DNA of 64,000 nt from Nannochloris sp. 'desiccata' (taxonomy: Eukaryota; Chlorophyta; Trebouxiophyceae; Chlorellales; Chlorellaceae). The stretch spans positions 930,001-994,000 of the forward strand of contig JAGTXX020000014.1 in assembly GCA_019044685.2 (NCBI GenBank), in the 5' to 3' direction. Below the pieces are notes generated by a model that did not search any database, was not told the origin of the DNA, and saw nothing but the letters and a program-made list of their open reading frames with translations. This document shows positions 1 through 64,000 of this stretch, piece after piece. Positions within the stretch are counted from its first letter, which is position 1, and each line of letters starts with the position of its first letter. A program made the translations under genes and the position numbers.

Positions 1-269
1 TCGTTTGAGGACCTAAGCAAGGCAATAAATAGTAACGAGCATTAAATTCTAATTTATTTAATGGATAAACACTGTTTAAAAGAAATATATGTATATATGA
101 ATGCTTCCGACTTACACAGAACGAACAAAAGCAAGAAAGGTCAAAAAAATCCACAAGACCTCCCAGTTTCCAGGCGACTGCAGCGATTCTTCATTCGTTC
201 CCTATAAACCCCCACCCCTCTCACACTTCTCTACCTATTCTCGTTTTAAATTTAAAGTTTCGCTAGAAA
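1..269. other. Left-edge non-coding stretch
   Basis: No convincing gene is visible. The stretch is AT-rich on the left and turns pyrimidine-rich just before the ATG at 270. It probably holds the promoter and 5' leader of the first gene. A short open frame at 101-316 has no recognisable content and overlaps that leader. Confidence 0.4.
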
Positions 270-945
270 ATGTCATCCAAGGCAAGCGAACGAGGGGGAG
301 AGAAAGGCTCTTCTGAGCAAACTGCTGAGGGTCTTGGTGGTGTCAACATTGCAGGTTTCAACGATCCTCGCACCAGAACAGGTCTTCCTAACGTTGGGGA
401 AGGCAAAGAAAGCGATCCTGACTGGGTGCAGCGTAAGAATCCTGAAGACGTGCCGAGATATATGCGTACCAAGGCAACTGGCAGTGAGAGAGTAGCAGGT
501 GAGACGAAACGCGCACTTTCCCCTTGGAAATTCAAGAAAGAAGAAATTTAAAGACGTCTATATTGAAACCTCTCTCTCTAAGTATATGTTTCGAAATATC
601 TTTCTATTCAGGTGAGGGCGTCGGCTACGACCCTGGCAGCGCTACAGTTGCCACCCTGGAAGGCAGCACCCCACAGCGTTCCTCTGGTGCTTCTGCCTCT
701 CAAACAGGTCTTTTACCCCGCACTCACGAGCTCGGGGGCAAAGCTGATCCTGAGGCTCTCGGTTCTGTAGGTGCAGAAACACAATATGGGCATAAGCAGA
801 GGGATAGAGCTGCTGCAGGTGATGATACTAAAATTAATCGAGAGGATTTTGGGAAATCTACTGAAGCTAGAGAGAAGGCTGGAACTGAAGGTGGGATTCA
901 AGGAGAAGAGCTGCATCGTGGTTTTGATGTGAACCCACCTCGGTA
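270..945 (+). CDS. Hydrophilin/LEA-like disordered protein
   Basis: Two exons, 270-498 and 612-945, joined at GT-AG borders (donor gtgaga, acceptor ttctattcag). They give about 188 residues. The product is very hydrophilic, rich in Gly, Glu, Lys, Arg, Ser and Thr, with no membrane segment or Cys cluster. Motifs such as GFNDPRTRTGLPNVGEG and HELGGKADPEALGSVG resemble small stress-induced hydrophilins or LEA-type proteins in composition only. I recognise no family. The ATG at 270 follows a run of A, a reasonable start context. Two TGTAA motifs lie just after the stop (near 950 and 966) and may be the poly(A) signal. A desiccation or osmotic-stress role is inference. Confidence 0.6.
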
Positions 946-1188
946 GGTTGTAAAGAAAGTAGATTGTAAAGAAACGCGGGAGGAAAAACTAGAGAAAAAT
1001 GTCCAGCGCCATGTTGGTGTGTTGCTTTCTTGATCTGCTCTTTTTTTCCAATACGATATTGTTGCATGCTTCTCCCATGTCATTGCATAATAGGTTGCAT
1101 TAAAAATAGTGAGACAGTGCAATACATCTACGCAATTCTTTAGATATAAACCACTCAGAAAATCTCTTAAATTGGTCAATTTTAATTC

Positions 1189-2121
1189 TTATTTTTTCGG
1201 CGCCCTACTTGCTTTTTCTTCGATTCCACTGGTCCCAAACCTCGATCTCAGCACAGCACACACCTCTCCTAGACTCACATCTTGCACGTTTAATAGTACC
1301 ATCGCATGATATATTAAATCAGCAGCTTCCGAAGCAGCTCTCTCTTTACCTTCGTTCGCTTCCCATGTTTGACACAGCTCCCCAGCCTCTTCCCTTACTT
1401 TCTTGCAGCACAACTCCGGGTTATTTATCAACTTTGCTGTCCAAGAAGGTTTTTCCCCTGGTGCAACAGTTAACGCGGCTTCTCTCCGTTGTTTAATAGT
1501 CCTTTCTAGAGCGTATAAAGTGGTCATAGGTGAATTATCTTGTGAATGATGATTGCCTGCTTCCTCTACTGCTCCGCCTTCGGGAAGAGCGATTTGAGTG
1601 AAATAGCACGTAGGAGCGTTGGTATGGCACGCAGGACCGATAGGTTCTGATAAATACACTATAGAATCTCGATCACAGTCTATATAGACGTCTAGCACGT
1701 TAATATAGTGGCCAGAACTCTCGCCTTTGCACCACCGCCCTTTGCGGGAGCGTGAATAAAACGTAGCCAAACCAGTCTGGAGAGTTTCGTTAATGGCATT
1801 TCTATCTGCAAAGGCTTGCATCAGAACTTCGCCAGTGTCTGCATGCTGCGCGATGGCAACGACGAGGCCATTGCTATCCCATTTCAAGCTATCAAGGAAT
1901 GGAGACATGCGATCGATTTCTCCCTCGGCACGGACAGACGCCGGTGCAGCGCTAACGGCGACATCAGTACGTTTAGTGGTTTTGAATCTTCCTAATAGAA
2001 CAGTTGCACGAGGAGCAGTGCACAAGGATGCACAATTTTGAGCGGATTGTTGGCCATCAAAGATTCTGCTGCGGGGAGCAACGCGTAATGCTGCTGTGCA
2101 GTGAAGAAATGCGCTTTGCAT
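1189..2121 (-). CDS. HISN2: Bifunctional phosphoribosyl-AMP cyclohydrolase / phosphoribosyl-ATP pyrophosphatase (HisIE)
   Basis: A single exon of 310 residues. It catalyses steps 2 and 3 of histidine biosynthesis: removal of pyrophosphate from PR-ATP and ring opening of PR-AMP. Residues 1-65 are rich in Ala, Arg and Ser with few acids, which suggests a plastid transit peptide as in plants. HisI follows at about 70-175 with FYSRSRKGRWCKGESSGH and the metal-binding stretch DCDRDSIVY...GPACHTNAPTCYF. The C-terminal HisE domain covers about 200-300, with KVREEAGEL and the helix AASEAADLIYHAMVLL typical of the MazG-like pyrophosphatase fold. The HisI-HisE order matches the plant and bacterial fusion. 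Family assignment is firm; plastid targeting is inferred from composition. Confidence 0.93.
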   Translation of the reverse strand: MQSAFLHCTAALRVAPRSRIFDGQQSAQNCASLCTAPRATVLLGRFKTTKRTDVAVSAAPASVRAEGEIDRMSPFLDSLKWDSNGLVVAIAQHADTGEVLMQAFADRNAINETLQTGLATFYSRSRKGRWCKGESSGHYINVLDVYIDCDRDSIVYLSEPIGPACHTNAPTCYFTQIALPEGGAVEEAGNHHSQDNSPMTTLYALERTIKQRREAALTVAPGEKPSWTAKLINNPELCCKKVREEAGELCQTWEANEGKERAASEAADLIYHAMVLLNVQDVSLGEVCAVLRSRFGTSGIEEKASRAPKK

Positions 2122-2431
2122 CTTGATCTTATATAATCAAAAAGAATAAAACGTAGCTGGTGCATTGATCACAGCATGCTTTAAAGATGGCACTTTTTTC
2201 CAGAGCAGACGCTGCCGTCCTGGTGTTTGAGACATTGTCTCTCCAGAGTGGCTGCTAGCTTCCAACGATGATCAAATGAATTTAGCAGAATCTTGGCTAC
2301 CATGAAATAGTAATAATGGCATATGTTACAAGAAATGGCGCTGTATTCAAGCATCTCAGCAGTAATTCTTAAAAGAAAAAAGAAAAAAAGTATTACGGAA
2401 TTCCGGATTTTACCCCCGCCCCGCCCTTCCT
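2122..2431. other. Intergenic, HisIE promoter and DPY30 3' end
   Basis: About 310 bases between two minus-strand genes. It should contain the promoter of the HisIE gene and the 3' end of the DPY30 gene. An A-rich run (about 2370-2392) is visible. No gene was seen. Confidence 0.4.
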
Positions 2432-2836
2432 TTAAGCTGTGGCGTCAATTTTCCTTTTCTTAGGGTTGTTCTTGTGCAAAAAGTCAGCAATCCATTCGAT
2501 AGGGTCTTCAGGTCGCTCTTTTACCAGTTGCTGCATACCTTGCATTAAAATGGGAACCACAGTACCTTCCAAATACTGACGGACTGGAAGAGGACCAGCA
2601 GGCTTTTCTGTTTCTTTGACAGGGGTCAAAGAAGCAGCTGCAGCAGCGGGCTCGGCAGGCTTATCTTCGACGGCAGCAGCTGCGGCAGGGGCAGCAGCAG
2701 CAGGGGCAGCAGCGGCAGGGGCAGCAGCAGCAGCAGGGGCAGCAGAGGCGTCTGCGTCGGCAGCAGCGGCGGGCTTGGCCTCGGCAGCAGGGGCTCCTGT
2801 GAGCTCTGCAGGCTTGGTTTCTTCGTCACTTGCCAT
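2432..2836 (-). CDS. DPY30: Dpy-30 motif protein, COMPASS/MLL H3K4 methyltransferase core subunit
   Basis: 134 residues from the ATG at 2836. Longer open sequence upstream lacks an in-frame ATG, so MASDEETK is taken as the N-terminus. The last 45 residues carry the Dpy-30 dimerisation helices: [19 protein letters not shown] followed by [20 protein letters not shown]. In the family this pair binds the Ash2 C-terminus. A KKRKID tail could be a nuclear signal. The first 80 residues are a low-complexity Ala/Pro/Glu/Lys linker, longer than in animal DPY30 (about 99 residues). The same Ala-rich tract creates a spurious poly-Ala frame on the other strand. Role: H3K4 methylation in the nucleus. No intron is seen. 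Confidence 0.88.
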
Positions 2837-3463
2837 TTTAATGGTTGCTTTCTGTATGATCGAGGTAAAAGAAATTGCTGAAGTGAGCAGAACTATAAAT
2901 GAGAGATTCCATAAAAATGTGATCGCAGTCGCTAAAAGCACTGGCGTAAGTTCAATTATAACAAGGATACAAGCAGCTATAGTTGATGCTTGAACCTCTG
3001 GCTATCCACAAAAAGCGAAGATACGGCTGGTAGACCCAGTACACGACTTGACTAACGTAGAGTTTCCAATGATACATTAAAATTTTCAACTCGGTTAAGG
3101 AAACCCACCTAAATGTATTGGTCGATAGACGGCTTCAATACGTACCCTGAAATTGATCTATCAATCTAGAGCAGCGAAATTGACACTTCTGCTTGAGATT
3201 GAATATAAATTCTGGAGATTTTATATTACTTGGTGAAGAACAAAGCTTGCTTCGATCCCAATCCAATTAAAATATTGATAGCTATTTTTGGTTCAACTAG
3301 AATTTCCCTTGGGTGCAAAGAAATAAACAAAGGGAGCGACGTGGCTTCATCATTCTTTCCCTCTTGACGCTCAGCACAGCACAGCCTCTCTGTTGTTGCG
3401 ATACCATAGGAGGCAAGTCATTACAGAGTTCTGCTCTATCAAATCACATCACTGCAAAGAAAG
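2837..3463. other. Intergenic stretch, no gene seen
   Basis: About 630 bases between the DPY30 start and the end of the zinc-knuckle gene, both on the minus strand. It should hold the DPY30 promoter and the 3' UTR of the next gene. Only short frames without coding character were found. Confidence 0.4.
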
Positions 3464-5206
3464 CTACCTTCCCCTCGTATTTGACATATTGCTACCTCCA
3501 CCCCGCTTCCCACCTCTACCTCTACCTCCACCACTGCCATTAAACCGGGACTTACCTCTCGTTGTCTTATTAGTACCGCTTCCTTTCTTATTCCTCTGCC
3601 CCAGATGGTGCTTTTGTGAAGGGGTATTATATAATTCTCCATCATACTCACTATTATCTAGAGCACCGTATGCATTAGAATGCATTTTCCACTTATAAGG
3701 ATCCCCACCGCCACCACCACCATGCTGAGCAGCATATGATCTGTCCTCAGTGGTATACCCACCTCTATCATCCTGGGCATCATTATATCTCCTGCGTTTA
3801 TTCGAATTATCGTTATAATCAGAATATCTCCCCCTTCTCTCTTGACTATATCTACCACTGTAATCCCCACCACCGCCTCTGTTACCGCCGCCGCCGCCGC
3901 CTCCATAAGAATGCCGCTGGTGGTGGTGATGGTGGTGATCGTGGTGGTGCTGTCTTTCTTGATATCGATGGTGCTGGTTTTGCTGCTGGTAGTCATATTT
4001 ATCTCTAGAACCACCAGACCCTAAATACCTCCCAACACTACCCCTATTCCCACCATGTGTACCGCCTGTACCGCCACCAACACCATTATTTCTAACATCT
4101 CCCTGTCTTTCAGCTCTCATCGGAATTGGCTTCTCTTTCCAACACCTCTCTGCAGTATGACCGCCTTCCCCACAATTATAACACGATAGCTTTGTCAGTG
4201 GCAATACCTGTAGTACGGGTACTACATTCGTACCACCATTCATACCGCCATCACCAGTACGACTACATGCCAAGTGTCCCCTTTTCCCACATACATAACA
4301 TCGTACTTTCTCTAAATCTTTGACTTTATAAGAATTCGTACAGCCGCCTTCAGCACGTGCGTAATCTCCGTACCCCGCACAGGGACACTCTGCTCTACCA
4401 CATTTTAAACATACTGTCGGGTTATCTTCATCATCCCATGCTCTAACCCTCTTTTTATTCCCATGTGGGCCTCCCTTGGTATTATTTTGGTGAGATATAA
4501 AAGGGCAATCTCGTGATTGATGTCCCGTCCTTTGGCATTTCCAGCACAACTGATTAGGACAATCTCTCCCATCATGACCAAACTCAGCACACAGGTAACA
4601 TGATCTTAAACGAGGAGGATTCGTACAATCACGGGCCATATGGCCAGCTGCACCACATTTGAAACAACGTTTTGTGTTTTCTTCGAAATCATCGTCAAAG
4701 TACCGACGCATTCTTAAAAGACGAACCATTTCAGCATTGCGTTGAGCATGTTGACCTTCTTGTAGAACTGTAACACCTACTGGTACATAGCTCTGTTGTT
4801 TATGATGATGGTTTTCTAGTTTATCTGCTGGTTTAGTCGTACTAGGGGCTTCAGTTTGTTCATCATCGCTGTCTTCACCGCTGCTGCTTGAAGATGGAGC
4901 AGAGGATGAAGGTACTTCAGAGTATTCATCCTCTTCGCTCGATGTGTCATCCCTGATGTTGTCTAATTCATCATCGAAATCGTCTTCTTCGTCTTGTTGT
5001 CCCTCTTCTTGCTGTAGTTCTCCGCTTTCTTCTGAGGAGGTTGCAGGCTGGAGTGGGGGCGGCAGATACCTTTCCTTTTTATTTTGGTCGTTTTCATTGG
5101 CTGCTTGGCGCTGTGCGAGGTAGATGTCGAGGGGATGTGCTTTCTCGTCGTCAGAGGTGCCACTGCCGCTTGTTGCAGACGGTTCACTGCTATCTAAAGA
5201 CCGCAT
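3464..5206 (-). CDS. CCHC zinc-knuckle RNA-binding protein, Air1/2-ZCCHC7-like
   Basis: A single exon of 580 residues. The N-terminus is acidic and Ser-rich (1-130). From about 180 to 360 come several CCHC knuckles: CFKCGAAGHMARDC, CYLCAEFGHDGRDC, CWKCQRTGHQSRDC, a variant CLKCGRAECPC, CYVCGKRGHLAC and CYNCGEGGHTAERC. This spaced set resembles Air1/Air2 and ZCCHC7, which present RNA to the poly(A) polymerase and helicase of the TRAMP complex for nuclear exosome decay. The remainder (about 375-580) is Gly, His, Arg and Asn rich with RGG-like motifs, suggesting condensate-forming RNA binding. A Gag origin is unlikely because no protease or reverse transcriptase lies nearby. TRAMP membership is inferred from the knuckle array. 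Confidence 0.75.
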   Translation of the reverse strand: MRSLDSSEPSATSGSGTSDDEKAHPLDIYLAQRQAANENDQNKKERYLPPPLQPATSSEESGELQQEEGQQDEEDDFDDELDNIRDDTSSEEDEYSEVPSSSAPSSSSSGEDSDDEQTEAPSTTKPADKLENHHHKQQSYVPVGVTVLQEGQHAQRNAEMVRLLRMRRYFDDDFEENTKRCFKCGAAGHMARDCTNPPRLRSCYLCAEFGHDGRDCPNQLCWKCQRTGHQSRDCPFISHQNNTKGGPHGNKKRVRAWDDEDNPTVCLKCGRAECPCAGYGDYARAEGGCTNSYKVKDLEKVRCYVCGKRGHLACSRTGDGGMNGGTNVVPVLQVLPLTKLSCYNCGEGGHTAERCWKEKPIPMRAERQGDVRNNGVGGGTGGTHGGNRGSVGRYLGSGGSRDKYDYQQQNQHHRYQERQHHHDHHHHHHQRHSYGGGGGGGNRGGGGDYSGRYSQERRGRYSDYNDNSNKRRRYNDAQDDRGGYTTEDRSYAAQHGGGGGGDPYKWKMHSNAYGALDNSEYDGELYNTPSQKHHLGQRNKKGSGTNKTTRGKSRFNGSGGGRGRGGKRGGGSNMSNTRGR

Positions 5207-5526
5207 GTTGGATGAGAAAATGTATAAACCTTAGATGGCTAAAGCCAGGCGAAGGTCGCCCAATTCCCGTTACGCCTTGGGTAAATGGTGAAAGGCAGAT
5301 TTCTAAAATACAAAATATGTGGAACTTCAAAGCCTGCAGAAACTTTAAAGGGCTTTGAAAGGCGCTGAAAAAAACTTTGAAAAAATGACTTCAAAATCGT
5401 AAATGAAATTGCTACTTGGACATATTTTTACGATTGAACATAATATTATACTCATTTCCTATATTGCATGCATTGCAAACTGCGCCTTGAATTGTATTAA
5501 ACTCCAATCAAACGCAAACAAATTGG
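5207..5526. other. Divergent intergenic region
   Basis: About 320 bases between the zinc-knuckle gene (minus) and the NOG1-like gene (plus). The genes are head to head, so this is probably a shared promoter. No distinct element can be named. Confidence 0.4.
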
Positions 5527-7113
5527 ATGAAGCTCGCTTCAAGCTGCACCCCAATGCGTCCTGTGCCTCAGCTCACATTATTCAGACGCCTATCATCAAT
5601 CTTTCCGCATGAAAATGTCTCAAATTATGCACGCTTTGCTGCCATGCCAACTTGTCAGACGTTAATCTCACGATGTGACGTCGGCAACAGTGCACATACT
5701 AGGCGCAGTGCTTCCACCACTGCTGCAGCTGCAGAAGGTGGTCCAGCTCCTCTATCCGCTGAAGACGTGGCCGAAGATATGATAAAAGATCTCCCTTCCA
5801 ACAGCGGGCTGTTTGTTGGAGCCTCAGAGGAAGAACAAGAGAATATTTATCAAGAGGCACTGACACCTCCACCACCGAAACGAGCCGTCTCCACCGGCGC
5901 TTTCCAGCGTCTTCCCATGGTCTCCCCATCCAAAGAAATCATAGAATCTGCAGTAAGACGTGCAGAACGCGTTGGTGGCAATAAAAAACTTAAAAATGAA
6001 GCTGCCAGAGCTAAAAATCGTGCTGCTCGGCAACTCGACGGCTTGATGAAGGAACTCGCTGCACCTCTAGGGACCTATGAACGCGGCTTCCCCCGTCGTT
6101 CTCGCCTACACCCTTTTGAAAACGCATTATTAGAACTTACTGTAGGTTCTGCATCATACGATCGTGCTGTAACACGCGTCACAGCGCTGCGCAAAGCGTC
6201 AGTTGAGGTCGCAAAAGGGTACGCAGCCAGAGCGGGCAAAGCAGCAAATAAACGAGATGCCTTGGCTCTACAAGCAGAAGGCTTTTCCCGCGTTGAAGCC
6301 ATATATAACCGCGGTGCAGACGCAGTTGATGAACTCAAAGAACTGGCTAAAAGCCTTCGTAGACTGCCTGTAGTGGATCCTAGACTACCAACTGTCGCTT
6401 TGGTCGGGGCGCCAAATGTTGGTAAGAGCAGTCTAGTCCAGCTTCTTTCTTCCGGTCTTCCTGAAGTACAAAACTACCCTTTTACTACCCGTAGCATTAA
6501 AATGGGCCATTTCTACGTCGATGGTCGAAGGCATCAAGTTACTGATACCCCTGGGTTGCTCCGGCGCCCTGACGAGGACAGAAACGCAATGGAGCGGCTA
6601 ACTTTAGCGTCATTGCAATACCTTCCTACTGCAGTGCTGTTTGTAGCTGATTTAACGGGGGAATGTGGTACCAGTGTTGCTGATCAATGGGCCATTCGAA
6701 CCGAGTTACGGGAACGGTTTGAAGGGAAACCATGGCTGGATGTTTTATCTAAAGCAGACTTGTTAGAAGAAGAGTTTGATGAAGCTGATGATATAAACAG
6801 TGCTAAGATCAATAGTAATATTACTCGTGAGAGTACTTCTGGGGTAAATATAGTAGTACATGATGCAATCGATTTTGCCGCTGCGGTCCCGGCAGCTCAG
6901 CGTGTGTCGTCTCTTACTGGAAATGGGATTGACCTATTGAAGGAATCGATGTTGAATATGCTGGAAGAGTATGATTTGAATAGTCAAGGGTTGGAAGCGT
7001 GGGGGGATGACGAAGAAGAGGGGCCAGAGGAGGAAGATGGAGAGGAAGATTTGCGGAGTGGTGGTGGTGTCGGGGGAACATCTTATAGTGGCCCGCCAAT
7101 TTTGATGACTTAG
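5527..7113 (+). CDS. NOG1-type Obg-family GTPase, probably organelle-targeted
   Basis: A single exon of 528 residues. A Nog1-like N-terminal helical region (about 130-285) precedes the G domain. The G domain shows GAPNVGKSS (G1, about residue 295), the G2/switch threonines in YPFTTRSIKMGHF, DTPG (G3), and SKAD in place of NKxD (G4). The YPFTT switch and the VDGRRHQVTDTPGLL context are typical of the NOG1/OBG class. The first 75 residues are rich in Ser, Thr, Arg and Ala with few acids and read as a transit peptide, unlike nucleolar NOG1. The C-terminus is acidic and disordered, and the basic C-terminal half of nucleolar NOG1 is absent. A role in organellar 50S assembly is therefore more likely than cytosolic 60S assembly. 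Localisation is inferred. Confidence 0.82.
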   Translation: MKLASSCTPMRPVPQLTLFRRLSSIFPHENVSNYARFAAMPTCQTLISRCDVGNSAHTRRSASTTAAAAEGGPAPLSAEDVAEDMIKDLPSNSGLFVGASEEEQENIYQEALTPPPPKRAVSTGAFQRLPMVSPSKEIIESAVRRAERVGGNKKLKNEAARAKNRAARQLDGLMKELAAPLGTYERGFPRRSRLHPFENALLELTVGSASYDRAVTRVTALRKASVEVAKGYAARAGKAANKRDALALQAEGFSRVEAIYNRGADAVDELKELAKSLRRLPVVDPRLPTVALVGAPNVGKSSLVQLLSSGLPEVQNYPFTTRSIKMGHFYVDGRRHQVTDTPGLLRRPDEDRNAMERLTLASLQYLPTAVLFVADLTGECGTSVADQWAIRTELRERFEGKPWLDVLSKADLLEEEFDEADDINSAKINSNITRESTSGVNIVVHDAIDFAAAVPAAQRVSSLTGNGIDLLKESMLNMLEEYDLNSQGLEAWGDDEEEGPEEEDGEEDLRSGGGVGGTSYSGPPILMT

Positions 7114-7556
7114 TAGTGTTTTAAAAAGTATGTGGTTTACTACATTATGCTCAATTATGCATTTTACATGACGCTAAACAATGAAAAAGGTACGAAGCGG
7201 GTACTTTTTTTCCCCTTCGTAAAATTACTTTTTACTACAAAAAGACGTGTTCAAATCAAATCTAGCGATACTATTTAACAAAGATGTAAGACTATAAAAA
7301 AGTGCTATGTTGAAAGCGGAAACCCTAAGGGAATACAGAATTGTACACAATAACCGAGAGAGACAGAAAAAGGGGGGGAGAAAAGAGAGAGAGAGATGTT
7401 ATTATTTTAAGCCGAGGAGATGCAAACACAAACGCTATAGGGACAACATATTCATTTTTTTCAATGCTTAGGGGAAAAGCAATGTGCACGTTGGTGCTTT
7501 CTTCTGGGGAAAAGATGATGCATACATCCGTTTATTTTATAGTCATGACTGGTAAC
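7114..7556. other. Convergent intergenic region
   Basis: About 440 bases between two convergent genes, holding both 3' UTRs. A purine-rich GAGA stretch is visible at about 7356-7395. No gene was seen. Confidence 0.4.
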
Positions 7557-8231
7557 TTAAGCTAAGACTCTGGGGCTGTACTCTTCTTGCTGCTGTGGGG
7601 TAGAAGGCACTCCTTTCTTTTTATTTTTATTATGGTGTCGTGAAGCAGAGGTAGTTTTCGAATTACTACTTTTTAGTGAATTTGATGCAGCTTTGTTCAC
7701 TATAGACTCATCTACAGAGTTGCTAAAATCTTCACTCTGACGGCGTCTTTCCTCCTGGTTTTGCGCAGCCAAGTGATCATTGCTGTTGATGACAGGTGCG
7801 CCCAAGCTTACTTCAGCATCAGGAGGGACTCCGTTTCCATTATTGTACTGCCCTTGTGTCGGTAATCCACCCATACTAGGAGTATGAGTGTGCAGTAGAG
7901 ATTCCAGATCTCTTAATTTATATTTAACAGGTGATCCTTGCAGTAATTTAATTTTGATCTCATCGTCTGTCGCCCACCACCAAATGGAAAGACCAGCATA
8001 TTTGACACCGTTGACGAGTCCAGAGAGAGCCCCAGCGACACTGTATAGTTTGCTTGTGGTGTTGCGTGCACGTGCAGTCACAGCTGCTTGGAGGTGGGAA
8101 AGGGTGGCGAGAACGTGAGAGCTCAATGAAGATGCAGTGGCCTTGGCTTCTTTTTTACCCACCTCGGCCACTCCTTTGACGGTGCCTGTGGCAGCACCGA
8201 CTGCGTTGTAGACTGTATCAAACATCGCCAT
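7557..8231 (-). CDS. Unknown amphipathic-helix protein
   Basis: 224 residues from the ATG at 8231 (MAMFDTVYNAVG). The upstream frame lacks an ATG, so it is not counted; an upstream exon cannot be excluded. Residues 1-85 are small-residue-rich amphipathic helices (repeated AVGAATGTVKGVAEVGKK-like and SSHVLATLSHLQAAVTARA segments). They end in an aromatic patch, SIWWWATDDE. The rest is polar and disordered with a KNKKKG basic cluster. The helix composition recalls lipid-droplet coat proteins such as perilipin or LDAP, but no diagnostic motif is visible and I do not assign the family. Its start faces the PPIP5K gene across about 350 bases. Confidence 0.6.
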   Translation of the reverse strand: MAMFDTVYNAVGAATGTVKGVAEVGKKEAKATASSLSSHVLATLSHLQAAVTARARNTTSKLYSVAGALSGLVNGVKYAGLSIWWWATDDEIKIKLLQGSPVKYKLRDLESLLHTHTPSMGGLPTQGQYNNGNGVPPDAEVSLGAPVINSNDHLAAQNQEERRRQSEDFSNSVDESIVNKAASNSLKSSNSKTTSASRHHNKNKKKGVPSTPQQQEEYSPRVLA

Positions 8232-8587
8232 GCCTTGTTGGGCGTACAGAGTGGTGCGTATAGAAACACGGGGTTTGATCGACCTTTTTTTGACAGATTG
8301 AAAATTGCAAGTTGAGCGCACTCTAACATAAAAACCCACACACTGGCGGAGTATAAGATGTCTTGATGGTATTTTAGTATGATTTTAGCGAGAGAGACTT
8401 GTCGAATTTATTGCTGAAAGCTCTCAAACCCGGAAGAAAAAATAATAATATTCCTTAAGAATACCTCTTCTAAATGAAGCTTAGGATTGAAAATTCGCGA
8501 ATAACCCAATAATATTATATTGCAAATTAGCTATTGCAGCCTTCATTTTCATTAGAAATCATCGTTTTGCTGTCGTGGATTACTTAA
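8232..8587. promoter_or_regulatory. Putative bidirectional promoter
   Basis: About 355 bases between the amphipathic-protein gene (minus) and the PPIP5K gene (plus). It is AT-rich, and both genes start at its ends, so it must hold both promoters. No specific motif was identified. Confidence 0.4.
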
Positions 8588-11500
8588 ATGGATGAGCACG
8601 ATGACCCTCAGCAAGAGGTCCCTGAACTACGCAATGCATTCAGTCAGACGACTGCCGAAGCCTGTGAAAACTATGTAGAGGAACACATTCGTCAAGTTCA
8701 ACAAAATAATAGTAATCATGATTCCCCAACGTCGTCAGTGGACATGAAGAGAGCCAGCTCGGTAAGAAAAAAAGCCAAAGCCCTAACTATAGTTACAGTT
8801 TTTGATACTATCATTATTGCCATTACTTCTCTCATCCAATTAAAATCTAATTTTATACTTGACCTTTCCCTCACCACAGGCACCATTTCTCAGCCGCAAT
8901 GACGGTGGTGGTGAAGACATGCCCAAAATATTGATAGGCGTCTGTGCCATGGATAAAAAAGCAAGATCAAAGCAGATGCGTGCTATTATCGAGCGTCTCA
9001 TCCGTTATGGCGAGTTTGAAGTCACTTTATTTGGTGATGAAACCATTTTACATGAAAAAATTGAAGACTGGCCGATCGTCACGTGTCTACTTTCTTGGCA
9101 TTCTGATGGGTTTCCTTTGAAAAAAGCACAAGCATACGCCGCTCTTCGCAAACCGTACTTGGTGAATGATGTCTTTTCACAAGATATTTTGTTAGATCGT
9201 CGAAAAGTCTATAGAAAACTCGCAGAAAGTGGAATCCCCTGCCCGTATCACATCATAGTTGATCGGGATAACCTCGCTGAAGGTGAAACTGACCCTTCTG
9301 GCTTTGTGGAACACGAAGATTACGTAGAACTCAATGGAATGCGTATAGATAAACCATTTGTTGAGAAACCAGCTTCAGGAGAAGACCACAACGTCTACAT
9401 ATACTACCCTCATTCTATGGGTGGGGGGGTCAAAAGATTATTTAGGAAAGTAGATAATCGTAGTGCAGATTACGATCCGAGTCATCCTGGTACGGTACGA
9501 CGGGAAGGTTCCTTTATTTACGAAGAATTCTTGACTACTGGGGGTACAGATGTCAAAGTGTACACCGTCGGACCGAGGTATGCGCACGCGGAGGCTAGAA
9601 AATCACCAGTCGTTGACGGGAAAGTGCAACGCACACCTGATGGGAAAGAAGTCAGATTCCCAGTCTTATTGAGCCCCCAAGAGAAGGAGATTTCACGTAT
9701 GGTGTGTCTCGCATTCGGTCAACGTGTCTGTGGTTTCGATTTACTACGCTCCGAGCGTGGGAGATCGTATGTCTGTGATGTCAATGGCTGGTCGTTTGTG
9801 AAGAACTCACAAAAATACTATGATGATACAGCTGGTATACTGAGAATGATCATCTTATCTGCCGTAGCACCACATAGATTATTAATTGTACCGCCACAAT
9901 CGATGCCCCTTGGTACTTCAATAGAAGGGTGTGGTGGGTGTGTCTCGACGCCTGAAGGTACCAGAGGTGGTGGTGGTGGCGGTGCGCAAAGTGCTGCTGC
10001 TGCTGCTGCGGCGGCGGCGGGCTGTGGGGGCAGCGGTCCGAGTCCGTTTGGGGTCTTCAGCGGCGATGGCAGCGCTGTTAATGCTGTAAGTATGCCGAAT
10101 ACTATTTCGTACAATGATATGCATCGTCCTAGTGCGACTGCCGGTGGTGGGCAAGCTGATGACGAGCAGATTCACGTCGATGAGGAGTTGAGGTGTGTGC
10201 TTGCAGTGATTCGGCATGGCGACAGAACGCCCAAACAAAAGATGAAAATGAAGATAACTCAAGCCCCTTTGCTGGCACTTTTAGATAAATATATAGATTC
10301 AAAGGGGAAACAAGCAAAGTTAAAGAGTCCTAATGAGTTGCAAGAACTCTTGGATGTGACGAGACAGCTACTGGAAGAGAGCGAAGCAGCACAGCGTGCT
10401 GCTGTAGCTACCGCTCCCTCTGCCAACTCGACCTCTTCTGAAGCAGCAGCAGCAGCAGAAATTGACCATGAAGCTGATGAATTACGTGAGAGATTCCGTA
10501 TTATGAAAACTGTACTCGAACAAGGTGGCCAGTTTGCTGGTATTAATAGGAAAGTCCAATTAAAACCTTTACGATGGGAGACACCACTGCCTGCAGCCGA
10601 TGCTGCTGATGGAGACCCCCCTCCTGCGCCCCGTTGCGTAGAAGCACTTTTAATTTTGAAGCATGGTGGCGTATTAACCCATGCTGGAAGGCAACAAGCA
10701 GAAGCTCTGGGCTCTTTATTCAGAAACATAATGTATCCAAATCAAGGTCCAGCGGGGGGCGGACTTTTAAGATTGCATTCAACCTACCGCCATGACTTGA
10801 AAATCTATTCTTCAGACGAAGGAAGGGTCCAATCGTCCGCTGCTGCCTTTACTAAAGGGTTGTTAGATCTTGAAGGCGCTGCTTTAACTCCTATTTTGGT
10901 GTCTTTAGTTCAAAAAGACGCTGGCATGTTGGATGCTTTTGGGAAAGGAGCAAGTGCTGATATTTCAGCTGCAAAACAGGAATTGTACGCGCAAATGACA
11001 TTTGACGCAAAAACGAATACCTCTACCTTTGCTGAACCAGCCTACACCCTCGGTAGTGGGAATGGTAACGGCAATGGAGATAATGATGTGAATAATTCCG
11101 GGAATACAAGTAGTATGATGGTAAGCCCAGTAATGTCTCCTGAGCCTGGAACAGGGCTTTCTAGTAGAGGACGTAGTGGTAATGGAAATGCGAATGGCAC
11201 GGCTGCTGCCGCTGCCGCGGCAGTTGCCGCCATGTGTCTTTCCAAAGAACCTACCACTGCTGGTGGTGCTGGTGGTGAACAAGGTGTCAAACGTTCTTCT
11301 TTGGATCTCCAAAGTAATATTAGTGGAAATAATCAGAATAGAAACCATTATTTTGGATCATCTTCTTCCTTTGCTCCATCAAGAGCCCTCTCCTCCATGG
11401 GTAGCCAAAGTCTCGAAGCTGTGCGGACTGCTGCGCTGGGGGTCCCTGGCTCATTTTTACCCGAAACTGAAGACCCTATCCCCGGTGCGTCTAATTTCCC

Positions 11501-12917
11501 TGGTAGACCACACATTTTTCCGTTGCCTTCTAATTCTTTGGACCTGCTACGCCAACTCAATGAGCTCTGCAAGCTTGTGGTTGACGAGCTCAGGCAAAAA
11601 TGTGTTGACGAGGCTCGTTCTGAAGAGAAGCCACGCAGTTATTCTGCTTTAACACAAGATCCGGCTGAATGGGCAGCTGAAGAAGGCAAGCCATGTGGCG
11701 GTGAAAAGTTGCTGTTGATGTTTGATCGGTGGAGAAAGTTGGCCAAAGCGTTTTATAGCGATAAAAAAGGCGAATTCGATATTTCAAAAGTACCAGACAT
11801 ATACGACGCGGCAAAGTACGATTCTATCCATAACGCACATTTACAACTCGAGCATTTACAAGATTGTTACAAAATAGCCAAAATACTGGCAGCTGCTGTT
11901 ATCCCTAATGAATATGGAATTCAACAAATTGGAAAATTGAGAATCGGATCAATGATTTGTGCTCAGCTTCTTGGAAAGCTTCTTGCCGATTTGGCATCGA
12001 TGCGGGAAGAAAGTATCGCAACAGCTGGGTTGAGGCATGCCGATGATGATGGGAGAGCGGATTTTGTAGCTGATGTTACTGCTGCTGTGAAAAATACTAG
12101 TAATAAACCAAATGGCGGCGGCGGTGGTGGTGGTGGTGGTGGACAGGGCGGCGGCAGCGCTCCCTCTACTCCCTCTGCTGCTGCCGGCGGTATTTCTACG
12201 GACACCAAACAATCGGATACCGATACTGGCAAAATTACTGAGCACCAAGAAGGCCCTGACTCTACCACTGTCACTGAAGGTGATGCTCCGGCAGGCGGTG
12301 AGCACGACGGCCACGCTGGGGATGATGATGACGCAGTGCTTCATCGTCTTTGCCCTACCTACGCTCAAGACATTAACTCCCCATTAAGGCACGTTCGTAC
12401 CCGTATTTACTTCACTTCAGAGAGTCATTGCCACTCTTTGGTCAATGTGTTACGGTATTGCCAACTGGGTCTCGGTGTAGAATTTCAACAAGGCTTACTC
12501 AGTGAAGTAGGGCAGCGATTGCTGCATGAAACTTCAGAGTTGGATTATATGACCCATATTGTGTTCAGGATGTTTGAAAGAAAGAAATTACCGTTGATTG
12601 ACCCTGGAAGGTTCCGTGTCGAGATCTTATTTAGTCCTGGAGCGGCACATGATCCCTACGGAGTTGTACCGCTGAGGAGGGATCATGTCATACCAATCGT
12701 ACCACGAATGGCAATACAAGATGGTAATGGTGGCAATACTGTTGGAAATAGTAATAGTACGAATACTGTGCAAGATCAAGGGGTTGGAGTTCCTCTGGCA
12801 CGACTGGAAGCGGCATGTAAACCGTATGCAAAGCCGTTTAAAGCGGGAGCTGATCCGTATGCTTTGAGGAGCGTTGCTGTGACGTCACAGGTATCTGAAG
12901 TTGATTATTGGATGTAG
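8588..12917 (+). CDS. VIP1: Diphosphoinositol pentakisphosphate kinase/phosphatase (PPIP5K, VIP1)
   Basis: Two exons, 8588-8761 and 8880-12917, about 1403 residues. It makes the inositol pyrophosphates 1-InsP7 and InsP8. The first exon encodes a polar 58-residue leader. The ATP-grasp kinase domain follows (about 70-400), starting PKILIGVCAMDKKARSKQM and including VEKPASGEDHNVYIYYPHS and VCDVNGWSFVKNS. The histidine-acid-phosphatase domain begins with RHGDRTPKQKMKM near residue 502 and continues to HIVFRMFERKK near 1283. Large low-complexity insertions (Gly/Ala around 370-410, Asn/Gly/Ser around 730-850, poly-Gly around 1135) interrupt the phosphatase half and the linker. A TGTAA lies about 30 bases after the stop. 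The family call is firm. In plants, Chlamydomonas and yeast these enzymes tie phosphate and energy state to signalling. Confidence 0.95.
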
Positions 12918-13240
12918 AATTTTTGAATTATTTTCTACTTCCTTTTTGTAAACAAAACAATTAGTTGTTACCTGGTTGGTAAGAGACGGCCCCCAGGACG
13001 GCGCCTTGGAGATTGTGAAGAAGCTTGATGAATCGATAAAAATCGTGGGATTCTCATCAATCGGGAATATTAAAGTTAGATCTTAGATTTGTAATCAATA
13101 GAAATAATTTCTGCGAAAGCTGTCAATTAATTTAACGTGTTCGGTGTTCTTATCATCACGATTTTCAGATTCCAATCACGAGATCTGTGCTGAAATACAC
13201 TCAAGGACATCTAATTACACAAATCTAACATCTCAGAAAT
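12918..13240. other. Intergenic, FBPase promoter
   Basis: About 320 bases between two plus-strand genes. It should contain the PPIP5K terminator region (TGTAA near 12947) and the FBPase promoter. No gene was seen. Confidence 0.4.
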
Positions 13241-14275
13241 ATGACAGACGCAAATGGAGACCCTATTTTGTCTCAGACCGATCCTTTTACCCTCTCAGCT
13301 TGGATTCTTAGCCAACAGAACAGAGCTCCTCAAGCTCGCGGTCATCTTACTGTCCTCCTCAACTCCATCTGTGTTGGATGCAAATTTGTTGCCACCTCCG
13401 TGCGCCGTGCTGGAGTTGCTGGAAACGATGTTTTGGGCCTTGCTGGTGAGCAGAATGTGCAAGGCGAAGACCAGAAAAAGCTCGACCTGGTGGCTAATGA
13501 AGTCTTCAAAAACGTTTTAAAAAAGAGTGGACAGTGCGCGGTACTCATTACCGAAGAAGAAGAAGATCCCATATTCATTGGAGACCCTTATCGCGGTGAT
13601 TACTGCGTTGTCTTTGATCCCCTCGACGGCTCATCCAACATCGAATGTGGTGTTTCTATCGGCACCATTTTCGGCATTTACAAGGTAAAGCCTGGCTCTA
13701 AAGGTGATATCAATGATGTATTACGCCCTGGAAAGGAACTCGTTGCTGCTGGATACTGTATGTATGGCTCAATGTGCTACCTCATGCTCACCACCGGAGA
13801 TGGCGTCGCTGGATTCACACTTGATTCTCATATTGGCGAGTTTGTGCTCACTCATCCCAAGGTAACCATCCCTGAGATGGGTACAATCTACTCCATCAAC
13901 GAAGGTAATTCTACAAACTGGGATAACGCGACGAAGCGTTATGTCGAAGAATGTAAAGCTTCTGGCAAATTCTCGTTACGTTATGTCGGGTCAATGGTGG
14001 CTGATGTACACCGTACTTTATTGTACGGGGGCATATTTATGTACCCCGCTGATAAAAAGAACCCCAAAGGGAAATTGAGGTGCTTGTATGAAGCCTATCC
14101 TATGGGTCTGCTTGTAGAACAGGCTGGCGGGCTGGCGATTGATGGTGAAGGTAAAAATATTTTGGAGCAAGTGCCTGAAGGTGGGGCGCACGATCGCAGT
14201 CCGATTTATTTAGGAAGTAAAAGGCAGGTGCAGAGAATTGTGGAATTGATGAAGGAAGAAGGTATTGCTGCTTAA
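13241..14275 (+). CDS. FBP: Fructose-1,6-bisphosphatase, cytosolic type
   Basis: An intron-free gene of 344 residues, close to the usual 335-345 of the cytosolic enzyme. It hydrolyses fructose 1,6-bisphosphate to fructose 6-phosphate in gluconeogenesis and sucrose synthesis. Visible motifs are TEEEEDP and DPLDGSSNIECGVSIGT (metal-binding core, about 125-140), the substrate-binding RYVGSMVADVHRTLLYGGI (about 245-265), and YEAYPMGLLVEQAGG near 290. There is no N-terminal transit peptide, and the Cys-containing redox loop of chloroplast FBPase is not evident, so this is the cytosolic isoform. The GNDVLGLAGEQNVQGEDQKKLD segment is the usual N-terminal FBPase region. Confidence 0.95.
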   Translation: MTDANGDPILSQTDPFTLSAWILSQQNRAPQARGHLTVLLNSICVGCKFVATSVRRAGVAGNDVLGLAGEQNVQGEDQKKLDLVANEVFKNVLKKSGQCAVLITEEEEDPIFIGDPYRGDYCVVFDPLDGSSNIECGVSIGTIFGIYKVKPGSKGDINDVLRPGKELVAAGYCMYGSMCYLMLTTGDGVAGFTLDSHIGEFVLTHPKVTIPEMGTIYSINEGNSTNWDNATKRYVEECKASGKFSLRYVGSMVADVHRTLLYGGIFMYPADKKNPKGKLRCLYEAYPMGLLVEQAGGLAIDGEGKNILEQVPEGGAHDRSPIYLGSKRQVQRIVELMKEEGIAA

Positions 14276-14613
14276 GAGAATACTAATTTTAAATAAAGAA
14301 GAGGGTAGGGAGCGGAACAGTGGTGAAATTATCAAAATTTTGAAAAGTTTCTTTCTTTGTTCTGTTCCTCCTGGACTATAATGATATGATGCCTTATTAT
14401 AACGCGTTTCTTATGTAAATTGATGTTCCTTAATTTTAAAAAGAATTGGAAAGAGTATTTGAGAACAGCTATTTAAATTCACAAGTGTATTAATAGAAAG
14501 AAAGAATGAAGCGCCGTTTTTTTTTTTTTTTTTTTTTAATATTTAAGGCTCACTTCAAAACAAGAGATGCAGCTAGAGAAAGGCAGCATAAAGTTACAGT
14601 TAAATAATTGAAT
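14276..14613. other. Intergenic with poly-T tract
   Basis: About 340 bases between two plus-strand genes. It contains a T homopolymer of about 22 bases (about 14517-14538) and an AAATAAAG shortly after the FBPase stop. No gene was seen. Confidence 0.4.
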
Positions 14614-15060
14614 ATGACGGATGGAGAAGGGAGGTGCATTACTGCGATCTGTAGCTTCCCAGGCGAAGAATCCGTAGCAATTGAAATTCCGTTTTCTGGT
14701 GAGAGAAATGATTACAATTGTGGAAATTGTCTTTTTATAATTAATTGGATAGCTCTCTTTGCTGACAATAGTAATATAATATGCAGGGAACGTGTCGGAT
14801 GCGGTAGTTGAATTGAAAGCAAAGACAATGGACGCAGTTACACTTAGAATGGCTGGCGACGCCAATGCTGCAGATGAAGGTAAGAATTAATCAAGCTTAC
14901 ATTGTCTGATGCAATCAGCATTCTCTCGATGCCAGTACCTAAACCCAAATTTTGATCATTTTCTTTCCTTGCAGTTGACTTAATGGAGGAAGTCATAGAG
15001 GACGAGGCACCTCCGCCACGGCAGCATAACGGAACAAAAAGGAAGAAAACGAAACCGTAG
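14614..15060 (+). CDS. Small unknown acidic/basic-tailed protein
   Basis: Three exons, 14614-14698, 14787-14879 and 14975-15060, joined in phase at GT-AG sites (gtgaga/atgcag, gtaaga/ccttgcag). They give 87 residues, too short for a simple ORF search. The N-terminal half (TAICSFPGEESVAIEIPFSG, then SDAVVELKAKTMDAVTLRM) looks like a small folded domain. The rest is acidic (LMEEVIEDEAP) and ends in a basic KRKKTKP tail that could be a nuclear signal. Size and layout recall small accessory subunits such as KEOPS Gon7, but no diagnostic sequence supports that. Two clean introns in phase make a real gene likely. Confidence 0.55.
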
Positions 15061-15216
15061 TAGGTCAATAAATTTACAATTGTAAAATTTACCCGCAATT
15101 ATGAGCATAATCAAGTTACAATAGTTAAAAAGGATGGCTATAACTAGGGAAATTTAGCAAGAGAAACAACAACTATACAACAAAGGGCAGCCTGGCGGTA
15201 GAATTTTCTCTCTGCT

Positions 15217-15921
15217 TTATTCTTGCTTCCACGGCACCACAGCAACTGGTATCTTTACCCTTTTAATTAATTCTTTTGTCACACTGCCCAGCCAAAACTC
15301 TTTGATCCTCCCTTTTGAATGCTTTCCCATGACAACCGTCTCTGCACTCAAATCTTCAACTTTTTTTGTTATTACTTTAGCCACATTTTCAGAATCTGTC
15401 GGGCCTAGGATCACATGCAGCTGAAAAGGGACTTTTGCTGCCACTAATTTCTGTAAGAAACGGTGTTTTACAAATTCTTTAGTGTCCTCTATTTCTACGA
15501 GCTCCGCATCCTCGTCAGGTGGAATATAAATTCCCGCCCAGATATGGACCATCTTTGGTTCTGGGATAACGTGGAGGAGATGGAAGATATCTCCAGGACG
15601 ATAGAGATTTTCAATTGCCCAGTCAAGAGCTAATTCTGAATCCTGAATATTATAAAAAATAAATGGCCGCCCCACAAGCTTTAATTAATATCATTCTCCA
15701 AAGTAGCGAATGCATGATTCAGTGCATACCTTGTTATCATCTACGGGGATTAAGATGTGCCTTGCACCGGTGATACCACCAGTGCGGTCGACTTTGAGCA
15801 ACGGTCTGTGCTCAGAATCGCTGCTGATCGCTTGCTGTCCAGGAGCCTTCTCTGGGACTGCCGGTTGCGCTTGGGCCATGATTGTAGTGTTCTGGTCGCT
15901 GCTTAAAGTTTCAGCATCCAT
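15217..15921 (-). CDS. Universal stress protein (UspA) domain protein
   Basis: Two exons, 15730-15921 and 15217-15642, joined in phase 0 (donor gtatgc, acceptor atattcag), about 205 residues. After a polar 45-residue leader the Usp fold begins with GARHILIPVDDNK (strand 1). It continues with ELALDWAIENLYRPGDIFHLLHVIP and ends with the nucleotide-binding ETVVMGKHSKGRIKEFWLGSVTKELI...IPVAVVPW, which has the G-x2-G-x9-G(S/T) character of ATP-binding UspA proteins. An in-frame ATG at 15948 could add nine residues. Cytosolic stress or ATP-sensing roles are known for the family; the specific role here is unknown. Confidence 0.85.
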
Positions 15922-16146
15922 TGAAATTATTCTTTTGTGGAAATGCATTGAAAAAGCACGCTTAACAAGCAGCTCAGCTGACGTGGGCCCAGCCTGGGGA
16001 AACAGGGCGCGCTCGAGTTTTCATCCCAAATTAATTTTGAGATAGTGTTCTTATCTGTTGGGTTCTTGCTCTGAATTTGAGCATCTTTGCTAAAATTTAG
16101 AAGGGCAGTATCCCGATGATATCAGAGTAAATATAGGCTTGCGCTC

Positions 16147-18763
16147 ATGACGTCACAAGCCCCTGGCGGGCGAGGTAAGACCTGAAATGTTGAAATTATG
16201 ATCCCACTTTTTATAGACCCTTTTATTTTGAATGGCGTGATCTGATACAATGCACCCTTCCTTACTATTTGCAGTAACGCGTAAGCGTGCTCAACTGCAA
16301 CAGATCAAAGAGCCGGCAGAGGAAACAAAGGTAAGAGGCCTCTTAGTGATTGCAATCTTGACCTTCTTATACAGACTCTGAACGTGACTTTGACCCTCGT
16401 TGCCATTGCAGGATATGGATGAAGCTGAACCCATAATTCGGCAAGAAGAGGAGATCAAGGGTGCAAAAGACGAAAAGGTTCTCTCACATGTTCCACTTCC
16501 TTCAGCATCCAATGGCAATGGAGCAACAGCAGTAGAACCAGCAGCACCCTCGGAAGCACCGCCAGCAGTGAAATTAGAATCTCTACCTGAAGTAAATGCG
16601 CCCTCTAGATCCGTGCTTTCTGCCCCAGGACTACCGCTTGTACGCCCCCCATTTAACCCATCTCGGGCAGGAGGCCCTCTACCTCGCCCTGTTGGAGCAG
16701 CTGGAGCTATGCCACTAGGCCTCCCTCCTGGACTCGCACCTGCATTACGCGGTGCCAGTCCTGCACAGATAGCAGAAATGATAGCAGCAGCGCGTCAAAT
16801 TCAACAGCAACGCCTACTACAACAAATGCAGCATGCGGCAACAGCTGGAACGGGTGGAGCTGCAGGAGCACCACGGCCCATAGCACCCTTAGCGAATATC
16901 CCTGCCCCCTCTGGACAAGTACCTAGACCGTTTGTAATAACAGCACGCCCTGTGGCTCCTGCTGGTGGGACTGGTGAAGCCGGGCCAAGCACTCTGGCTG
17001 CTGCTGCTCATGCCGGTTCCTTGCCGCCCCAACAAGGCAATCTTCTCCCTTCTCAGCCTGTTGTTGGCTCTGGATTGAAACGTAAATCTGAAGATCTCAC
17101 ACCTGCACCAGGAGTAGCTATGGGCTTCCCTGGCAATCTAGGTCCAGGAGTACTAGGGCATCCTCCAGCAGCTCCTACTATCGCGGCGGTTGCTGCTGCT
17201 GCTGCTGCCCCTGGGCTTAGTGAAGAAGTAGCTACTAGCGCTGGTGAACAACAACCTCCTCCCGGCGCTGCACCCGCCGTCTCCGTCTCTGCCCACTTCA
17301 CGTATGGCAACTCTGGTGAGCTCTATGGTGATGACGGGAGCGGTGGTAGCGGTGCAGGTCTCGATGCCGACGGGAAGAAAGTACGACTCGTATGGACCCA
17401 GGAATTACATAATAGATTTATCAACGCCCTCAGTCATTTAGGTCTAAAACACGCCGTCCCTAAAAACATCCTTACCATGATGAATGTGGAGGGAATGACC
17501 AGAGAGAATGTGGCTAGTCATTTACAAAAGTACCGACTGTATCTAAAGAAGATCGGTGGACATAGTGAAAAGGACCGTGTTGATGCAGATGCATTACAAG
17601 CTTTACATGAACAGAATGTTCAGCATATGGCAGCGCAGCAGGCAATGCAGCAAAGCATGGCAGCAGTCACCGGTGCCGGTGGTTACCATCAGCAGCATGT
17701 AGGAGGTAGGTTTATGGCAGGCTTGCACCATGCCCCACAGCATCAATACACCACGTCAGGGGGCCTAGATAATTTGCCTCTTGACCCCACAGCAGCAGCG
17801 CCTATGGGTGCACACCCTGGAGTCAACAACCTGCAAAATATTTCTGGCAGCGGTGGTGGTGGTGGTAATGGCGGCAGCGGGGGGAGTGGGGGACATCCTA
17901 GTGGAAATACTAATAACGGAGGTGGTGGTGGTCCTCCTATGATATATATAGCACCAGGAGATATTGTAGAAGGTATTCCTGTATCAGATATCCCTGTTCC
18001 TGAACCTGTGTCGCCTACAGTGACAGCGGCATTAGAAGCCGGAGGGAATTTTAATCCTCAAGGGTGGCAATATCCGCCAATGGTGATGAACCCTGAAAAT
18101 CATCATCAGCTTCCTCATCCTTCGAGTAGGATACCTCCATCTGGAGCAGTGATGGGGTTACCTCATCAACAAGGTGGTGGTAGAAATGAATTCCAGCAGC
18201 ACCACCACCAACAACTCCAACCACAGCAGCAGCAGCAGTATCACCAGTTTGATTTCCATCAACAGCACCATAGCAATCTTGGGGACCTTGCAGCAGCAGC
18301 AGCAGCTGGTGGAGAACAAGGACACGAGCCATCTCCTGCTGTGTGGACGGATAATGGGGAAGGATGGGCAGAAGGATGGCCTATTCATCAAGACGACGAT
18401 GCAGATGCACATGCACATGCAGATGGCGGTGTGGCTCAAGGTAGTGATGAAAATGAATTAATTCAGACAGATGGTGGCGGTGGCGGCGGTGGTGCAAAGG
18501 AAGGAGAAGCTGAAGGTGTTTTTGGCACAAAGAAGGGTTCTCCTGGTACCGGTACGCATCATTCCGGTGATGGGAACGGAGGTGGTGGTAGCGGTGGTGT
18601 TGGGGGCGCTAGTCTCGGCAATAACAATAATGATGATAATGCAGTGGTAGTAGTAGTTGACGATGACAATGAGGATCCTCCGTTGATACCAGCAGTACCT
18701 GGTGCTGGAGAGTTACATCATATGGTGGAACGAGTGCCAATGAGAATGGCAGATTCTGCATAG
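16147..18763 (+). CDS. GARP (G2-like MYB) transcription factor, LUX/PCL1-like
   Basis: Three exons, 16147-16174, 16275-16330 and 16412-18763, in phase, about 811 residues. The DNA-binding GARP domain at about 349-410 reads [20 protein letters not shown], then [20 protein letters not shown], then [19 protein letters not shown]. The SHLQKYR signature and [23 protein letters not shown] closely match plant LUX ARRHYTHMO/PCL1 of the evening complex rather than ARR-B or GLK. No receiver domain is present. The rest is low complexity (Ala/Pro, Gln/His, Gly/Ser, acidic), typical of activation or condensate regions. The start codon lies inside a TGACGTCA palindrome (16148-16155), a known bZIP site. TGTAA occurs about 170 bases after the stop. 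A circadian role is inference from the domain. Confidence 0.88.
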
Positions 18764-19211
18764 TATTAGTGATAGTAAAAATGTTTTTGCTTTTAGCTTC
18801 TTTTGTTTCCGGTTGTTCCTATTTGATTTGATTTAATTGTTCGCTTTTCTTTCTTTCTCTTTTGTTCGTTTGATCCGAGTTGGCTGAATACCAGTCGTCA
18901 TGTTCTTTATTTTATATCAAAAAACTGCGAATGTAAAGAGTGGAAGTTCATTCTGTGAGATCAATGAAAGAGTGGAAGTTGCTTTGTAGGCAACGACAAT
19001 TCCTCAGGGCTGGAGGCGCCAACCGCCACAAGCCTCAGATTGAGAATTTTTGATCGCAGAAAAAGCAGCGTTCTCTGCCCTTATTGCACAAAAATTATTT
19101 CACCAGTTCATTCCCTGAGACCCGTCGATCATGGAAAGTTATATTATATATGTTTCCAAGGAATTCTGGTTTTGATCACGCATTTATTTATTTTCAGATC
19201 AGTTTAAAAGA
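18764..19211. other. Intergenic, GARP gene 3' end and RAD1 promoter
   Basis: About 450 bases between two plus-strand genes. It is T/C-rich just after the GARP stop, with TGTAA near 18933. The motif aagagtggaagtt occurs twice (about 18937 and 18969). No gene was seen. Confidence 0.4.
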
Positions 19212-20759
19212 ATGTCCTCCCTAGAATCTGAGTATATCGTGGATGCTCGTTACCCTAGCACCAAAGGCTTCCTTAACGCACTGTCATCCATCAGACCTCC
19301 CAAAGCTCAGGATTGCTTAGTGCACTTTAATAGCGAGGGCCTTACTCTCAAATGGGAACATCCATCGAAAGCTATGCAGTCTGGCATATTTATTGGCCAT
19401 GCGGTGGGTTATAATAGAACTCACATCAAAAATGATGCTACATTTACTTGGTGAAAAGAAATCTTTCGCTACTTGTACTCGAGTTTTGTGATCTCAACTT
19501 ACATCATACCACCACCGCCTCCTCCCAATTGCAGCTCTTCACTGCATATAACATCCAGCAAGAGACCTCCTTTTCCCTCCCATTCATGACACTGTTTAAT
19601 ACTCTACAAGTATTCGCTCCTGGTGAATTGGGAGATCTTGTTCTTAGATACCCAGGCCCAGAATCAGAGCTTATGCTAGAGTAAGTTTTTATTTTTTTTT
19701 AACGATAAAAAACATACGCTCCACTGCGGCGTGGATGAAACTGTCTCTTAATTCTATTAAATGAATTGACTAATCTCCATTTTTTCTTTCTTTGTCTTAT
19801 TTCTCAACTCGTTTTACAGATCTACCGAGCCTGAGCTGCCCACAAGCAACCTCGTCGATGGCCTACAACAAAGTATAAATCAGCCACCACCTCCGTCTGC
19901 TCCGACAGCTTCCATCTACGCTCGCATCCGAACAGCAGAAGAAATTCCAATCTACGACATCTTAGACCATTTTGATGACCCGTGTTCTTACTTTATTGGG
20001 CCCGGTAGCTTAATTAAAGAGGCTATCGATGATATGGAGTGGGTTACTGGTGGCAATGCTGGTGGTGGGGCTGGAGGTGGTGGTACTTCTTCAGATAAAG
20101 GGGCGGTGGGTATAACGCTCATGCGAGATCCAGCTGGTTTAAAATTCTCTTCGAGAAAACAAAACTTATCATTAGAGGTAAACGTGTGTTCATATAACAA
20201 CTTGAAGATAGAAAAAGTAAAAAATCGAAAGAAAACTTTTGAAAGGAAGAAGACATAAAATTTGCTTCTATCTAAACTAAATTCTTCTCATATCTGGTAT
20301 TCACAGGTCACTTTCCCGAATGATAAGCTGTCTGCTATCTCGGTCGTGGGTCATGAAGTACACTGGGAATACAATTTCACCTTACTCCGCGCTATCTTTG
20401 CAAATCTCAATCCTTCACGGGGTCAAATGGCAGACTCTTCTTCAACTTCTTCGACCACTGCTGGTGTTTTGTCCAAAGTAGCTATAGATCAACAAGGTAA
20501 AATGAAGGTGACCCACATGCTGCGCGTGACAGGCTCCGGGGAGGAATACTCTGGAGATTTAGCCAGTCATCCTCTTGCTGCAGGTGGAGAGCTACAACAC
20601 CACCACCACCAGCAGCAGCAATATGCGCCAGTGCAGCAACGGTTGGTCGTCGCGCAATTTGCTTTACTTTCAAAGATCGATGATGAAGAAGAGGAGGATG
20701 GCGGTGTTACATTAGATACTGCTGCCGAGCCTAGTGAAGACCAAGGACACCGCTTTTAA
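19212..20759 (+). CDS. RAD1: RAD1, subunit of the 9-1-1 DNA damage clamp
   Basis: Four exons, 19212-19403, 19535-19680, 19820-20177 and 20307-20759, all in phase, 382 residues. The order of motifs follows animal RAD1. KAMQSGIFIGHALFTAYNIQ spans the first splice site and matches the QAGIFQEFKVQ region. The linker-facing LPFMTLFNTLQVFAPG follows, then RYPG...LMLE, a central IYDILDHF, and C-terminal LRVTGSG...VAQFALLSK where animal RAD1 has FVEYYCCP. With RAD9 and HUS1 it forms a PCNA-like ring loaded at DNA lesions to activate ATR. It is about 100 residues longer than human RAD1 because of a Gly-rich insert (about 190-205), a Ser/Thr insert and a His/Gln run. Sequence similarity is moderate, so the assignment rests on motif order and fold pattern. 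Confidence 0.78.
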
Positions 20760-20987
20760 AAGAAATAATTGTGTCATGGGGAAGTTCAAAAAGTGGGGAA
20801 AAAAGAGAGAGTAAAAAATCAAATCATCAGATGGAAAGAATCAAACGAGGGCATCTAAGAGGGAGACAGAAGAAACGCACCAAAAAGAAAGCGATGAGGA
20901 TTAAATCAAATCAAACCAGTATAGTATTCATTCTCTATTACACATGTATAACACAAACCATATCGTATCGTAATCGTATCTTACATC

Positions 20988-21929
20988 TTACTCCTTCTTT
21001 CCAAAGATGCCTTTAAACCAGGTCAAGATGTTATTTACAGCGACGGCAATTTGAAACTGAATGCTTCCTGGTTTTGGTACGGGCACACCAATAGCAGTCA
21101 AAATACCGAACAATGCGCCTAATCCACCAGTATTACCGACCCTTCGATCCATCACAACACCTCCAGTAAAGGTCTTCACTTTCCCTTGCTCGTTGAACAC
21201 ATAGGAACAGCATTCGGGAGGCGAGAAGACATCCTTGCCAGTAGCAGGAAAAGCCTTACTGCCAAATTTCAATGTGCCTGTGTGAGTACCAGTTGTACGA
21301 AGAGTGAACCAGACGCGGTTGGGTTCATAAGGGTCAACACGCCAGTGGTACGGGTGAGAATTCATATTGGGGAAGGCGATGGCGAGATCAAAATTACGGA
21401 CTGCTTTCAAGTAGCCGGCACGATCAAGGGAGACGATTGGAAATTCAAACCGGAAATCTTCTGATAAGACTGAGTCGTCGGTGATACCGGTGTTGGTTTC
21501 GTGGAAGACCTTTTGGGCGAGGGTGATGAGGTCGTCAGCGGCGATAGGGAAGGAGGTAGGGGTGTCAGGGAGGACAGCAGGAGGGGGGCCGGGGGCGGTT
21601 GTTGTCGTTGTGGCTTCAGATACCTGCATAGAATTAGGAATTAAAATAAGTAATATTTAACATCCCCTGTTTAGTTGCGTACGGACTGTGGTTTCTATGC
21701 GATGTAGATCGCTCAAGTTGATTTGGGTGGTTTGCAGTGAATTACGAGATGTGATCTAAGAAAGAGAACTGACCTCAACTGCGCGGCAGCGCTGCATCTT
21801 TGACCCCATTAAAGTCGAAGATCTGCTGCCAAGAAAAGTCACTGCAGGTTTCTGGCGGTGCCTTAAAGGGGTAACAGCAAGGCGAACGTTGGAGACATTT
21901 GCCACTTGAGACATTTGAACTGCACTCAT
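20988..21929 (-). CDS. SnoaL/NTF2-like domain protein, probably plastid-targeted
   Basis: Two exons, 21774-21929 and 20988-21623, joined in phase 0, 263 residues. Exon 1 encodes a Met-initiated, Arg/Ser/Thr/Val-rich leader without acids (AVQMSQVANVSNVRLAVTPL), which reads as a plastid transit peptide. Exon 2 carries a SnoaL/NTF2-like fold (about 80-215): LITLAQKVFHETNTGITDDS, then LSEDFRFEFPIVSLDRAGYL, then WRVDPYEPNRVWFTLRTTGT and GKVKTFTGGVVMDRRVGNTGG. It ends in two hydrophobic helices. Proteins of this form are widespread in algae and their function is not established. The first residues of the domain are preceded by a Thr/Pro-rich linker. Confidence 0.7.
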
Positions 21930-22144
21930 GTTAAGACAACAACGAATACGTTCTTTGGCCACTCTGTACAAATAGTAAATCACAATGTTGTCCTAAAAAG
22001 GATGAGATGTTCAGTTCTTATGTAGAAAATTGTCAAAACCAAAACATCAGTGGACAGCAGGGACTCCCTATGATCTCCGAGATAGCGCTCTGGACCGCAT
22101 TTTATTTGATTTGATTTTTGCAAGGGCTATGCTAAAGAGAATGA

Positions 22145-22995
22145 GTGCAGGGCCACGAACCAGAGCTATGGTCAGTTATTTTGTCCTTTAATTACTTGAT
22201 CGCGTGCACATTTAAATTTTGCTTTTTACTAGTATTTCGGATTGACTGCTGCTGCCATATAATTGAGAGTGAAATCTCGGTGGATGTGGAAATAGGAATC
22301 GTGGAATGGGTCCTTGTTTCAATCGATTGTCTTGTAGAGCATTGGACTGCGTCACATGCCGGGGCGGGCCTAAAGGTCAATGTCTCAAATTTCTCACCCG
22401 GCAACAGCAGCAGCAACTGCTTTCTTTCCTCTAGAACAGCATATTTTAACCCGGTGAAGGTACATCCCTTTTGCCCTCTGGTACTTCAGCTGGCGGTCCT
22501 GGTCCTTCTGCTGCTGTTAACCCCCTTCACGTCTGAGATTGCTGGCTCAACAACTGGAAATCTTCATGAAATTTCTCGCCCCCGCAACAGCAGCAACAAC
22601 TATCTTCCCTGATTTATCCCCTCTAGAACAGTGGATTTTAAATACCTTAGCTACTTACGAGCCTGACGAAGACGGTGCCTTTCTTCGACACTCCATTTTC
22701 CAAGGTAACACAGGCAAAAAAAAGCAAAATGGGCGAAGCGCTGCAGCTCTTGGTTCAAGGCGAGCAGATTTTCCTAGTCAGAGGAATGCATGGAGAACAC
22801 AATTACTTCCTAACTCAAGCTGCGGTAGCAGCGTATGAAGCAAAGCTGGCACAGCTGAGATCTTTCGACCAGAAGATTTTAAAGGAATTAGCTATTTTAG
22901 AACCTGATGAAGACGGTGCCCTCTTCAGAACTCGCTTGTCCGGCCTCGCCGCCGCAGCTCTTCCACCTCGTCGACCGTGGCATAAAAGGCCTTGA
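22145..22995 (+). pseudogene. Block of duplicated gene fragments, probably a decayed or rearranged gene
   Basis: Three related pieces lie in tandem. Piece 1 (about 22377-22452) and piece 2 (about 22552-22645) share AATTTCTC..CAACAGCAGCA..AAC..CCTCTAGAACAG. Piece 2 encodes an open segment with LEQWILNTLATYEPDEDGAF. Piece 3 (22729-22995, 88 codons from an ATG) encodes MGEALQLLVQGEQIFLVRGM, then a NYFLTQAAVAAYEAKLAQLR segment, then QKILKELAILEPDEDGALF. Pieces 2 and 3 are therefore related at the EPDEDGA motif. No continuous reading frame covers the block and splice sites are unclear. I do not recognise the family. It could still be a short multi-exon gene. Confidence 0.5.
22795..22847 (+). repeat. 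53-bp inverted repeat, arm 1
   Basis: The reverse complement of 23010-23062, matching at 51 of 53 positions by eye. It begins gaacacaattacttcc. The arms are separated by 162 bases and could fold into a long hairpin. Confidence 0.85.
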
Positions 22996-23122
22996 TCAGC
23001 GCCTCGTTAAGCTTTGCTTCATACGCTGCAACCGCAGCTTGAGTTAGGAAGTAATTGTATTCACGATGCACTTTGATATCCTTCGTTCTCAATACCACAA
23101 TTATGTGAAGGGCCTTGGTGAG
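22925..23122 (-). pseudogene. Inverted copy of the fragment, antisense open frame
   Basis: The minus strand carries an open frame ending with TGA at 22925-22927. It contains REYNYFLTQAAVAAYEAKLN, almost the same as residues on the plus strand at 22795-22847, then a Glu/Arg-rich helix ending RRRGRTSEF. Upstream the frame stays open through TKALHIIVVLRTKDIKV. It overlaps the end of the plus-strand copy. No ATG is in a convincing place, so this is probably an exon or remnant of a related gene. Confidence 0.45.
23010..23062 (-). repeat. 53-bp inverted repeat, arm 2
   Basis: Partner of 22795-22847. The two differences are in the gaacac/gaatac and gcggtagc/gcggttgc positions. Confidence 0.85.
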
Positions 23123-23148
23123 CTCGCAAGCTATCCCAAGGAGAAGAA

Positions 23149-23175
23149 AAATAAAATAAAATAAAATAAATTAAA
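23149..23175. repeat. AAAAT pentanucleotide microsatellite
   Basis: About five consecutive AAAAT units, a simple repeat beside the rearranged block and 60 bases from the MITE-like element. Confidence 0.8.
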
Positions 23176-23234
23176 AGACCCCAACAGAGTAACTTGAGGG
23201 ATCGTGAAATTCTTTCTGGCCAAGCGTAGTCTAT

Positions 23235-23561
23235 AGGGGTTTTCACACCGGGGTGATTTGCGACAAATCAGGGTGCCGCAAATCAGGCTGCAAATCACGT
23301 CTTGAATCACCTAACTTATTTGTTGTTATGCGAGGTTCAAGTAGTTTTCGTTAATTTTCACGGGCTTTTTGCTATTGTAATTGATGATTCATATATTCAA
23401 CACCTAATATGACGCCAGAGCTGATGCAAATGATGCTCATGTGCATGACAATGCTGATTGCACTGTTACTTGAATTCTCCTCGAGAGGAGAATTTTGCGC
23501 AAATCACCTTCTGCAATCACGCGGCAAAATCAAGGGCAAATCACCCGGTGTGAAAACCCCT
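23235..23561. mobile_element. MITE-like non-autonomous DNA element
   Basis: A 327-bp segment bounded by inverted repeats. The left end is aggggttttcacaccgg followed by ggtgatttgc. The right end is the reverse complement with one G fewer in the G run. TAT flanks both sides (23232-23234 and 23562-23564), a candidate 3-bp target duplication. The interior has no coding potential but repeats the motif tgatttgc/gcaaatca several times, as in MITE subterminal repeats. The superfamily is uncertain: TIR and TSD size are nearest to PIF/Harbinger-like elements, but TAT is not the classic TWA. Confidence 0.7.
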
Positions 23562-23674
23562 TATGTCTCTCTGTTTCTGGCAAGCGTAATCAATCAACTC
23601 CATAGGTGCTCTACAGTACATACAAATAGTACGAGTAACACGTAGCTTCAATATTATATAAAGGATAGTACTAA

Positions 23675-24293
23675 TTAAACTTCCCCACAGTCAGCAATCA
23701 GCACTTCCACCTGTGGCATCCCATTTTCACTGCTTGCCAACTCATCAATTTTCTTTAAAAAACTCCAATCCTTCACTATTCACCACCTTTCCTAATACTA
23801 CATGCTTGCCATCACACTGTGGAGCAGGCGCTAAAGTAATATAAAACTGACTTTTATTGGTATGAGGTCCGCTATTCGCCATCCCAACCACCCCTGCTTG
23901 ATCATTTTTCAAAGCTAAAGCTGTTTTTTCATCTTTAAAAAGCACCATTATAAATACTATCCCCACCACTGCCATCATTTTTAACTATATCACCACCTTG
24001 TGCTACAAATCCTTTGACTATACGATGCATATTAAGGCCTTTGTAGTGCAAAGTTTTACCCGCTCCGCCTTCCCTTTGCCTTTTTCCCCGGTGCATAAAC
24101 ATCGGAAATTTTCTGCTGCTTTGGGAGCGGATTTGTAATCTAGTTCGATTTCTAAGTGGCCTTTGGCTAAAGCGTCTGGTGGGTTTAAGCGAGCGGTGCC
24201 TTGGTTGCTCCAGGTTGGGTCGCTAGAGAATGCTTCTGTGAATATCTCTTGAGTTTCGTTATCGAGGTTGCTCAAAGAGTTTAGACCAGCCAT
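23675..24293 (-). pseudogene. Cyclophilin-type peptidyl-prolyl isomerase, frame broken three times
   Basis: Cyclophilin sequence runs the full length of the region but in three different frames. The N-terminus has a 45-residue extension, then HLEIELDYKSAPKAAENFRC and LCTGEKGKGK. The frame then shifts near 24070-24085 to give TLHYKGLNMHRIVKGFVAQG. It shifts again near 23950 into FKDEKTALALKNDQAGVVGM and ANSGPHTNKSQFYITLAPAP, then DGKHVVLGKVV. A third shift near 23755-23765 leads to IDELASSENGMPQVEVLIAD. All three breaks are next to A/T homopolymers or purine runs, so sequencing or assembly indels are as likely as real decay. The catalytic-site Arg (MHRIVKGF) and the NSGPHTNKSQF stretch are conserved. 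Confidence 0.75.
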
Positions 24294-24432
24294 ACTGCAA
24301 GAAGAAAATATCAATTTTTAATTTAGCAAGAAAGGTTACTCGTACGGAGTACAGGACTATAGGGGTGAGAGAGAAAACGGGAAGTAATAGATAGAAAACA
24401 TATTGCTGCTTTATCATTGACCTCGGCGCTAG

Positions 24433-24651
24433 CTAGGTGGCGGGCGAGATAAACTGATCCAGGTTCGAGAACACAATATTGGCAATTTCGACTTCTTTTG
24501 GAAGGCTCTGTTGACTTACTTGGCTTCCAACTGATTTGAGAAACTCTTGTGCAAGCTTATATCCTTGTTCTTGTTTTGTAGCTTCAATTTGATCACCGAT
24601 TTCTAAATTGATAAACACCTTTGACGCCTGACCTTTTGGTGCAGGACCCAT
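24433..24651 (-). CDS. Small hypothetical protein
   Basis: 72 residues, MGPAPKGQASKVFINLEIGD and onward, ending DQFISPAT. It is mostly helical, with no membrane segment and no family I recognise. It lies on the same strand as the broken cyclophilin gene and about 140 bases before it. A splice link to that gene cannot be excluded. The start has a favourable context (ACTAAGATGG). Confidence 0.5.
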   Translation of the reverse strand: MGPAPKGQASKVFINLEIGDQIEATKQEQGYKLAQEFLKSVGSQVSQQSLPKEVEIANIVFSNLDQFISPAT

Positions 24652-25049
24652 CTTAGTTGGCGCAAAAACAAACCATGCAATAAAAATATACTATTAGCAG
24701 AGTTTTTCAAAGCGACTGATTCTATTCTTTTCCTAATCCTTTTATTTCTGTACCACTGCCACTGCCCCAACTTGGACCTTCAAATTTTTGGTATTCTCTA
24801 ACTCATTGCAGTGGTATAGGGGAAGGCAGAGGACAAAACAACACAAGAAAGGACAAATATCAGCATACAAATTAATCGAAAACGGTAAAATAAATTCATT
24901 TGTTAAGAACAGAAAAACACTTGGCGGTTGAATATCAAATTAAATTTGAACTTGAAAGACGAAGAGAGCTTCTACTAAAGATGGGTGTAATAAAAGTAAA
25001 AATATATATGTAACTTTAATCTCTCTCTCTACGATGGGAAATCTTCTCT
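24652..25049. other. Intergenic stretch, no gene seen
   Basis: About 400 AT-rich bases between two minus-strand loci, holding the promoter of the small hypothetical gene and the 3' end of the coiled-coil gene. Confidence 0.35.
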
Positions 25050-26463
25050 TTACTGATCCCTTTCAGGTGTACCTGGTACGTTTTCAACAGCGCCTCTCAT
25101 CTCCTTCAGAGCATCCAAAATTAATTCCAAACTTTTCTGTTTCATTGGCCATTTCCTCGTGCCACAAAGCCATCCGTGCCTTATCCACAGCAGCGATGCT
25201 GTTGGAATCAAACCTCTTACCATTCCTACCACCCTTCGTAGCTTCACTATCATAATTTTCATCATTATCAGAGGCAGTAGCGACCCGCTCGAGCTCTTGC
25301 TGAGCCATCACCCTGGCAGCACGTTCTCTCACCAATGCTTCAGTCATTCTGTGTTTGGAAGCTTCCGCCTCAGCTCTGGCTCTGCTCATTTTCATGGAGT
25401 TTTATCTTCACTTGCATGCCAAGCGGAACGCATAGCTTGCTTCGCCTTGGTTGCTTCAGAGACTGCCGCTTGAAGCACACCAACATTTTCCAACTCAGCA
25501 GCGAGTTTGTTTGAAAGAAGCATCGCGTTCAGATTCGGCTGTAGCAGCAATAGTCGTGAGTTCTTCTACACGAGCACGGAGAGCAGCAGCCATGGCAGCT
25601 AAGTCAGCGTCAGCGGCGGCATCAGCGTCAGAAACTCGATTTTGAAGAGAGGTTAATTCAGCCACTAAGAGTTTATTTTCCGCGATAACCTCATCTCTTT
25701 CTTCCGACAAGCCTTCCAAACGGTCTTGAAGAAGACGGCGCTCAACAGCAACAGCATCCGCTGCGTCTTGAGCAGCGCTGAGTTCTTTTGCAGCTTCAAC
25801 CATGCCAATTTCTGCCTTGGCGCGGAGGCCTTCTTGAAGCAAGACGCCGGAACGGAGGGCATCAACAGAGCGACGAGCCTCTTCAGCGAGAGCAGCGGCG
25901 CGGCGTTCACCCTCAGAAGCACGGGCAGCAGCTTGATGGGCTTCTTCTTTAGATGCAGTGAGCTCAAGGCGAGTAGCATCGAGAAGGCGTCTGGCTTCAT
26001 CTGCAGCGGTTGCGAGTTTTTCACACTCGCGACGCATTGAGACCAAATCCTTGGCAGCAGCGTCAAGATCGCGGCGGAGAGAACGCCGTTCAGCTTCGGC
26101 AAGCTGTAAAGCTTCGCGGTCTGCCGCACCGGTGGATTGAGACTCGGCAAGGGCAGCTTGGAGTTGGCCAGTCGCGGAGCGCTCATGAGCAAGAGCATCT
26201 GCCAAGGCAGCGCGTTCTGCTTCCATCTGCTGGAGAGTTTCTTCGGCAGATGCTCGACGAGCAGTTTCGTGGACGAGCTGCATCAAGGCGTGGTCACGAG
26301 CTTCTTGGGCAGCATTACGATCAGCCTCGGCTCTAGATCGAGCACGCTCGGCATCGTCGCGTGCGGCGTTGCTGGACTTGCTCCATGACTCTACCCTGGC
26401 CTGTAGAGTTTTGGCCATATCCTCAAAATCGGAAATTGGGGTTTGCTGGCCTTTTCTGGGCAT
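25050..26463 (-). pseudogene. Long coiled-coil protein gene with several frame breaks
   Basis: The N-terminal 322 codons (26463 down to 25495, MPRKGQQTPISDFEDMAKTL) form a nearly continuous Ala/Glu/Arg coiled coil. Coiled-coil coding then continues in other frames: LAAELENVGVLQAAVSEATK (about 25500-25400), SRARAEAEASKHRMTEALVR (from about 25389), and finally SLELILDALKEMRGAVENVP down to 25050. Shifts near 25510, 25395 and 25120 are not explained by GT-AG introns and lie at short homopolymers. Intact, the product would be about 465 residues. No family is recognised; long Ala-rich coiled coils are usually structural. Assembly indels or pseudogenisation are both possible. Confidence 0.6.
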
Positions 26464-26737
26464 CTTCTTTGCTTTCGATCAACCTCGCAACTTTTCTGTC
26501 AACTGGGTTGCTGGGTAGCAAGCAGAAATATATTTTATTGATTGTGGGTATGCTGAATTTATGAAAAATATAGCTTTGATTCACGCGATTTGGTACTAAA
26601 TCCTCTTCCAAAATTCAAATTTTCAATGGGAGCGCCACAAGTTGGGCCGACTTACTTGGCATTAAACTCCCGCTCCAACATTATCTGTCATATGTATTCC
26701 AATTTATACAATACCGGGTCTCTAGTGACGCTCCAAA

Positions 26738-29700
26738 ATGGGTACAGACTATGAAGCCAGGAAAATGGCAAAATCTCAGAGGAGGCGTTCATCTGAGCAG
26801 CCAAAACGGGTAAGAAAAAAGAATAACCAGCCTAGAAGATTATGTAGAGGTATGTAAAATTGTTAATCTTGAACAGAATTGAAAATTGATATGCGTTGCA
26901 TATTGCATGCTTTAGCCATTGCATCTCATGTCTTTCATTCTATTTTAACTATCCAGGCCCTTGCTTTAGCCCTCCTACCTTAGAAGTAGACCAAAGCGAT
27001 GAAGATGCAGCCCCATCTACACGCAGACTTTCTGCAGGCGGTGAACTTAGCAAATATAGCAACCTCACATTTGGAGGCGGCGGTAAAAAGGAAGATGCCA
27101 AGGCTGCTAAGAAGCGTAAAGAGAAAGGCACTCCTGCTGCTACTAATGAGGAGGACGAAGCTCATAAAAAGAAGAAGACCAAGCTTTCAACCCAAGTGCA
27201 GCTCCTAGCTTCTACTTCTATTCCAGATGCCGACAATGACGGTGAAGAGGAAAATGTTCCTGCCACCACTAGGAAAAACAACAGAAAGAAAGCCCCCCCT
27301 AGCGACTCTCTTGACCCCTATCTAGCATCTCTCCCTGAACAAATCCAATATTTCTTCAGCGGAGAAGGTCTAGAAAGCCCCATGCCAGTTCAAAAACAGT
27401 GCTGGCCTTATCTACTTGCCGGGCGTGATGTTGAAGTCGTTGCTGAACCAGGCAGCGGTAAGACCATCGCCTTTCTATTACCAGCTGCAGTGAAACTCGC
27501 ACAAATGGGACACAAAGGAAACACCTCCCCAGAAGCTCCATTAGTTCTTATCCTCGCTCCCACGAGAGAATTAACGCAGCAAGTGGCTTCGGTGGCTCAA
27601 AGAATAAAAAAACATTGTGGAGGCTTGAGAACCGTGTGCTTCACTGGTGGGACAGAAAAGGCACCGCAAATACAAGCTTTAAGAAAGAATCCGCATATAG
27701 TGGTGGCTACACCTGGTAGATTGTTAGATTTAATAGATGATGGGCATTGTTCTCTAGGTAAGTAGGATAATTTCAAGGGAGGAGGTTTTGTATCGATGAG
27801 TTGTACTTTTTTTATTTTTATTTTTTTTTATTTTGATGGACCAGTGACGAATAGTCTGAATCGCTTTCACAGTTTCTGAGGCACCCAGAGATGGGTAGCA
27901 TTCTGTGCTGATAAATTTGGCTGTGGTACTGAGGTCCCTAACTTTCTTTCTTCAAAATTTCCAAATTGGCTATAAAGCTTCTCCGCTGTCGTATTTTTTC
28001 TTCCGTTGGATTGTTTAGTAAGACCGTCGGTTTTTTAATTATTATTTAATTTTGAATATCTATTTTCCTTTTCGTGGCCAATGACGAAACTTTCTGTTAC
28101 GAACTATTTAACGGAGCGTGCGTACCAGGGCTGCGTTTTGCAGCACTAATAGCGCTATGATCACCTTTTCCCGAATCGGAGGCTTCTTCTTAACTTCTCT
28201 TTGTTTTTTCTCCTAACCCTCGTATTATTTCACCCCTATGATTCACCGCTATATTTTATTTCTAATGTTCCCCCATAATTACGTTTTGTTTTTGTCTACT
28301 TGCAGATGCTGTCCAGTATGTGGTGCTCGATGAAGCAGACAAGATGCTCGGTGTCGGTTTTGCACCTCAAATTGATAGAATAAAATCACTCCTAGGCCTC
28401 GACACTAGTAAAACTACTTCTGCTAAAACTAATAGTAAAAATAGAAACGCTAGCGAGAGAGCTGCTGTGCAAGTAGGTTTATTTACTGCTACGATGCCTG
28501 CTGCTATGCACGCTTTGACCTCAACATGGCTCCATAAACCTAAAAAAATCGCGTTGAAATCTGCCTCTTCGGGGGCTTCTGCTGGCAGGGCGATCAGTGC
28601 GACTGTTGTACAAGTTGTGCAAGTCTGTGCTGAGCATAAAAAGCCAGCGAAATTAATGAAACATTTAGAGAGTATTAAAGCTGCGGCAGCATCTGCAGGA
28701 AACCGACATGCACCCAAAATTTTAATTTTCTCAAATCGCATTAAAACCGTGCGTTTTATATTTAAATTGGTTCTAAAAGCAAATTTTAGGACAGCACAGC
28801 TGCATGGAGAACGGTCTCAGGAAGAAAGAGAAGAAGCGATAAAGGACTTTAAAAGTGGAAAAGTGCAAGTTTTGGTCGCTTCTGACGTGGCAGCACGTGG
28901 CCTGGACGTCCAAAATTTACCTTATGTAGTAAATTACGATTTCCCTGGAAATTTAGAGACGTATATCCACCGAGTGGGGCGTACTGGCCGCTTAGCAGCT
29001 GACGGGCATGCATTTTCTTTCTTAACGAGAGAGATGGCGCCTTTGGCCGGCTCCCTGCTGGGCCTGCTGCGTGAGCATGATCAATCAGTCGATCCTAATT
29101 TAGTGAAATTAGCTCAAGCGTATGAAGTAGCAGCTAAGAAACTTGGACTCCCTCTAACTGGTGGCAAGGGTGGTTGTGAGGCTGTTGAAAATGGCGGCAG
29201 CAAAGAAAAAGAAGAAAAGGAAGAGAGAGCAGACATCGATGGTGATTTTTCTAGATTGAAACCCAATAGACCCGCAACTGAAGATATCCTTCGTGAACTT
29301 GATATGAAAACCAAAGCTCAAAAGAGAAGAGATAAACTGATTGAAGCTAAACAGGAAAAGAAAAGAAAAAATCGGGAACTTGCTGCCGAGGCTGCTGGCA
29401 AAGAGTTTTCAGAAGAAGAAGAAGAAGAGGAAAGCAGCTCTTCAGATGATGACATAATCTCTGATTCTGATGTTTTTGAAGGTGATGATAACAGTTCCAA
29501 GAAGAAAGGAGGAAAAAAATTTTCTGCTGCTGCTATCCCCGAATTTCTTCCTTTTAAGAAATTTTCCGGAGCTCGTCCTGGCTATGTCTTTAAGAAAGGA
29601 GGCATGGGTGTTGGATATTATATAGATCATCCTCCCCATAAAGTATTGAAAGATCTAGCACGGGCTAGAAAACAAATCGCAGCGAAATATGCAGCCAAGC

Positions 29701-30095
29701 CTGTTGGTGGGGGTGCCACCGAGAAATTAAAAAAGAAGGCCGGAGCTGTGGCTACAAAAGCTGTTCCTTTGCTACCAGGGAAAATGAAGACGTTGGAAAG
29801 ACAGCAGCAAGAGTATCCTTCTAGTGATGAAGAAGGCTTTGGCGGCAGCAGCAGTGATTCAGATAGTGAGGGGGGAGGAGGTAACAGGGGCGGCCTAAAG
29901 AAAGCACACGGTTTGAACTCGACTTCTCCTTCTCCTCCTCCTCCTGTTGTTGTTGCTGTTGAATTATCCGGGCAAAAGAAACGTGGAGCGTTACCTGGCA
30001 GGCTGAGAAAGAAGCTTGCAAAAGATAGAATGAAGAAAGCTGCAGCAGCTGCCAATGGAGGAGGTGGCCGTGTCGGTGTGAAAAAATCACGCTAA
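26738..30095 (+). CDS. DEAD-box RNA helicase, ribosome-biogenesis type
   Basis: Three exons, 26738-26849, 26957-27757 and 28306-30095, in phase, 900 residues. After a polar, Lys-rich N-terminus come MPVQKQCWPYLLAGRD (Q motif), AEPGSGKT (motif I, near 200), PTREL (Ia), TPGRLLDLI (Ib), VLDEADKML (II, near 313), FTATMP (III, TAT rather than SAT) and FSNRIKTVRFIF (IV). The C-terminal motifs are ASDVAARGLDVQNLPYVVNYDFP (V) and YIHRVGRTGR (VI, near 526). A 370-residue acidic/basic tail with KKRK clusters follows, typical of nucleolar helicases for pre-rRNA processing (Dbp2/Dbp3-like). Exact orthology is not resolved. The second intron, about 548 bases, is far longer than others here. TGTAA lies about 17 bases after the stop. 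Confidence 0.9.
27758..28305 (+). other. Unusually long intron of the helicase gene
   Basis: 548 bases between gtaagt and ctacttgcag. It is T-rich with a short hairpin (acccagagatgggt near 27881). No coding frame continues through it. Long introns in ribosome-biogenesis genes sometimes host snoRNAs, but no complete C/D or H/ACA box set could be confirmed by eye. Confidence 0.5.
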
Positions 30096-30167
30096 CAAGG
30101 CGACAGGTTTAATGTAAACCCTTTTAAAGTATGTCATACACATATAATTAAATACATTTCTACAAAT

Positions 30168-31592
30168 CTACAGTTTATATCTTTTTCTACGTAACAATCC
30201 CAACTGCACTGCAGCTAGTATCATAGCCACCAACCACAGCAACACCGCCATCCACTCCAACCCAAACGCCACGGCAGGGATAACAGCATCACTAAATGCA
30301 GCATTGAAAGAATAGTCAGTCACAATAACGTACGTCCACTTCACAATAGGCACCGTATACAACGTCAATCCCAGAAAACTAAGCAACAACGTCGCAAAAG
30401 CTAAATTTTTAGTACCAGAAAGCGTCCCTCTTCTTCCGACTGTCGACTCGAAAGCGATTAAAATAATAGAAACTAGGATAGTATACCCCTGTGCTACAAA
30501 GAATAAAATACACCAGAACGTGTCTGCATTCAAATAATGTGGACTATACACTCCTTGGGATTTCACAGACCCCCATTCGCTACCCGTTGAAGACCTATTC
30601 TCTGAAAATTTTCCATTCATATATATCGTCAAGCCGACATCACCCGTCGAGATAAGAAGCAGCGGGAGAAGAAGGAAAAGCCAGACTGGGAAGAAAGATC
30701 TGCATACATCGAGATACGTATCTTTACTTGATTGTTGCTGCTGTTCCTCCATTTGTAGTTGTCCTTGGTTGAAGGGGATAGCACCTCCGCCAGACGTAGC
30801 TGGCGGGGAAGAGCCAAGATAGTCGAGCTGTTGCTGCTGCTGGGGTACGTAAGCTCCTGAGCCTGGGTGCCCTTCAAGTTGGGCACCGCCGTGAGGTTTT
30901 ACAGGGAAAGGATACGCATTCATTGAAGCTGTGGTTCCCATGGGTGAATACAACGCAGCAGCTCCTGCAGCACCAGCGGCAGCACCGCCAATTTGAAAGC
31001 CGGATAAACTTTGATTTGAACGATAATAGTCTTCAAGGCTTTGATTAGGGTTTCTAGGGTCTATAAACGCACCAGTTGTTCCAGCAGTGTTGTATGCAGC
31101 AGCTACTTCGGCCTCTGTAAGACTTCTGCCGCCTGCTGCTGGCAAAGAAGTGGCAGCAGCAGCGCCGCCGCTGCCAAGGTCGCTGCCGAGGCCGTTGAGC
31201 TCAGCATGTATTTTCTGTGCTTGTAACGGTGTTGCACCGAGCTGCTCTGACATTTCTTCAGGTGATAGAGATATTAGCTGTGGCCCAGTGACTGTAAGAA
31301 AAGAGAGAGAAATAATAAAATTAATGCACAGTGAGCGGGGCGGGAAAAAATGTATTGGCCTTGAAACAATGGCGCGTTAATAGTTAGAGAGGTCGAAGCC
31401 ACAAAGGAAGTGGTCAGCTATCTAAATCACGATCTTTGGAAATTAGACAAGGTATAGAGAAAAGGGTAGGATTGTTTACGCACTTGAATTTAGCAGCACT
31501 GCATTTTTTAATCCGCTTAATCCAATTTCATCGAGAAAAGTGGCAACATCCTGGGGTGACCAGGCAAAGATGTTGGTATTTCGCCAACCCAT
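30168..31592 (-). CDS. SAM-domain membrane protein, about four TM helices
   Basis: Two exons, 31484-31592 and 30168-31291, joined at phase 1, 410 residues. The first exon completes a sterile alpha motif: FAWSPQDVATFLDEIGLSGL, then NAVLLNSITGPQLISLSPEE, then LGATPLQAQKIHAELNGL. This matches the SAM pattern (W..xDVxxFLxxIGL ... N.I.G..LL.L..E.L). A low-complexity linker follows (about 75-215, Ala/Gly/Gln/Pro). The C-terminal 190 residues hold about four hydrophobic helices, beginning FFPVWLFLLLPLLLISTGDV and ending VLLWLVAMILAAVQLGLL with a basic RRKRYKL tail. No transporter family is recognised. SAM domains mediate oligomerisation. Read only from the ATG at 31253, the gene would lose half the SAM domain. 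Confidence 0.78.
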
Positions 31593-31894
31593 TGTTTCTT
31601 GGGTTGATGATTTATTGAATGCGTTGTTGTTTGAAGCCTATTTTTAAGTAGCCCAAAATAGGATTTTTAAAGAAGGCAGCTATCGGGCACCCATTCATTT
31701 TAACTTTAACTTCGAAGATTAACTACCTTGTTCCTCTTGTTCATTGTTCACATTCATAAGATACAAATCTCAGCGCGCGATTATCAAATTATAGTAATCT
31801 TCTTACTTTTTTTTATCCATTTGTGAATTCAATTTCAAAAACACAAGATGGTCTCTAAATCACCTCAAATCTGATCACATCCCCCGCAAAGAGC
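31593..31894. promoter_or_regulatory. Putative bidirectional promoter
   Basis: About 300 bases between divergent genes (SAM-domain protein, minus; KHE1-family protein, plus). It must contain both promoters. No defined element was recognised. Confidence 0.4.
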
Positions 31895-33220
31895 ATGGCT
31901 AGTGTCAAGGCACTCGCGCTGCCAATTTTCCGACGCTATTGGCTCTGGCATTCCTGGGAAATCTCAAATAGCGGAGCCATCGCTTCTCGTGCCGCCGCCG
32001 CCTCTACCACCCCAGCTTCTTTACAAGCCACCCATTTAGAAACAAAAACCTGGCGTGATGGCCACACATTAGAAGAACGCTTTGCACTCGCAGGAGACCA
32101 ATTACTGAATAAATTCCAGCAAAGATTAGGCGCTGAGTGGCATAAACTGGAAAGTGCCCGTGATGGTAGCTTACGTAATCGAATGTACCGCCTCGCTCAG
32201 GCAGTACTATCACGTGAAGACCCACAAGAAACATTCCTGAAATCAGTTCCTACGGACCACACAGAAATGCTGGTCCTCTACCCTGGTAGTTGCAAAGAAA
32301 GACTGGTCAGACGTAGGCTGCGATTGCTGGCATTGCAGGGGAAGAGAAGGCATAGAAGACGTATTTTTTGGTGGAGCTTAGCTATGGTGCCACAAATCCC
32401 TTTAATGGTGACTCCTTTACCGAATATAACTGTTTATTACACTCTATATAGACTGTATTCTCATATAAGGGCTCTCCAAGGGAGTAAGTCGCTAGAAAAA
32501 GGTTTCACTGCATTAGACTCTCAGCAGCTCCATCTATTAAGAGATGAGTTACTCCGTTATCAAGCATCCCACAATAATGCTGAGTTTCCATCTGATAGCT
32601 GGGCTGCAAAATTAGTCCGGCAAGAAAAAACGTACCTAGATATTTTCGAGCGATTGCGGCTCTTGCAGAAACAGCGAAGGCTGGAAGCCATGCTCAAGGG
32701 GCAAGACGTCCCCTCAGCTGCTGCGTTATTGAATGCAAGTGATACACACAGTGGTCCAGGAGTGGATGTAGATAGGACGTTTGATGCTCAGGGAGCTGTC
32801 ATTGCAGCCCAGGCGGCTGAAGAGAAAAGCCGTGGAGAAGGGCAAGGCGCCGGCGCCGGCGCCACTGGCACGGGCTCGAAGTTTCCAAAAACAATTGCCG
32901 AGGGCTTCAGCACAGGCATGAATTTGAAATTTTACGGTAGCGCTGAGCTTGAGGATTTGGTCAAACCAGAAGAAAGGGTGAAAATTCCACTTTCTGATGA
33001 AGCCGCTTTAAAAATTGGTCAATTTTATGGGGTTGAGCATTTGTTAGAGTATGTCGCGAGAGCAAGAAGAAGAGTCGTAGGGTCTATGTTCCCAGCACAT
33101 ACTGAAGAATGGAGCTCATCTAGTGGTCGTTCTCCTAGGGGCTCTACAACAACAACAAGAACAACAACAGCAGCAGCAGCAGCGGCAGCAGGAGCAGTGA
33201 CTGGGGGAAAAAGTACATAG
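31895..33220 (+). CDS. Mitochondrial K+/H+ exchange-related protein (KHE1 family)
   Basis: A single exon of 441 residues. A 45-residue N-terminus rich in Ala, Arg and Ser suggests import into mitochondria. The family core (about 100-230) includes MLVLYPGSCKERLVRRRLRL, then FWWSLAMVPQIPLMVTPLPN, then NITVYYTLYRLYSHIRALQGS. The hydrophobic LPN..YY..YR..SH.RAL motif is the hallmark of the yeast Mrs8/Ylh47-partner KHE1-related family. These proteins associate with the LETM1-dependent K+/H+ exchange system of the inner membrane. The C-terminal third is a helical linker and a domain with AALKIGQFYGVEHLLEYVAR, ending in Thr/Ala runs. The family call rests on this motif. Confidence 0.78.
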   Translation: MASVKALALPIFRRYWLWHSWEISNSGAIASRAAAASTTPASLQATHLETKTWRDGHTLEERFALAGDQLLNKFQQRLGAEWHKLESARDGSLRNRMYRLAQAVLSREDPQETFLKSVPTDHTEMLVLYPGSCKERLVRRRLRLLALQGKRRHRRRIFWWSLAMVPQIPLMVTPLPNITVYYTLYRLYSHIRALQGSKSLEKGFTALDSQQLHLLRDELLRYQASHNNAEFPSDSWAAKLVRQEKTYLDIFERLRLLQKQRRLEAMLKGQDVPSAAALLNASDTHSGPGVDVDRTFDAQGAVIAAQAAEEKSRGEGQGAGAGATGTGSKFPKTIAEGFSTGMNLKFYGSAELEDLVKPEERVKIPLSDEAALKIGQFYGVEHLLEYVARARRRVVGSMFPAHTEEWSSSSGRSPRGSTTTTRTTTAAAAAAAGAVTGGKST

Positions 33221-33491
33221 AGAAGTGAATTTCTTCTTTCATATATTGATACATCGATATAGGATATATATTCTTATTATTTCATGCGTTGCCGTTGTTT
33301 GCTCTATCATAGTTTCTTTCTTTTTCTACTTTCCTATCGATACCACTAAATTTCTTAATGTTGTTGTTACTTTCTATTCTCAAAATGTTTACTACAGCCA
33401 CTATAGTTGTTGTAATGCATCTAAAATGCGGTGTGGTAAATGATCATTCAAGCTATCAGGCATGAGTAACAACCTTTCAAATGCTGTTCGA
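33221..33491. other. Convergent intergenic region
   Basis: About 270 T-rich bases between the convergent KHE1-like and lipase genes. No gene was seen. Confidence 0.35.
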
Positions 33492-36254
33492 TCAGCCTCC
33501 ACCACCACAGGCACTGTTTTTTTTATTTTGCTGAGACGCTGTTGAAGTGTCTCCATCCTGCTTTTGCTGTTGTTCTTTATCTTGCTGCTGATGTGATGCT
33601 ACAACTTGTGCTTCTGCTTCATCTATATTCACACCACGACCACGATCATCGCCACCACCACCACCACCTTTCTCTGTCCGCCTCTCGTCCCGTGCCACCG
33701 CCTCTGCACCTATACCACCATCACCACTGCTGGAAACTCTATACGTCCCTTGTTCCCATGCATTATCCCATGCTTCTTCTATTATACCTTCATCTATAAC
33801 ATCATTGGTGGCATCAGCAAGACTGCTTACGTCTTCATCAGCTGGAAAGATCCATAAAATACGACCAGGTGGAAAGAGCAACTCCGGATCGTTAGGCATC
33901 AACTCGTCTTGACTTGTTGAACTTGTACGTGCACCATACGTATCTGTACTATTGCCCCTGATACCACCACCACCAGCAGCAGCAGCAGCATCACTTTGCT
34001 GTTGAGCTTGGGCCATAGCTGCAGTAGCAAGACCTGTATCCGCTCCTGCAAAGCTGCCGTAATTCAATACGGAAACTTCCTCTTCTTGAAGTACAGGCAC
34101 TACAGATGGAGCTGCATCGACAGAAGCAGTACCAATGTCTTCTTCTTCTACGTTTAATTCTACGTTTTTTTGTTCTTGATCGATAGCAGCATTGCTAGAA
34201 AGATCTATAATAGGCACCACAGGAGCCTCGTCGGTCGGTGTACTGCTAGGTTCTAAAAGCTGCGCCAAGCCCATGGCATTCACAGCATTCGCAGCAGCAG
34301 CACTTACTGCACCCCCACGTGCACTCACACCACTAGAAATATTCGTACTCGTTATACTCAGCACTGAATCTAATTTCTTTTTCAATCCTTCAGCCACCCG
34401 CCTCACCGGCGACGCTTCACTGGCCTCGACCAACAACTTTTCTACGCTCGCATAACTCAAATGCGGAATCGCATCAGAGCCGAGTACTAACGAGATCACA
34501 TACTCTTCACAGATTGCTGCTAAAGACTCACTCATAACAGCAGCACTGCCTACAGTAATAGCATAGACGGACCCTAGTCCCTCAGCAGCACCGCCCCTAT
34601 CTCTTAAAAGCATACATAACAACGCAGCGACCCCGCCTCCTAAACTGTGTCCAGTGATTAACACCGGCCATCCTGGACATTTCTTCGCTGCATCTTTCAA
34701 TGCAGCTTCAGTGGTGCAGTGAATATAAGACGCTGCTGCCAGGATGCCAGGATGGACCCAACCGTCGACTCCTCCAAGATCAATTTCCATTGGATGTGCA
34801 GCTAAATCAGACAATAAATCGCCTATTTCTAGCGTGCCGCGTATAGAAATAACAACACATTTGTTCACGCGATCTATTGCTACGTAATGACAAGGTCGGA
34901 AAGGGTAATTACGCCAATGCGAAAGTAGAATATCTTCAGGAGCGATACCAGCCAAGGCAGCAACAGCTTCATTATTAGCCTCTACTGACGCTCCAGCGAC
35001 GGCATTGAAGGTTAAGGGTTGTACCGTTTGGAGTTTGATGTAGCTCGTAACGCTGGTGATGTGGCCAGCAGCCATGGCGAAGCCGTAGGCTGCTCTGCTG
35101 TGCATCGCTGCACAAAGAAGATCTTGCAGCAGTGTGGCCGTACCAACTTCTTGAAACTCATTATTATTATTATTACTATCATCAATAAGAGGAGTAGTAT
35201 TAGTACTAGTACCTTTGTTTCCTTTTATTAGTTGCTTCTGGTGTAGCATTGAAGGTGGCGGTGTCGTGTCAGCTGCAAAAATTTGTCTTTGCGAAGCTTG
35301 TGTTTGTAACAGTTGGTAAATTTCTTGATGTTTCTTGTAAAGGAAGAAAAGAGCAGAAGGGTCCCAGGGAACCAATGTCCATACTTTCCTTCTAGAAAGC
35401 AAGTCAAGAACCATGGTTATAAAGCCGCGAAGCGCTTTGTTCTTTGCTTCGGCTTCCCTTGCCTTGGCAGCGGCAGCGGCAGAAGCTGTATTCCTAGCAT
35501 TCCGCTCCTTGTTCTCTGCACCTTGATCATTATTCTTGTTTAAATTAACAGCAGCTACACCACGAGTACCGACACCACCACCACCACCACCACCACCACC
35601 ACCACTATGATCAGTCCTTCGTCTCCATGCCCTTCTTCTACAGGTATCACCAAATCGTTGACTGGCCCGACCTCCCGATCGTTTGTATTGCAAGTGTTTG
35701 AACACAGTGGCATATTGCCAGCCTTCAGTGTCTGTACTGGGGGTAATGACTACTTCCCAATCAGGCGAATCTGGTATTAGGTTGGAACTCGTTGGTGTTG
35801 TTGTTGGTAGAGAAGAAGAAGAAGAAGAAGTGGTGGTGGTGGTGATGGGATGAGTGGCGGCGGTGGTGGTGGACGCTGCCAGATTAGTTAAAGCAACTTC
35901 GTTCCCCTCCGGGTCAGTCCATGATGGGATGTCGAGAATAGCAACAGGAGGTTGCCAAGTACCCATCCAACGTTGATTTTCGTAGATTTCGCGAGCTTGA
36001 TGGGTGGCAGAAGCATCAGGCACAAAGGTGTCACGACCGCCAGCGGCAAGATCAAGATTCGATGGTTCTATTTCCTGACCTCGGCCTCTCCAGTTGAATG
36101 TCAGCATGGTATTTCCCAGTCGTTGCAGCCAAGATGCCTTGCCTCTAGGTAAACGAGCGTGACATGCAGTGTGGCGTGAGATAATTAACTTGTGATTCTT
36201 GATCGAGAAAGAAGATGGTTGTGAACAACATGCAATGCAGTCACTTCTCAGCAT
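33492..36254 (-). CDS. Class 3 lipase (alpha/beta hydrolase), DAG-lipase-like
   Basis: A single exon of 920 residues. The lipase_3 fold is in the middle: ADTTPP...LQDLLCAAMHSRAAYGFA (about 370-400), CVVISIRGTLEIGDLLSDLA (about 470, oxyanion strand), and the nucleophile elbow LITGHSLGGGVAALLCMLLR near 531. After it come VYAITVGSAAV and DAIPHLSYASVEKL with the acid Asp. This order resembles sn-1 diacylglycerol lipases and plant class 3 lipases. The N-terminal 250 residues include a Ser/Thr low-complexity tract and a basic segment, and the C-terminus is disordered and Gln/Gly-rich. The promoter lies only about 113 bases from the left end of the transposon at 36368, so the insertion may affect expression. 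Confidence 0.85.
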   Translation of the reverse strand: MLRSDCIACCSQPSSFSIKNHKLIISRHTACHARLPRGKASWLQRLGNTMLTFNWRGRGQEIEPSNLDLAAGGRDTFVPDASATHQAREIYENQRWMGTWQPPVAILDIPSWTDPEGNEVALTNLAASTTTAATHPITTTTTSSSSSSLPTTTPTSSNLIPDSPDWEVVITPSTDTEGWQYATVFKHLQYKRSGGRASQRFGDTCRRRAWRRRTDHSGGGGGGGGGGVGTRGVAAVNLNKNNDQGAENKERNARNTASAAAAAKAREAEAKNKALRGFITMVLDLLSRRKVWTLVPWDPSALFFLYKKHQEIYQLLQTQASQRQIFAADTTPPPSMLHQKQLIKGNKGTSTNTTPLIDDSNNNNNEFQEVGTATLLQDLLCAAMHSRAAYGFAMAAGHITSVTSYIKLQTVQPLTFNAVAGASVEANNEAVAALAGIAPEDILLSHWRNYPFRPCHYVAIDRVNKCVVISIRGTLEIGDLLSDLAAHPMEIDLGGVDGWVHPGILAAASYIHCTTEAALKDAAKKCPGWPVLITGHSLGGGVAALLCMLLRDRGGAAEGLGSVYAITVGSAAVMSESLAAICEEYVISLVLGSDAIPHLSYASVEKLLVEASEASPVRRVAEGLKKKLDSVLSITSTNISSGVSARGGAVSAAAANAVNAMGLAQLLEPSSTPTDEAPVVPIIDLSSNAAIDQEQKNVELNVEEEDIGTASVDAAPSVVPVLQEEEVSVLNYGSFAGADTGLATAAMAQAQQQSDAAAAAGGGGIRGNSTDTYGARTSSTSQDELMPNDPELLFPPGRILWIFPADEDVSSLADATNDVIDEGIIEEAWDNAWEQGTYRVSSSGDGGIGAEAVARDERRTEKGGGGGGDDRGRGVNIDEAEAQVVASHQQQDKEQQQKQDGDTSTASQQNKKNSACGGGG

Positions 36255-36359
36255 GGCTACACATATTGTGACCTTTTACAAAACGTTTTAAACTAAATTT
36301 TACAACATACGCGCAATTTACTCCACGCTTCCCTTTATTGCTGTTCAGCTTCTTGCACC

Positions 36360-36370
36360 AAAATGTCCAC
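36360..36370. repeat. Target-site duplication, left copy
   Basis: aaaatgtccac, repeated directly at 43170-43180. The last three bases may belong to the element, leaving an 8-bp duplication. Confidence 0.8.
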
Positions 36371-36422
36371 AAGCCTTCGGCCCCTACAATATTCACATGA
36401 AATTCTTAAATGAGATTCTCTA
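36368..36422 (+). repeat. Transposon left terminal inverted repeat
   Basis: 55 bp starting cacaagccttcggcccc. It matches the reverse complement of 43115-43169 except at positions 1, 3, 13 and 19. Confidence 0.92.
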
Positions 36423-36779
36423 AAACGCTTATTGCTTTGCTCTCTTCAGCTCAAGCTTATTAAATATTTATTTACTAGTTTATACCAACCGCCTGGCTGC
36501 CTACGCCCCGGCTAGGTACAGTTTGGACATCATGATGATCATCCTGAGTTGCAGTGTAAAGTTTGCAAGGTGTTGCGAGGGCGTCCGTTGTTTCGTTTTC
36601 AACTCCATTTTGTCATCAAATTGTATGCACTCAGTTTAAGCAGGCTTCTAGTGCGCTTTTCTCTCGAAATTGCCCTACTCGAAATTGCTCTCCCAAGAGA
36701 GAAATTTATGATTAAAAAGCAATAAAATGAGCTGGATAAGTTATAAATCGAGGCTGAGAGTTTGGCAAATCGTATATAG

Positions 36780-39700
36780 AGTGTATATCATAAAATTGGA
36801 GGCGACTTCCTGTTTTTCTGGGTTGACGACGCTCCCAGATTCAAATTGAGCTACACCGCCACTGTTAATTTTGCAGATGCCCTTGCGGACCAGGGAGCAG
36901 GCGCACTGAGCAACTTCTTCCACGAAGCTAACGAAAATAACGTTACTAGCCACAGTCACATCAATTTATGGTCAACAATAGGGACTCACAACATCAGAAA
37001 ATTTATAGTGACGGGACCAGACTGGAGTCATTTGTCATCGAAGAGAAAAGCTACCGAAAGAGGCAGGCAACCGGACTACATCATTAAATGTTTGATCGAG
37101 TTAAAACACGAAGGCTTGCCATTTGTATTTTTCTATAGACCGCTCATGAAGTCGGCTACTGAAGCGCAGTGGGTAATCTGCGAGGTATTTCCAGAGGCAC
37201 ACGCTGCAACCTTGGTCAATACTGATGCCTGGAAGCAGCTGCTGCGGTCAACCGAAATTTTACCTCCACCTAGACCGAAATTTAATGCTGCTTACAGAAG
37301 ACCAGCAAAGCAGCCCAGGTTGGGACCAACACGTCGTCAGTTCAATTCAACGGTAGTTGGCGGTGGTTGGGAAAATGCACAAATCAGAGAAGAGCGTCGA
37401 AGAGAATATTTGAAGCCTTTGCAGGACGCTGGGGTAACTGAAAATGTTTTTCTGGAACGCATGAAGCATCTTTTATCTTCATCTAGCAGTTTACCACCAA
37501 CTCTGGTGCTTGATGATGGCGATGAGCTCCAAGTGGTCATGCCTGATTTTATTGGGCAACAAGAAACCCTATCAAAGGTGCCTGTTCTGGTAAGTGATGT
37601 TGGATGCGGTGTCCTTCACCTGTTTTGAATGAATTCTATTCTTCTAATCTTTCTCTATCCTATTATCTTGCAGGTATCACTTGAGCAGGGCGAGGAACCA
37701 AAGTGCCGGTGCACCTGTCGCCTATATCGCGTAACCGCCGTCTGTGCACATGTTGGCCTGATTATCACGTATGAAAATGAGTTTAGAAAATTGAATTTGG
37801 CAACTGGACGTGTTGCAGGTGTAGTACCTATCGAAAACACGGATGGCGCACTTGTTGCTTATACTGTGCACGGCAAGATTGTTCGAGTAATGAAAGAGAA
37901 CAACAAACCGAAGTTCAGCTGCACTCACTGCAGTGGAAGTAACTGCAATCATGCTTGTGAGTCAATACGCTATGCAGAGAAATATGGAATTGGCTCTGAT
38001 TGCATTGATGGTGATTTAGACGGCACCGAGGACGACGATGATAGACATAAATATTTGCAGTTGAAAGATGGTACGTGAAATACGGAATTTAAATCTGAAA
38101 TGTACTTGGTAGTTGCTGATCTTTTCTCTCCTTTGCAGGTCATTATCACTTGCCAACTGGGCTTACTTGGCCAAAGTCACCATGTGTTACCGATGCCATC
38201 GAGCGTTTGCTCTTCAAAAAAAAAAATGTTTTCAAGGTAGGTAATTGATGTCTAGATATGCATTTTTGTATGGTATTTGACACATTATACTAATTACTCG
38301 TTGTATCAAATTCGTGGTTTGCAGGACCGTGTGAGCAACGTTGAGTATGCTTTGGCGCCGCAGCGGGGAGGCCCCTGCACCTGTGACGGTTGTTACGATT
38401 CCGGCTCCTATGAGTTTGTTTCTAACTGCAACTTGTTTATGGAACGCTCTGATGGATGCTTACAGCTCCCTTTGTATAATCTGCATTGCTCAAACAAGAA
38501 CCCGGCTTGTTGCAAGAGGTACAATGGTTCCGAAGATGGGGTCTTCATGATTAGTAAGACTCAAGCTGTCTCTCTTGGCTTTCTTTATCGAAATTTGGAG
38601 CTATACCATGCTTCTGGACTCTCCCCTGCTGCATTTTATTCTGCTGTTTTGGAAAATGAATACAATGGGCCATATGAAAATTCAAAGCCCAATGTGGACC
38701 TATTCTCTGAAAATACTTGGCGCCAAGCCCTCTTCTTGTTCTTGTGTAGCCTTCGCAACACGTCGTCAGGGAATGTATTCAAGTGTGCTCATTGTAGAAA
38801 CTGTCCTGAGAGCCTTATAATTGATGGTACTGCAGTGACCATGAAGGGAGATCGTTTTACAGGCCAGCCTATCAATGCCGTCTTGGAGGACGCCAGAGTG
38901 GTAGAGCAAAAGCATAATATGAACTCTCGAGCATTTTTTAATATTCAAGCAGAGAGGAAGACTTTGAACACGATAGCTAGGCGTTATGCGAAGAGCATAA
39001 AGGCTATTGACAGCACACCCGAGTCCCCTCTTCCCAAACTTTGCGATTGCGATAAAAAACTAGAAGAACGAGCGGGTAGTTATGGCTTGGACCTGTTTTT
39101 AAAATGGGTTGATGAGAAGATTCAAGCTAGAGAGTTGTCAAAGGCAGAGAGAGAAGCGATTTACTACTTTTTGGGAAGAAATATTGGTACCAATAGCCCT
39201 GTGCTTGCTTATTTCCCCAACCTGCTCGTATCTCTAATAGAAGATAAAATCAGCGGCGACTCTCGCTTGTTGCCAAGAACTGTTGTGGATGCCATCGCAG
39301 CATCTTCCCCTAGCTTGTTTAATGTTCTCAAAGTATCAGGTGCTCGTCGTAGTCGTCCATTTACTGTACCAGAAGCATTTCTGCCATTGCTTAGAGTACT
39401 TTGCGAGCGAGCGCACCATTGCACAGAGGGTCCCGGCATCGAGGAAGTAGATGAACTCGCTCAAGAAGACGCTAGAAGGCAGGAGTCCTCTGCAGAATCT
39501 CTTGAATGTCTCGGCACTGGAGTGTGTGTGGGGATCCCTCAGCTAAGAGAACGGCCCAAATTTACTGCTGATAAGGCCAAGGACTTCATTGGTTGTAATA
39601 AACAGTTTCTTAAAGGGCGTGGGCGCACTGGTGGGGTGATGACAATATTTTGCCCCCATGGCGTCTGCTATGCAGGATTTATTCTCCCAAAGGCGGAAAG

Positions 39701-40088
39701 CAGAGATCATTTGTTCAGTTTTATGGTGAAATACTTGGAGAGGCCCCCCAAATATCTTGTCTATGATTTTGGTTGTGCTGCGCTAGATTATTGCCTCAAC
39801 CGCCTCCCAGGTTGGTTTAAAAATATGATGGTAGTTGTGGACCGAATGCATTGGGATAACCACACTGCATGCTGCTCTCGTTTTAATATTCGTTTATACG
39901 AAGATCTCGATGGTCTTAACAGCCAGATTGCAGAACAGTGCAACGCCGCTTTGAGAAAAATCAATCCGACGCTGCATCGTTCAAGTCAACCTTTCTTCAT
40001 GGTAATGCTACGGCAGTATCTACATGCCTGGAACACAAAAAAGGAAAAGGCACTTGGTATAGGCCTCGGCCGAGGGCTTCTTTATTAG
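36780..40088 (+). CDS. KDZ/HMGXB3-like transposase with SWIM zinc finger
   Basis: The exons run up to 37589, then 37674-38070, 38139-38236 and 38325-40088, joined in phase at GTAAGT/GTACGT/GTAGGT donors. The result is about 1000 residues. The 5' end is unresolved: the frame is open from 36780 without a good ATG, so a short upstream exon is likely. A SWIM-type finger (CTC..CAH, nt about 37704-37757) and a cysteine cluster (CTCDGCYDSGSYEFVSNC and CSNKNPACCKRY, about 38375-38515) precede the catalytic core. The core has CPHGVCYAGFILPKAE, YLVYDFGCAALDYCLNR (Asp at 39765), VVVDRMHWDNHTACC (Asp at 39840) and LNSQIAEQCNAALRK (Glu at 39933). This arrangement matches Kyakuja-Dileera-Zisupton transposases and the domesticated HMGXB3. 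No stop interrupts any exon. It would cut and paste the element via the flanking TIRs. Confidence 0.85.
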
Positions 40089-40687
40089 TAGGTGTGATGG
40101 GGAGATGGTGACTCGTCTTTCCGTGGTTGAAAATTTTCAACAGTTTTTTTCAATTGATTATATAATGTTAACTAAATAATATTCTAAGCTGAGATGGATT
40201 TGTAATAAGATTATCGGATGAATAAATCGATTCATGGCGTAATAGCGTGGATTAAAATCATTGGTTATGCATAATTAACGCTCTCTCATTAATAACAACA
40301 CTTTTAGAGAAGATGCAAGGGCACCGCACATACCCGTTACCCCTAGATTCTCATACCTAATCACGTTGATGGCCACAAATCTTCTATAATTCCATTTTTT
40401 GTATATTTTTATTACATGTTGGGTATAAGAGGAGGCAAGAAAGCTGAAAGAGTCATGAGGAAAAGGAGAAACCGTTGAATACTGAGACAGGTGATCTCCG
40501 CCGCCACCACTCAATGATCACTCACAACTACCACCACCAAAAAACAAAATTGAGGAAAACCAACTTGATATTCAGCACAAGCACTATAAATAACACAGCT
40601 CCAGAAAGTTTAACCACGATCTACGGCAGCTGAAAAAATGAAGCAGCAGGCCAGAAGGCGAAAAAGCAGGCCAAAAGCACACACTGA
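40089..40687. other. Convergent non-coding stretch inside the transposon
   Basis: About 600 AT-rich bases between the transposase stop and the stop of the second gene. It should hold both 3' ends. TGTAA occurs near 40200. No further gene was seen. Confidence 0.45.
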
Positions 40688-43003
40688 TCACTCGTCTTCA
40701 ACACCACTACTGTCTAACTGGGAAGATTCAGGAGATTCTATATCACTATCACTATTTGTGGCCTGATCTGCAATATTTAAACCATCCATGCCATCATCAT
40801 TCTCCTGCTCTAGATCACTAGCCGCCTCATCTTCAATGGCAACGACAACATCCTCCAAAGCCCAAGCTAAACAACCAGTAGAAGAATTAAAAACTGGATC
40901 ATGAGCGCGTTGGAGTCTATGAAGACCATTATTCATAATTTCTGTTTGCATATCTTCAAACTCGTCTTCTCCAACCTCTTGATCTTCGATCCCAGCGCCA
41001 CCCCCGCCTGCACCTTGTTGTTGGAGCAAGCCTTCTTCAATATCAGCATTACCAACTTGCTGTGGGTTTTGGAAATGCTTCACCACGGAGGTGTTAAAAA
41101 ATACTTTCAGCGCGTGAGCGGACAGGAGAAGTACCTTACCACCATTACCAGTTCGAAATTTTTGCTCTCCTCCATCCAACTTTGCTTCGAGCGCTGCAGC
41201 CTCAACGGAATAGCATACCTTCCCCAACGCGCTCTTCCTATTTCTCTGCAAGAAACAAAAGAAAATTGATTAAAAACGGATAATCACGTATGAATGTGCA
41301 CTATATTATACTTACCCACTTGTTCCAAGTAGAAAATGGTGGCTCTTTAATGTCGACGCCAGCGCCGAAAAAGTTGAAGAGCTCACTGAGCAAGAAATAA
41401 CTGCCTAACGGCAATGACACCTCCGCGTTGCTTCCCTTACCGGCTGTAATACCCAATATACCGGCAGCTCCTGTTACTGTTATGTAGAAACGATGAATAA
41501 CAGCGATCCCTCCTAAATAATCCATACCTTGCAATTGGCGAACACAACCGACGGTTGTTGGTTGAAGTTCCTCTTCAGCAGGGTTCCCGTCAGGATGGGC
41601 CCCTTCAGCAGCAAAATCAGAATCCCAATCAATAGTGTCAGGGGCACCAGTAGCAACAACTTGAATATCACCACCAATCTCAAGGGCATTACCCAATATA
41701 GCGGTGTACTTGTCGAGTTGAAATATTAATGATTTAGAGGCCTCCACGACCTGTGGTGCTGCACGATTGAGAGCCTGCACCATTACCTCTATTTGCCTGA
41801 GTTCTTCCATGGCTGCTTCGAGTTCATTGTATAAAATTAAACACAGCTGAGCTACTAGGTCGCATTGATTCTCAATCTGCGGTAAAAGCGCCCGCAAAGA
41901 TGGGAACCTGCTGCCAATATCAGTGCCTTGCTGGTTGAAGAGCTGTTCCAATTTGAATTTGGTTGCTTGAACAGCAGCTGCAGCGTTATTACGAATGCGT
42001 GCTCCTGCATTTGCCCCTAGCAGGAGAGTGTTACTATCACGGAATGGGGCAGGTAGTTGAGACTCCCGCCGAGGTGGAGCTAAAGCTACACCAACAGCTG
42101 CAGCTGTTGCCAGAGTTGCATCCCCACCAGCACCAGCAGTTTCCATATCTAGACCATCTTGTGCATCAGCTACGACTGCAGTTGCGTTGTCAGTGGCGCC
42201 TTGCTGCTGCTGCTGCTGCAACCCCATGGCTGGCGCCTGATCAATGAATCGTGCAAGAGCCTGAGGTTGTCTTCTATTGTTAGCCTTTGCACTGATGTCA
42301 CCGGAATCCAAAAACCGCACATGGTCGTTGAGGTCTTTCACGTAGTCCTTCACTTTGCCGATCAATTCAGGGGTCTGCAAACTGATGCCAATGCCCAACT
42401 GCTCAGCCATGAATTTTGAATACCGTTGAGCTACTGTTCTGCCCTTCTCCTACAAACCAGTGATAAACAGGAAGTTCTTAAGTTAGTTTATTATGATATG
42501 AAGGAAGTTTAATTAGCCTAGCCAACGTACCGAGCCTCGTAAATTGCAGGCAACTGCCCTCAAGATTATTTCAACCCTTGTACATGACAGCCTTCTATTT
42601 CGCCTGAAGCGGGCATCTTCGACATCTGAGATAATATCTCCTCAATCTCTGCAGACCAATAGGGGCAAATCAGCATGAAATAGGACGCAGATGATCAAAC
42701 CCAAAAATATAAAAATGCATCTTTCCTCACGTTTCTTTACCGCTTCATTGTCCACATTATCCGCTGCTCTGAAATTAAATTCAGCAGGAGTATCTGCAAG
42801 GCCATCGGAGCGCATTTCAGACAAGCCAGCGCGAAACTTATATTATGAATCCCAAACTTATACAGCAATTCGTCCAATCGCGCTTGATCCAGGGATCTCG
42901 CCCTAGCAACAATAGTCTGTGGGTGTTCATTTTGTAATGGCCGCTCGCCAAGTTCTTTCAAGACGATGTTGGCGGCTGCCAGTAGCCTTGGGTCATGATC
43001 CAT
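40688..43003 (-). CDS. Second gene of the transposon, unknown function
   Basis: The two last exons are clear: 41316-42449 and 40688-41245, joined in phase 0 (donor gtaagt, acceptor tttcttgcag). Upstream exons are probable at 42864-43003, starting MDHDPRLLAAANIVLKELGE, and at 42741-42768. A further small exon around 42530-42630 (RVEIILRAVACNLRGS) is possible. The product is about 620-655 residues. It starts with helices, has Gln/Ala runs, then a long helical segment (RALLPQIENQCDLVAQLCLI, then LEAAMEELRQIEVMVQALNR) and a globular part containing YLGGIAVIHRFYITVTGAAG. It ends in an acidic Asp/Glu/Ser tail. No nuclease, protease, methyltransferase or TET/JBP motif is visible. Being inside the TIRs, it is cargo or an accessory transposition protein. 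Confidence 0.7.
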
Positions 43004-43114
43004 GATCAGGTAACTTCTAACACCTCGCAGCACCAGGGATAACCAGGACCTGCTAAACTCTTGTCAGTAATTTAAATAATATTTTAGCGGAGTTGCAGAT
43101 AGAATGACGCAATA

Positions 43115-43169
43115 TAGAGAATCTCATTTAAGAATTTCATGTGAATATTGCAGGGGTCGAAGGCTTCTC
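43115..43169 (-). repeat. Transposon right terminal inverted repeat
   Basis: 55 bp. Read on the minus strand it starts gagaagccttcgacccc and ends gagattctcta, mirroring the left end. Similarity stops abruptly inside both arms. Confidence 0.92.
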
Positions 43170-43180
43170 AAAATGTCCAC
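43170..43180. repeat. Target-site duplication, right copy
   Basis: aaaatgtccac, the direct partner of 36360-36370, followed by host sequence leading to the ClpF-like gene. Confidence 0.8.
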
Positions 43181-43250
43181 AGCTTATGAAAGTCAATTCC
43201 GGAAGACTTGCAAGCATACCTAAGTTAACTGTTCAACCATAATACACATC

Positions 43251-44155
43251 ATGAATGCCCCATTGCGCAGGGTGTATCCCACAACCTTGCCAAATCACCA
43301 CCCTAGATTAAATTCACAAAATCCTTGCAAAGCGAAACCTTTACCCAAACGTTTCTCCAGTCGTCTACACGTCTATTCAGACGATGAAGAAGCATGCGAC
43401 ATTGCTGATCAGGCGTGCTTCTCCGTTTCGATTCGTCTTCAGGACACAAAACTGCAGTTAGAGTCGGCGGTTTTGGCGGAAGAGTTTGATACCGCTGCTC
43501 GATTAAGAGATCAACTTCAAAATTTAGAGCTGACGCACAGATCTATTGCTATAGCTCAAACGCGGCAGGAAAATGTCATGTTTACTGTAGGAACCTGTAT
43601 GCGACATAGAGTCTATGGATATCGAGGAGTCATTGTTGGGTAAGGAAGAACCCTTATTATCCGTCGTTTGCAGTGATGATTTTAATCCTTTTATAATACT
43701 TTAAACAAATCTGAGAGATTATTCTAATCGCACTTTTTTTTTCGGGGTTTATTTTACATAGGTACGATCTACAATGCTTGGCTCCCACCTCCTGGAAAGA
43801 ACAAATGAGGGTGAGCTTACTCGCTCACGGCGCAAAACAGCCATTTTATCATGTAAGTTGCAAAGACCTTGTTTGTGATCTCTGTTTTCCTCTGTTTTTC
43901 TCTCTTTTTCTCTCTTTCTATTAACTAATAATGAATAACACGATACTGGTTTAGGTATTAGTAGATGTGAGGGATAGGCCAGGAGGACAGACGACGTACA
44001 TAGCTCAAGAGAATGTAGTGCCGTCCAGAATACCTCATACAGTTGAGCACCCGCTAGTTGAACGATATTTACAAATACTGAGAACAGAGGATGGGAAGAG
44101 TTGGCAATATTTGCCTCGAGCGGAGCTTCGAGAACTGTACAAAGATGACTTTTGA
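43251..44155 (+). CDS. UVR plus YccV-domain protein, ClpF-like plastid Clp adaptor
   Basis: Three exons, 43251-43639, 43762-43852 and 43955-44155, in phase, 226 residues. The first 45 residues are basic with Ser, Asn and Pro and no acid, like a transit peptide. A UVR motif (AVLAEEFDTAARLRDQLQNL, about 75-100) is followed by a YccV/HspQ-like domain: FTVGTCMRHRVYGYRGVIVG, then DLQCLAPTSWKEQM, VLVDVRDRPGGQTTYIAQEN and HPLVERY. This UVR-YccV order is that of plant ClpF, which with ClpS1 delivers substrates to the stromal ClpCPR protease. Orthology is inferred from the architecture. The transposon lies about 80 bases upstream of the start codon. Confidence 0.8.
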
Positions 44156-44598
44156 ATTTTATTCACACTACTACCGGTACCACTCAATTACGAATGGAAA
44201 TCGAAAATTGAAATTTGTTTCATCTTTCGTATTGAATATCTTTCTTGATGAATATCTTTCATTTATCTCACAGAATGAGCCTTTTAAATTTGCAAAAGGG
44301 AAGCAAAGCAACTTACTGAAGATTGACGCAGATCTTTGAATATCGTATTGAATATCTTGACGCTTGTGCAAATATGCAACGAAAGAACATGTGTAAACCA
44401 TTTTGTTTTTTTAATAGACGTGCATCAACGAAACACCAAATTGCAGGAATAGAAGAAATGCAAAAAAAATCAGATGAAAGAGAAAAAGAAAACACGTTGG
44501 GCATCAAATCCGCCACGGCCAACTGGTGACCACTACGACTCGGCCCTCACTTTCTTTTTCCTCTTCAATATACAGACAATAGCCCTTTTCTGTTGTGT

Positions 44599-45630
44599 TC
44601 AACACGTCCAGTAGGTATACGTAGCTGAGTAAGGTGATGTAACCCACTCTTGCCCCTCTGCACAAGCCTCAGGCGGCGGTTTCTCCCCACCTGAAGTTGC
44701 ATTCATCACAATGTACTGCACCCATGGCAATACGGGGCCTTCAATAAGTAGAATACGCCATCTGCGCCATTTTAATGTGTCACCTAGCCCATCAAATGCG
44801 GTCCGTGTAGAGTCTGCGATGATAGTACCCGCAGGTGAGTTGTCCGCAGGGTTTCTAAAATTGATTTGAGGCAGCCCATCCTGTGGGAGAAAAAAATAAA
44901 AAAGAAAGAATACAAAGTCAAAGCAGAAGAGGATTAATTTTGGGATTTGCTTTCGCCAAGGAAATGGATAACACTTGCTAAGAATTTAATACGAAATTAT
45001 TATTTTGATACGCAATGCCTACAATATTATAATATCCTTCTCCCCCAAAAAAATAAGGAGCCCCAGGAACCGGGATAATTTCAGCTAGTGAGAGACTGTC
45101 GCCACCAACGCCATCAGGGCCACAACTATAATTTCTATTTCCATTTGCTGTAGATAAAATTAGACGTTGGATAGATTAGAGAGGAAATATGGTGGAGAAA
45201 AATGACAGAAATAAAAACAAAAAGATCAACACAACAAAAAATAAAATCTGTCGAGAGAAGGAAAACGAACGCTGTTTGTCCTTACCCTGCACTTGGAAAA
45301 CTGGTTTATAGACGCTGTTCACCGGCATCAAAGTAGCTGCATCGACCATATTATTGTCTATTGTAGGGCATGGCATGACTGCTGGCATGGCTGCATATTA
45401 AAGAAGAGATAACTTAGGGAGGTGAAAACTTATCTCAAAAAACGCCGGGAAAACTTTGAACTCAATTTCTTACTTGATTCTGCTAAAGGGGCATTGATTA
45501 ATATAGGAGGCTCTGGGATGCTATACGGCATGCTTGGGAGGAGGGGTGAGGGCTCTGTTTGATGCAAATATCGAGTTGCGGTAGCAACCTCGGCCCCCAA
45601 TACCACCAGGAAAATAAGTAACAATCTCAT
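44599..45630 (-). CDS. Secreted DUF3455 family protein
   Basis: Four exons, 45474-45630, 45286-45390, 44993-45147 and 44599-44880, in phase, 232 residues. The donor of exon 3 is less certain, GTATTA at 44992 or GTAGGC further upstream. The N-terminus MRLLLIFLVVLGAEVATA is a clear signal peptide. The domain starts at KPVFQVQGANGNRNYSCGPD (a GVQIYxC-like strand). It ends VLPWVQYIVMNATSGGEKPP, EACAEGQEW and TSPYSATYTYW, which follow the C-terminal pattern of DUF3455, a domain found in bacteria and fungi. Two Cys in the C-terminal part may form a disulfide. Function is unknown; it is probably extracellular or in the cell wall. Confidence 0.65.
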
Positions 45631-46217
45631 ATTTCCACGCTGTAGGTCATCGTTTTCGCTCGTTTGTGATATTTTTTTATTCTTTAGGGCAAATAAAGAA
45701 TTCGGCGGGCTGCGAGAGTAACTTTTTTGCAAAAAGCGTCCAATCCTTGGATGGGAGCTGAGGCGAAACGAGCCCGGTCGGATGAAAATGCATTGCGACC
45801 CAAGTCCTCCTTTTTTCAACAAGTGTATAAATTTGATTGGTGCTCTTTACCGTGTGATGTCTCAAATAATGAACTGAAATAAGAAATGCACTTCTTTCTC
45901 TACCTTTTTTACGAAAAGAGCGTGAAGACTCTATTTCCAACCGCCGCTGCCTCCGCCACGGGATTGCTATCGTTGTCATATAACTTCACCTAATGGCACG
46001 GCCAGGCTCTTATTTCTGTTCACAGGACCTGCCATGATGTTTCTTATTGTGCTGGCAGGCTACTGGACGTGATAAGCATTAGCGCATGCTCTAGCTCCAG
46101 CATGCTACGCTGCGGACCCCGTGCTGCTCCAACTTTTATAACTTTATAAAATAGCACTGTATCCCATCTTGTTCGCAATCCTAAATTTCAAATAGTACAA
46201 TAAAGAACTAAAGAACC
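45631..46217. promoter_or_regulatory. Divergent intergenic region
   Basis: About 590 bases between the secreted DUF3455 gene (minus) and the p24 gene (plus), presumably both promoters. An open minus-strand frame in it has no family features. Confidence 0.4.
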
Positions 46218-47143
46218 ATGGTAGGGCGACGAGAGTCAGCCATCCTGCTTCTAGTAGCAGTGATCATGGCGGCCTTTATTCCTCAAACTGCCGCGCTGTC
46301 TTGGAGATTATTTGCTGGAAGGTATGGCCATATACAATGAGAAATTACAGGTCACAATGCGCGCAGACTCGTAACTTCTTTTACCCTTTTGAAATTTTAA
46401 CAGAGAGGAATGTTTGTCAGAGAACATGATTGAAGGCCAGTGGAGATATGTAAAGAAGAACCTACCAAATCCTGAACAAACCCCCGTAATCATTGATCTT
46501 GGTTTCATGGTAAGCATGCATTCACCCATCTGGATTCAATTTTATGCGCTTTTTAATTGATCCTTCATTCTCACAGCCGCTGCCTTTAAATTTCTCCCCT
46601 CCCTCTTTCCAGGTCACTAGCAAATACGGCACTGAAGAAACCAAAGCAGCAGTCGACTATGCCGTCTATAGCCCCAGCGGTGAAGTCATCAAATCCGCCT
46701 CTGGCGTCACAGAAGAGGAATACGGTGGTCAGTCTAAAGGTCCCTATGGCCCCTGGCGGGTGTGTTTCCGCGTTAGTTCAGGTGCTCTATTACGCCCTTC
46801 TGTCACCGTAACATTAAACTACTTCACTATTAACTATGAAGAGTTCCTTTCTGATGGATTTGGTGAAGAGGATGCCCCTATTCACCACCATATCGACCCC
46901 AAAGACCTTGGAACAAAAGAACAAATTGAAGATCTTGAGCACGGGTTGTTACGATTAGATCATTACTTGTTGAATGTGACACACGAACAGCGGTATCTGT
47001 ATTCTCGTACAGTCCGTCATCTTCGTACTGCAGAATCGACATTACGACGTACTTTCTGGTACTATTTGGCTATTTACAGTGTCATTTGTTTGGCGTCATT
47101 TTCTCAGTTAGTTGCAGTCAGGATGATGTTTAAAAAAATCTAG
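46218..47143 (+). CDS. p24/TMED family cargo receptor (emp24/gp25L)
   Basis: Three exons, 46218-46321, 46404-46509 and 46613-47143, in phase, 246 residues. A signal peptide (ILLLVAVIMAAFIPQTAALS) is followed by the GOLD domain with CLSENMIEGQWRYV and DYAVYSPSGEVIKSASGVTE, then GPWRVCFRVSSG with the conserved disulfide Cys pair. A coiled coil comes next (LRLDHYLLNVTHEQRYLYSR, then RHLRTAESTLRR). One TM helix near the C-terminus (WYYLAIYSVICLASFSQLVA) ends in RMMFKKI. p24 proteins cycle between ER and Golgi and select COPII cargo. The cytosolic tail carries an aromatic-Lys-Lys signal, slightly off the canonical KKxx spacing. Confidence 0.92.
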
Positions 47144-47349
47144 AAAGCAAGGACTGATAATTTAGAAAGGATTTTTTTTTTTACTTTATTGTTCGTGCTA
47201 TAATTAATTTCCCCGTATTTATGATTCATTTGATGTACTTGTTGTGCTCTCTTAATGCTTTAAAAACAAATAAACAAACAACAAACTTCTTGGCTTCCCA
47301 ACAAGCTGCAAAAAGGTAGAAAGAAATAATTATGAAGAGAAGATTGACC

Positions 47350-50300
47350 TTACGAGTGCAAAGCAGCCATGACAGTATGCAACAACTCTCCAGTATCATT
47401 TTTACCACAAGCTTGCTGTATAAACTCCATTCTACTTGCAGAAATGACGTCGCTCGCTCTTCCTTCTTTGCAGCTCCATCGTAACAGCATGCTCAACACT
47501 TGCAAGCCCCGTTCTTGCGCCTTTCCTCTTAATCGACGAATAGCACTGCACAACAATGCACTGCATCTCGATTTCTCTAATTCTCTAAAATTGTCAGACC
47601 CATTTTCTTGCTTTTCGTCAACACTTTCTTCCTCACTATCCTCCTCAACAACAAATCTGAAAATAGACTTCGCCAAGCGATGCAGTACCACTGACAACCC
47701 AATTGAGTCAGTTTCAACGCATTTTAGAGCTTCAGGGGTAGTCAATATCTGTAAATACGTATCTAGTGCCACTTTATTCGCTCTTTCTTCCTTTTGAGCA
47801 TCGCTAGAATCTACTCCCTCGGCAGCAGCAAAAGAGGAAGAAGAAAAAGAACGAGCAGGTGATCCTAAATATCTAAAGCGATCTCCAGGACAAATATCTA
47901 CACAAGGAAGCAAATGCAAAGATTTTCCATCTACTAGCGACATCAATGCATCCAATTGCACCTCTACAGGCGAGAATGCGCTGTGAAATAGCAATGCAAC
48001 AGCGATGCCAAAGAGCGCATCACCAAAAGAAGAAGAAGAAAAACCATCTACCAACCGCTTTGCCTCAGGAATGGTAAATTTAATTGAGGGAGAGGGGGTG
48101 GAGGAAAGAGAGGTCGAGGTCGTAGTAGTATTAGTAAGCAGAAGAGGCAGAGTGTGCTTTACATGGGCAGCAAAAAACCATCGCACGAGTGGTTCTCTCC
48201 AAACTTCAATTTCAAAGTCTTCTTGCTCTCCTTGCCGTTGTGATTGTTCCTCAAATTCTACTCCTTGTTCTTCTCTATCGAAGACCAACATCACAGCTGC
48301 CTTGATATTTTCTTTTAAAATTTCACCAGCAGAATCAGAAGATGCAGAAGCTACTTTATTTTCAGACGTTTCTTCTGTTCCTCCAGCTGCCAAGTTTTCT
48401 TTTTCTGGTTCTGAAAAGAACAAAGTCATTCTAAAACTCCACAGCAAGGCATACGCTGTAGCGAGTGAAGCAGGCGCACTCACGTTTGACCCTGGTGGTG
48501 GTGTAGGGCTATGCTGCAACGGCCACAGTCTATGTAAAGGTAATGTAGACCCAATTTCAGGGCGCAGTAAAGCTTGAGAATAAGATAAACCAGCCAAGGC
48601 TGCTGCAGGAGATACAGATACGCCAGCTTCACTTTCTTTCTTTTCTTCTTCTTTTCCTTCTTTTTCTTCTTGTTCTTCTTGAACGAATCCGAGATGTGTA
48701 GCAGCGTACCCAGCTAATAAAACCTTACCGACTATCTCTACTGATGGCTTCGAAGGAAGAAGCTCAGCGTCAGGAGAGCAACCCGCAGCTTCAGCTTCAG
48801 CTCCAGCGAGAGGTGACAAAGAGTCTTTGTTATTCTCCAGATAGTTAAATGCAAGGTTTATTGTGTGTTGCAATTGGTTAGATGAGAAACAGTGGGCCAT
48901 GAGCTGCAATGCAGTGTCTTCTGTGCCAGGAGGAAGGGCCTGCAGTGCTGCCAAGGCAGCATCGGTCGTTCTGGTGCTTGTCATCGGGTCGTTGCCATCT
49001 TTCTTTTTGTCTAATCCGCCAGCAGATGCTGCAGCTACGCATCGAGACAGTTCGAGGCAAGATTGCATCACAGGCATATCCCAAGGCTGCAGCAATGTAC
49101 TGTCTATCGGTTTAAAAAGCTCATAAAGCCGGCGTATGGTAGCAGGAGAAGTAAAGGGGCCAAGGGCAACAGCAGCAACACGATCAGATTTTCCGTTCGC
49201 GACACCTGTTGACAACACAGCCTCTAAGCGAGCCAAAGTCAGTGCCAAGGATGCATATGCAGTTAGCATTGGTTGCGCTGTAATTGATATAGGCCCTTCG
49301 AGGCATGTGGTCAACGTGGAAGAAACAAAGAATGGCAACTTTTCAGAAGAAAGAATGCCAGCTTCGGTCAACAAAGTCAAAGCTGCTTCTTTCTTCCTTT
49401 CATAATCCTCTGCTGCGCCGGTACCACTATCGTGTCCAACGCTAGGCCTCTCAGATTTTCTGCTGTAATGAGTGCCTAGGAAATACAGGGCCGCACTGAC
49501 AGCACTCACCACCACAACTGCAGCATTTTTGTTATCTTCACTTCTTTCGCCTGCTGTCGTATCAGCACAAAGGAAATCCTCGACAAGAGGCAAGCTACAT
49601 ACCCAATCTAGTGTCTGTTGAGCAATAGAACTAGAACATTTTTTAGATATCCACAATAGTGAATCGACATTTTCTTCCTCTTCCGCAACAGTGGAGGAAC
49701 TTTCTACCTCTTTAGCAACCACCTGTGCAAGAGCATAATATACTTCTCTTGAAACCTCCCACTGGCCTACAGAATCTTCAACAGAAGGATTCAGTAGTAA
49801 ACACAGAGCAGGGTAGGCATCATCAACGGAAATACCTATATGAAAACCATATAAAGTCAAACAGCGCCAAATCTGCAGTGCCTCGAGAAGAATTTGCCTC
49901 GAAATTGACGAAATCTGCTGTGTCTGTTGCTGCTTGAAAATTATTGGGAGGACTGTAGAGGCAAGTAGTCCAGGGTAGATAGCAACAGCACGAGCAGACA
50001 AAGGTGAGATTTGACATAGCAGTCTCAGCACACGCATCCCTTGCAGCCGAAGAACACTATTACTTCTGCCACCACCACCAGTCTCGACAAGTTTTTCTTT
50101 CTCATTATCTTTTTCTTCAGAAAATAACACTTTCACGACAGCATCCAACACCCCAGGAGTCTCTGCCACTTTTTTCGCTGCGTCTTGACCAGCATAACAA
50201 ATATTTTCTAAAATGGTCAATAATGGGCTCGTCGCACCGGGAGGTCTCAGCGTGCCCAGCACGTACCCTATCCTTTCTATTAGTTCCATATTCAACAGTC

Positions 50301-52219
50301 CTGCCAATGGATCAACCCTGGCAAGCTCTTTCTCATCAATATCATCACTTTCTTCTTCTTCGTCTTCTTCTTCTAGCGAAATTGGAATTCCAGCAGCTGC
50401 CGCAGCAGCGACCCTCGCTGCCCTTGCAGCTGCTCTCCTCTCTCTACGAGCTTTTAAATCCACTGGGGCTGCTATCCAATGAGACCCAGAAGCGTTGGGT
50501 CGTTGCATGTGACGTAAAGGCACCATAGGCCAGCTTACGAGAGGATTTGCATCGCCTAGGTTATAATATTGTCGTTCAATCGTGCCTGGAGAAAGCAAAG
50601 CAGCAAGCGCCTCTGTTGCTGCTGTCACTACAGCATTGTTTTGATCATCAAATGCCACGCGTAAGACGAGAGGGACCTTCGCATCGTGTAGAGCATGTCT
50701 CCATATATCTATCCAGTATATTCTTGGTAGCGGCTGTTGATTTTCTTTCTCGTTAGAATTGATAATATTTTCTAATCCAATCAACTCCCTGTTACTTATA
50801 CCACCACCACTATCACCACCACCACCACTTTCGCCAGCAGGACTAAACAACGAGTTAGTAGGTTTGGCCAATATAAGTACAGCTCGCAATAATCGTAATG
50901 CAAAGACCCGCTGTTGAACTACTGTACTACGCGCTAGGACACACGCTTCTTCTATTGTATAGCCTTCTGCTGCCGCATCTGGAGCTGAAGCAGTAGATGG
51001 ACCAGCGCTGATTATTTTTTCTGATTGACGTAGAGGATCTCTGGAAACGACCTCTATTGGTGCTAAAGCTGTGTTTGTTATGAGCTGTAGAGGCTTGAGG
51101 GATACGACGTTACCGGTGATATTGAAACGCAGCCTTGAGGGGGTAATTGAAAAGGTCGGAGTAGAAGAAAGAAAAGAGGTGGTGGTGGGTGATGGCGCCA
51201 TTGACAGCTCAGGTTGGAAGGAAGTTGAAAGCGTTGCTGCAGCAGTAGATAAATTTGTATTTCTAGGAGCAGAGGCAGTCTTATTAGAACCACTACTTAT
51301 TGCCAGACTACTACTCTCCATCTGCTCCTGAAATTGCTCTACTTCTGTTGCTTCCATCTTACTTGCAGCAACAGCTGCAGCAGCAGCTGCGGCTTTCTGA
51401 GCTCCTCGTTTTCTTAAAAATTCTGCAGCTGATGGTGGGATCCTGGACAATACCTCTTCACGAGCAGCCTCTAGTTGTTCAGGACTCATTGCATTAATCA
51501 CTGCAGTTGTCTCTGCAGCAATGCTCTCAGCCTCGCTTAAATTAGTAGTATTCAAAGCAGGCATAGCAGGAGGCGGTGCTGCTGTTGTTGTAGCAGTAGG
51601 TCCATAGGAAACTCTTTTTACAGAAGAATGTGCCTCTTTTCCTTGCCTTGCCAGTGAAAATTTAGATTGTTTGCGATGTACAGCCGCAGGAAAAGCAGCA
51701 TGACTGGTGGTGCTGTTGCCAATGGTGGAGGGCACTAATGGCGGAGGTGATGGGGGGTCTTTAACTATCACTGTCCTTTCTTGGACTTCACCAACGATAC
51801 CTTTCATTGCAGTCTGCATTGATGCCATAAGATCATCTACAGAGGGAGTGCTGACAGCAGCACCTTGGCTATGGCTGTTGCTGTGACTGTGGTCATGAGG
51901 ACAGTGAGGGGCGGAACAATTGTGGACAGGCTCTTTCTCTACTTGTGAGGTCTCCTCTGAAGTTTTTCTTTGGATGCGTTTGACGGTGGCTGAAGGAGTA
52001 GTTTGGCTTCTTTGCATTTGTTCCTGTTGAAAGAAGAAGGATTTAAAGTTGATGAGTGAATCTAATTGGCGACGAGCAGGGATTATAGAAAAGTAAGAAA
52101 ACAATTTCTGCTTTTTTAAAGATTAAATTTTCTCCAATATTCTGAATATAGCATACCTGCAGAGCCATGAGCTCATCCTCGTCTTCAGCAGCGAGGAAAC
52201 GCTGCCTAGCAGACGCCAT
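47350..52219 (-). CDS. RPAP1: RNA polymerase II-associated protein 1 (RPAP1)
   Basis: Two exons, 52157-52219 (MASARQRFLAAEDEDELMAL) and 47350-52023, in phase, 1578 residues. RPAP1 helps assemble and import RNA polymerase II; the plant homologue is IYO/MINIYO. The N-terminal RPAP1 motif, MSPEQLEAAREEVLSRIPPS then AAEFLRKRGAQ, is near residue 200. The C-terminal-type motif RLRFNITGNVVSLKPL is near 318. The rest is a long alpha-helical (ARM-like) repeat region with Leu-rich helices, interrupted by acidic and Ser/Thr low-complexity inserts. A His-rich HCPHDHSHSNSHS patch lies near the N-terminus. Length is close to plant RPAP1 (about 1500). Confidence 0.9.
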
Positions 52220-52671
52220 TGATGTGTAATCTTATAAATTGTTTTGAAAGAGTGATCTTAGTATAAACTAGGCATGGCTGCTTCTGCGCCCTCCTAATAC
52301 ATTGTGGTCATTTTTCTCGATATGCTTAACAGGTTGAAATGCCGAGTTGTGATTGGGGAGCGTTGCCTTTTGAAGGCCAGCGAATAATGCAAAGTTTGAA
52401 AGCGCAAGAGTTTTGCTGAACCCATCAAAATATATCAGGTGATCAACCTATTTTGAGAACATAGTGAATACTTTGAAATATATGAACACAGTATTTAGAG
52501 CGCAGACAAGTGTTGGAGCTCTGATCAGGTATGGAATATAAATGTTTTTTGATGGATTCCAATCTGTTTTAGGGCAACTGCTCGCTTCGATGAACCCTTT
52601 AACAACTAAATAATACCCATGCAGATCCATCTAATTTTAGCCTCTCCTTAGAGGCCATTTTATAAAGTCGA

Positions 52672-54537
52672 ATGCCCCCAGCACCAGCAGAAGGCGGCGG
52701 CGGTGCCGCTGTCGCTGGTGGCGCTCCTGGCCAGCCCGAACAACAACCACAGCGCGGTGGATTCTTACAAGGTCTCATCCGTATGGGGATTATGTGGTAC
52801 ATGATGAAACAATTCTCCTCTTCACCCAGCAAAACTGCTCCTGGTGGAGGCCCCGCTGCCCCCGCTGTGACCCTTACCCCCATGCTGTCACGTGGCACTC
52901 CTGTAGATATGTATATGTACATCTCTGAAAATGAAAACTGGAAAGACGTGGTTACTTTATCAAATGAAAACCCTCCAATTTGGGTTGAGAAAGGAATTCC
53001 ATTGGCCTCTGGCGAGCCCCGCTGTTCTACCTACACGTACCGCCCTTCCAAGGCAGTACAGAATAACGGTAGTGTCTATGTCCACGCTATTTTCACCCCA
53101 TATGGGGCTTCTCCCAACCCAGAAGATGAAGATTACGATTCAGCCTTATCTTGGGTAAAAACAAGTACTTTAAATCGCTACCTACCAAAACGTCGAGCGG
53201 AACAGGGGGTTAATTTACTAAGCGGCAAGAACTCCACTGAAGATAAACCCATGGATGATGATACTGTCAAATTCAACGAAACAGTCATTGTTAGTTATTT
53301 AAAACCCAATGTGACGATTGCCTTTGTGGATGATTTTTCTGCCTACCAGGCACAAAAAGTACCTCCTCACATGCTCAATACGATTAATGTGGACGCTTCA
53401 ACGAATAAGTACAGGCCCCATACTTGGTTTCATGAATTTTGGTTGCTTCGTGACTATTTAATTCCAGTAAACGAGACACTTGCTGAACTGCCCATGCATT
53501 TGTCGGTGGAGCCCATTGGCCCATATAAATTTGCATTCTTTGTTCAAATGGAGCAGTCGTTTTCTATGCAACAAACCTGGGGCATGACTACAAGCGTTGA
53601 ATCAGATGAGATTAAACGCATTTTTTTAGAAGGAAATCCGATGTTTTTAGCTCTTACTATGGCTGTTTCTATGTTACACTCCCTTTTCGACATGCTGGCG
53701 TTTAAAAGTGATATTGGCTTTTGGAAAGAGAATAAATCAATGTTGGGTTTATCTGCCCGGACAATCATCGTCAATGCATGTTGTCAACTCGTTATTTTCC
53801 TGTATTTAGTCGATAACGAGACGTCCTTTGTCGTACTTCTGTCTACTGGGGTCGGTACCGCCATTGAATTCTGGAAGGTAACAAAGGCAATGGATGTCTC
53901 CATCACCCGTACAGCTGGAGGTATCCCTTATATTCAATTTAAAGATAGAGCATCATACGTAGCATCACAAACTGATAAATACGATGCAGAAGCGATGCGG
54001 TATTTGTCCTATGCTCTCTATCCTTTAGTTGGTGGGTATGCTGTATATTCATTAATCTATAATACACACAAGTCGTGGTATTCTTGGGTACTAAATAGCT
54101 TAGTATCTTCAGTCTACTTATTTGGCTTTGCATTGATGGTTCCTCAGTTGTATCTCAATTACAAGCTGAAATCTGTGGCTCACTTACCCTGGAGGCAGAT
54201 GACCTATAAATTCCTAAATACCATCATCGATGATTTGTTCAGTTTTGTAGTGAAGATGCCGATGCTGCATAGATTAGCCGTGTTCAGAGATGATGCTGTG
54301 TTTTTGGTGTATCTGTATCAAAGATGGATTTATAGAGTGGATAAGACCAGGGTCAATGAATTTGGATACCAGGAAGAAAAGATTGACCAGGCGGGTATTG
54401 ATGGAGAAGGAAAGGAAGAAAGTGAGCAACTTGTTGGAGGAGCAGCTTCTTCTGGTGCAGCGGCAGTTGTTAGTGGCGATGGAGTTGGAGAAGTGGAGAG
54501 TAATGAGGAGAATCTTGAAAGTAAAAAGGACAAGTAG
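52672..54537 (+). CDS. CLPTM1: CLPTM1 family transmembrane protein
   Basis: An intron-free gene of 621 residues. After a Gly/Pro/Gln-rich start and one hydrophobic stretch (GLIRMGIMWYMMKQF) comes the luminal CLPTM1 domain. It contains SRGTPVDMYMYISENENWKD, YVHAIFTPYGASP and STLNRYLPKRR. Multiple TM helices follow, including LALTMAVSMLHSLFDMLAFK, then TIIVNACCQLVIFLYLV, YALYPLVGGYAVYSLIYN and WVLNSLVSSVYLFGFALMVP. The motif NYKLKSVAHLPWRQMTYKFL before DDLFSFVVKMP is characteristic. The C-terminus is acidic and disordered. CLPTM1 proteins act in the ER as lipid scramblase-like or receptor-trafficking factors; the role in algae is unknown. Confidence 0.93.
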   Translation: MPPAPAEGGGGAAVAGGAPGQPEQQPQRGGFLQGLIRMGIMWYMMKQFSSSPSKTAPGGGPAAPAVTLTPMLSRGTPVDMYMYISENENWKDVVTLSNENPPIWVEKGIPLASGEPRCSTYTYRPSKAVQNNGSVYVHAIFTPYGASPNPEDEDYDSALSWVKTSTLNRYLPKRRAEQGVNLLSGKNSTEDKPMDDDTVKFNETVIVSYLKPNVTIAFVDDFSAYQAQKVPPHMLNTINVDASTNKYRPHTWFHEFWLLRDYLIPVNETLAELPMHLSVEPIGPYKFAFFVQMEQSFSMQQTWGMTTSVESDEIKRIFLEGNPMFLALTMAVSMLHSLFDMLAFKSDIGFWKENKSMLGLSARTIIVNACCQLVIFLYLVDNETSFVVLLSTGVGTAIEFWKVTKAMDVSITRTAGGIPYIQFKDRASYVASQTDKYDAEAMRYLSYALYPLVGGYAVYSLIYNTHKSWYSWVLNSLVSSVYLFGFALMVPQLYLNYKLKSVAHLPWRQMTYKFLNTIIDDLFSFVVKMPMLHRLAVFRDDAVFLVYLYQRWIYRVDKTRVNEFGYQEEKIDQAGIDGEGKEESEQLVGGAASSGAAAVVSGDGVGEVESNEENLESKKDK

Positions 54538-54909
54538 TTTATATTCGTTTTTTTAATTTTATTACTAATGAAGGAGCGACCCCTTACGTAGCAATTTCTA
54601 TGAAATCACACGTCTGCTTCCTCTCGCGAAGCTGATTCCTATCCACTAGTCTTTCATTTCTGATATATAATTCTGCGCTATAAACATTGAAAAAAACATC
54701 TCCAGAAACCTTTTAAGCTTTCAACCCGGCGGAATAAAAATTTGAAAATCGTCAACACACAGCAGGCCTGAGGCGCAATGGTGATATGCCCAAAGACAAG
54801 TAATATTCTCTTTTGCTTGATTGGGATTCTTCAGCATATATAGGTCGCAATTCTTATTGCATTTGTCTAATCCATTTTAAGGTTAATCTGAAAACGTGTT
54901 TTAAGCATA
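54538..54909. other. Intergenic stretch, no gene seen
   Basis: About 370 bases between two plus-strand genes, holding the CLPTM1 3' end and the promoter of the Mei2-like gene. Confidence 0.4.
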
Positions 54910-56770
54910 ATGTGCCAAGCGAGAACCTCCAAAGGCGAGAAGATCAATACCCAAAAAATTGCTGCGATTGTTGCCACCCAAACTCCAGAAAACCCTACAG
55001 TGGCCTATCAGCCAAAGCCAAGGCTCAATCCTGCTGCAATTGAGTTTATATCTTCTCGATCTGAGTCTGAGGCAAGCTCAATTGGCGACGAAGCAGAGAC
55101 TGAGCAGATTGATTGCGAAGAGGTATCAACTGCAACTGAGGAAAATAGACACGATAAAGACGCTAAAACACAACGAATGGACCAATATTACGAAGAAACT
55201 GAAGAGCAGCACATGTTTCATGGCTATCAGAACTATGGGTGGGAATCACCTCAGGTAAGCTACCTTGTGGGATTATTCGATCTAATATTCATTGGGTGCT
55301 AGTTCGAATTAAGTAGCGAATAGCAATATTCTAAGCAATTTTCTGCAAGAATACGTATATATTTGTTAATATCAAATAGTGACCTTGACCTCGTAATTAC
55401 TATCTTCTTCTTTTAAATCTCTTGCATTGCAGGGCGTCCTGCCTCCTGAAGGAGCCTCACCTCCTCCAGGCCAAGGTGTCGCGTATACTACAGTCCCCGC
55501 TCACCCGGCTGGCATGATGCCCCCTCCCCACTACCCCTCCAACCCTCATCCTCACCAGTATGGTCCTTCTCATTACCCTGTGTACCATGTCTACTCACAC
55601 CACCCAGACACCATTGAACGTTCGGCCTCCCCGCCCGCTATCTACCCTGCTGGTGGATCCCCTCCCTTGGCCCCTGGATTTATTTCCGTCCCTCTTCAGG
55701 CGCAACATTCGGGGCATTTGAGAGGGTCCAGTCCTATTCCTGGAGGCAGCCCTCCTCCTTCTTCCAGGGGTATGCACCCTGCAGGCGCTCCCATGCCTGT
55801 GCACCATCACCACCACCCTGTCAGCATGGGATCCAGCCCTCCTAATAATGCTGATAGAAGTGGTGGTCCTCAGCATTACCATGTATATGCAGCACCCCAC
55901 CACCCTTACGCTCCTCATCATGGCAACGAAGAGTATGCTCCTCACCCTCACCACCACCTCCCTGCAGCTCACCCCAACAACAATAACCATCACCCCTACC
56001 ACCACCACCAGTATGACAGCAGTAGTATGATGATGGCAGAGCTGCAGCCTCGCATGTCGTCAATGTCTCTTGGTGGCTCCCCCATTGAAGGCAGCTCTCC
56101 TACGTCCAGCAGCGGCATCGGCATTCGTAACAACACCCGTGCTTCTGCTCGTATTGCTCGTTCTCACCGCGCAGGGGGTGCGTACAACCCCAGCGACTTT
56201 GAATTTAAGATCTCACCTCCTGCTTCTGGGGAAGACAACGCCACCAGCGATGGCACTGCGGCCACGGCTGATGTAAAGACAACGGTAATGATCCGCAATA
56301 TCCCTAACAAATACACCCAAGACATCATGCTCACTTTACTTGAAGAAGCTAAATTAAATGGTGCCTTTGATTTCTTCTACTTACCTATTGATTTTCGTAA
56401 TCGTTGTGGTCTTGGCTACGCTTTCTTAAATTTCCTGAGTCATGCTGATGCTGTCAAAGGGTACAACTACTTCCATAATAGGAGGTGGGATGAATTTAAC
56501 TCTAAAAAAGTGTGTGAAGTGACGTATGCAAGGGTACAGGGTAAAGATAACCTTGTGCAGCATTTCAAGAATGCTAAATTTCCTAGTAATGATGCCGAGT
56601 ATTGCCCTTTAGTCTATCGTCATTCTCAAAACGCAAGTGGCGGTAAAGACAGTGCTCGTGTTCGAGCACATATGCCGTTACCTATTCACGATTACTTAGC
56701 AAGCCTAGAGGAAGAAGAGAAGGAGGAAGTGACCACTACTCACGTGGAAGCGGAGGAAGAGAAAGCGTAA
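54910..56770 (+). CDS. Mei2-like RNA-binding protein (C-terminal RRM)
   Basis: Two exons, 54910-55254 and 55433-56770, joined in phase 0, 560 residues. The C-terminal Mei2-type RRM (about 397-500) reads TTVMIRNIPNKYTQDIMLTL, then FDFFYLPIDFRNRCGLGYAF and LNFLSHADAVKGYNYFHNRR, then KVCEVTYARVQGKDNLVQHF. The IRNIPNKYTQ and DFFYLPIDF motifs are diagnostic. Only this one RRM is present; plant AML proteins usually carry three, while TEL-like, fungal and protist forms vary. The middle is Pro/His/Ser-rich (about 115-340) and probably disordered. Fission yeast Mei2 switches cells into meiosis; function here is unknown. Confidence 0.92.
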
Positions 56771-57297
56771 AGGCGTTGCCACTCGAAAGAAAGTTGAAAT
56801 TCATTTAAAAAAATGAAAATACTCTTTTTTATTTCACCAATGATAATACAAACAGATTGTAGCTTACATAGCATTACATTTTTATAGACTGTCTCTCACA
56901 TTTTCCTCTTTTCCTTCTTATTTCACCACTTGCCTTGTTGAAATTTCTTCTCAGAGTATATATCGTGCTTATTGTCGTCGCTTGAGGCGGTTCCGTTTGA
57001 TTCATTTTTTTTAAATGCCCCCCTTGTATACAGTACATCAGTTCAATTCTTTTTCCCTGTGAATTAGTATGATACTATGAATCCATAACTTGAGCACATG
57101 ATTTTTCTTTTTGAAGTGAATGAACCACAGAGCTTGTGAAGCGGCTGCCGCCGGCGTTTCCGAGCCCAAAAATAAAAGATGCCTTTTCCTGATACAAAGA
57201 CACCATCATTTCTTTATCGTTGAAAATTTGCAATTATTTCTAAATTGTAGATTGTAATCAGCCTTGATTATTAAGAATAGATTCAAAGCTGAACAAA
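56771..57297. other. Intergenic stretch, no gene seen
   Basis: About 530 AT-rich bases between two plus-strand genes, holding the 3' end of the Mei2-like gene and the uL18 promoter. Confidence 0.4.
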
Positions 57298-57748
57298 ATG
57301 CGAGCTTCAATTCCCCAACTAATGGCCTCAGTAGCACAAGCAGGACTGAAAGAACTACAGCTCAAACTCTTCATTTCTAATAAATACGCATATGCCCAGA
57401 TTGTGCGTGCATCTGATGGCAACATCCTAGCAGCAGCGTCAACTATTGAAAAAGGCGCTCGAGATGGCCTCATTGGCTCTGCAGTAGATAAATCAGCCTG
57501 TAGCAGGTAAGACTTTAATTATAGGTTGTGTAGTCGCATGCTCTATAGTATTATGGTTCTTCTAAACTCTTACTGAATGCAATTTTTCTGTGTTATTTCT
57601 GTGCAGAGTTGGAGAATTGCTAGCGGAAAGGGCGGTGGGAGCAGGCATTGATAGAGTGAGCTGGCAGAGAAAACAAGGGCAGAGATACCATGGCAGAGTA
57701 GCTTCATTAATAACTTCAATGCAGAATTCAGGTTTAAAACTAGTGTAA
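57298..57748 (+). CDS. Bacterial-type ribosomal protein uL18 (L18), organellar
   Basis: Two exons, 57298-57506 and 57607-57748, joined inside an Arg codon, 116 residues. The L18 pattern is clear: LQLKLFISNKYAYAQIVRAS, then NILAAASTIEK, then VGELLAERAVGAGIDRVSWQ, RYHGRVASLI and NSGLKLV. It binds 5S rRNA or its position in the large subunit. The bacterial form in a nuclear gene implies a mitochondrial or plastid ribosome. The N-terminus MRASIPQLMASVAQAG could be a weak targeting signal. TGTAA overlaps the stop codon. Confidence 0.88.
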
Positions 57749-57869
57749 TGTACAATTTTACAGTCAAAATGGTGTCATAATCATAAGAAACTTAAATACA
57801 GAATTTGCGACGTGGCGGGGCGGGTAAAAAGTAAAAGAATGAGCTATTTATATTTCAGCAGAGTAAAAT

Positions 57870-58768
57870 TTACTTCTTGCCAAGAAGCTTCTTGCATTCC
57901 TTACAATGCCACTTTCCTGCAAAATCAAAGACACAGAAACAAATAAGAACACATCAGCTCCGATATAATTCTTAACGCTGAAACGCTTTTATCAACTCAC
58001 CTTTCGGTCTATTCTCTGGGGTAAGACCCACACATTCAAAATGAAACCATTCTATAGGACACTCTACGTTATCACACGCAATCATCTCTCCAAATGAGAT
58101 CCTATTACAATAGCAATACGTAGGCTCTGTAGCATCAGCCACCGCCAGCGCTGCATGATAGAGTTCGTCAGAAGTAGGTATATGAACAGGCGCAGGAGGC
58201 GCAGCACCACCTTTCCCACCACGTTTTCTACGGCCATCTGCACCAGAGGGGCCGCCAAGATCCCCTTCAGTACCTGGGACAGCAGGAAGACCCAAGCGCT
58301 GGCGTTCTTTTGCCACCTCGGCTTCGAAAGATTTTAAATCTTTATCCAATTTGCGAATATGTTGGTCGATGTAGTCGTAAATCTGCTGCGCGCGGTTCAT
58401 TTTCTCTTCTGACAGCTTAATCGTTTCGTTCATGTTGTGTTCAATGCGCTGGGCAAGCTCAGTTGACGCTGCAGCGCCGACAGCGGTAACTTTTTGACGT
58501 TTGGATGGAAAGACCATGCCTTCTTGCTGCCTCTCTGCTGCACTTTTGAGTTGGGCGAGACAATCTTCGTCGATTACCTTTTGAAGGGCGGTTACGCGCA
58601 GGTCCAAGTCACGCAAACCTTGAAAATGACGCTGCAATTCTAATGGCAGATCAGTCACACCTGTTTTGGAGACGAAATAGTGAGAACGCATTTGGCTGGA
58701 TAGATAGAAATACGTTTTGAAGAAGGTTAATGCTTACTCTCGATAAAAGAACGCAAGTAGGATGTCAT
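57870..58768 (-). CDS. ING: ING family PHD-finger protein
   Basis: Three exons, 58738-58768, 58001-58660 and 57870-57916, in phase, 245 residues. Spliced, the start reads [20 protein letters not shown] then [12 protein letters not shown], the ING N-terminal helix pair; an unspliced reading from 58691 would miss this. A coiled coil leads to a basic KRGGKGG linker. The C-terminal PHD finger has [20 protein letters not shown], then [20 protein letters not shown] and WHCKECKK. The Cys4-His-Cys3 ligands are complete only with the last small exon. The aromatic/Asp features ([14 protein letters not shown]) fit H3K4me3 reading. ING proteins recruit HAT or HDAC complexes, which links functionally to the DPY30 writer subunit in this window. 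Confidence 0.92.
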
Positions 58769-59461
58769 GACTGCCTAATTAAATCAAAGATGAGCAGAGT
58801 GTTGGAGCGTTTCTTGACCTGTTTGATGTTTCTTTGAAGTTTTTAAATCTCTAAAGGTGTGGTTTGTCTATTATTTTATATGCAGGCTTATCCTAAGCCT
58901 TAACTAGAAATGTGATTTCCTTCTGTGCTTGCTTCAATTGGTGACCCGCCTTTGCCAATGCTGCAGGACTGGCTTAAAACAACAGGCAAACATGCTCCAT
59001 TAGGGTCTGTATCGTGATTATATTTCCTCCTGCATGAGTGTACTTGGTGCTGGGGAAAATCAAAAAGAATATTTACATACTTGACAAGATCTAAGATAAT
59101 GGAAAGCAAGCCTCAGGCTGTCGCAAAGAGATTACTAGCTAGGCTTTGGTACCCTTGGAGAAAGATTTATCAACGACTGGAGTAGAAAATGTAATATGGA
59201 AGTAATTATGATAGACTAGGGGTGGGATAGTAATAAAAAAGCGACGCCAAAAGCCACTAGTTAAAAGAGAGGTGGTCTCATGAAAATTTGAACGCTTTCA
59301 TATCAGCATGAAAGCTTGAGTTTGAAGCCGTGGCTTGTCTACTGGGGGGCGTAGTAGTAGCACCATGTCTAATCAATTGAAACAAAATGTCGTTTAGATG
59401 GCAGCCATAGAACCAGAAGGAGCAACAAACACCGGCGCCTCCTCCCATGGCCATGATATAT
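58769..59461. other. Intergenic stretch, no gene seen
   Basis: About 690 bases between two minus-strand genes. It contains the ING promoter and the 3' end of the MscL gene. Short frames here lack coding character. No RNA gene was recognised. Confidence 0.4.
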
Positions 59462-60414
59462 CTAAATAACAGCAGGAGGAGGAGCAGTAGTGACGGGCTC
59501 CATGGTGCTACCAGACTTGGATTTCTTCATAATAGGCTCCATAACGCTGCAGCAGTACTTGCAACGGGTCGCAGTGACTGGGATATCTTCTTGCATACAC
59601 TCGGGGCAAGTGCGGATAGGGAAGAGGCGGGACATGAGACCCATGAGGGGAAGGACAATCGCGACATAGACGATAAAGCAGATGATGATAAATGAGATGA
59701 CGGCATTAATAAAGAGACCATATGGGAAAACGGATCCATTGGCGGTGAAAGTGAGGTTTGCGGTAGCATCAGAGGAGCCAATCATTCCAAAGAGGGGAGT
59801 GATGAAAGCGGCGACAAAAGCGTTGATGAGTTCCTTGAAGGCTCCACCAACAACGACAGCCACGGCGAGGTCGACGACGTTGCCCCTGAGGACGAAATCT
59901 CTAAAGCCTGCAATGTGAGTTTTGAAAAAATGGATCAGGTTGAAGTTGAGCGGGATTTAGGCAAATTGCAGCCCCTCTAAACTAGTGGCTTTAAGGCGAT
60001 CGATAGTCTTTACATCCATCCAAACGTCGCAACACATAATATATAATTGGATAACAGCAACAATTCCTGCTTCTGCAGCTGTATATCGCCGTCAACGAGG
60101 CAAGAACCAGGGATGGCATTCCCGTCTTGACGCTCTAGATATCAAACGCTTGAGGCAGTTTCCCGGGTGGCTTGCGAATATTTGCCACCTAATGAGCATA
60201 AAGGATGCATTTTTGCCCCCAAAATATGACAAACATGGAATGAAGCACTACAGATTTCCATTGACTAGGCCACCCAACGACAACGTTGTCTTGCTGATAG
60301 TTTACACCAGAGAACTTGGATAGCAAGTGAATTTCCCATGAGTGACTCACCAGAAACAAAATTGCCGCAGCAGCCGATGGCAGAGCCTCCTACAGCCTTA
60401 ACCTTAGAAGCCAT
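59462..60414 (-). CDS. MscL large-conductance mechanosensitive channel with C-terminal zinc ribbon
   Basis: Two exons, 60351-60414 (MASKVKAVGGSAIGCCGNFV) and 59462-59907, joined in phase 1, 169 residues. The channel core follows the splice: FRDFVLRGNVVDLAVAVVVG then GAFKELINAFVAAFITPLFG (first TM with the Gly/Ala-rich pore helix). The loop comes next, then INAVISFIIICFIVYVAIVL (second TM). The C-terminus has two CxxC pairs, CPECMQEDIPVTATRCKYCC, a zinc-ribbon-like tail also seen in some bacterial MscL. MscL opens under membrane tension as an osmotic release valve. MscL is rare in eukaryotes, where MscS-type channels dominate. The intron excludes bacterial contamination. Confidence 0.9.
59985..60323 (+). 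other. Antisense open frame inside the MscL intron
   Basis: 112 codons on the plus strand within the 443-base MscL intron, with amino-acid content that looks protein-like (GWHSRLDALDIKRLRQFPGW; DNVVLLIVYTREL). No family is recognised. It may be a fragment of another gene or element, or chance. Confidence 0.25.
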
Positions 60415-60810
60415 GATTGTTAAGATGCTATGAGATTTGTTGAGTTTAAAGAAGTAATGGGAGCCTAGCTGGTCAGGAGATTTGACAAATGTCCACAAAA
60501 GAATAATTTTAGGTTAAAATTGCTGGGTACTGCATGAAAGATGCTCTCTGCAGTCCGTTAAAATCCCGATTGGAAAGAGATTTGCAGCCCGCCGAAACAA
60601 AACTTCGGAAACCCTAGCTTAGACGAGTGGCCCAGGCTTGCCTAGTCTCAACTTATAGAAAAACCGTTCTGAGCTTTATTTGGGTTACATTAACAAGATT
60701 TATCTAATTGCTGGTGTAAATGCAATGATAAGAGCCTCAGAAACATCAGGACAATAGGAAATAAATACCAAGAAATGAAGAAATCCACCGCCGGCAAAAA
60801 GTCAACAATT
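60415..60810. other. Intergenic stretch, no gene seen
   Basis: About 400 bases between two minus-strand genes, holding the MscL promoter and the BMS1 3' end. Confidence 0.4.
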
Positions 60811-63800
60811 TTAATCTCCTCTCGCCCTTTTCGCCTTTTTCTTCTCAGCATGTCCTCTCTCCACGTACCGTTTCTTCCTTTCTTCTTTATTATACGCAGC
60901 TCTCCACTCTTCTTCAGCCACTGCAGCTTTCGCTTGCTTCACTGCGTGTCTGGCCTTTTGATCCCTTCTACCCACCGCTTTGGCGTTCCTTATCGCATTC
61001 AGTTGAGCGACCAAACTCATCGCTTTACGTTCTTCAGGCTCAACAACTACGGCACGACGTTGTTCAAGACTCTTACGCTTCCTTTTAGCTTCAAGCTTAG
61101 GTTTAGTCTTGAAAGGCAACGCTGCTTGCAAGGTGGTGGGCACTCGAAGAGGGTTGAAGACTCTTTTTTTCCTTTCTATTGGTTTATAGAGAGAATCGCT
61201 GTTACGTGGAGCACCCACACTCGCTTCACGTCGTAAATCAGCAACGCTTCGCATACCTACCCAGCCAGAATCTTTAATCCCAACTTCATTTTGCTGCTCT
61301 TGTGAAGCATCTGCACCATCACCACTGATGGCACCAGTTTTAGCAGCAGCAGCAGCAGGAGTACCTTTACTACGCTCCAAGCGACCAAGATCTTCATAAT
61401 ATCCCAATCCTTGTTTTCCAGTAGTAAACACATACCCAGCTTTGGCTCCATTGAATTTAAACGCAGGAAGATATTTTCTATCCAACTCTTCTACCAGAGG
61501 AGCAGCAATACGAGGTACACCATTTTCTAGTACATATGGCTCATCACCACCATTGGTATCTTCCTCAGGCTTCGGACGGTTTTTAGAAAACGGTTTTGGT
61601 TTTCTTTTTACCCCTTCCACGTTCGGCGGCGCCAATAAATTCGTCACTGGAGTAGAAAATTTGGGTATATCTACCTCAACCCATGCTCTTAAGAAGACCA
61701 CATCACTAAGTAAAGGTTTATCTTCAAAGGTAGCACGATAGGCTCCATCACGTGCACCAGATTGTGTACCTACACGTACTGCCTTTTTGATTGTTCCTCG
61801 AATTCCAGAAACGGTTCTTATAGAAGCACCTTCAAATTTAGCAGCTTCAAGTTGGGAATTAAACATCCCGTTGACAAAGGCAGTGTGACGATGGATTTTA
61901 AATGGAGTTCCGACGAGTTTGAGCTTTTTAACAACCTTTAAGGAGGCATCTAATTGCAATACGACACCAGTAGCGGCAACTCTCCAATGGGAGACACCAG
62001 ATGTGGTCTTTTGAATAGCTAAAATGCCTGTGCCTGGTGGAGCAAGCGGGCCATAGATCGCAGCTAGACAATGCATATGTTCAGGACTGTATTTCAACAT
62101 CCTATGCCGTTCGTTATTGTCCTTTATAGCAAAGACAGGTAAACTTTGAAATCTTCGCCAGCCGATTGAAAAAATCAACGGATCACGATTTTTCAAAATT
62201 TTGGGGAACCAACGATGTCTCTTTAACCTCAGTTGCATGTATCCAGGAGTTTCTTCCCCACGACCGAGGCCTCCAATAAGTATAGGCTGCCGAGGGTCGA
62301 AATTTTCCATCAACTCACAAGGTATTCCGGTAAACCGAAGCCGGACGTAAGCACCTGGGCGATGTCCTTCCATAATAACACGCTGTACAGGGTCCAGTGC
62401 ATCCATTGCTGTCTTTGTACGTTCAGCACGTTCAGACATATCCTGTTTCATAGCGTCGTAATACGTTTCTTCATCGTCGTCTTCGCCAGCTAAATTACTT
62501 TTTCCTCTTTTACCGCCCTTGCCACCTACATCAGCGGCAGCAGCTGCTGCTTCTGGGCTTAAAGCATCTTTGATACCTTTTGCACCACCAGATTCATCAT
62601 ATTCAGCATTAAATGCTGCCTTCTTAGCAGCTCTTTTCGCAGCCAAATCTTCTTCCACCTCTGCTGCTTTTATCGCTGCAGCAGCTGCTCTGGTAGCTGG
62701 ATCTGAGCTCCCAGCAAATTTCTCGCCTGTTTCTAAATCCTCAAAATCACCAAATACTTCATCTTCGCCATCTAGTTTATTATCACCACCACCATCATCG
62801 CTCTCGCTGTCCTCACCCGGTCTGGCAGCAGCTCTAGCAGCTCCAGCATCCCAATCTCCAGTAACAAAACGATTTCTAAGCTCCTCGGCAGCATCCGGCT
62901 CTGCCCATTTCGTCAAAAGACCACTAGAAACATCAGCACGGGAGCAATCTGCAGCATCGATGCTATTAAAGACATCATCATCTTTGCCTTTATCGGCATT
63001 ATTTCCATTGTTGCCTCGAAATGATGAGTTTCTGCCTTTCTTAGGTCGAAACAGCTCATCATCATCATCATCATCCTCGGATCCATCTTCATACTCTCCT
63101 CTACCTCTTGCATTATTTTCATCAGCAGTAGCACGAGTGCCGTATATGTATTCTTGCAGATCTGCAGCACGGGCGCTAAAAAGAGCTGAAGCACGTTGAA
63201 GCATCGCACCCTTCCATTTAGCTGCACCACCAAGCCCTTCATCTTCTTCAGAATGAGACTCAGACTCAGACTCAGAATCTTCACTATCTTCTCCATCTTC
63301 AGAGCTTTCTTTATCTTCTTCAGAATCGTCGTCATAACGTAATTTTTCTTCCTTTCTACTCTTTTGCCCGCCGTGCTCATTCTTTTCTTCATCCTCATCC
63401 TCGTCAACACCAGCAGCAGCAGCACTACCACCAGGGAATATAGCACGTCTACGCACACGGCCATCTGAACTATGCACTACTTGATGCTCCTCAGGTCCTT
63501 GACCCTTCCTTCTGTTGACACCATCAGCATCAGCATCTCCGTCTTCATCATCTGAGCTACCACCACCATCACCACTTTCTTCCTCTCCTTCTTCTTCATC
63601 ATCACTTGACTCACTATCTTCATTCTCCTCAGAATTAAATCCACCATTTTCTTTCTTTCTAGCAGAAGCTTCCCACCCGTCCACGTCAGCATGACTCACC
63701 GCCTTTCCACCAGCAAACAATTGAATTCTACTGGCTTTTATTTTTTCATCGACTGCCATTTTAGTTCCTTGAAGACCACGAACCATAGCTTCACCTTCAC

Positions 63801-64000
63801 CAGCATCTACATCACCATTAGAAGTACCACTATTGCCTCTGTTACCAAGGACAGAAGCGTGGCTAAATTGCATCTTCCAATCCGGAATGTCTATATACAT
63901 GGCGTCTTTATCATACAGCAATCCCCCTATATCACTCATAGGAGCGTATATAAGCCTTTCTTTTTCATTTAAAGTACGTCGTTTCATCTGTCCAGGTAAT
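60811..64000 (-). CDS. BMS1: BMS1 ribosome-biogenesis GTPase, C-terminal part (truncated by window edge)
   Basis: Open to the right edge; about 1060 residues are seen and the N-terminal GTPase domain lies beyond 64000. The visible part starts LPGQMKRRTLNEKERLIYAP then MSDIGGLLYDKDAMYIDIPD, the standard BMS1 segment after the AARP2CN region. A long acidic Ser/Glu/Asp tract follows (about 100-560). The conserved C-terminal domain shared with TSR1 has GAYVRLRFTGIPCELMENFD, then GYMQLRLKRHRWFPKILKNR and DPLIFSIGWRRFQSLPVF. It also has RATFEDKPLLSDVVFLRAWV and a Lys/Arg-rich end (KKRYVERGHAEKKKAKRARG). BMS1 acts in the nucleolar SSU processome with RCL1 for 40S maturation. Confidence 0.95.
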   Translation of the reverse strand, partial: LPGQMKRRTLNEKERLIYAPMSDIGGLLYDKDAMYIDIPDWKMQFSHASVLGNRGNSGTSNGDVDAGEGEAMVRGLQGTKMAVDEKIKASRIQLFAGGKAVSHADVDGWEASARKKENGGFNSEENEDSESSDDEEEGEEESGDGGGSSDDEDGDADADGVNRRKGQGPEEHQVVHSSDGRVRRRAIFPGGSAAAAGVDEDEDEEKNEHGGQKSRKEEKLRYDDDSEEDKESSEDGEDSEDSESESESHSEEDEGLGGAAKWKGAMLQRASALFSARAADLQEYIYGTRATADENNARGRGEYEDGSEDDDDDDELFRPKKGRNSSFRGNNGNNADKGKDDDVFNSIDAADCSRADVSSGLLTKWAEPDAAEELRNRFVTGDWDAGAARAAARPGEDSESDDGGGDNKLDGEDEVFGDFEDLETGEKFAGSSDPATRAAAAAIKAAEVEEDLAAKRAAKKAAFNAEYDESGGAKGIKDALSPEAAAAAADVGGKGGKRGKSNLAGEDDDEETYYDAMKQDMSERAERTKTAMDALDPVQRVIMEGHRPGAYVRLRFTGIPCELMENFDPRQPILIGGLGRGEETPGYMQLRLKRHRWFPKILKNRDPLIFSIGWRRFQSLPVFAIKDNNERHRMLKYSPEHMHCLAAIYGPLAPPGTGILAIQKTTSGVSHWRVAATGVVLQLDASLKVVKKLKLVGTPFKIHRHTAFVNGMFNSQLEAAKFEGASIRTVSGIRGTIKKAVRVGTQSGARDGAYRATFEDKPLLSDVVFLRAWVEVDIPKFSTPVTNLLAPPNVEGVKRKPKPFSKNRPKPEEDTNGGDEPYVLENGVPRIAAPLVEELDRKYLPAFKFNGAKAGYVFTTGKQGLGYYEDLGRLERSKGTPAAAAAKTGAISGDGADASQEQQNEVGIKDSGWVGMRSVADLRREASVGAPRNSDSLYKPIERKKRVFNPLRVPTTLQAALPFKTKPKLEAKRKRKSLEQRRAVVVEPEERKAMSLVAQLNAIRNAKAVGRRDQKARHAVKQAKAAVAEEEWRAAYNKEERKKRYVERGHAEKKKAKRARGD

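Follow-up and report, generated by a model that had tools for sequence, protein, structure and literature searches.

A divergent KDZ transposon with a second gene in the compact genome of the green alga Nannochloris sp. 'desiccata'

Among the described KDZ elements, Zisupton and Dileera generate 8-bp duplications, with inverted ends described for Zisupton, and the fungal Kyakuja is described with a 7-bp duplication and no inverted ends (PMC12730594). In the fungus Cryptococcus neoformans, KDZ1 combines 241-bp inverted ends with 8-bp duplications, and the duplications of KDZ2 and KDZ3 range from 4 to 8 bp (PMC12810828). Elements of this kind are also known from brown algae, and accessory genes are frequent in those of fungi (PMC12477816). 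As for green algae, both Zisupton and Kyakuja elements have been reported from Chlamydomonas (PMC8226300), and a new insertion of Kyakuja-3_cRei in Chlamydomonas reinhardtii shows an 8-bp duplication and imperfect inverted ends (PMC10828217), so that the kind of element considered here is already known in this group.

The element analysed in this work, 6.8 kb in size, occupies positions 36368-43169 of the window, that is, of the 64,000-nucleotide stretch 930001-994000 of contig C14 in the 21.55-Mb, 18-contig assembly of Nannochloris sp. 'desiccata'; all genome-wide searches cover that single assembly. For Nannochloris desiccata UTEX 2526, a genome size of 21.6 Mb and a GC content of 45.0% have been reported, and a diploid Nannochloris assembly is cited in the same source (PMC12636532). 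We consider it highly probable that the element is a class II KDZ transposon that entered the stretch between a lipase gene and a UVR/YccV-like gene recently, duplicating 8 bp of the target, and that it codes for a D-D-E transposase with preceding cysteine-rich segments as well as for a partner protein, predicted to be helical, on the opposite strand. This reading is directly supported by the ends, the duplications, a second copy at an unrelated site and the homology of the core to KDZ-matching proteins.

So how does this element compare with the described ones? Like Zisupton and Dileera, to which it is likened by description, it has a KDZ-kind D-D-E transposase and an 8-bp duplication, and its inverted ends are as in Zisupton; it differs from both in that its protein is too divergent for the KDZ profile PF18758 and in that an uncharacterised partner gene is found where fungal families have a TET/JBP gene, no TET/JBP family being present among the Pfam matches of the exons of the element. 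With KDZ1-KDZ3 of Cryptococcus it shares the KDZ core, a putative cysteine cluster, inverted ends, 8-bp duplications and a small number of full copies, whereas those elements are larger (about 9-11 kb against 6.8 kb), have longer ends (139-241 bp against 55 nt) and carry CxC1 rather than the CxC4-like cluster seen in relatives of the window protein (PMC12810828). Kyakuja-3_cRei, compared by description only, is likewise a green-alga KDZ element with an 8-bp duplication and inverted ends (PMC10828217). The 8-bp duplication and the clear inverted ends set the window element apart from Kyakuja as described in fungi, but they do not decide its subgroup, since an 8-bp duplication and imperfect inverted ends are also on record for the Chlamydomonas element called Kyakuja. 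As far as our searches show, what is new here is a divergent KDZ branch, its partner gene, and a locus on contig C3 discussed below. The compact 21.6-Mb algal genome contains a small, well-bounded KDZ element in two near-identical copies, which adds an apparently conserved partner gene with a testable role.

Ends, target sites and copies

The element is bounded by 55-nt terminal inverted repeats, the left one (36368-36422) starting with CACAAGCCT and identical to an end at C12:702836, the right one (43115-43169) ending with AGGCTTCTC. As the preliminary description had stated, the two match without gaps at 51 of 55 positions; in the control, two 300-nt stretches just inside the ends, the best ungapped 55-nt inverted match is 27/55, and the next pair among those listed for this region spans 31 nt at 71% identity. 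The direct repeat aaaatgtccac that had been noted as touching both ends is also present (36360-36370 and 43170-43180), but its 11-bp extent has to be revised. The CAC that follows AAAATGTC consists, on the left, of the first three bases of the element itself and, on the right, of a chance match. Because copy 2 also begins with CAC but is flanked on both sides by GCATAAAG, the target site duplication of the window copy amounts to the 8 nt AAAATGTC (36360-36367 and 43170-43177).

This second copy (C12:702836-709974) aligns end to end with the window copy, and the similarity stops exactly at the ends of the element, where GCATAAAG forms a perfect 8-bp duplication of its own. The two copies are separated by 15 substitutions in about 6.8 kb and by five indels, namely two of 1 base, two of 3 bases and one 337-bp difference. 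At the site of the latter, where copy 2 exceeds the window copy by 337 bp, a 194-bp stretch is single in the window copy (40483-40676) and double in copy 2; an interval of 143 bp separates the two units of copy 2 (L005:6116-6309 and 6453-6646), which are situated between the two converging genes of that copy. Both full copies accordingly have a perfect 8-bp duplication and share their inverted ends, as in Zisupton and Dileera with respect to the 8 bp and as in Zisupton with respect to the inverted ends. The insertion at C14 has a lipase gene on one side and, on the other, a gene whose product shows UVR and YccV-like motifs; neither this insertion nor the one at C12 disrupts a long open frame. 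The C12 copy is flanked by different long open frames, one of which resembles, by eye, an aminotransferase.

When the entire assembly was queried with the first 60 bases of the element, four ends were recovered, two per copy; a 26-nt end pattern with up to three mismatches gave the same four ends only, and the control gave no matches. In this assembly, the family was found as two full copies and two transposase relics, at C10:451555-453316 (66-78% identical) and C8:543685-545353 (35-50% identical). Both relics contain stops, seven of them in the longest C10 piece, and neither has recognisable ends or the second gene in the stretches read. The search for other copies that the preliminary description had called for was therefore productive, yielding the C12 copy with the same ends in addition to the relics, and the different flanks of the two copies speak against the assembly artefact that it had named as a refuting result. 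The C14 and C12 copies look as two independent insertions would, each duplicating 8 bp, and recent movement of the element is supported by a near-identical second copy at an unrelated site. Hence, of the young copy and live family that had been proposed, recent movement stands and 'live' is not shown: the evidence is for at least one recent event in a family of two full copies and two relics. An empty site with one copy of aaaatgtc was not found for the C14 insertion in the one assembly searched.

The transposase and its superfamily

The transposase gene lies on the plus strand and consists of four open exons totalling about 1022 residues, with boundaries set by eye and frames taken from the open reading frames. 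The open part of exon 1 (36780-37589, from the open frame and from comparison with the copy and the relic) is followed by exon 2 (37674-38070), which shows, by eye, a CxCx(n)CxH cysteine-histidine motif and has no Pfam match, by exon 3 (38139-38236), in the same frame as in P0016 (NADE_008158), the C10 relic gene model, and by the 587-residue exon 4 (38325-40088), which holds a putative cysteine cluster (CxC4-like in relatives) and the KDZ catalytic core.

With the exon 4 protein as query and the 8000 best candidates scored, 18 proteins came up at E<=0.001, four of them from this alga and the others on ENA, JGI and lgn contigs. We aligned the window exon with 14 of these relatives (leaving out P0012, P0015, P0016 and P0018). 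PF18758 is matched at E<=0.1 by 12 of the 15 sequences in this alignment, with a best E of 4.2e-11; the window exon, P0002 and P0004 yield no match at this threshold, and the window exon none even at E<=1. The curated KDZ cut-off is exceeded by four of ten proteins scanned, among them P0005, which is 62% identical to the window protein; the C8 relic of the family reaches 22.1 bits, below the cut-off. We conclude from the matches of the relatives that the window element belongs to the KDZ superfamily, as the preliminary description had proposed, and that its family is a divergent branch; this assignment runs through relatives and their sequence similarity. The HMM search of the relatives points to KDZ and to no other superfamily. 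As for hAT elements, which also make 8-bp duplications, the Pfam matches listed include no hAT transposase or dimerisation domain, either for the window exons at E<=1 or for the 15 sequences of the alignment at E<=0.1, although with so divergent a protein such an absence weighs little. The CxC4 cluster is matched at E<=0.1 by three of the 15 aligned members, with P0014 above the cut-off; the match of P0002, 78% identical to the window protein, is weak (E 0.042), and the window exon has none. The genome-wide KDZ search listed a canonical family, described below, and the sub-threshold C8 relic, not the two full copies; the branch to which the window element belongs is missed by the standard KDZ profile.

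In the alignment, D481 (39765-39767) and E537 (39933-39935) are invariant and D167 (38823-38825) is present in all 14 rows that cover the position. In the model of exon 4 (mean pLDDT 62, pTM 0.59), D167 ends a strand, D481 follows a strand and E537 falls in a low-confidence helix. Alignment and model together suggest that these residues form a putative D-D-E catalytic triad. A profile comparison with three exons of the canonical KDZ family of the same genome was not significant (E 0.33); the aligned stretch pairs the same motif. D-D-E transposases cut at inverted ends and join them to staggered target strands. By the same chemistry, the core would cut the 55-nt inverted ends and join them to target strands staggered by the 8 bp that are observed; the cysteine-rich segments would probably bind zinc and perhaps DNA.

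Is the transposase gene still functional? A spliced transposase with no internal stop had been described for this element, and with it an apparently complete and recently active copy. All four exons are indeed open, but neither completeness nor present activity is shown: no start codon was found for the window copy, with exon 1 identical in copy 2, and each copy has its own, possibly important changes. The frame of exon 1 is closed on its upstream side by a TAG (36777-36779) and contains no ATG before 37146, so the data do not establish a complete transposase or present autonomy.

Given that a start codon is not evident in either copy, the transposase for the recent activity was possibly supplied in trans. 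The stronger form of this idea, to which we assign a substantial chance, somewhat short of even, is that both copies were already non-autonomous, their own gene having lost its start, and were mobilised by a transposase made elsewhere, from another allele, another strain or a lost copy. The C10 relic fits such a history, as it has an ATG, in an open frame, 5' of the matching stretch, and one of its nucleotides just downstream of this ATG is missing in both young copies; furthermore, the TAG of the window copy is GAG in copy 2 and in the relic. Nevertheless, an upstream exon or a downstream start is possible, and counts by codon position do not clearly mark the stretch upstream of exon 1 as formerly coding. 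The two copies also differ in their state. Eight codons of exon 4 distinguish them, seven with a changed amino acid, and copy 2 is altered at R202 and G399, which are invariant in the 15-sequence alignment, at the nearly invariant P161 and at C154, which is present in 13 of the 13 rows covering it; its exon 3 has gained one nucleotide and lost another, so that 54 nt are read in another frame. Such changes are in line with mobilisation in trans, which has been proposed for giant DNA transposons of Ectocarpus, KDZ elements included (PMC12477816). The window copy, by contrast, retains the family residue at all four positions and the frame of P0016 in exon 3, and is therefore better kept than copy 2 at these places. 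A quite different explanation, that the direct repeats and the twin locus stem from segmental duplication or misassembly and not from transposition, could appeal to the fact that one assembly was searched, its 21.55 Mb being roughly the size of a single haplotype in an alga with a reported diploid assembly. It appears exceedingly improbable, given that the alignment between the loci ends at the ends of the element and that the flanking open frames differ. Moreover, the contig that encodes P0001, a transposase protein of assembly Ndes2437A, measures 1,630,158 bases and so comes near the length of C12 (1,630,598); judging from its amino-acid letters, P0001 has the copy-2 change at codon 119 but not those at 154, 161, 202 and 399.

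The second gene and the C3 locus

A second gene, absent from the preliminary description, takes up much of the element's right half: NADE_007288 (P0019, 613 aa), with four exons on the minus strand (40688-42815), as delineated from the annotated protein and by search. A candidate upstream first exon (42737-43063, minus strand, open frame MDHDPRLL...) shows weak, non-significant similarity (E 0.2) to the start of a paralogue on contig C3. The main exon retrieved nine proteins at E<=0.001, including P0019, and a profile that includes the C3 paralogue retrieved ten, including P0019 and the C3 protein, in each case with the 8000 best candidates scored; none of the 12 different proteins of the two lists combined has a precomputed Pfam domain. 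Two of these relatives, P0022 and P0020, are encoded on JGI contigs of 186374 and 7121 bases, and the transposase relatives P0003 and P0007 come from contigs of identical sizes and of the same source. Judging from the equal contig sizes, the second gene appears to be linked to the transposase in relatives, and the partner gene is apparently kept by relatives of the family. It is mainly because of this apparent conservation with the transposase that we propose a role in transposition, in which the partner protein would most likely aid end recognition or assembly, or shield the element from silencing.

The alternative that the second gene is a passenger or a captured host gene with no role in transposition seems to us somewhat unlikely. 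It is compatible with the lack of any known domain, with the AlphaFold prediction of a long helix and disorder at very low confidence (mean pLDDT 31), with a resemblance to CENP-H that is weak and below the cut-off, and with the common occurrence of accessory genes in fungal KDZ elements (PMC12477816). The two contig coincidences are harder to accommodate, as is the fact that the 382-residue exon is open in both copies of the element, the length differences between the copies there being two in-frame 3-nt indels. The C3 paralogue can be read either way: the surrounding 9.5 kb that were read contain no transposase exon, which favours a passenger, but the paralogue is enclosed by inverted repeats whose ends resemble the right end of the window element, which does not.

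This C3 locus (C3:1081929-1083895; L021:3429-5395) is the only other place in the genome with a clear relative of the second gene, a distant paralogue enclosed by 128-nt inverted repeats of 95% identity, about 1.97 kb end to end. In another assembly, the paralogue is represented by P0028, a protein of 467 residues that is 99% identical to the 333-residue exon. The arms begin with AGAAGCCT, and the right end of the locus reads AGGCTTCTC as in the KDZ element, the left end of which begins with CACAAGCCT instead; a genome search with the arm gave no further match at E<=0.01. The locus is a possible case of a partner gene turning into a separate element. One could go further and suppose that the second gene is the founding member of a previously unseen family of partner proteins dedicated to this green-alga KDZ branch, and that this gene can travel alone, with the C3 locus as a compact, partner-only inverted-repeat element that is moved by, or controls, KDZ transposases via the shared AGAAGCCT end. 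We regard this scenario as speculative and distinctly unlikely: no 8-bp duplication flanks the C3 repeats, and a further partial end is present on the right.

A canonical KDZ family in the same genome

The same genome hosts a canonical KDZ family, in the form of one 6.9-kb copy and two inverted pairs (C6:1582771-1589706, C10:299213-310941 and C15:1701627-1715505), with long stretches that are 99.96-100% identical and with CAGGTAAG ends. Outside the inverted pairs, there are 7-bp duplications, TCAGCTC at C10 and ATGATCA at C15; at C6, a run of T is found on both sides. This family resembles the window element in its KDZ assignment and, at the C6 copy, in having inverted ends, and differs from it in the strong PF18758 match, the CAGGTAAG ends and the 7-bp duplications at C10 and C15. 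The search for relatives of the second gene gave none near it. Two further canonical KDZ cores, both diverged, are present at C2:366363-367052, with 67-68% identity to the C6 core, and at C15:2037866-2038363, with 49%; in the sequence read at either place, the 27-nt CAGGTAAG end does not occur in exact form. By eye, the C15 pair looks as if one copy had entered a terminal repeat of the other: the extra left end (C15:1701627-1701659), 33 nt long, corresponds to 7 nt plus the 26 nt that the centre (1708569/1708570) lacks. The middle 26 nt of this pair may be flipped, via recombination or assembly.
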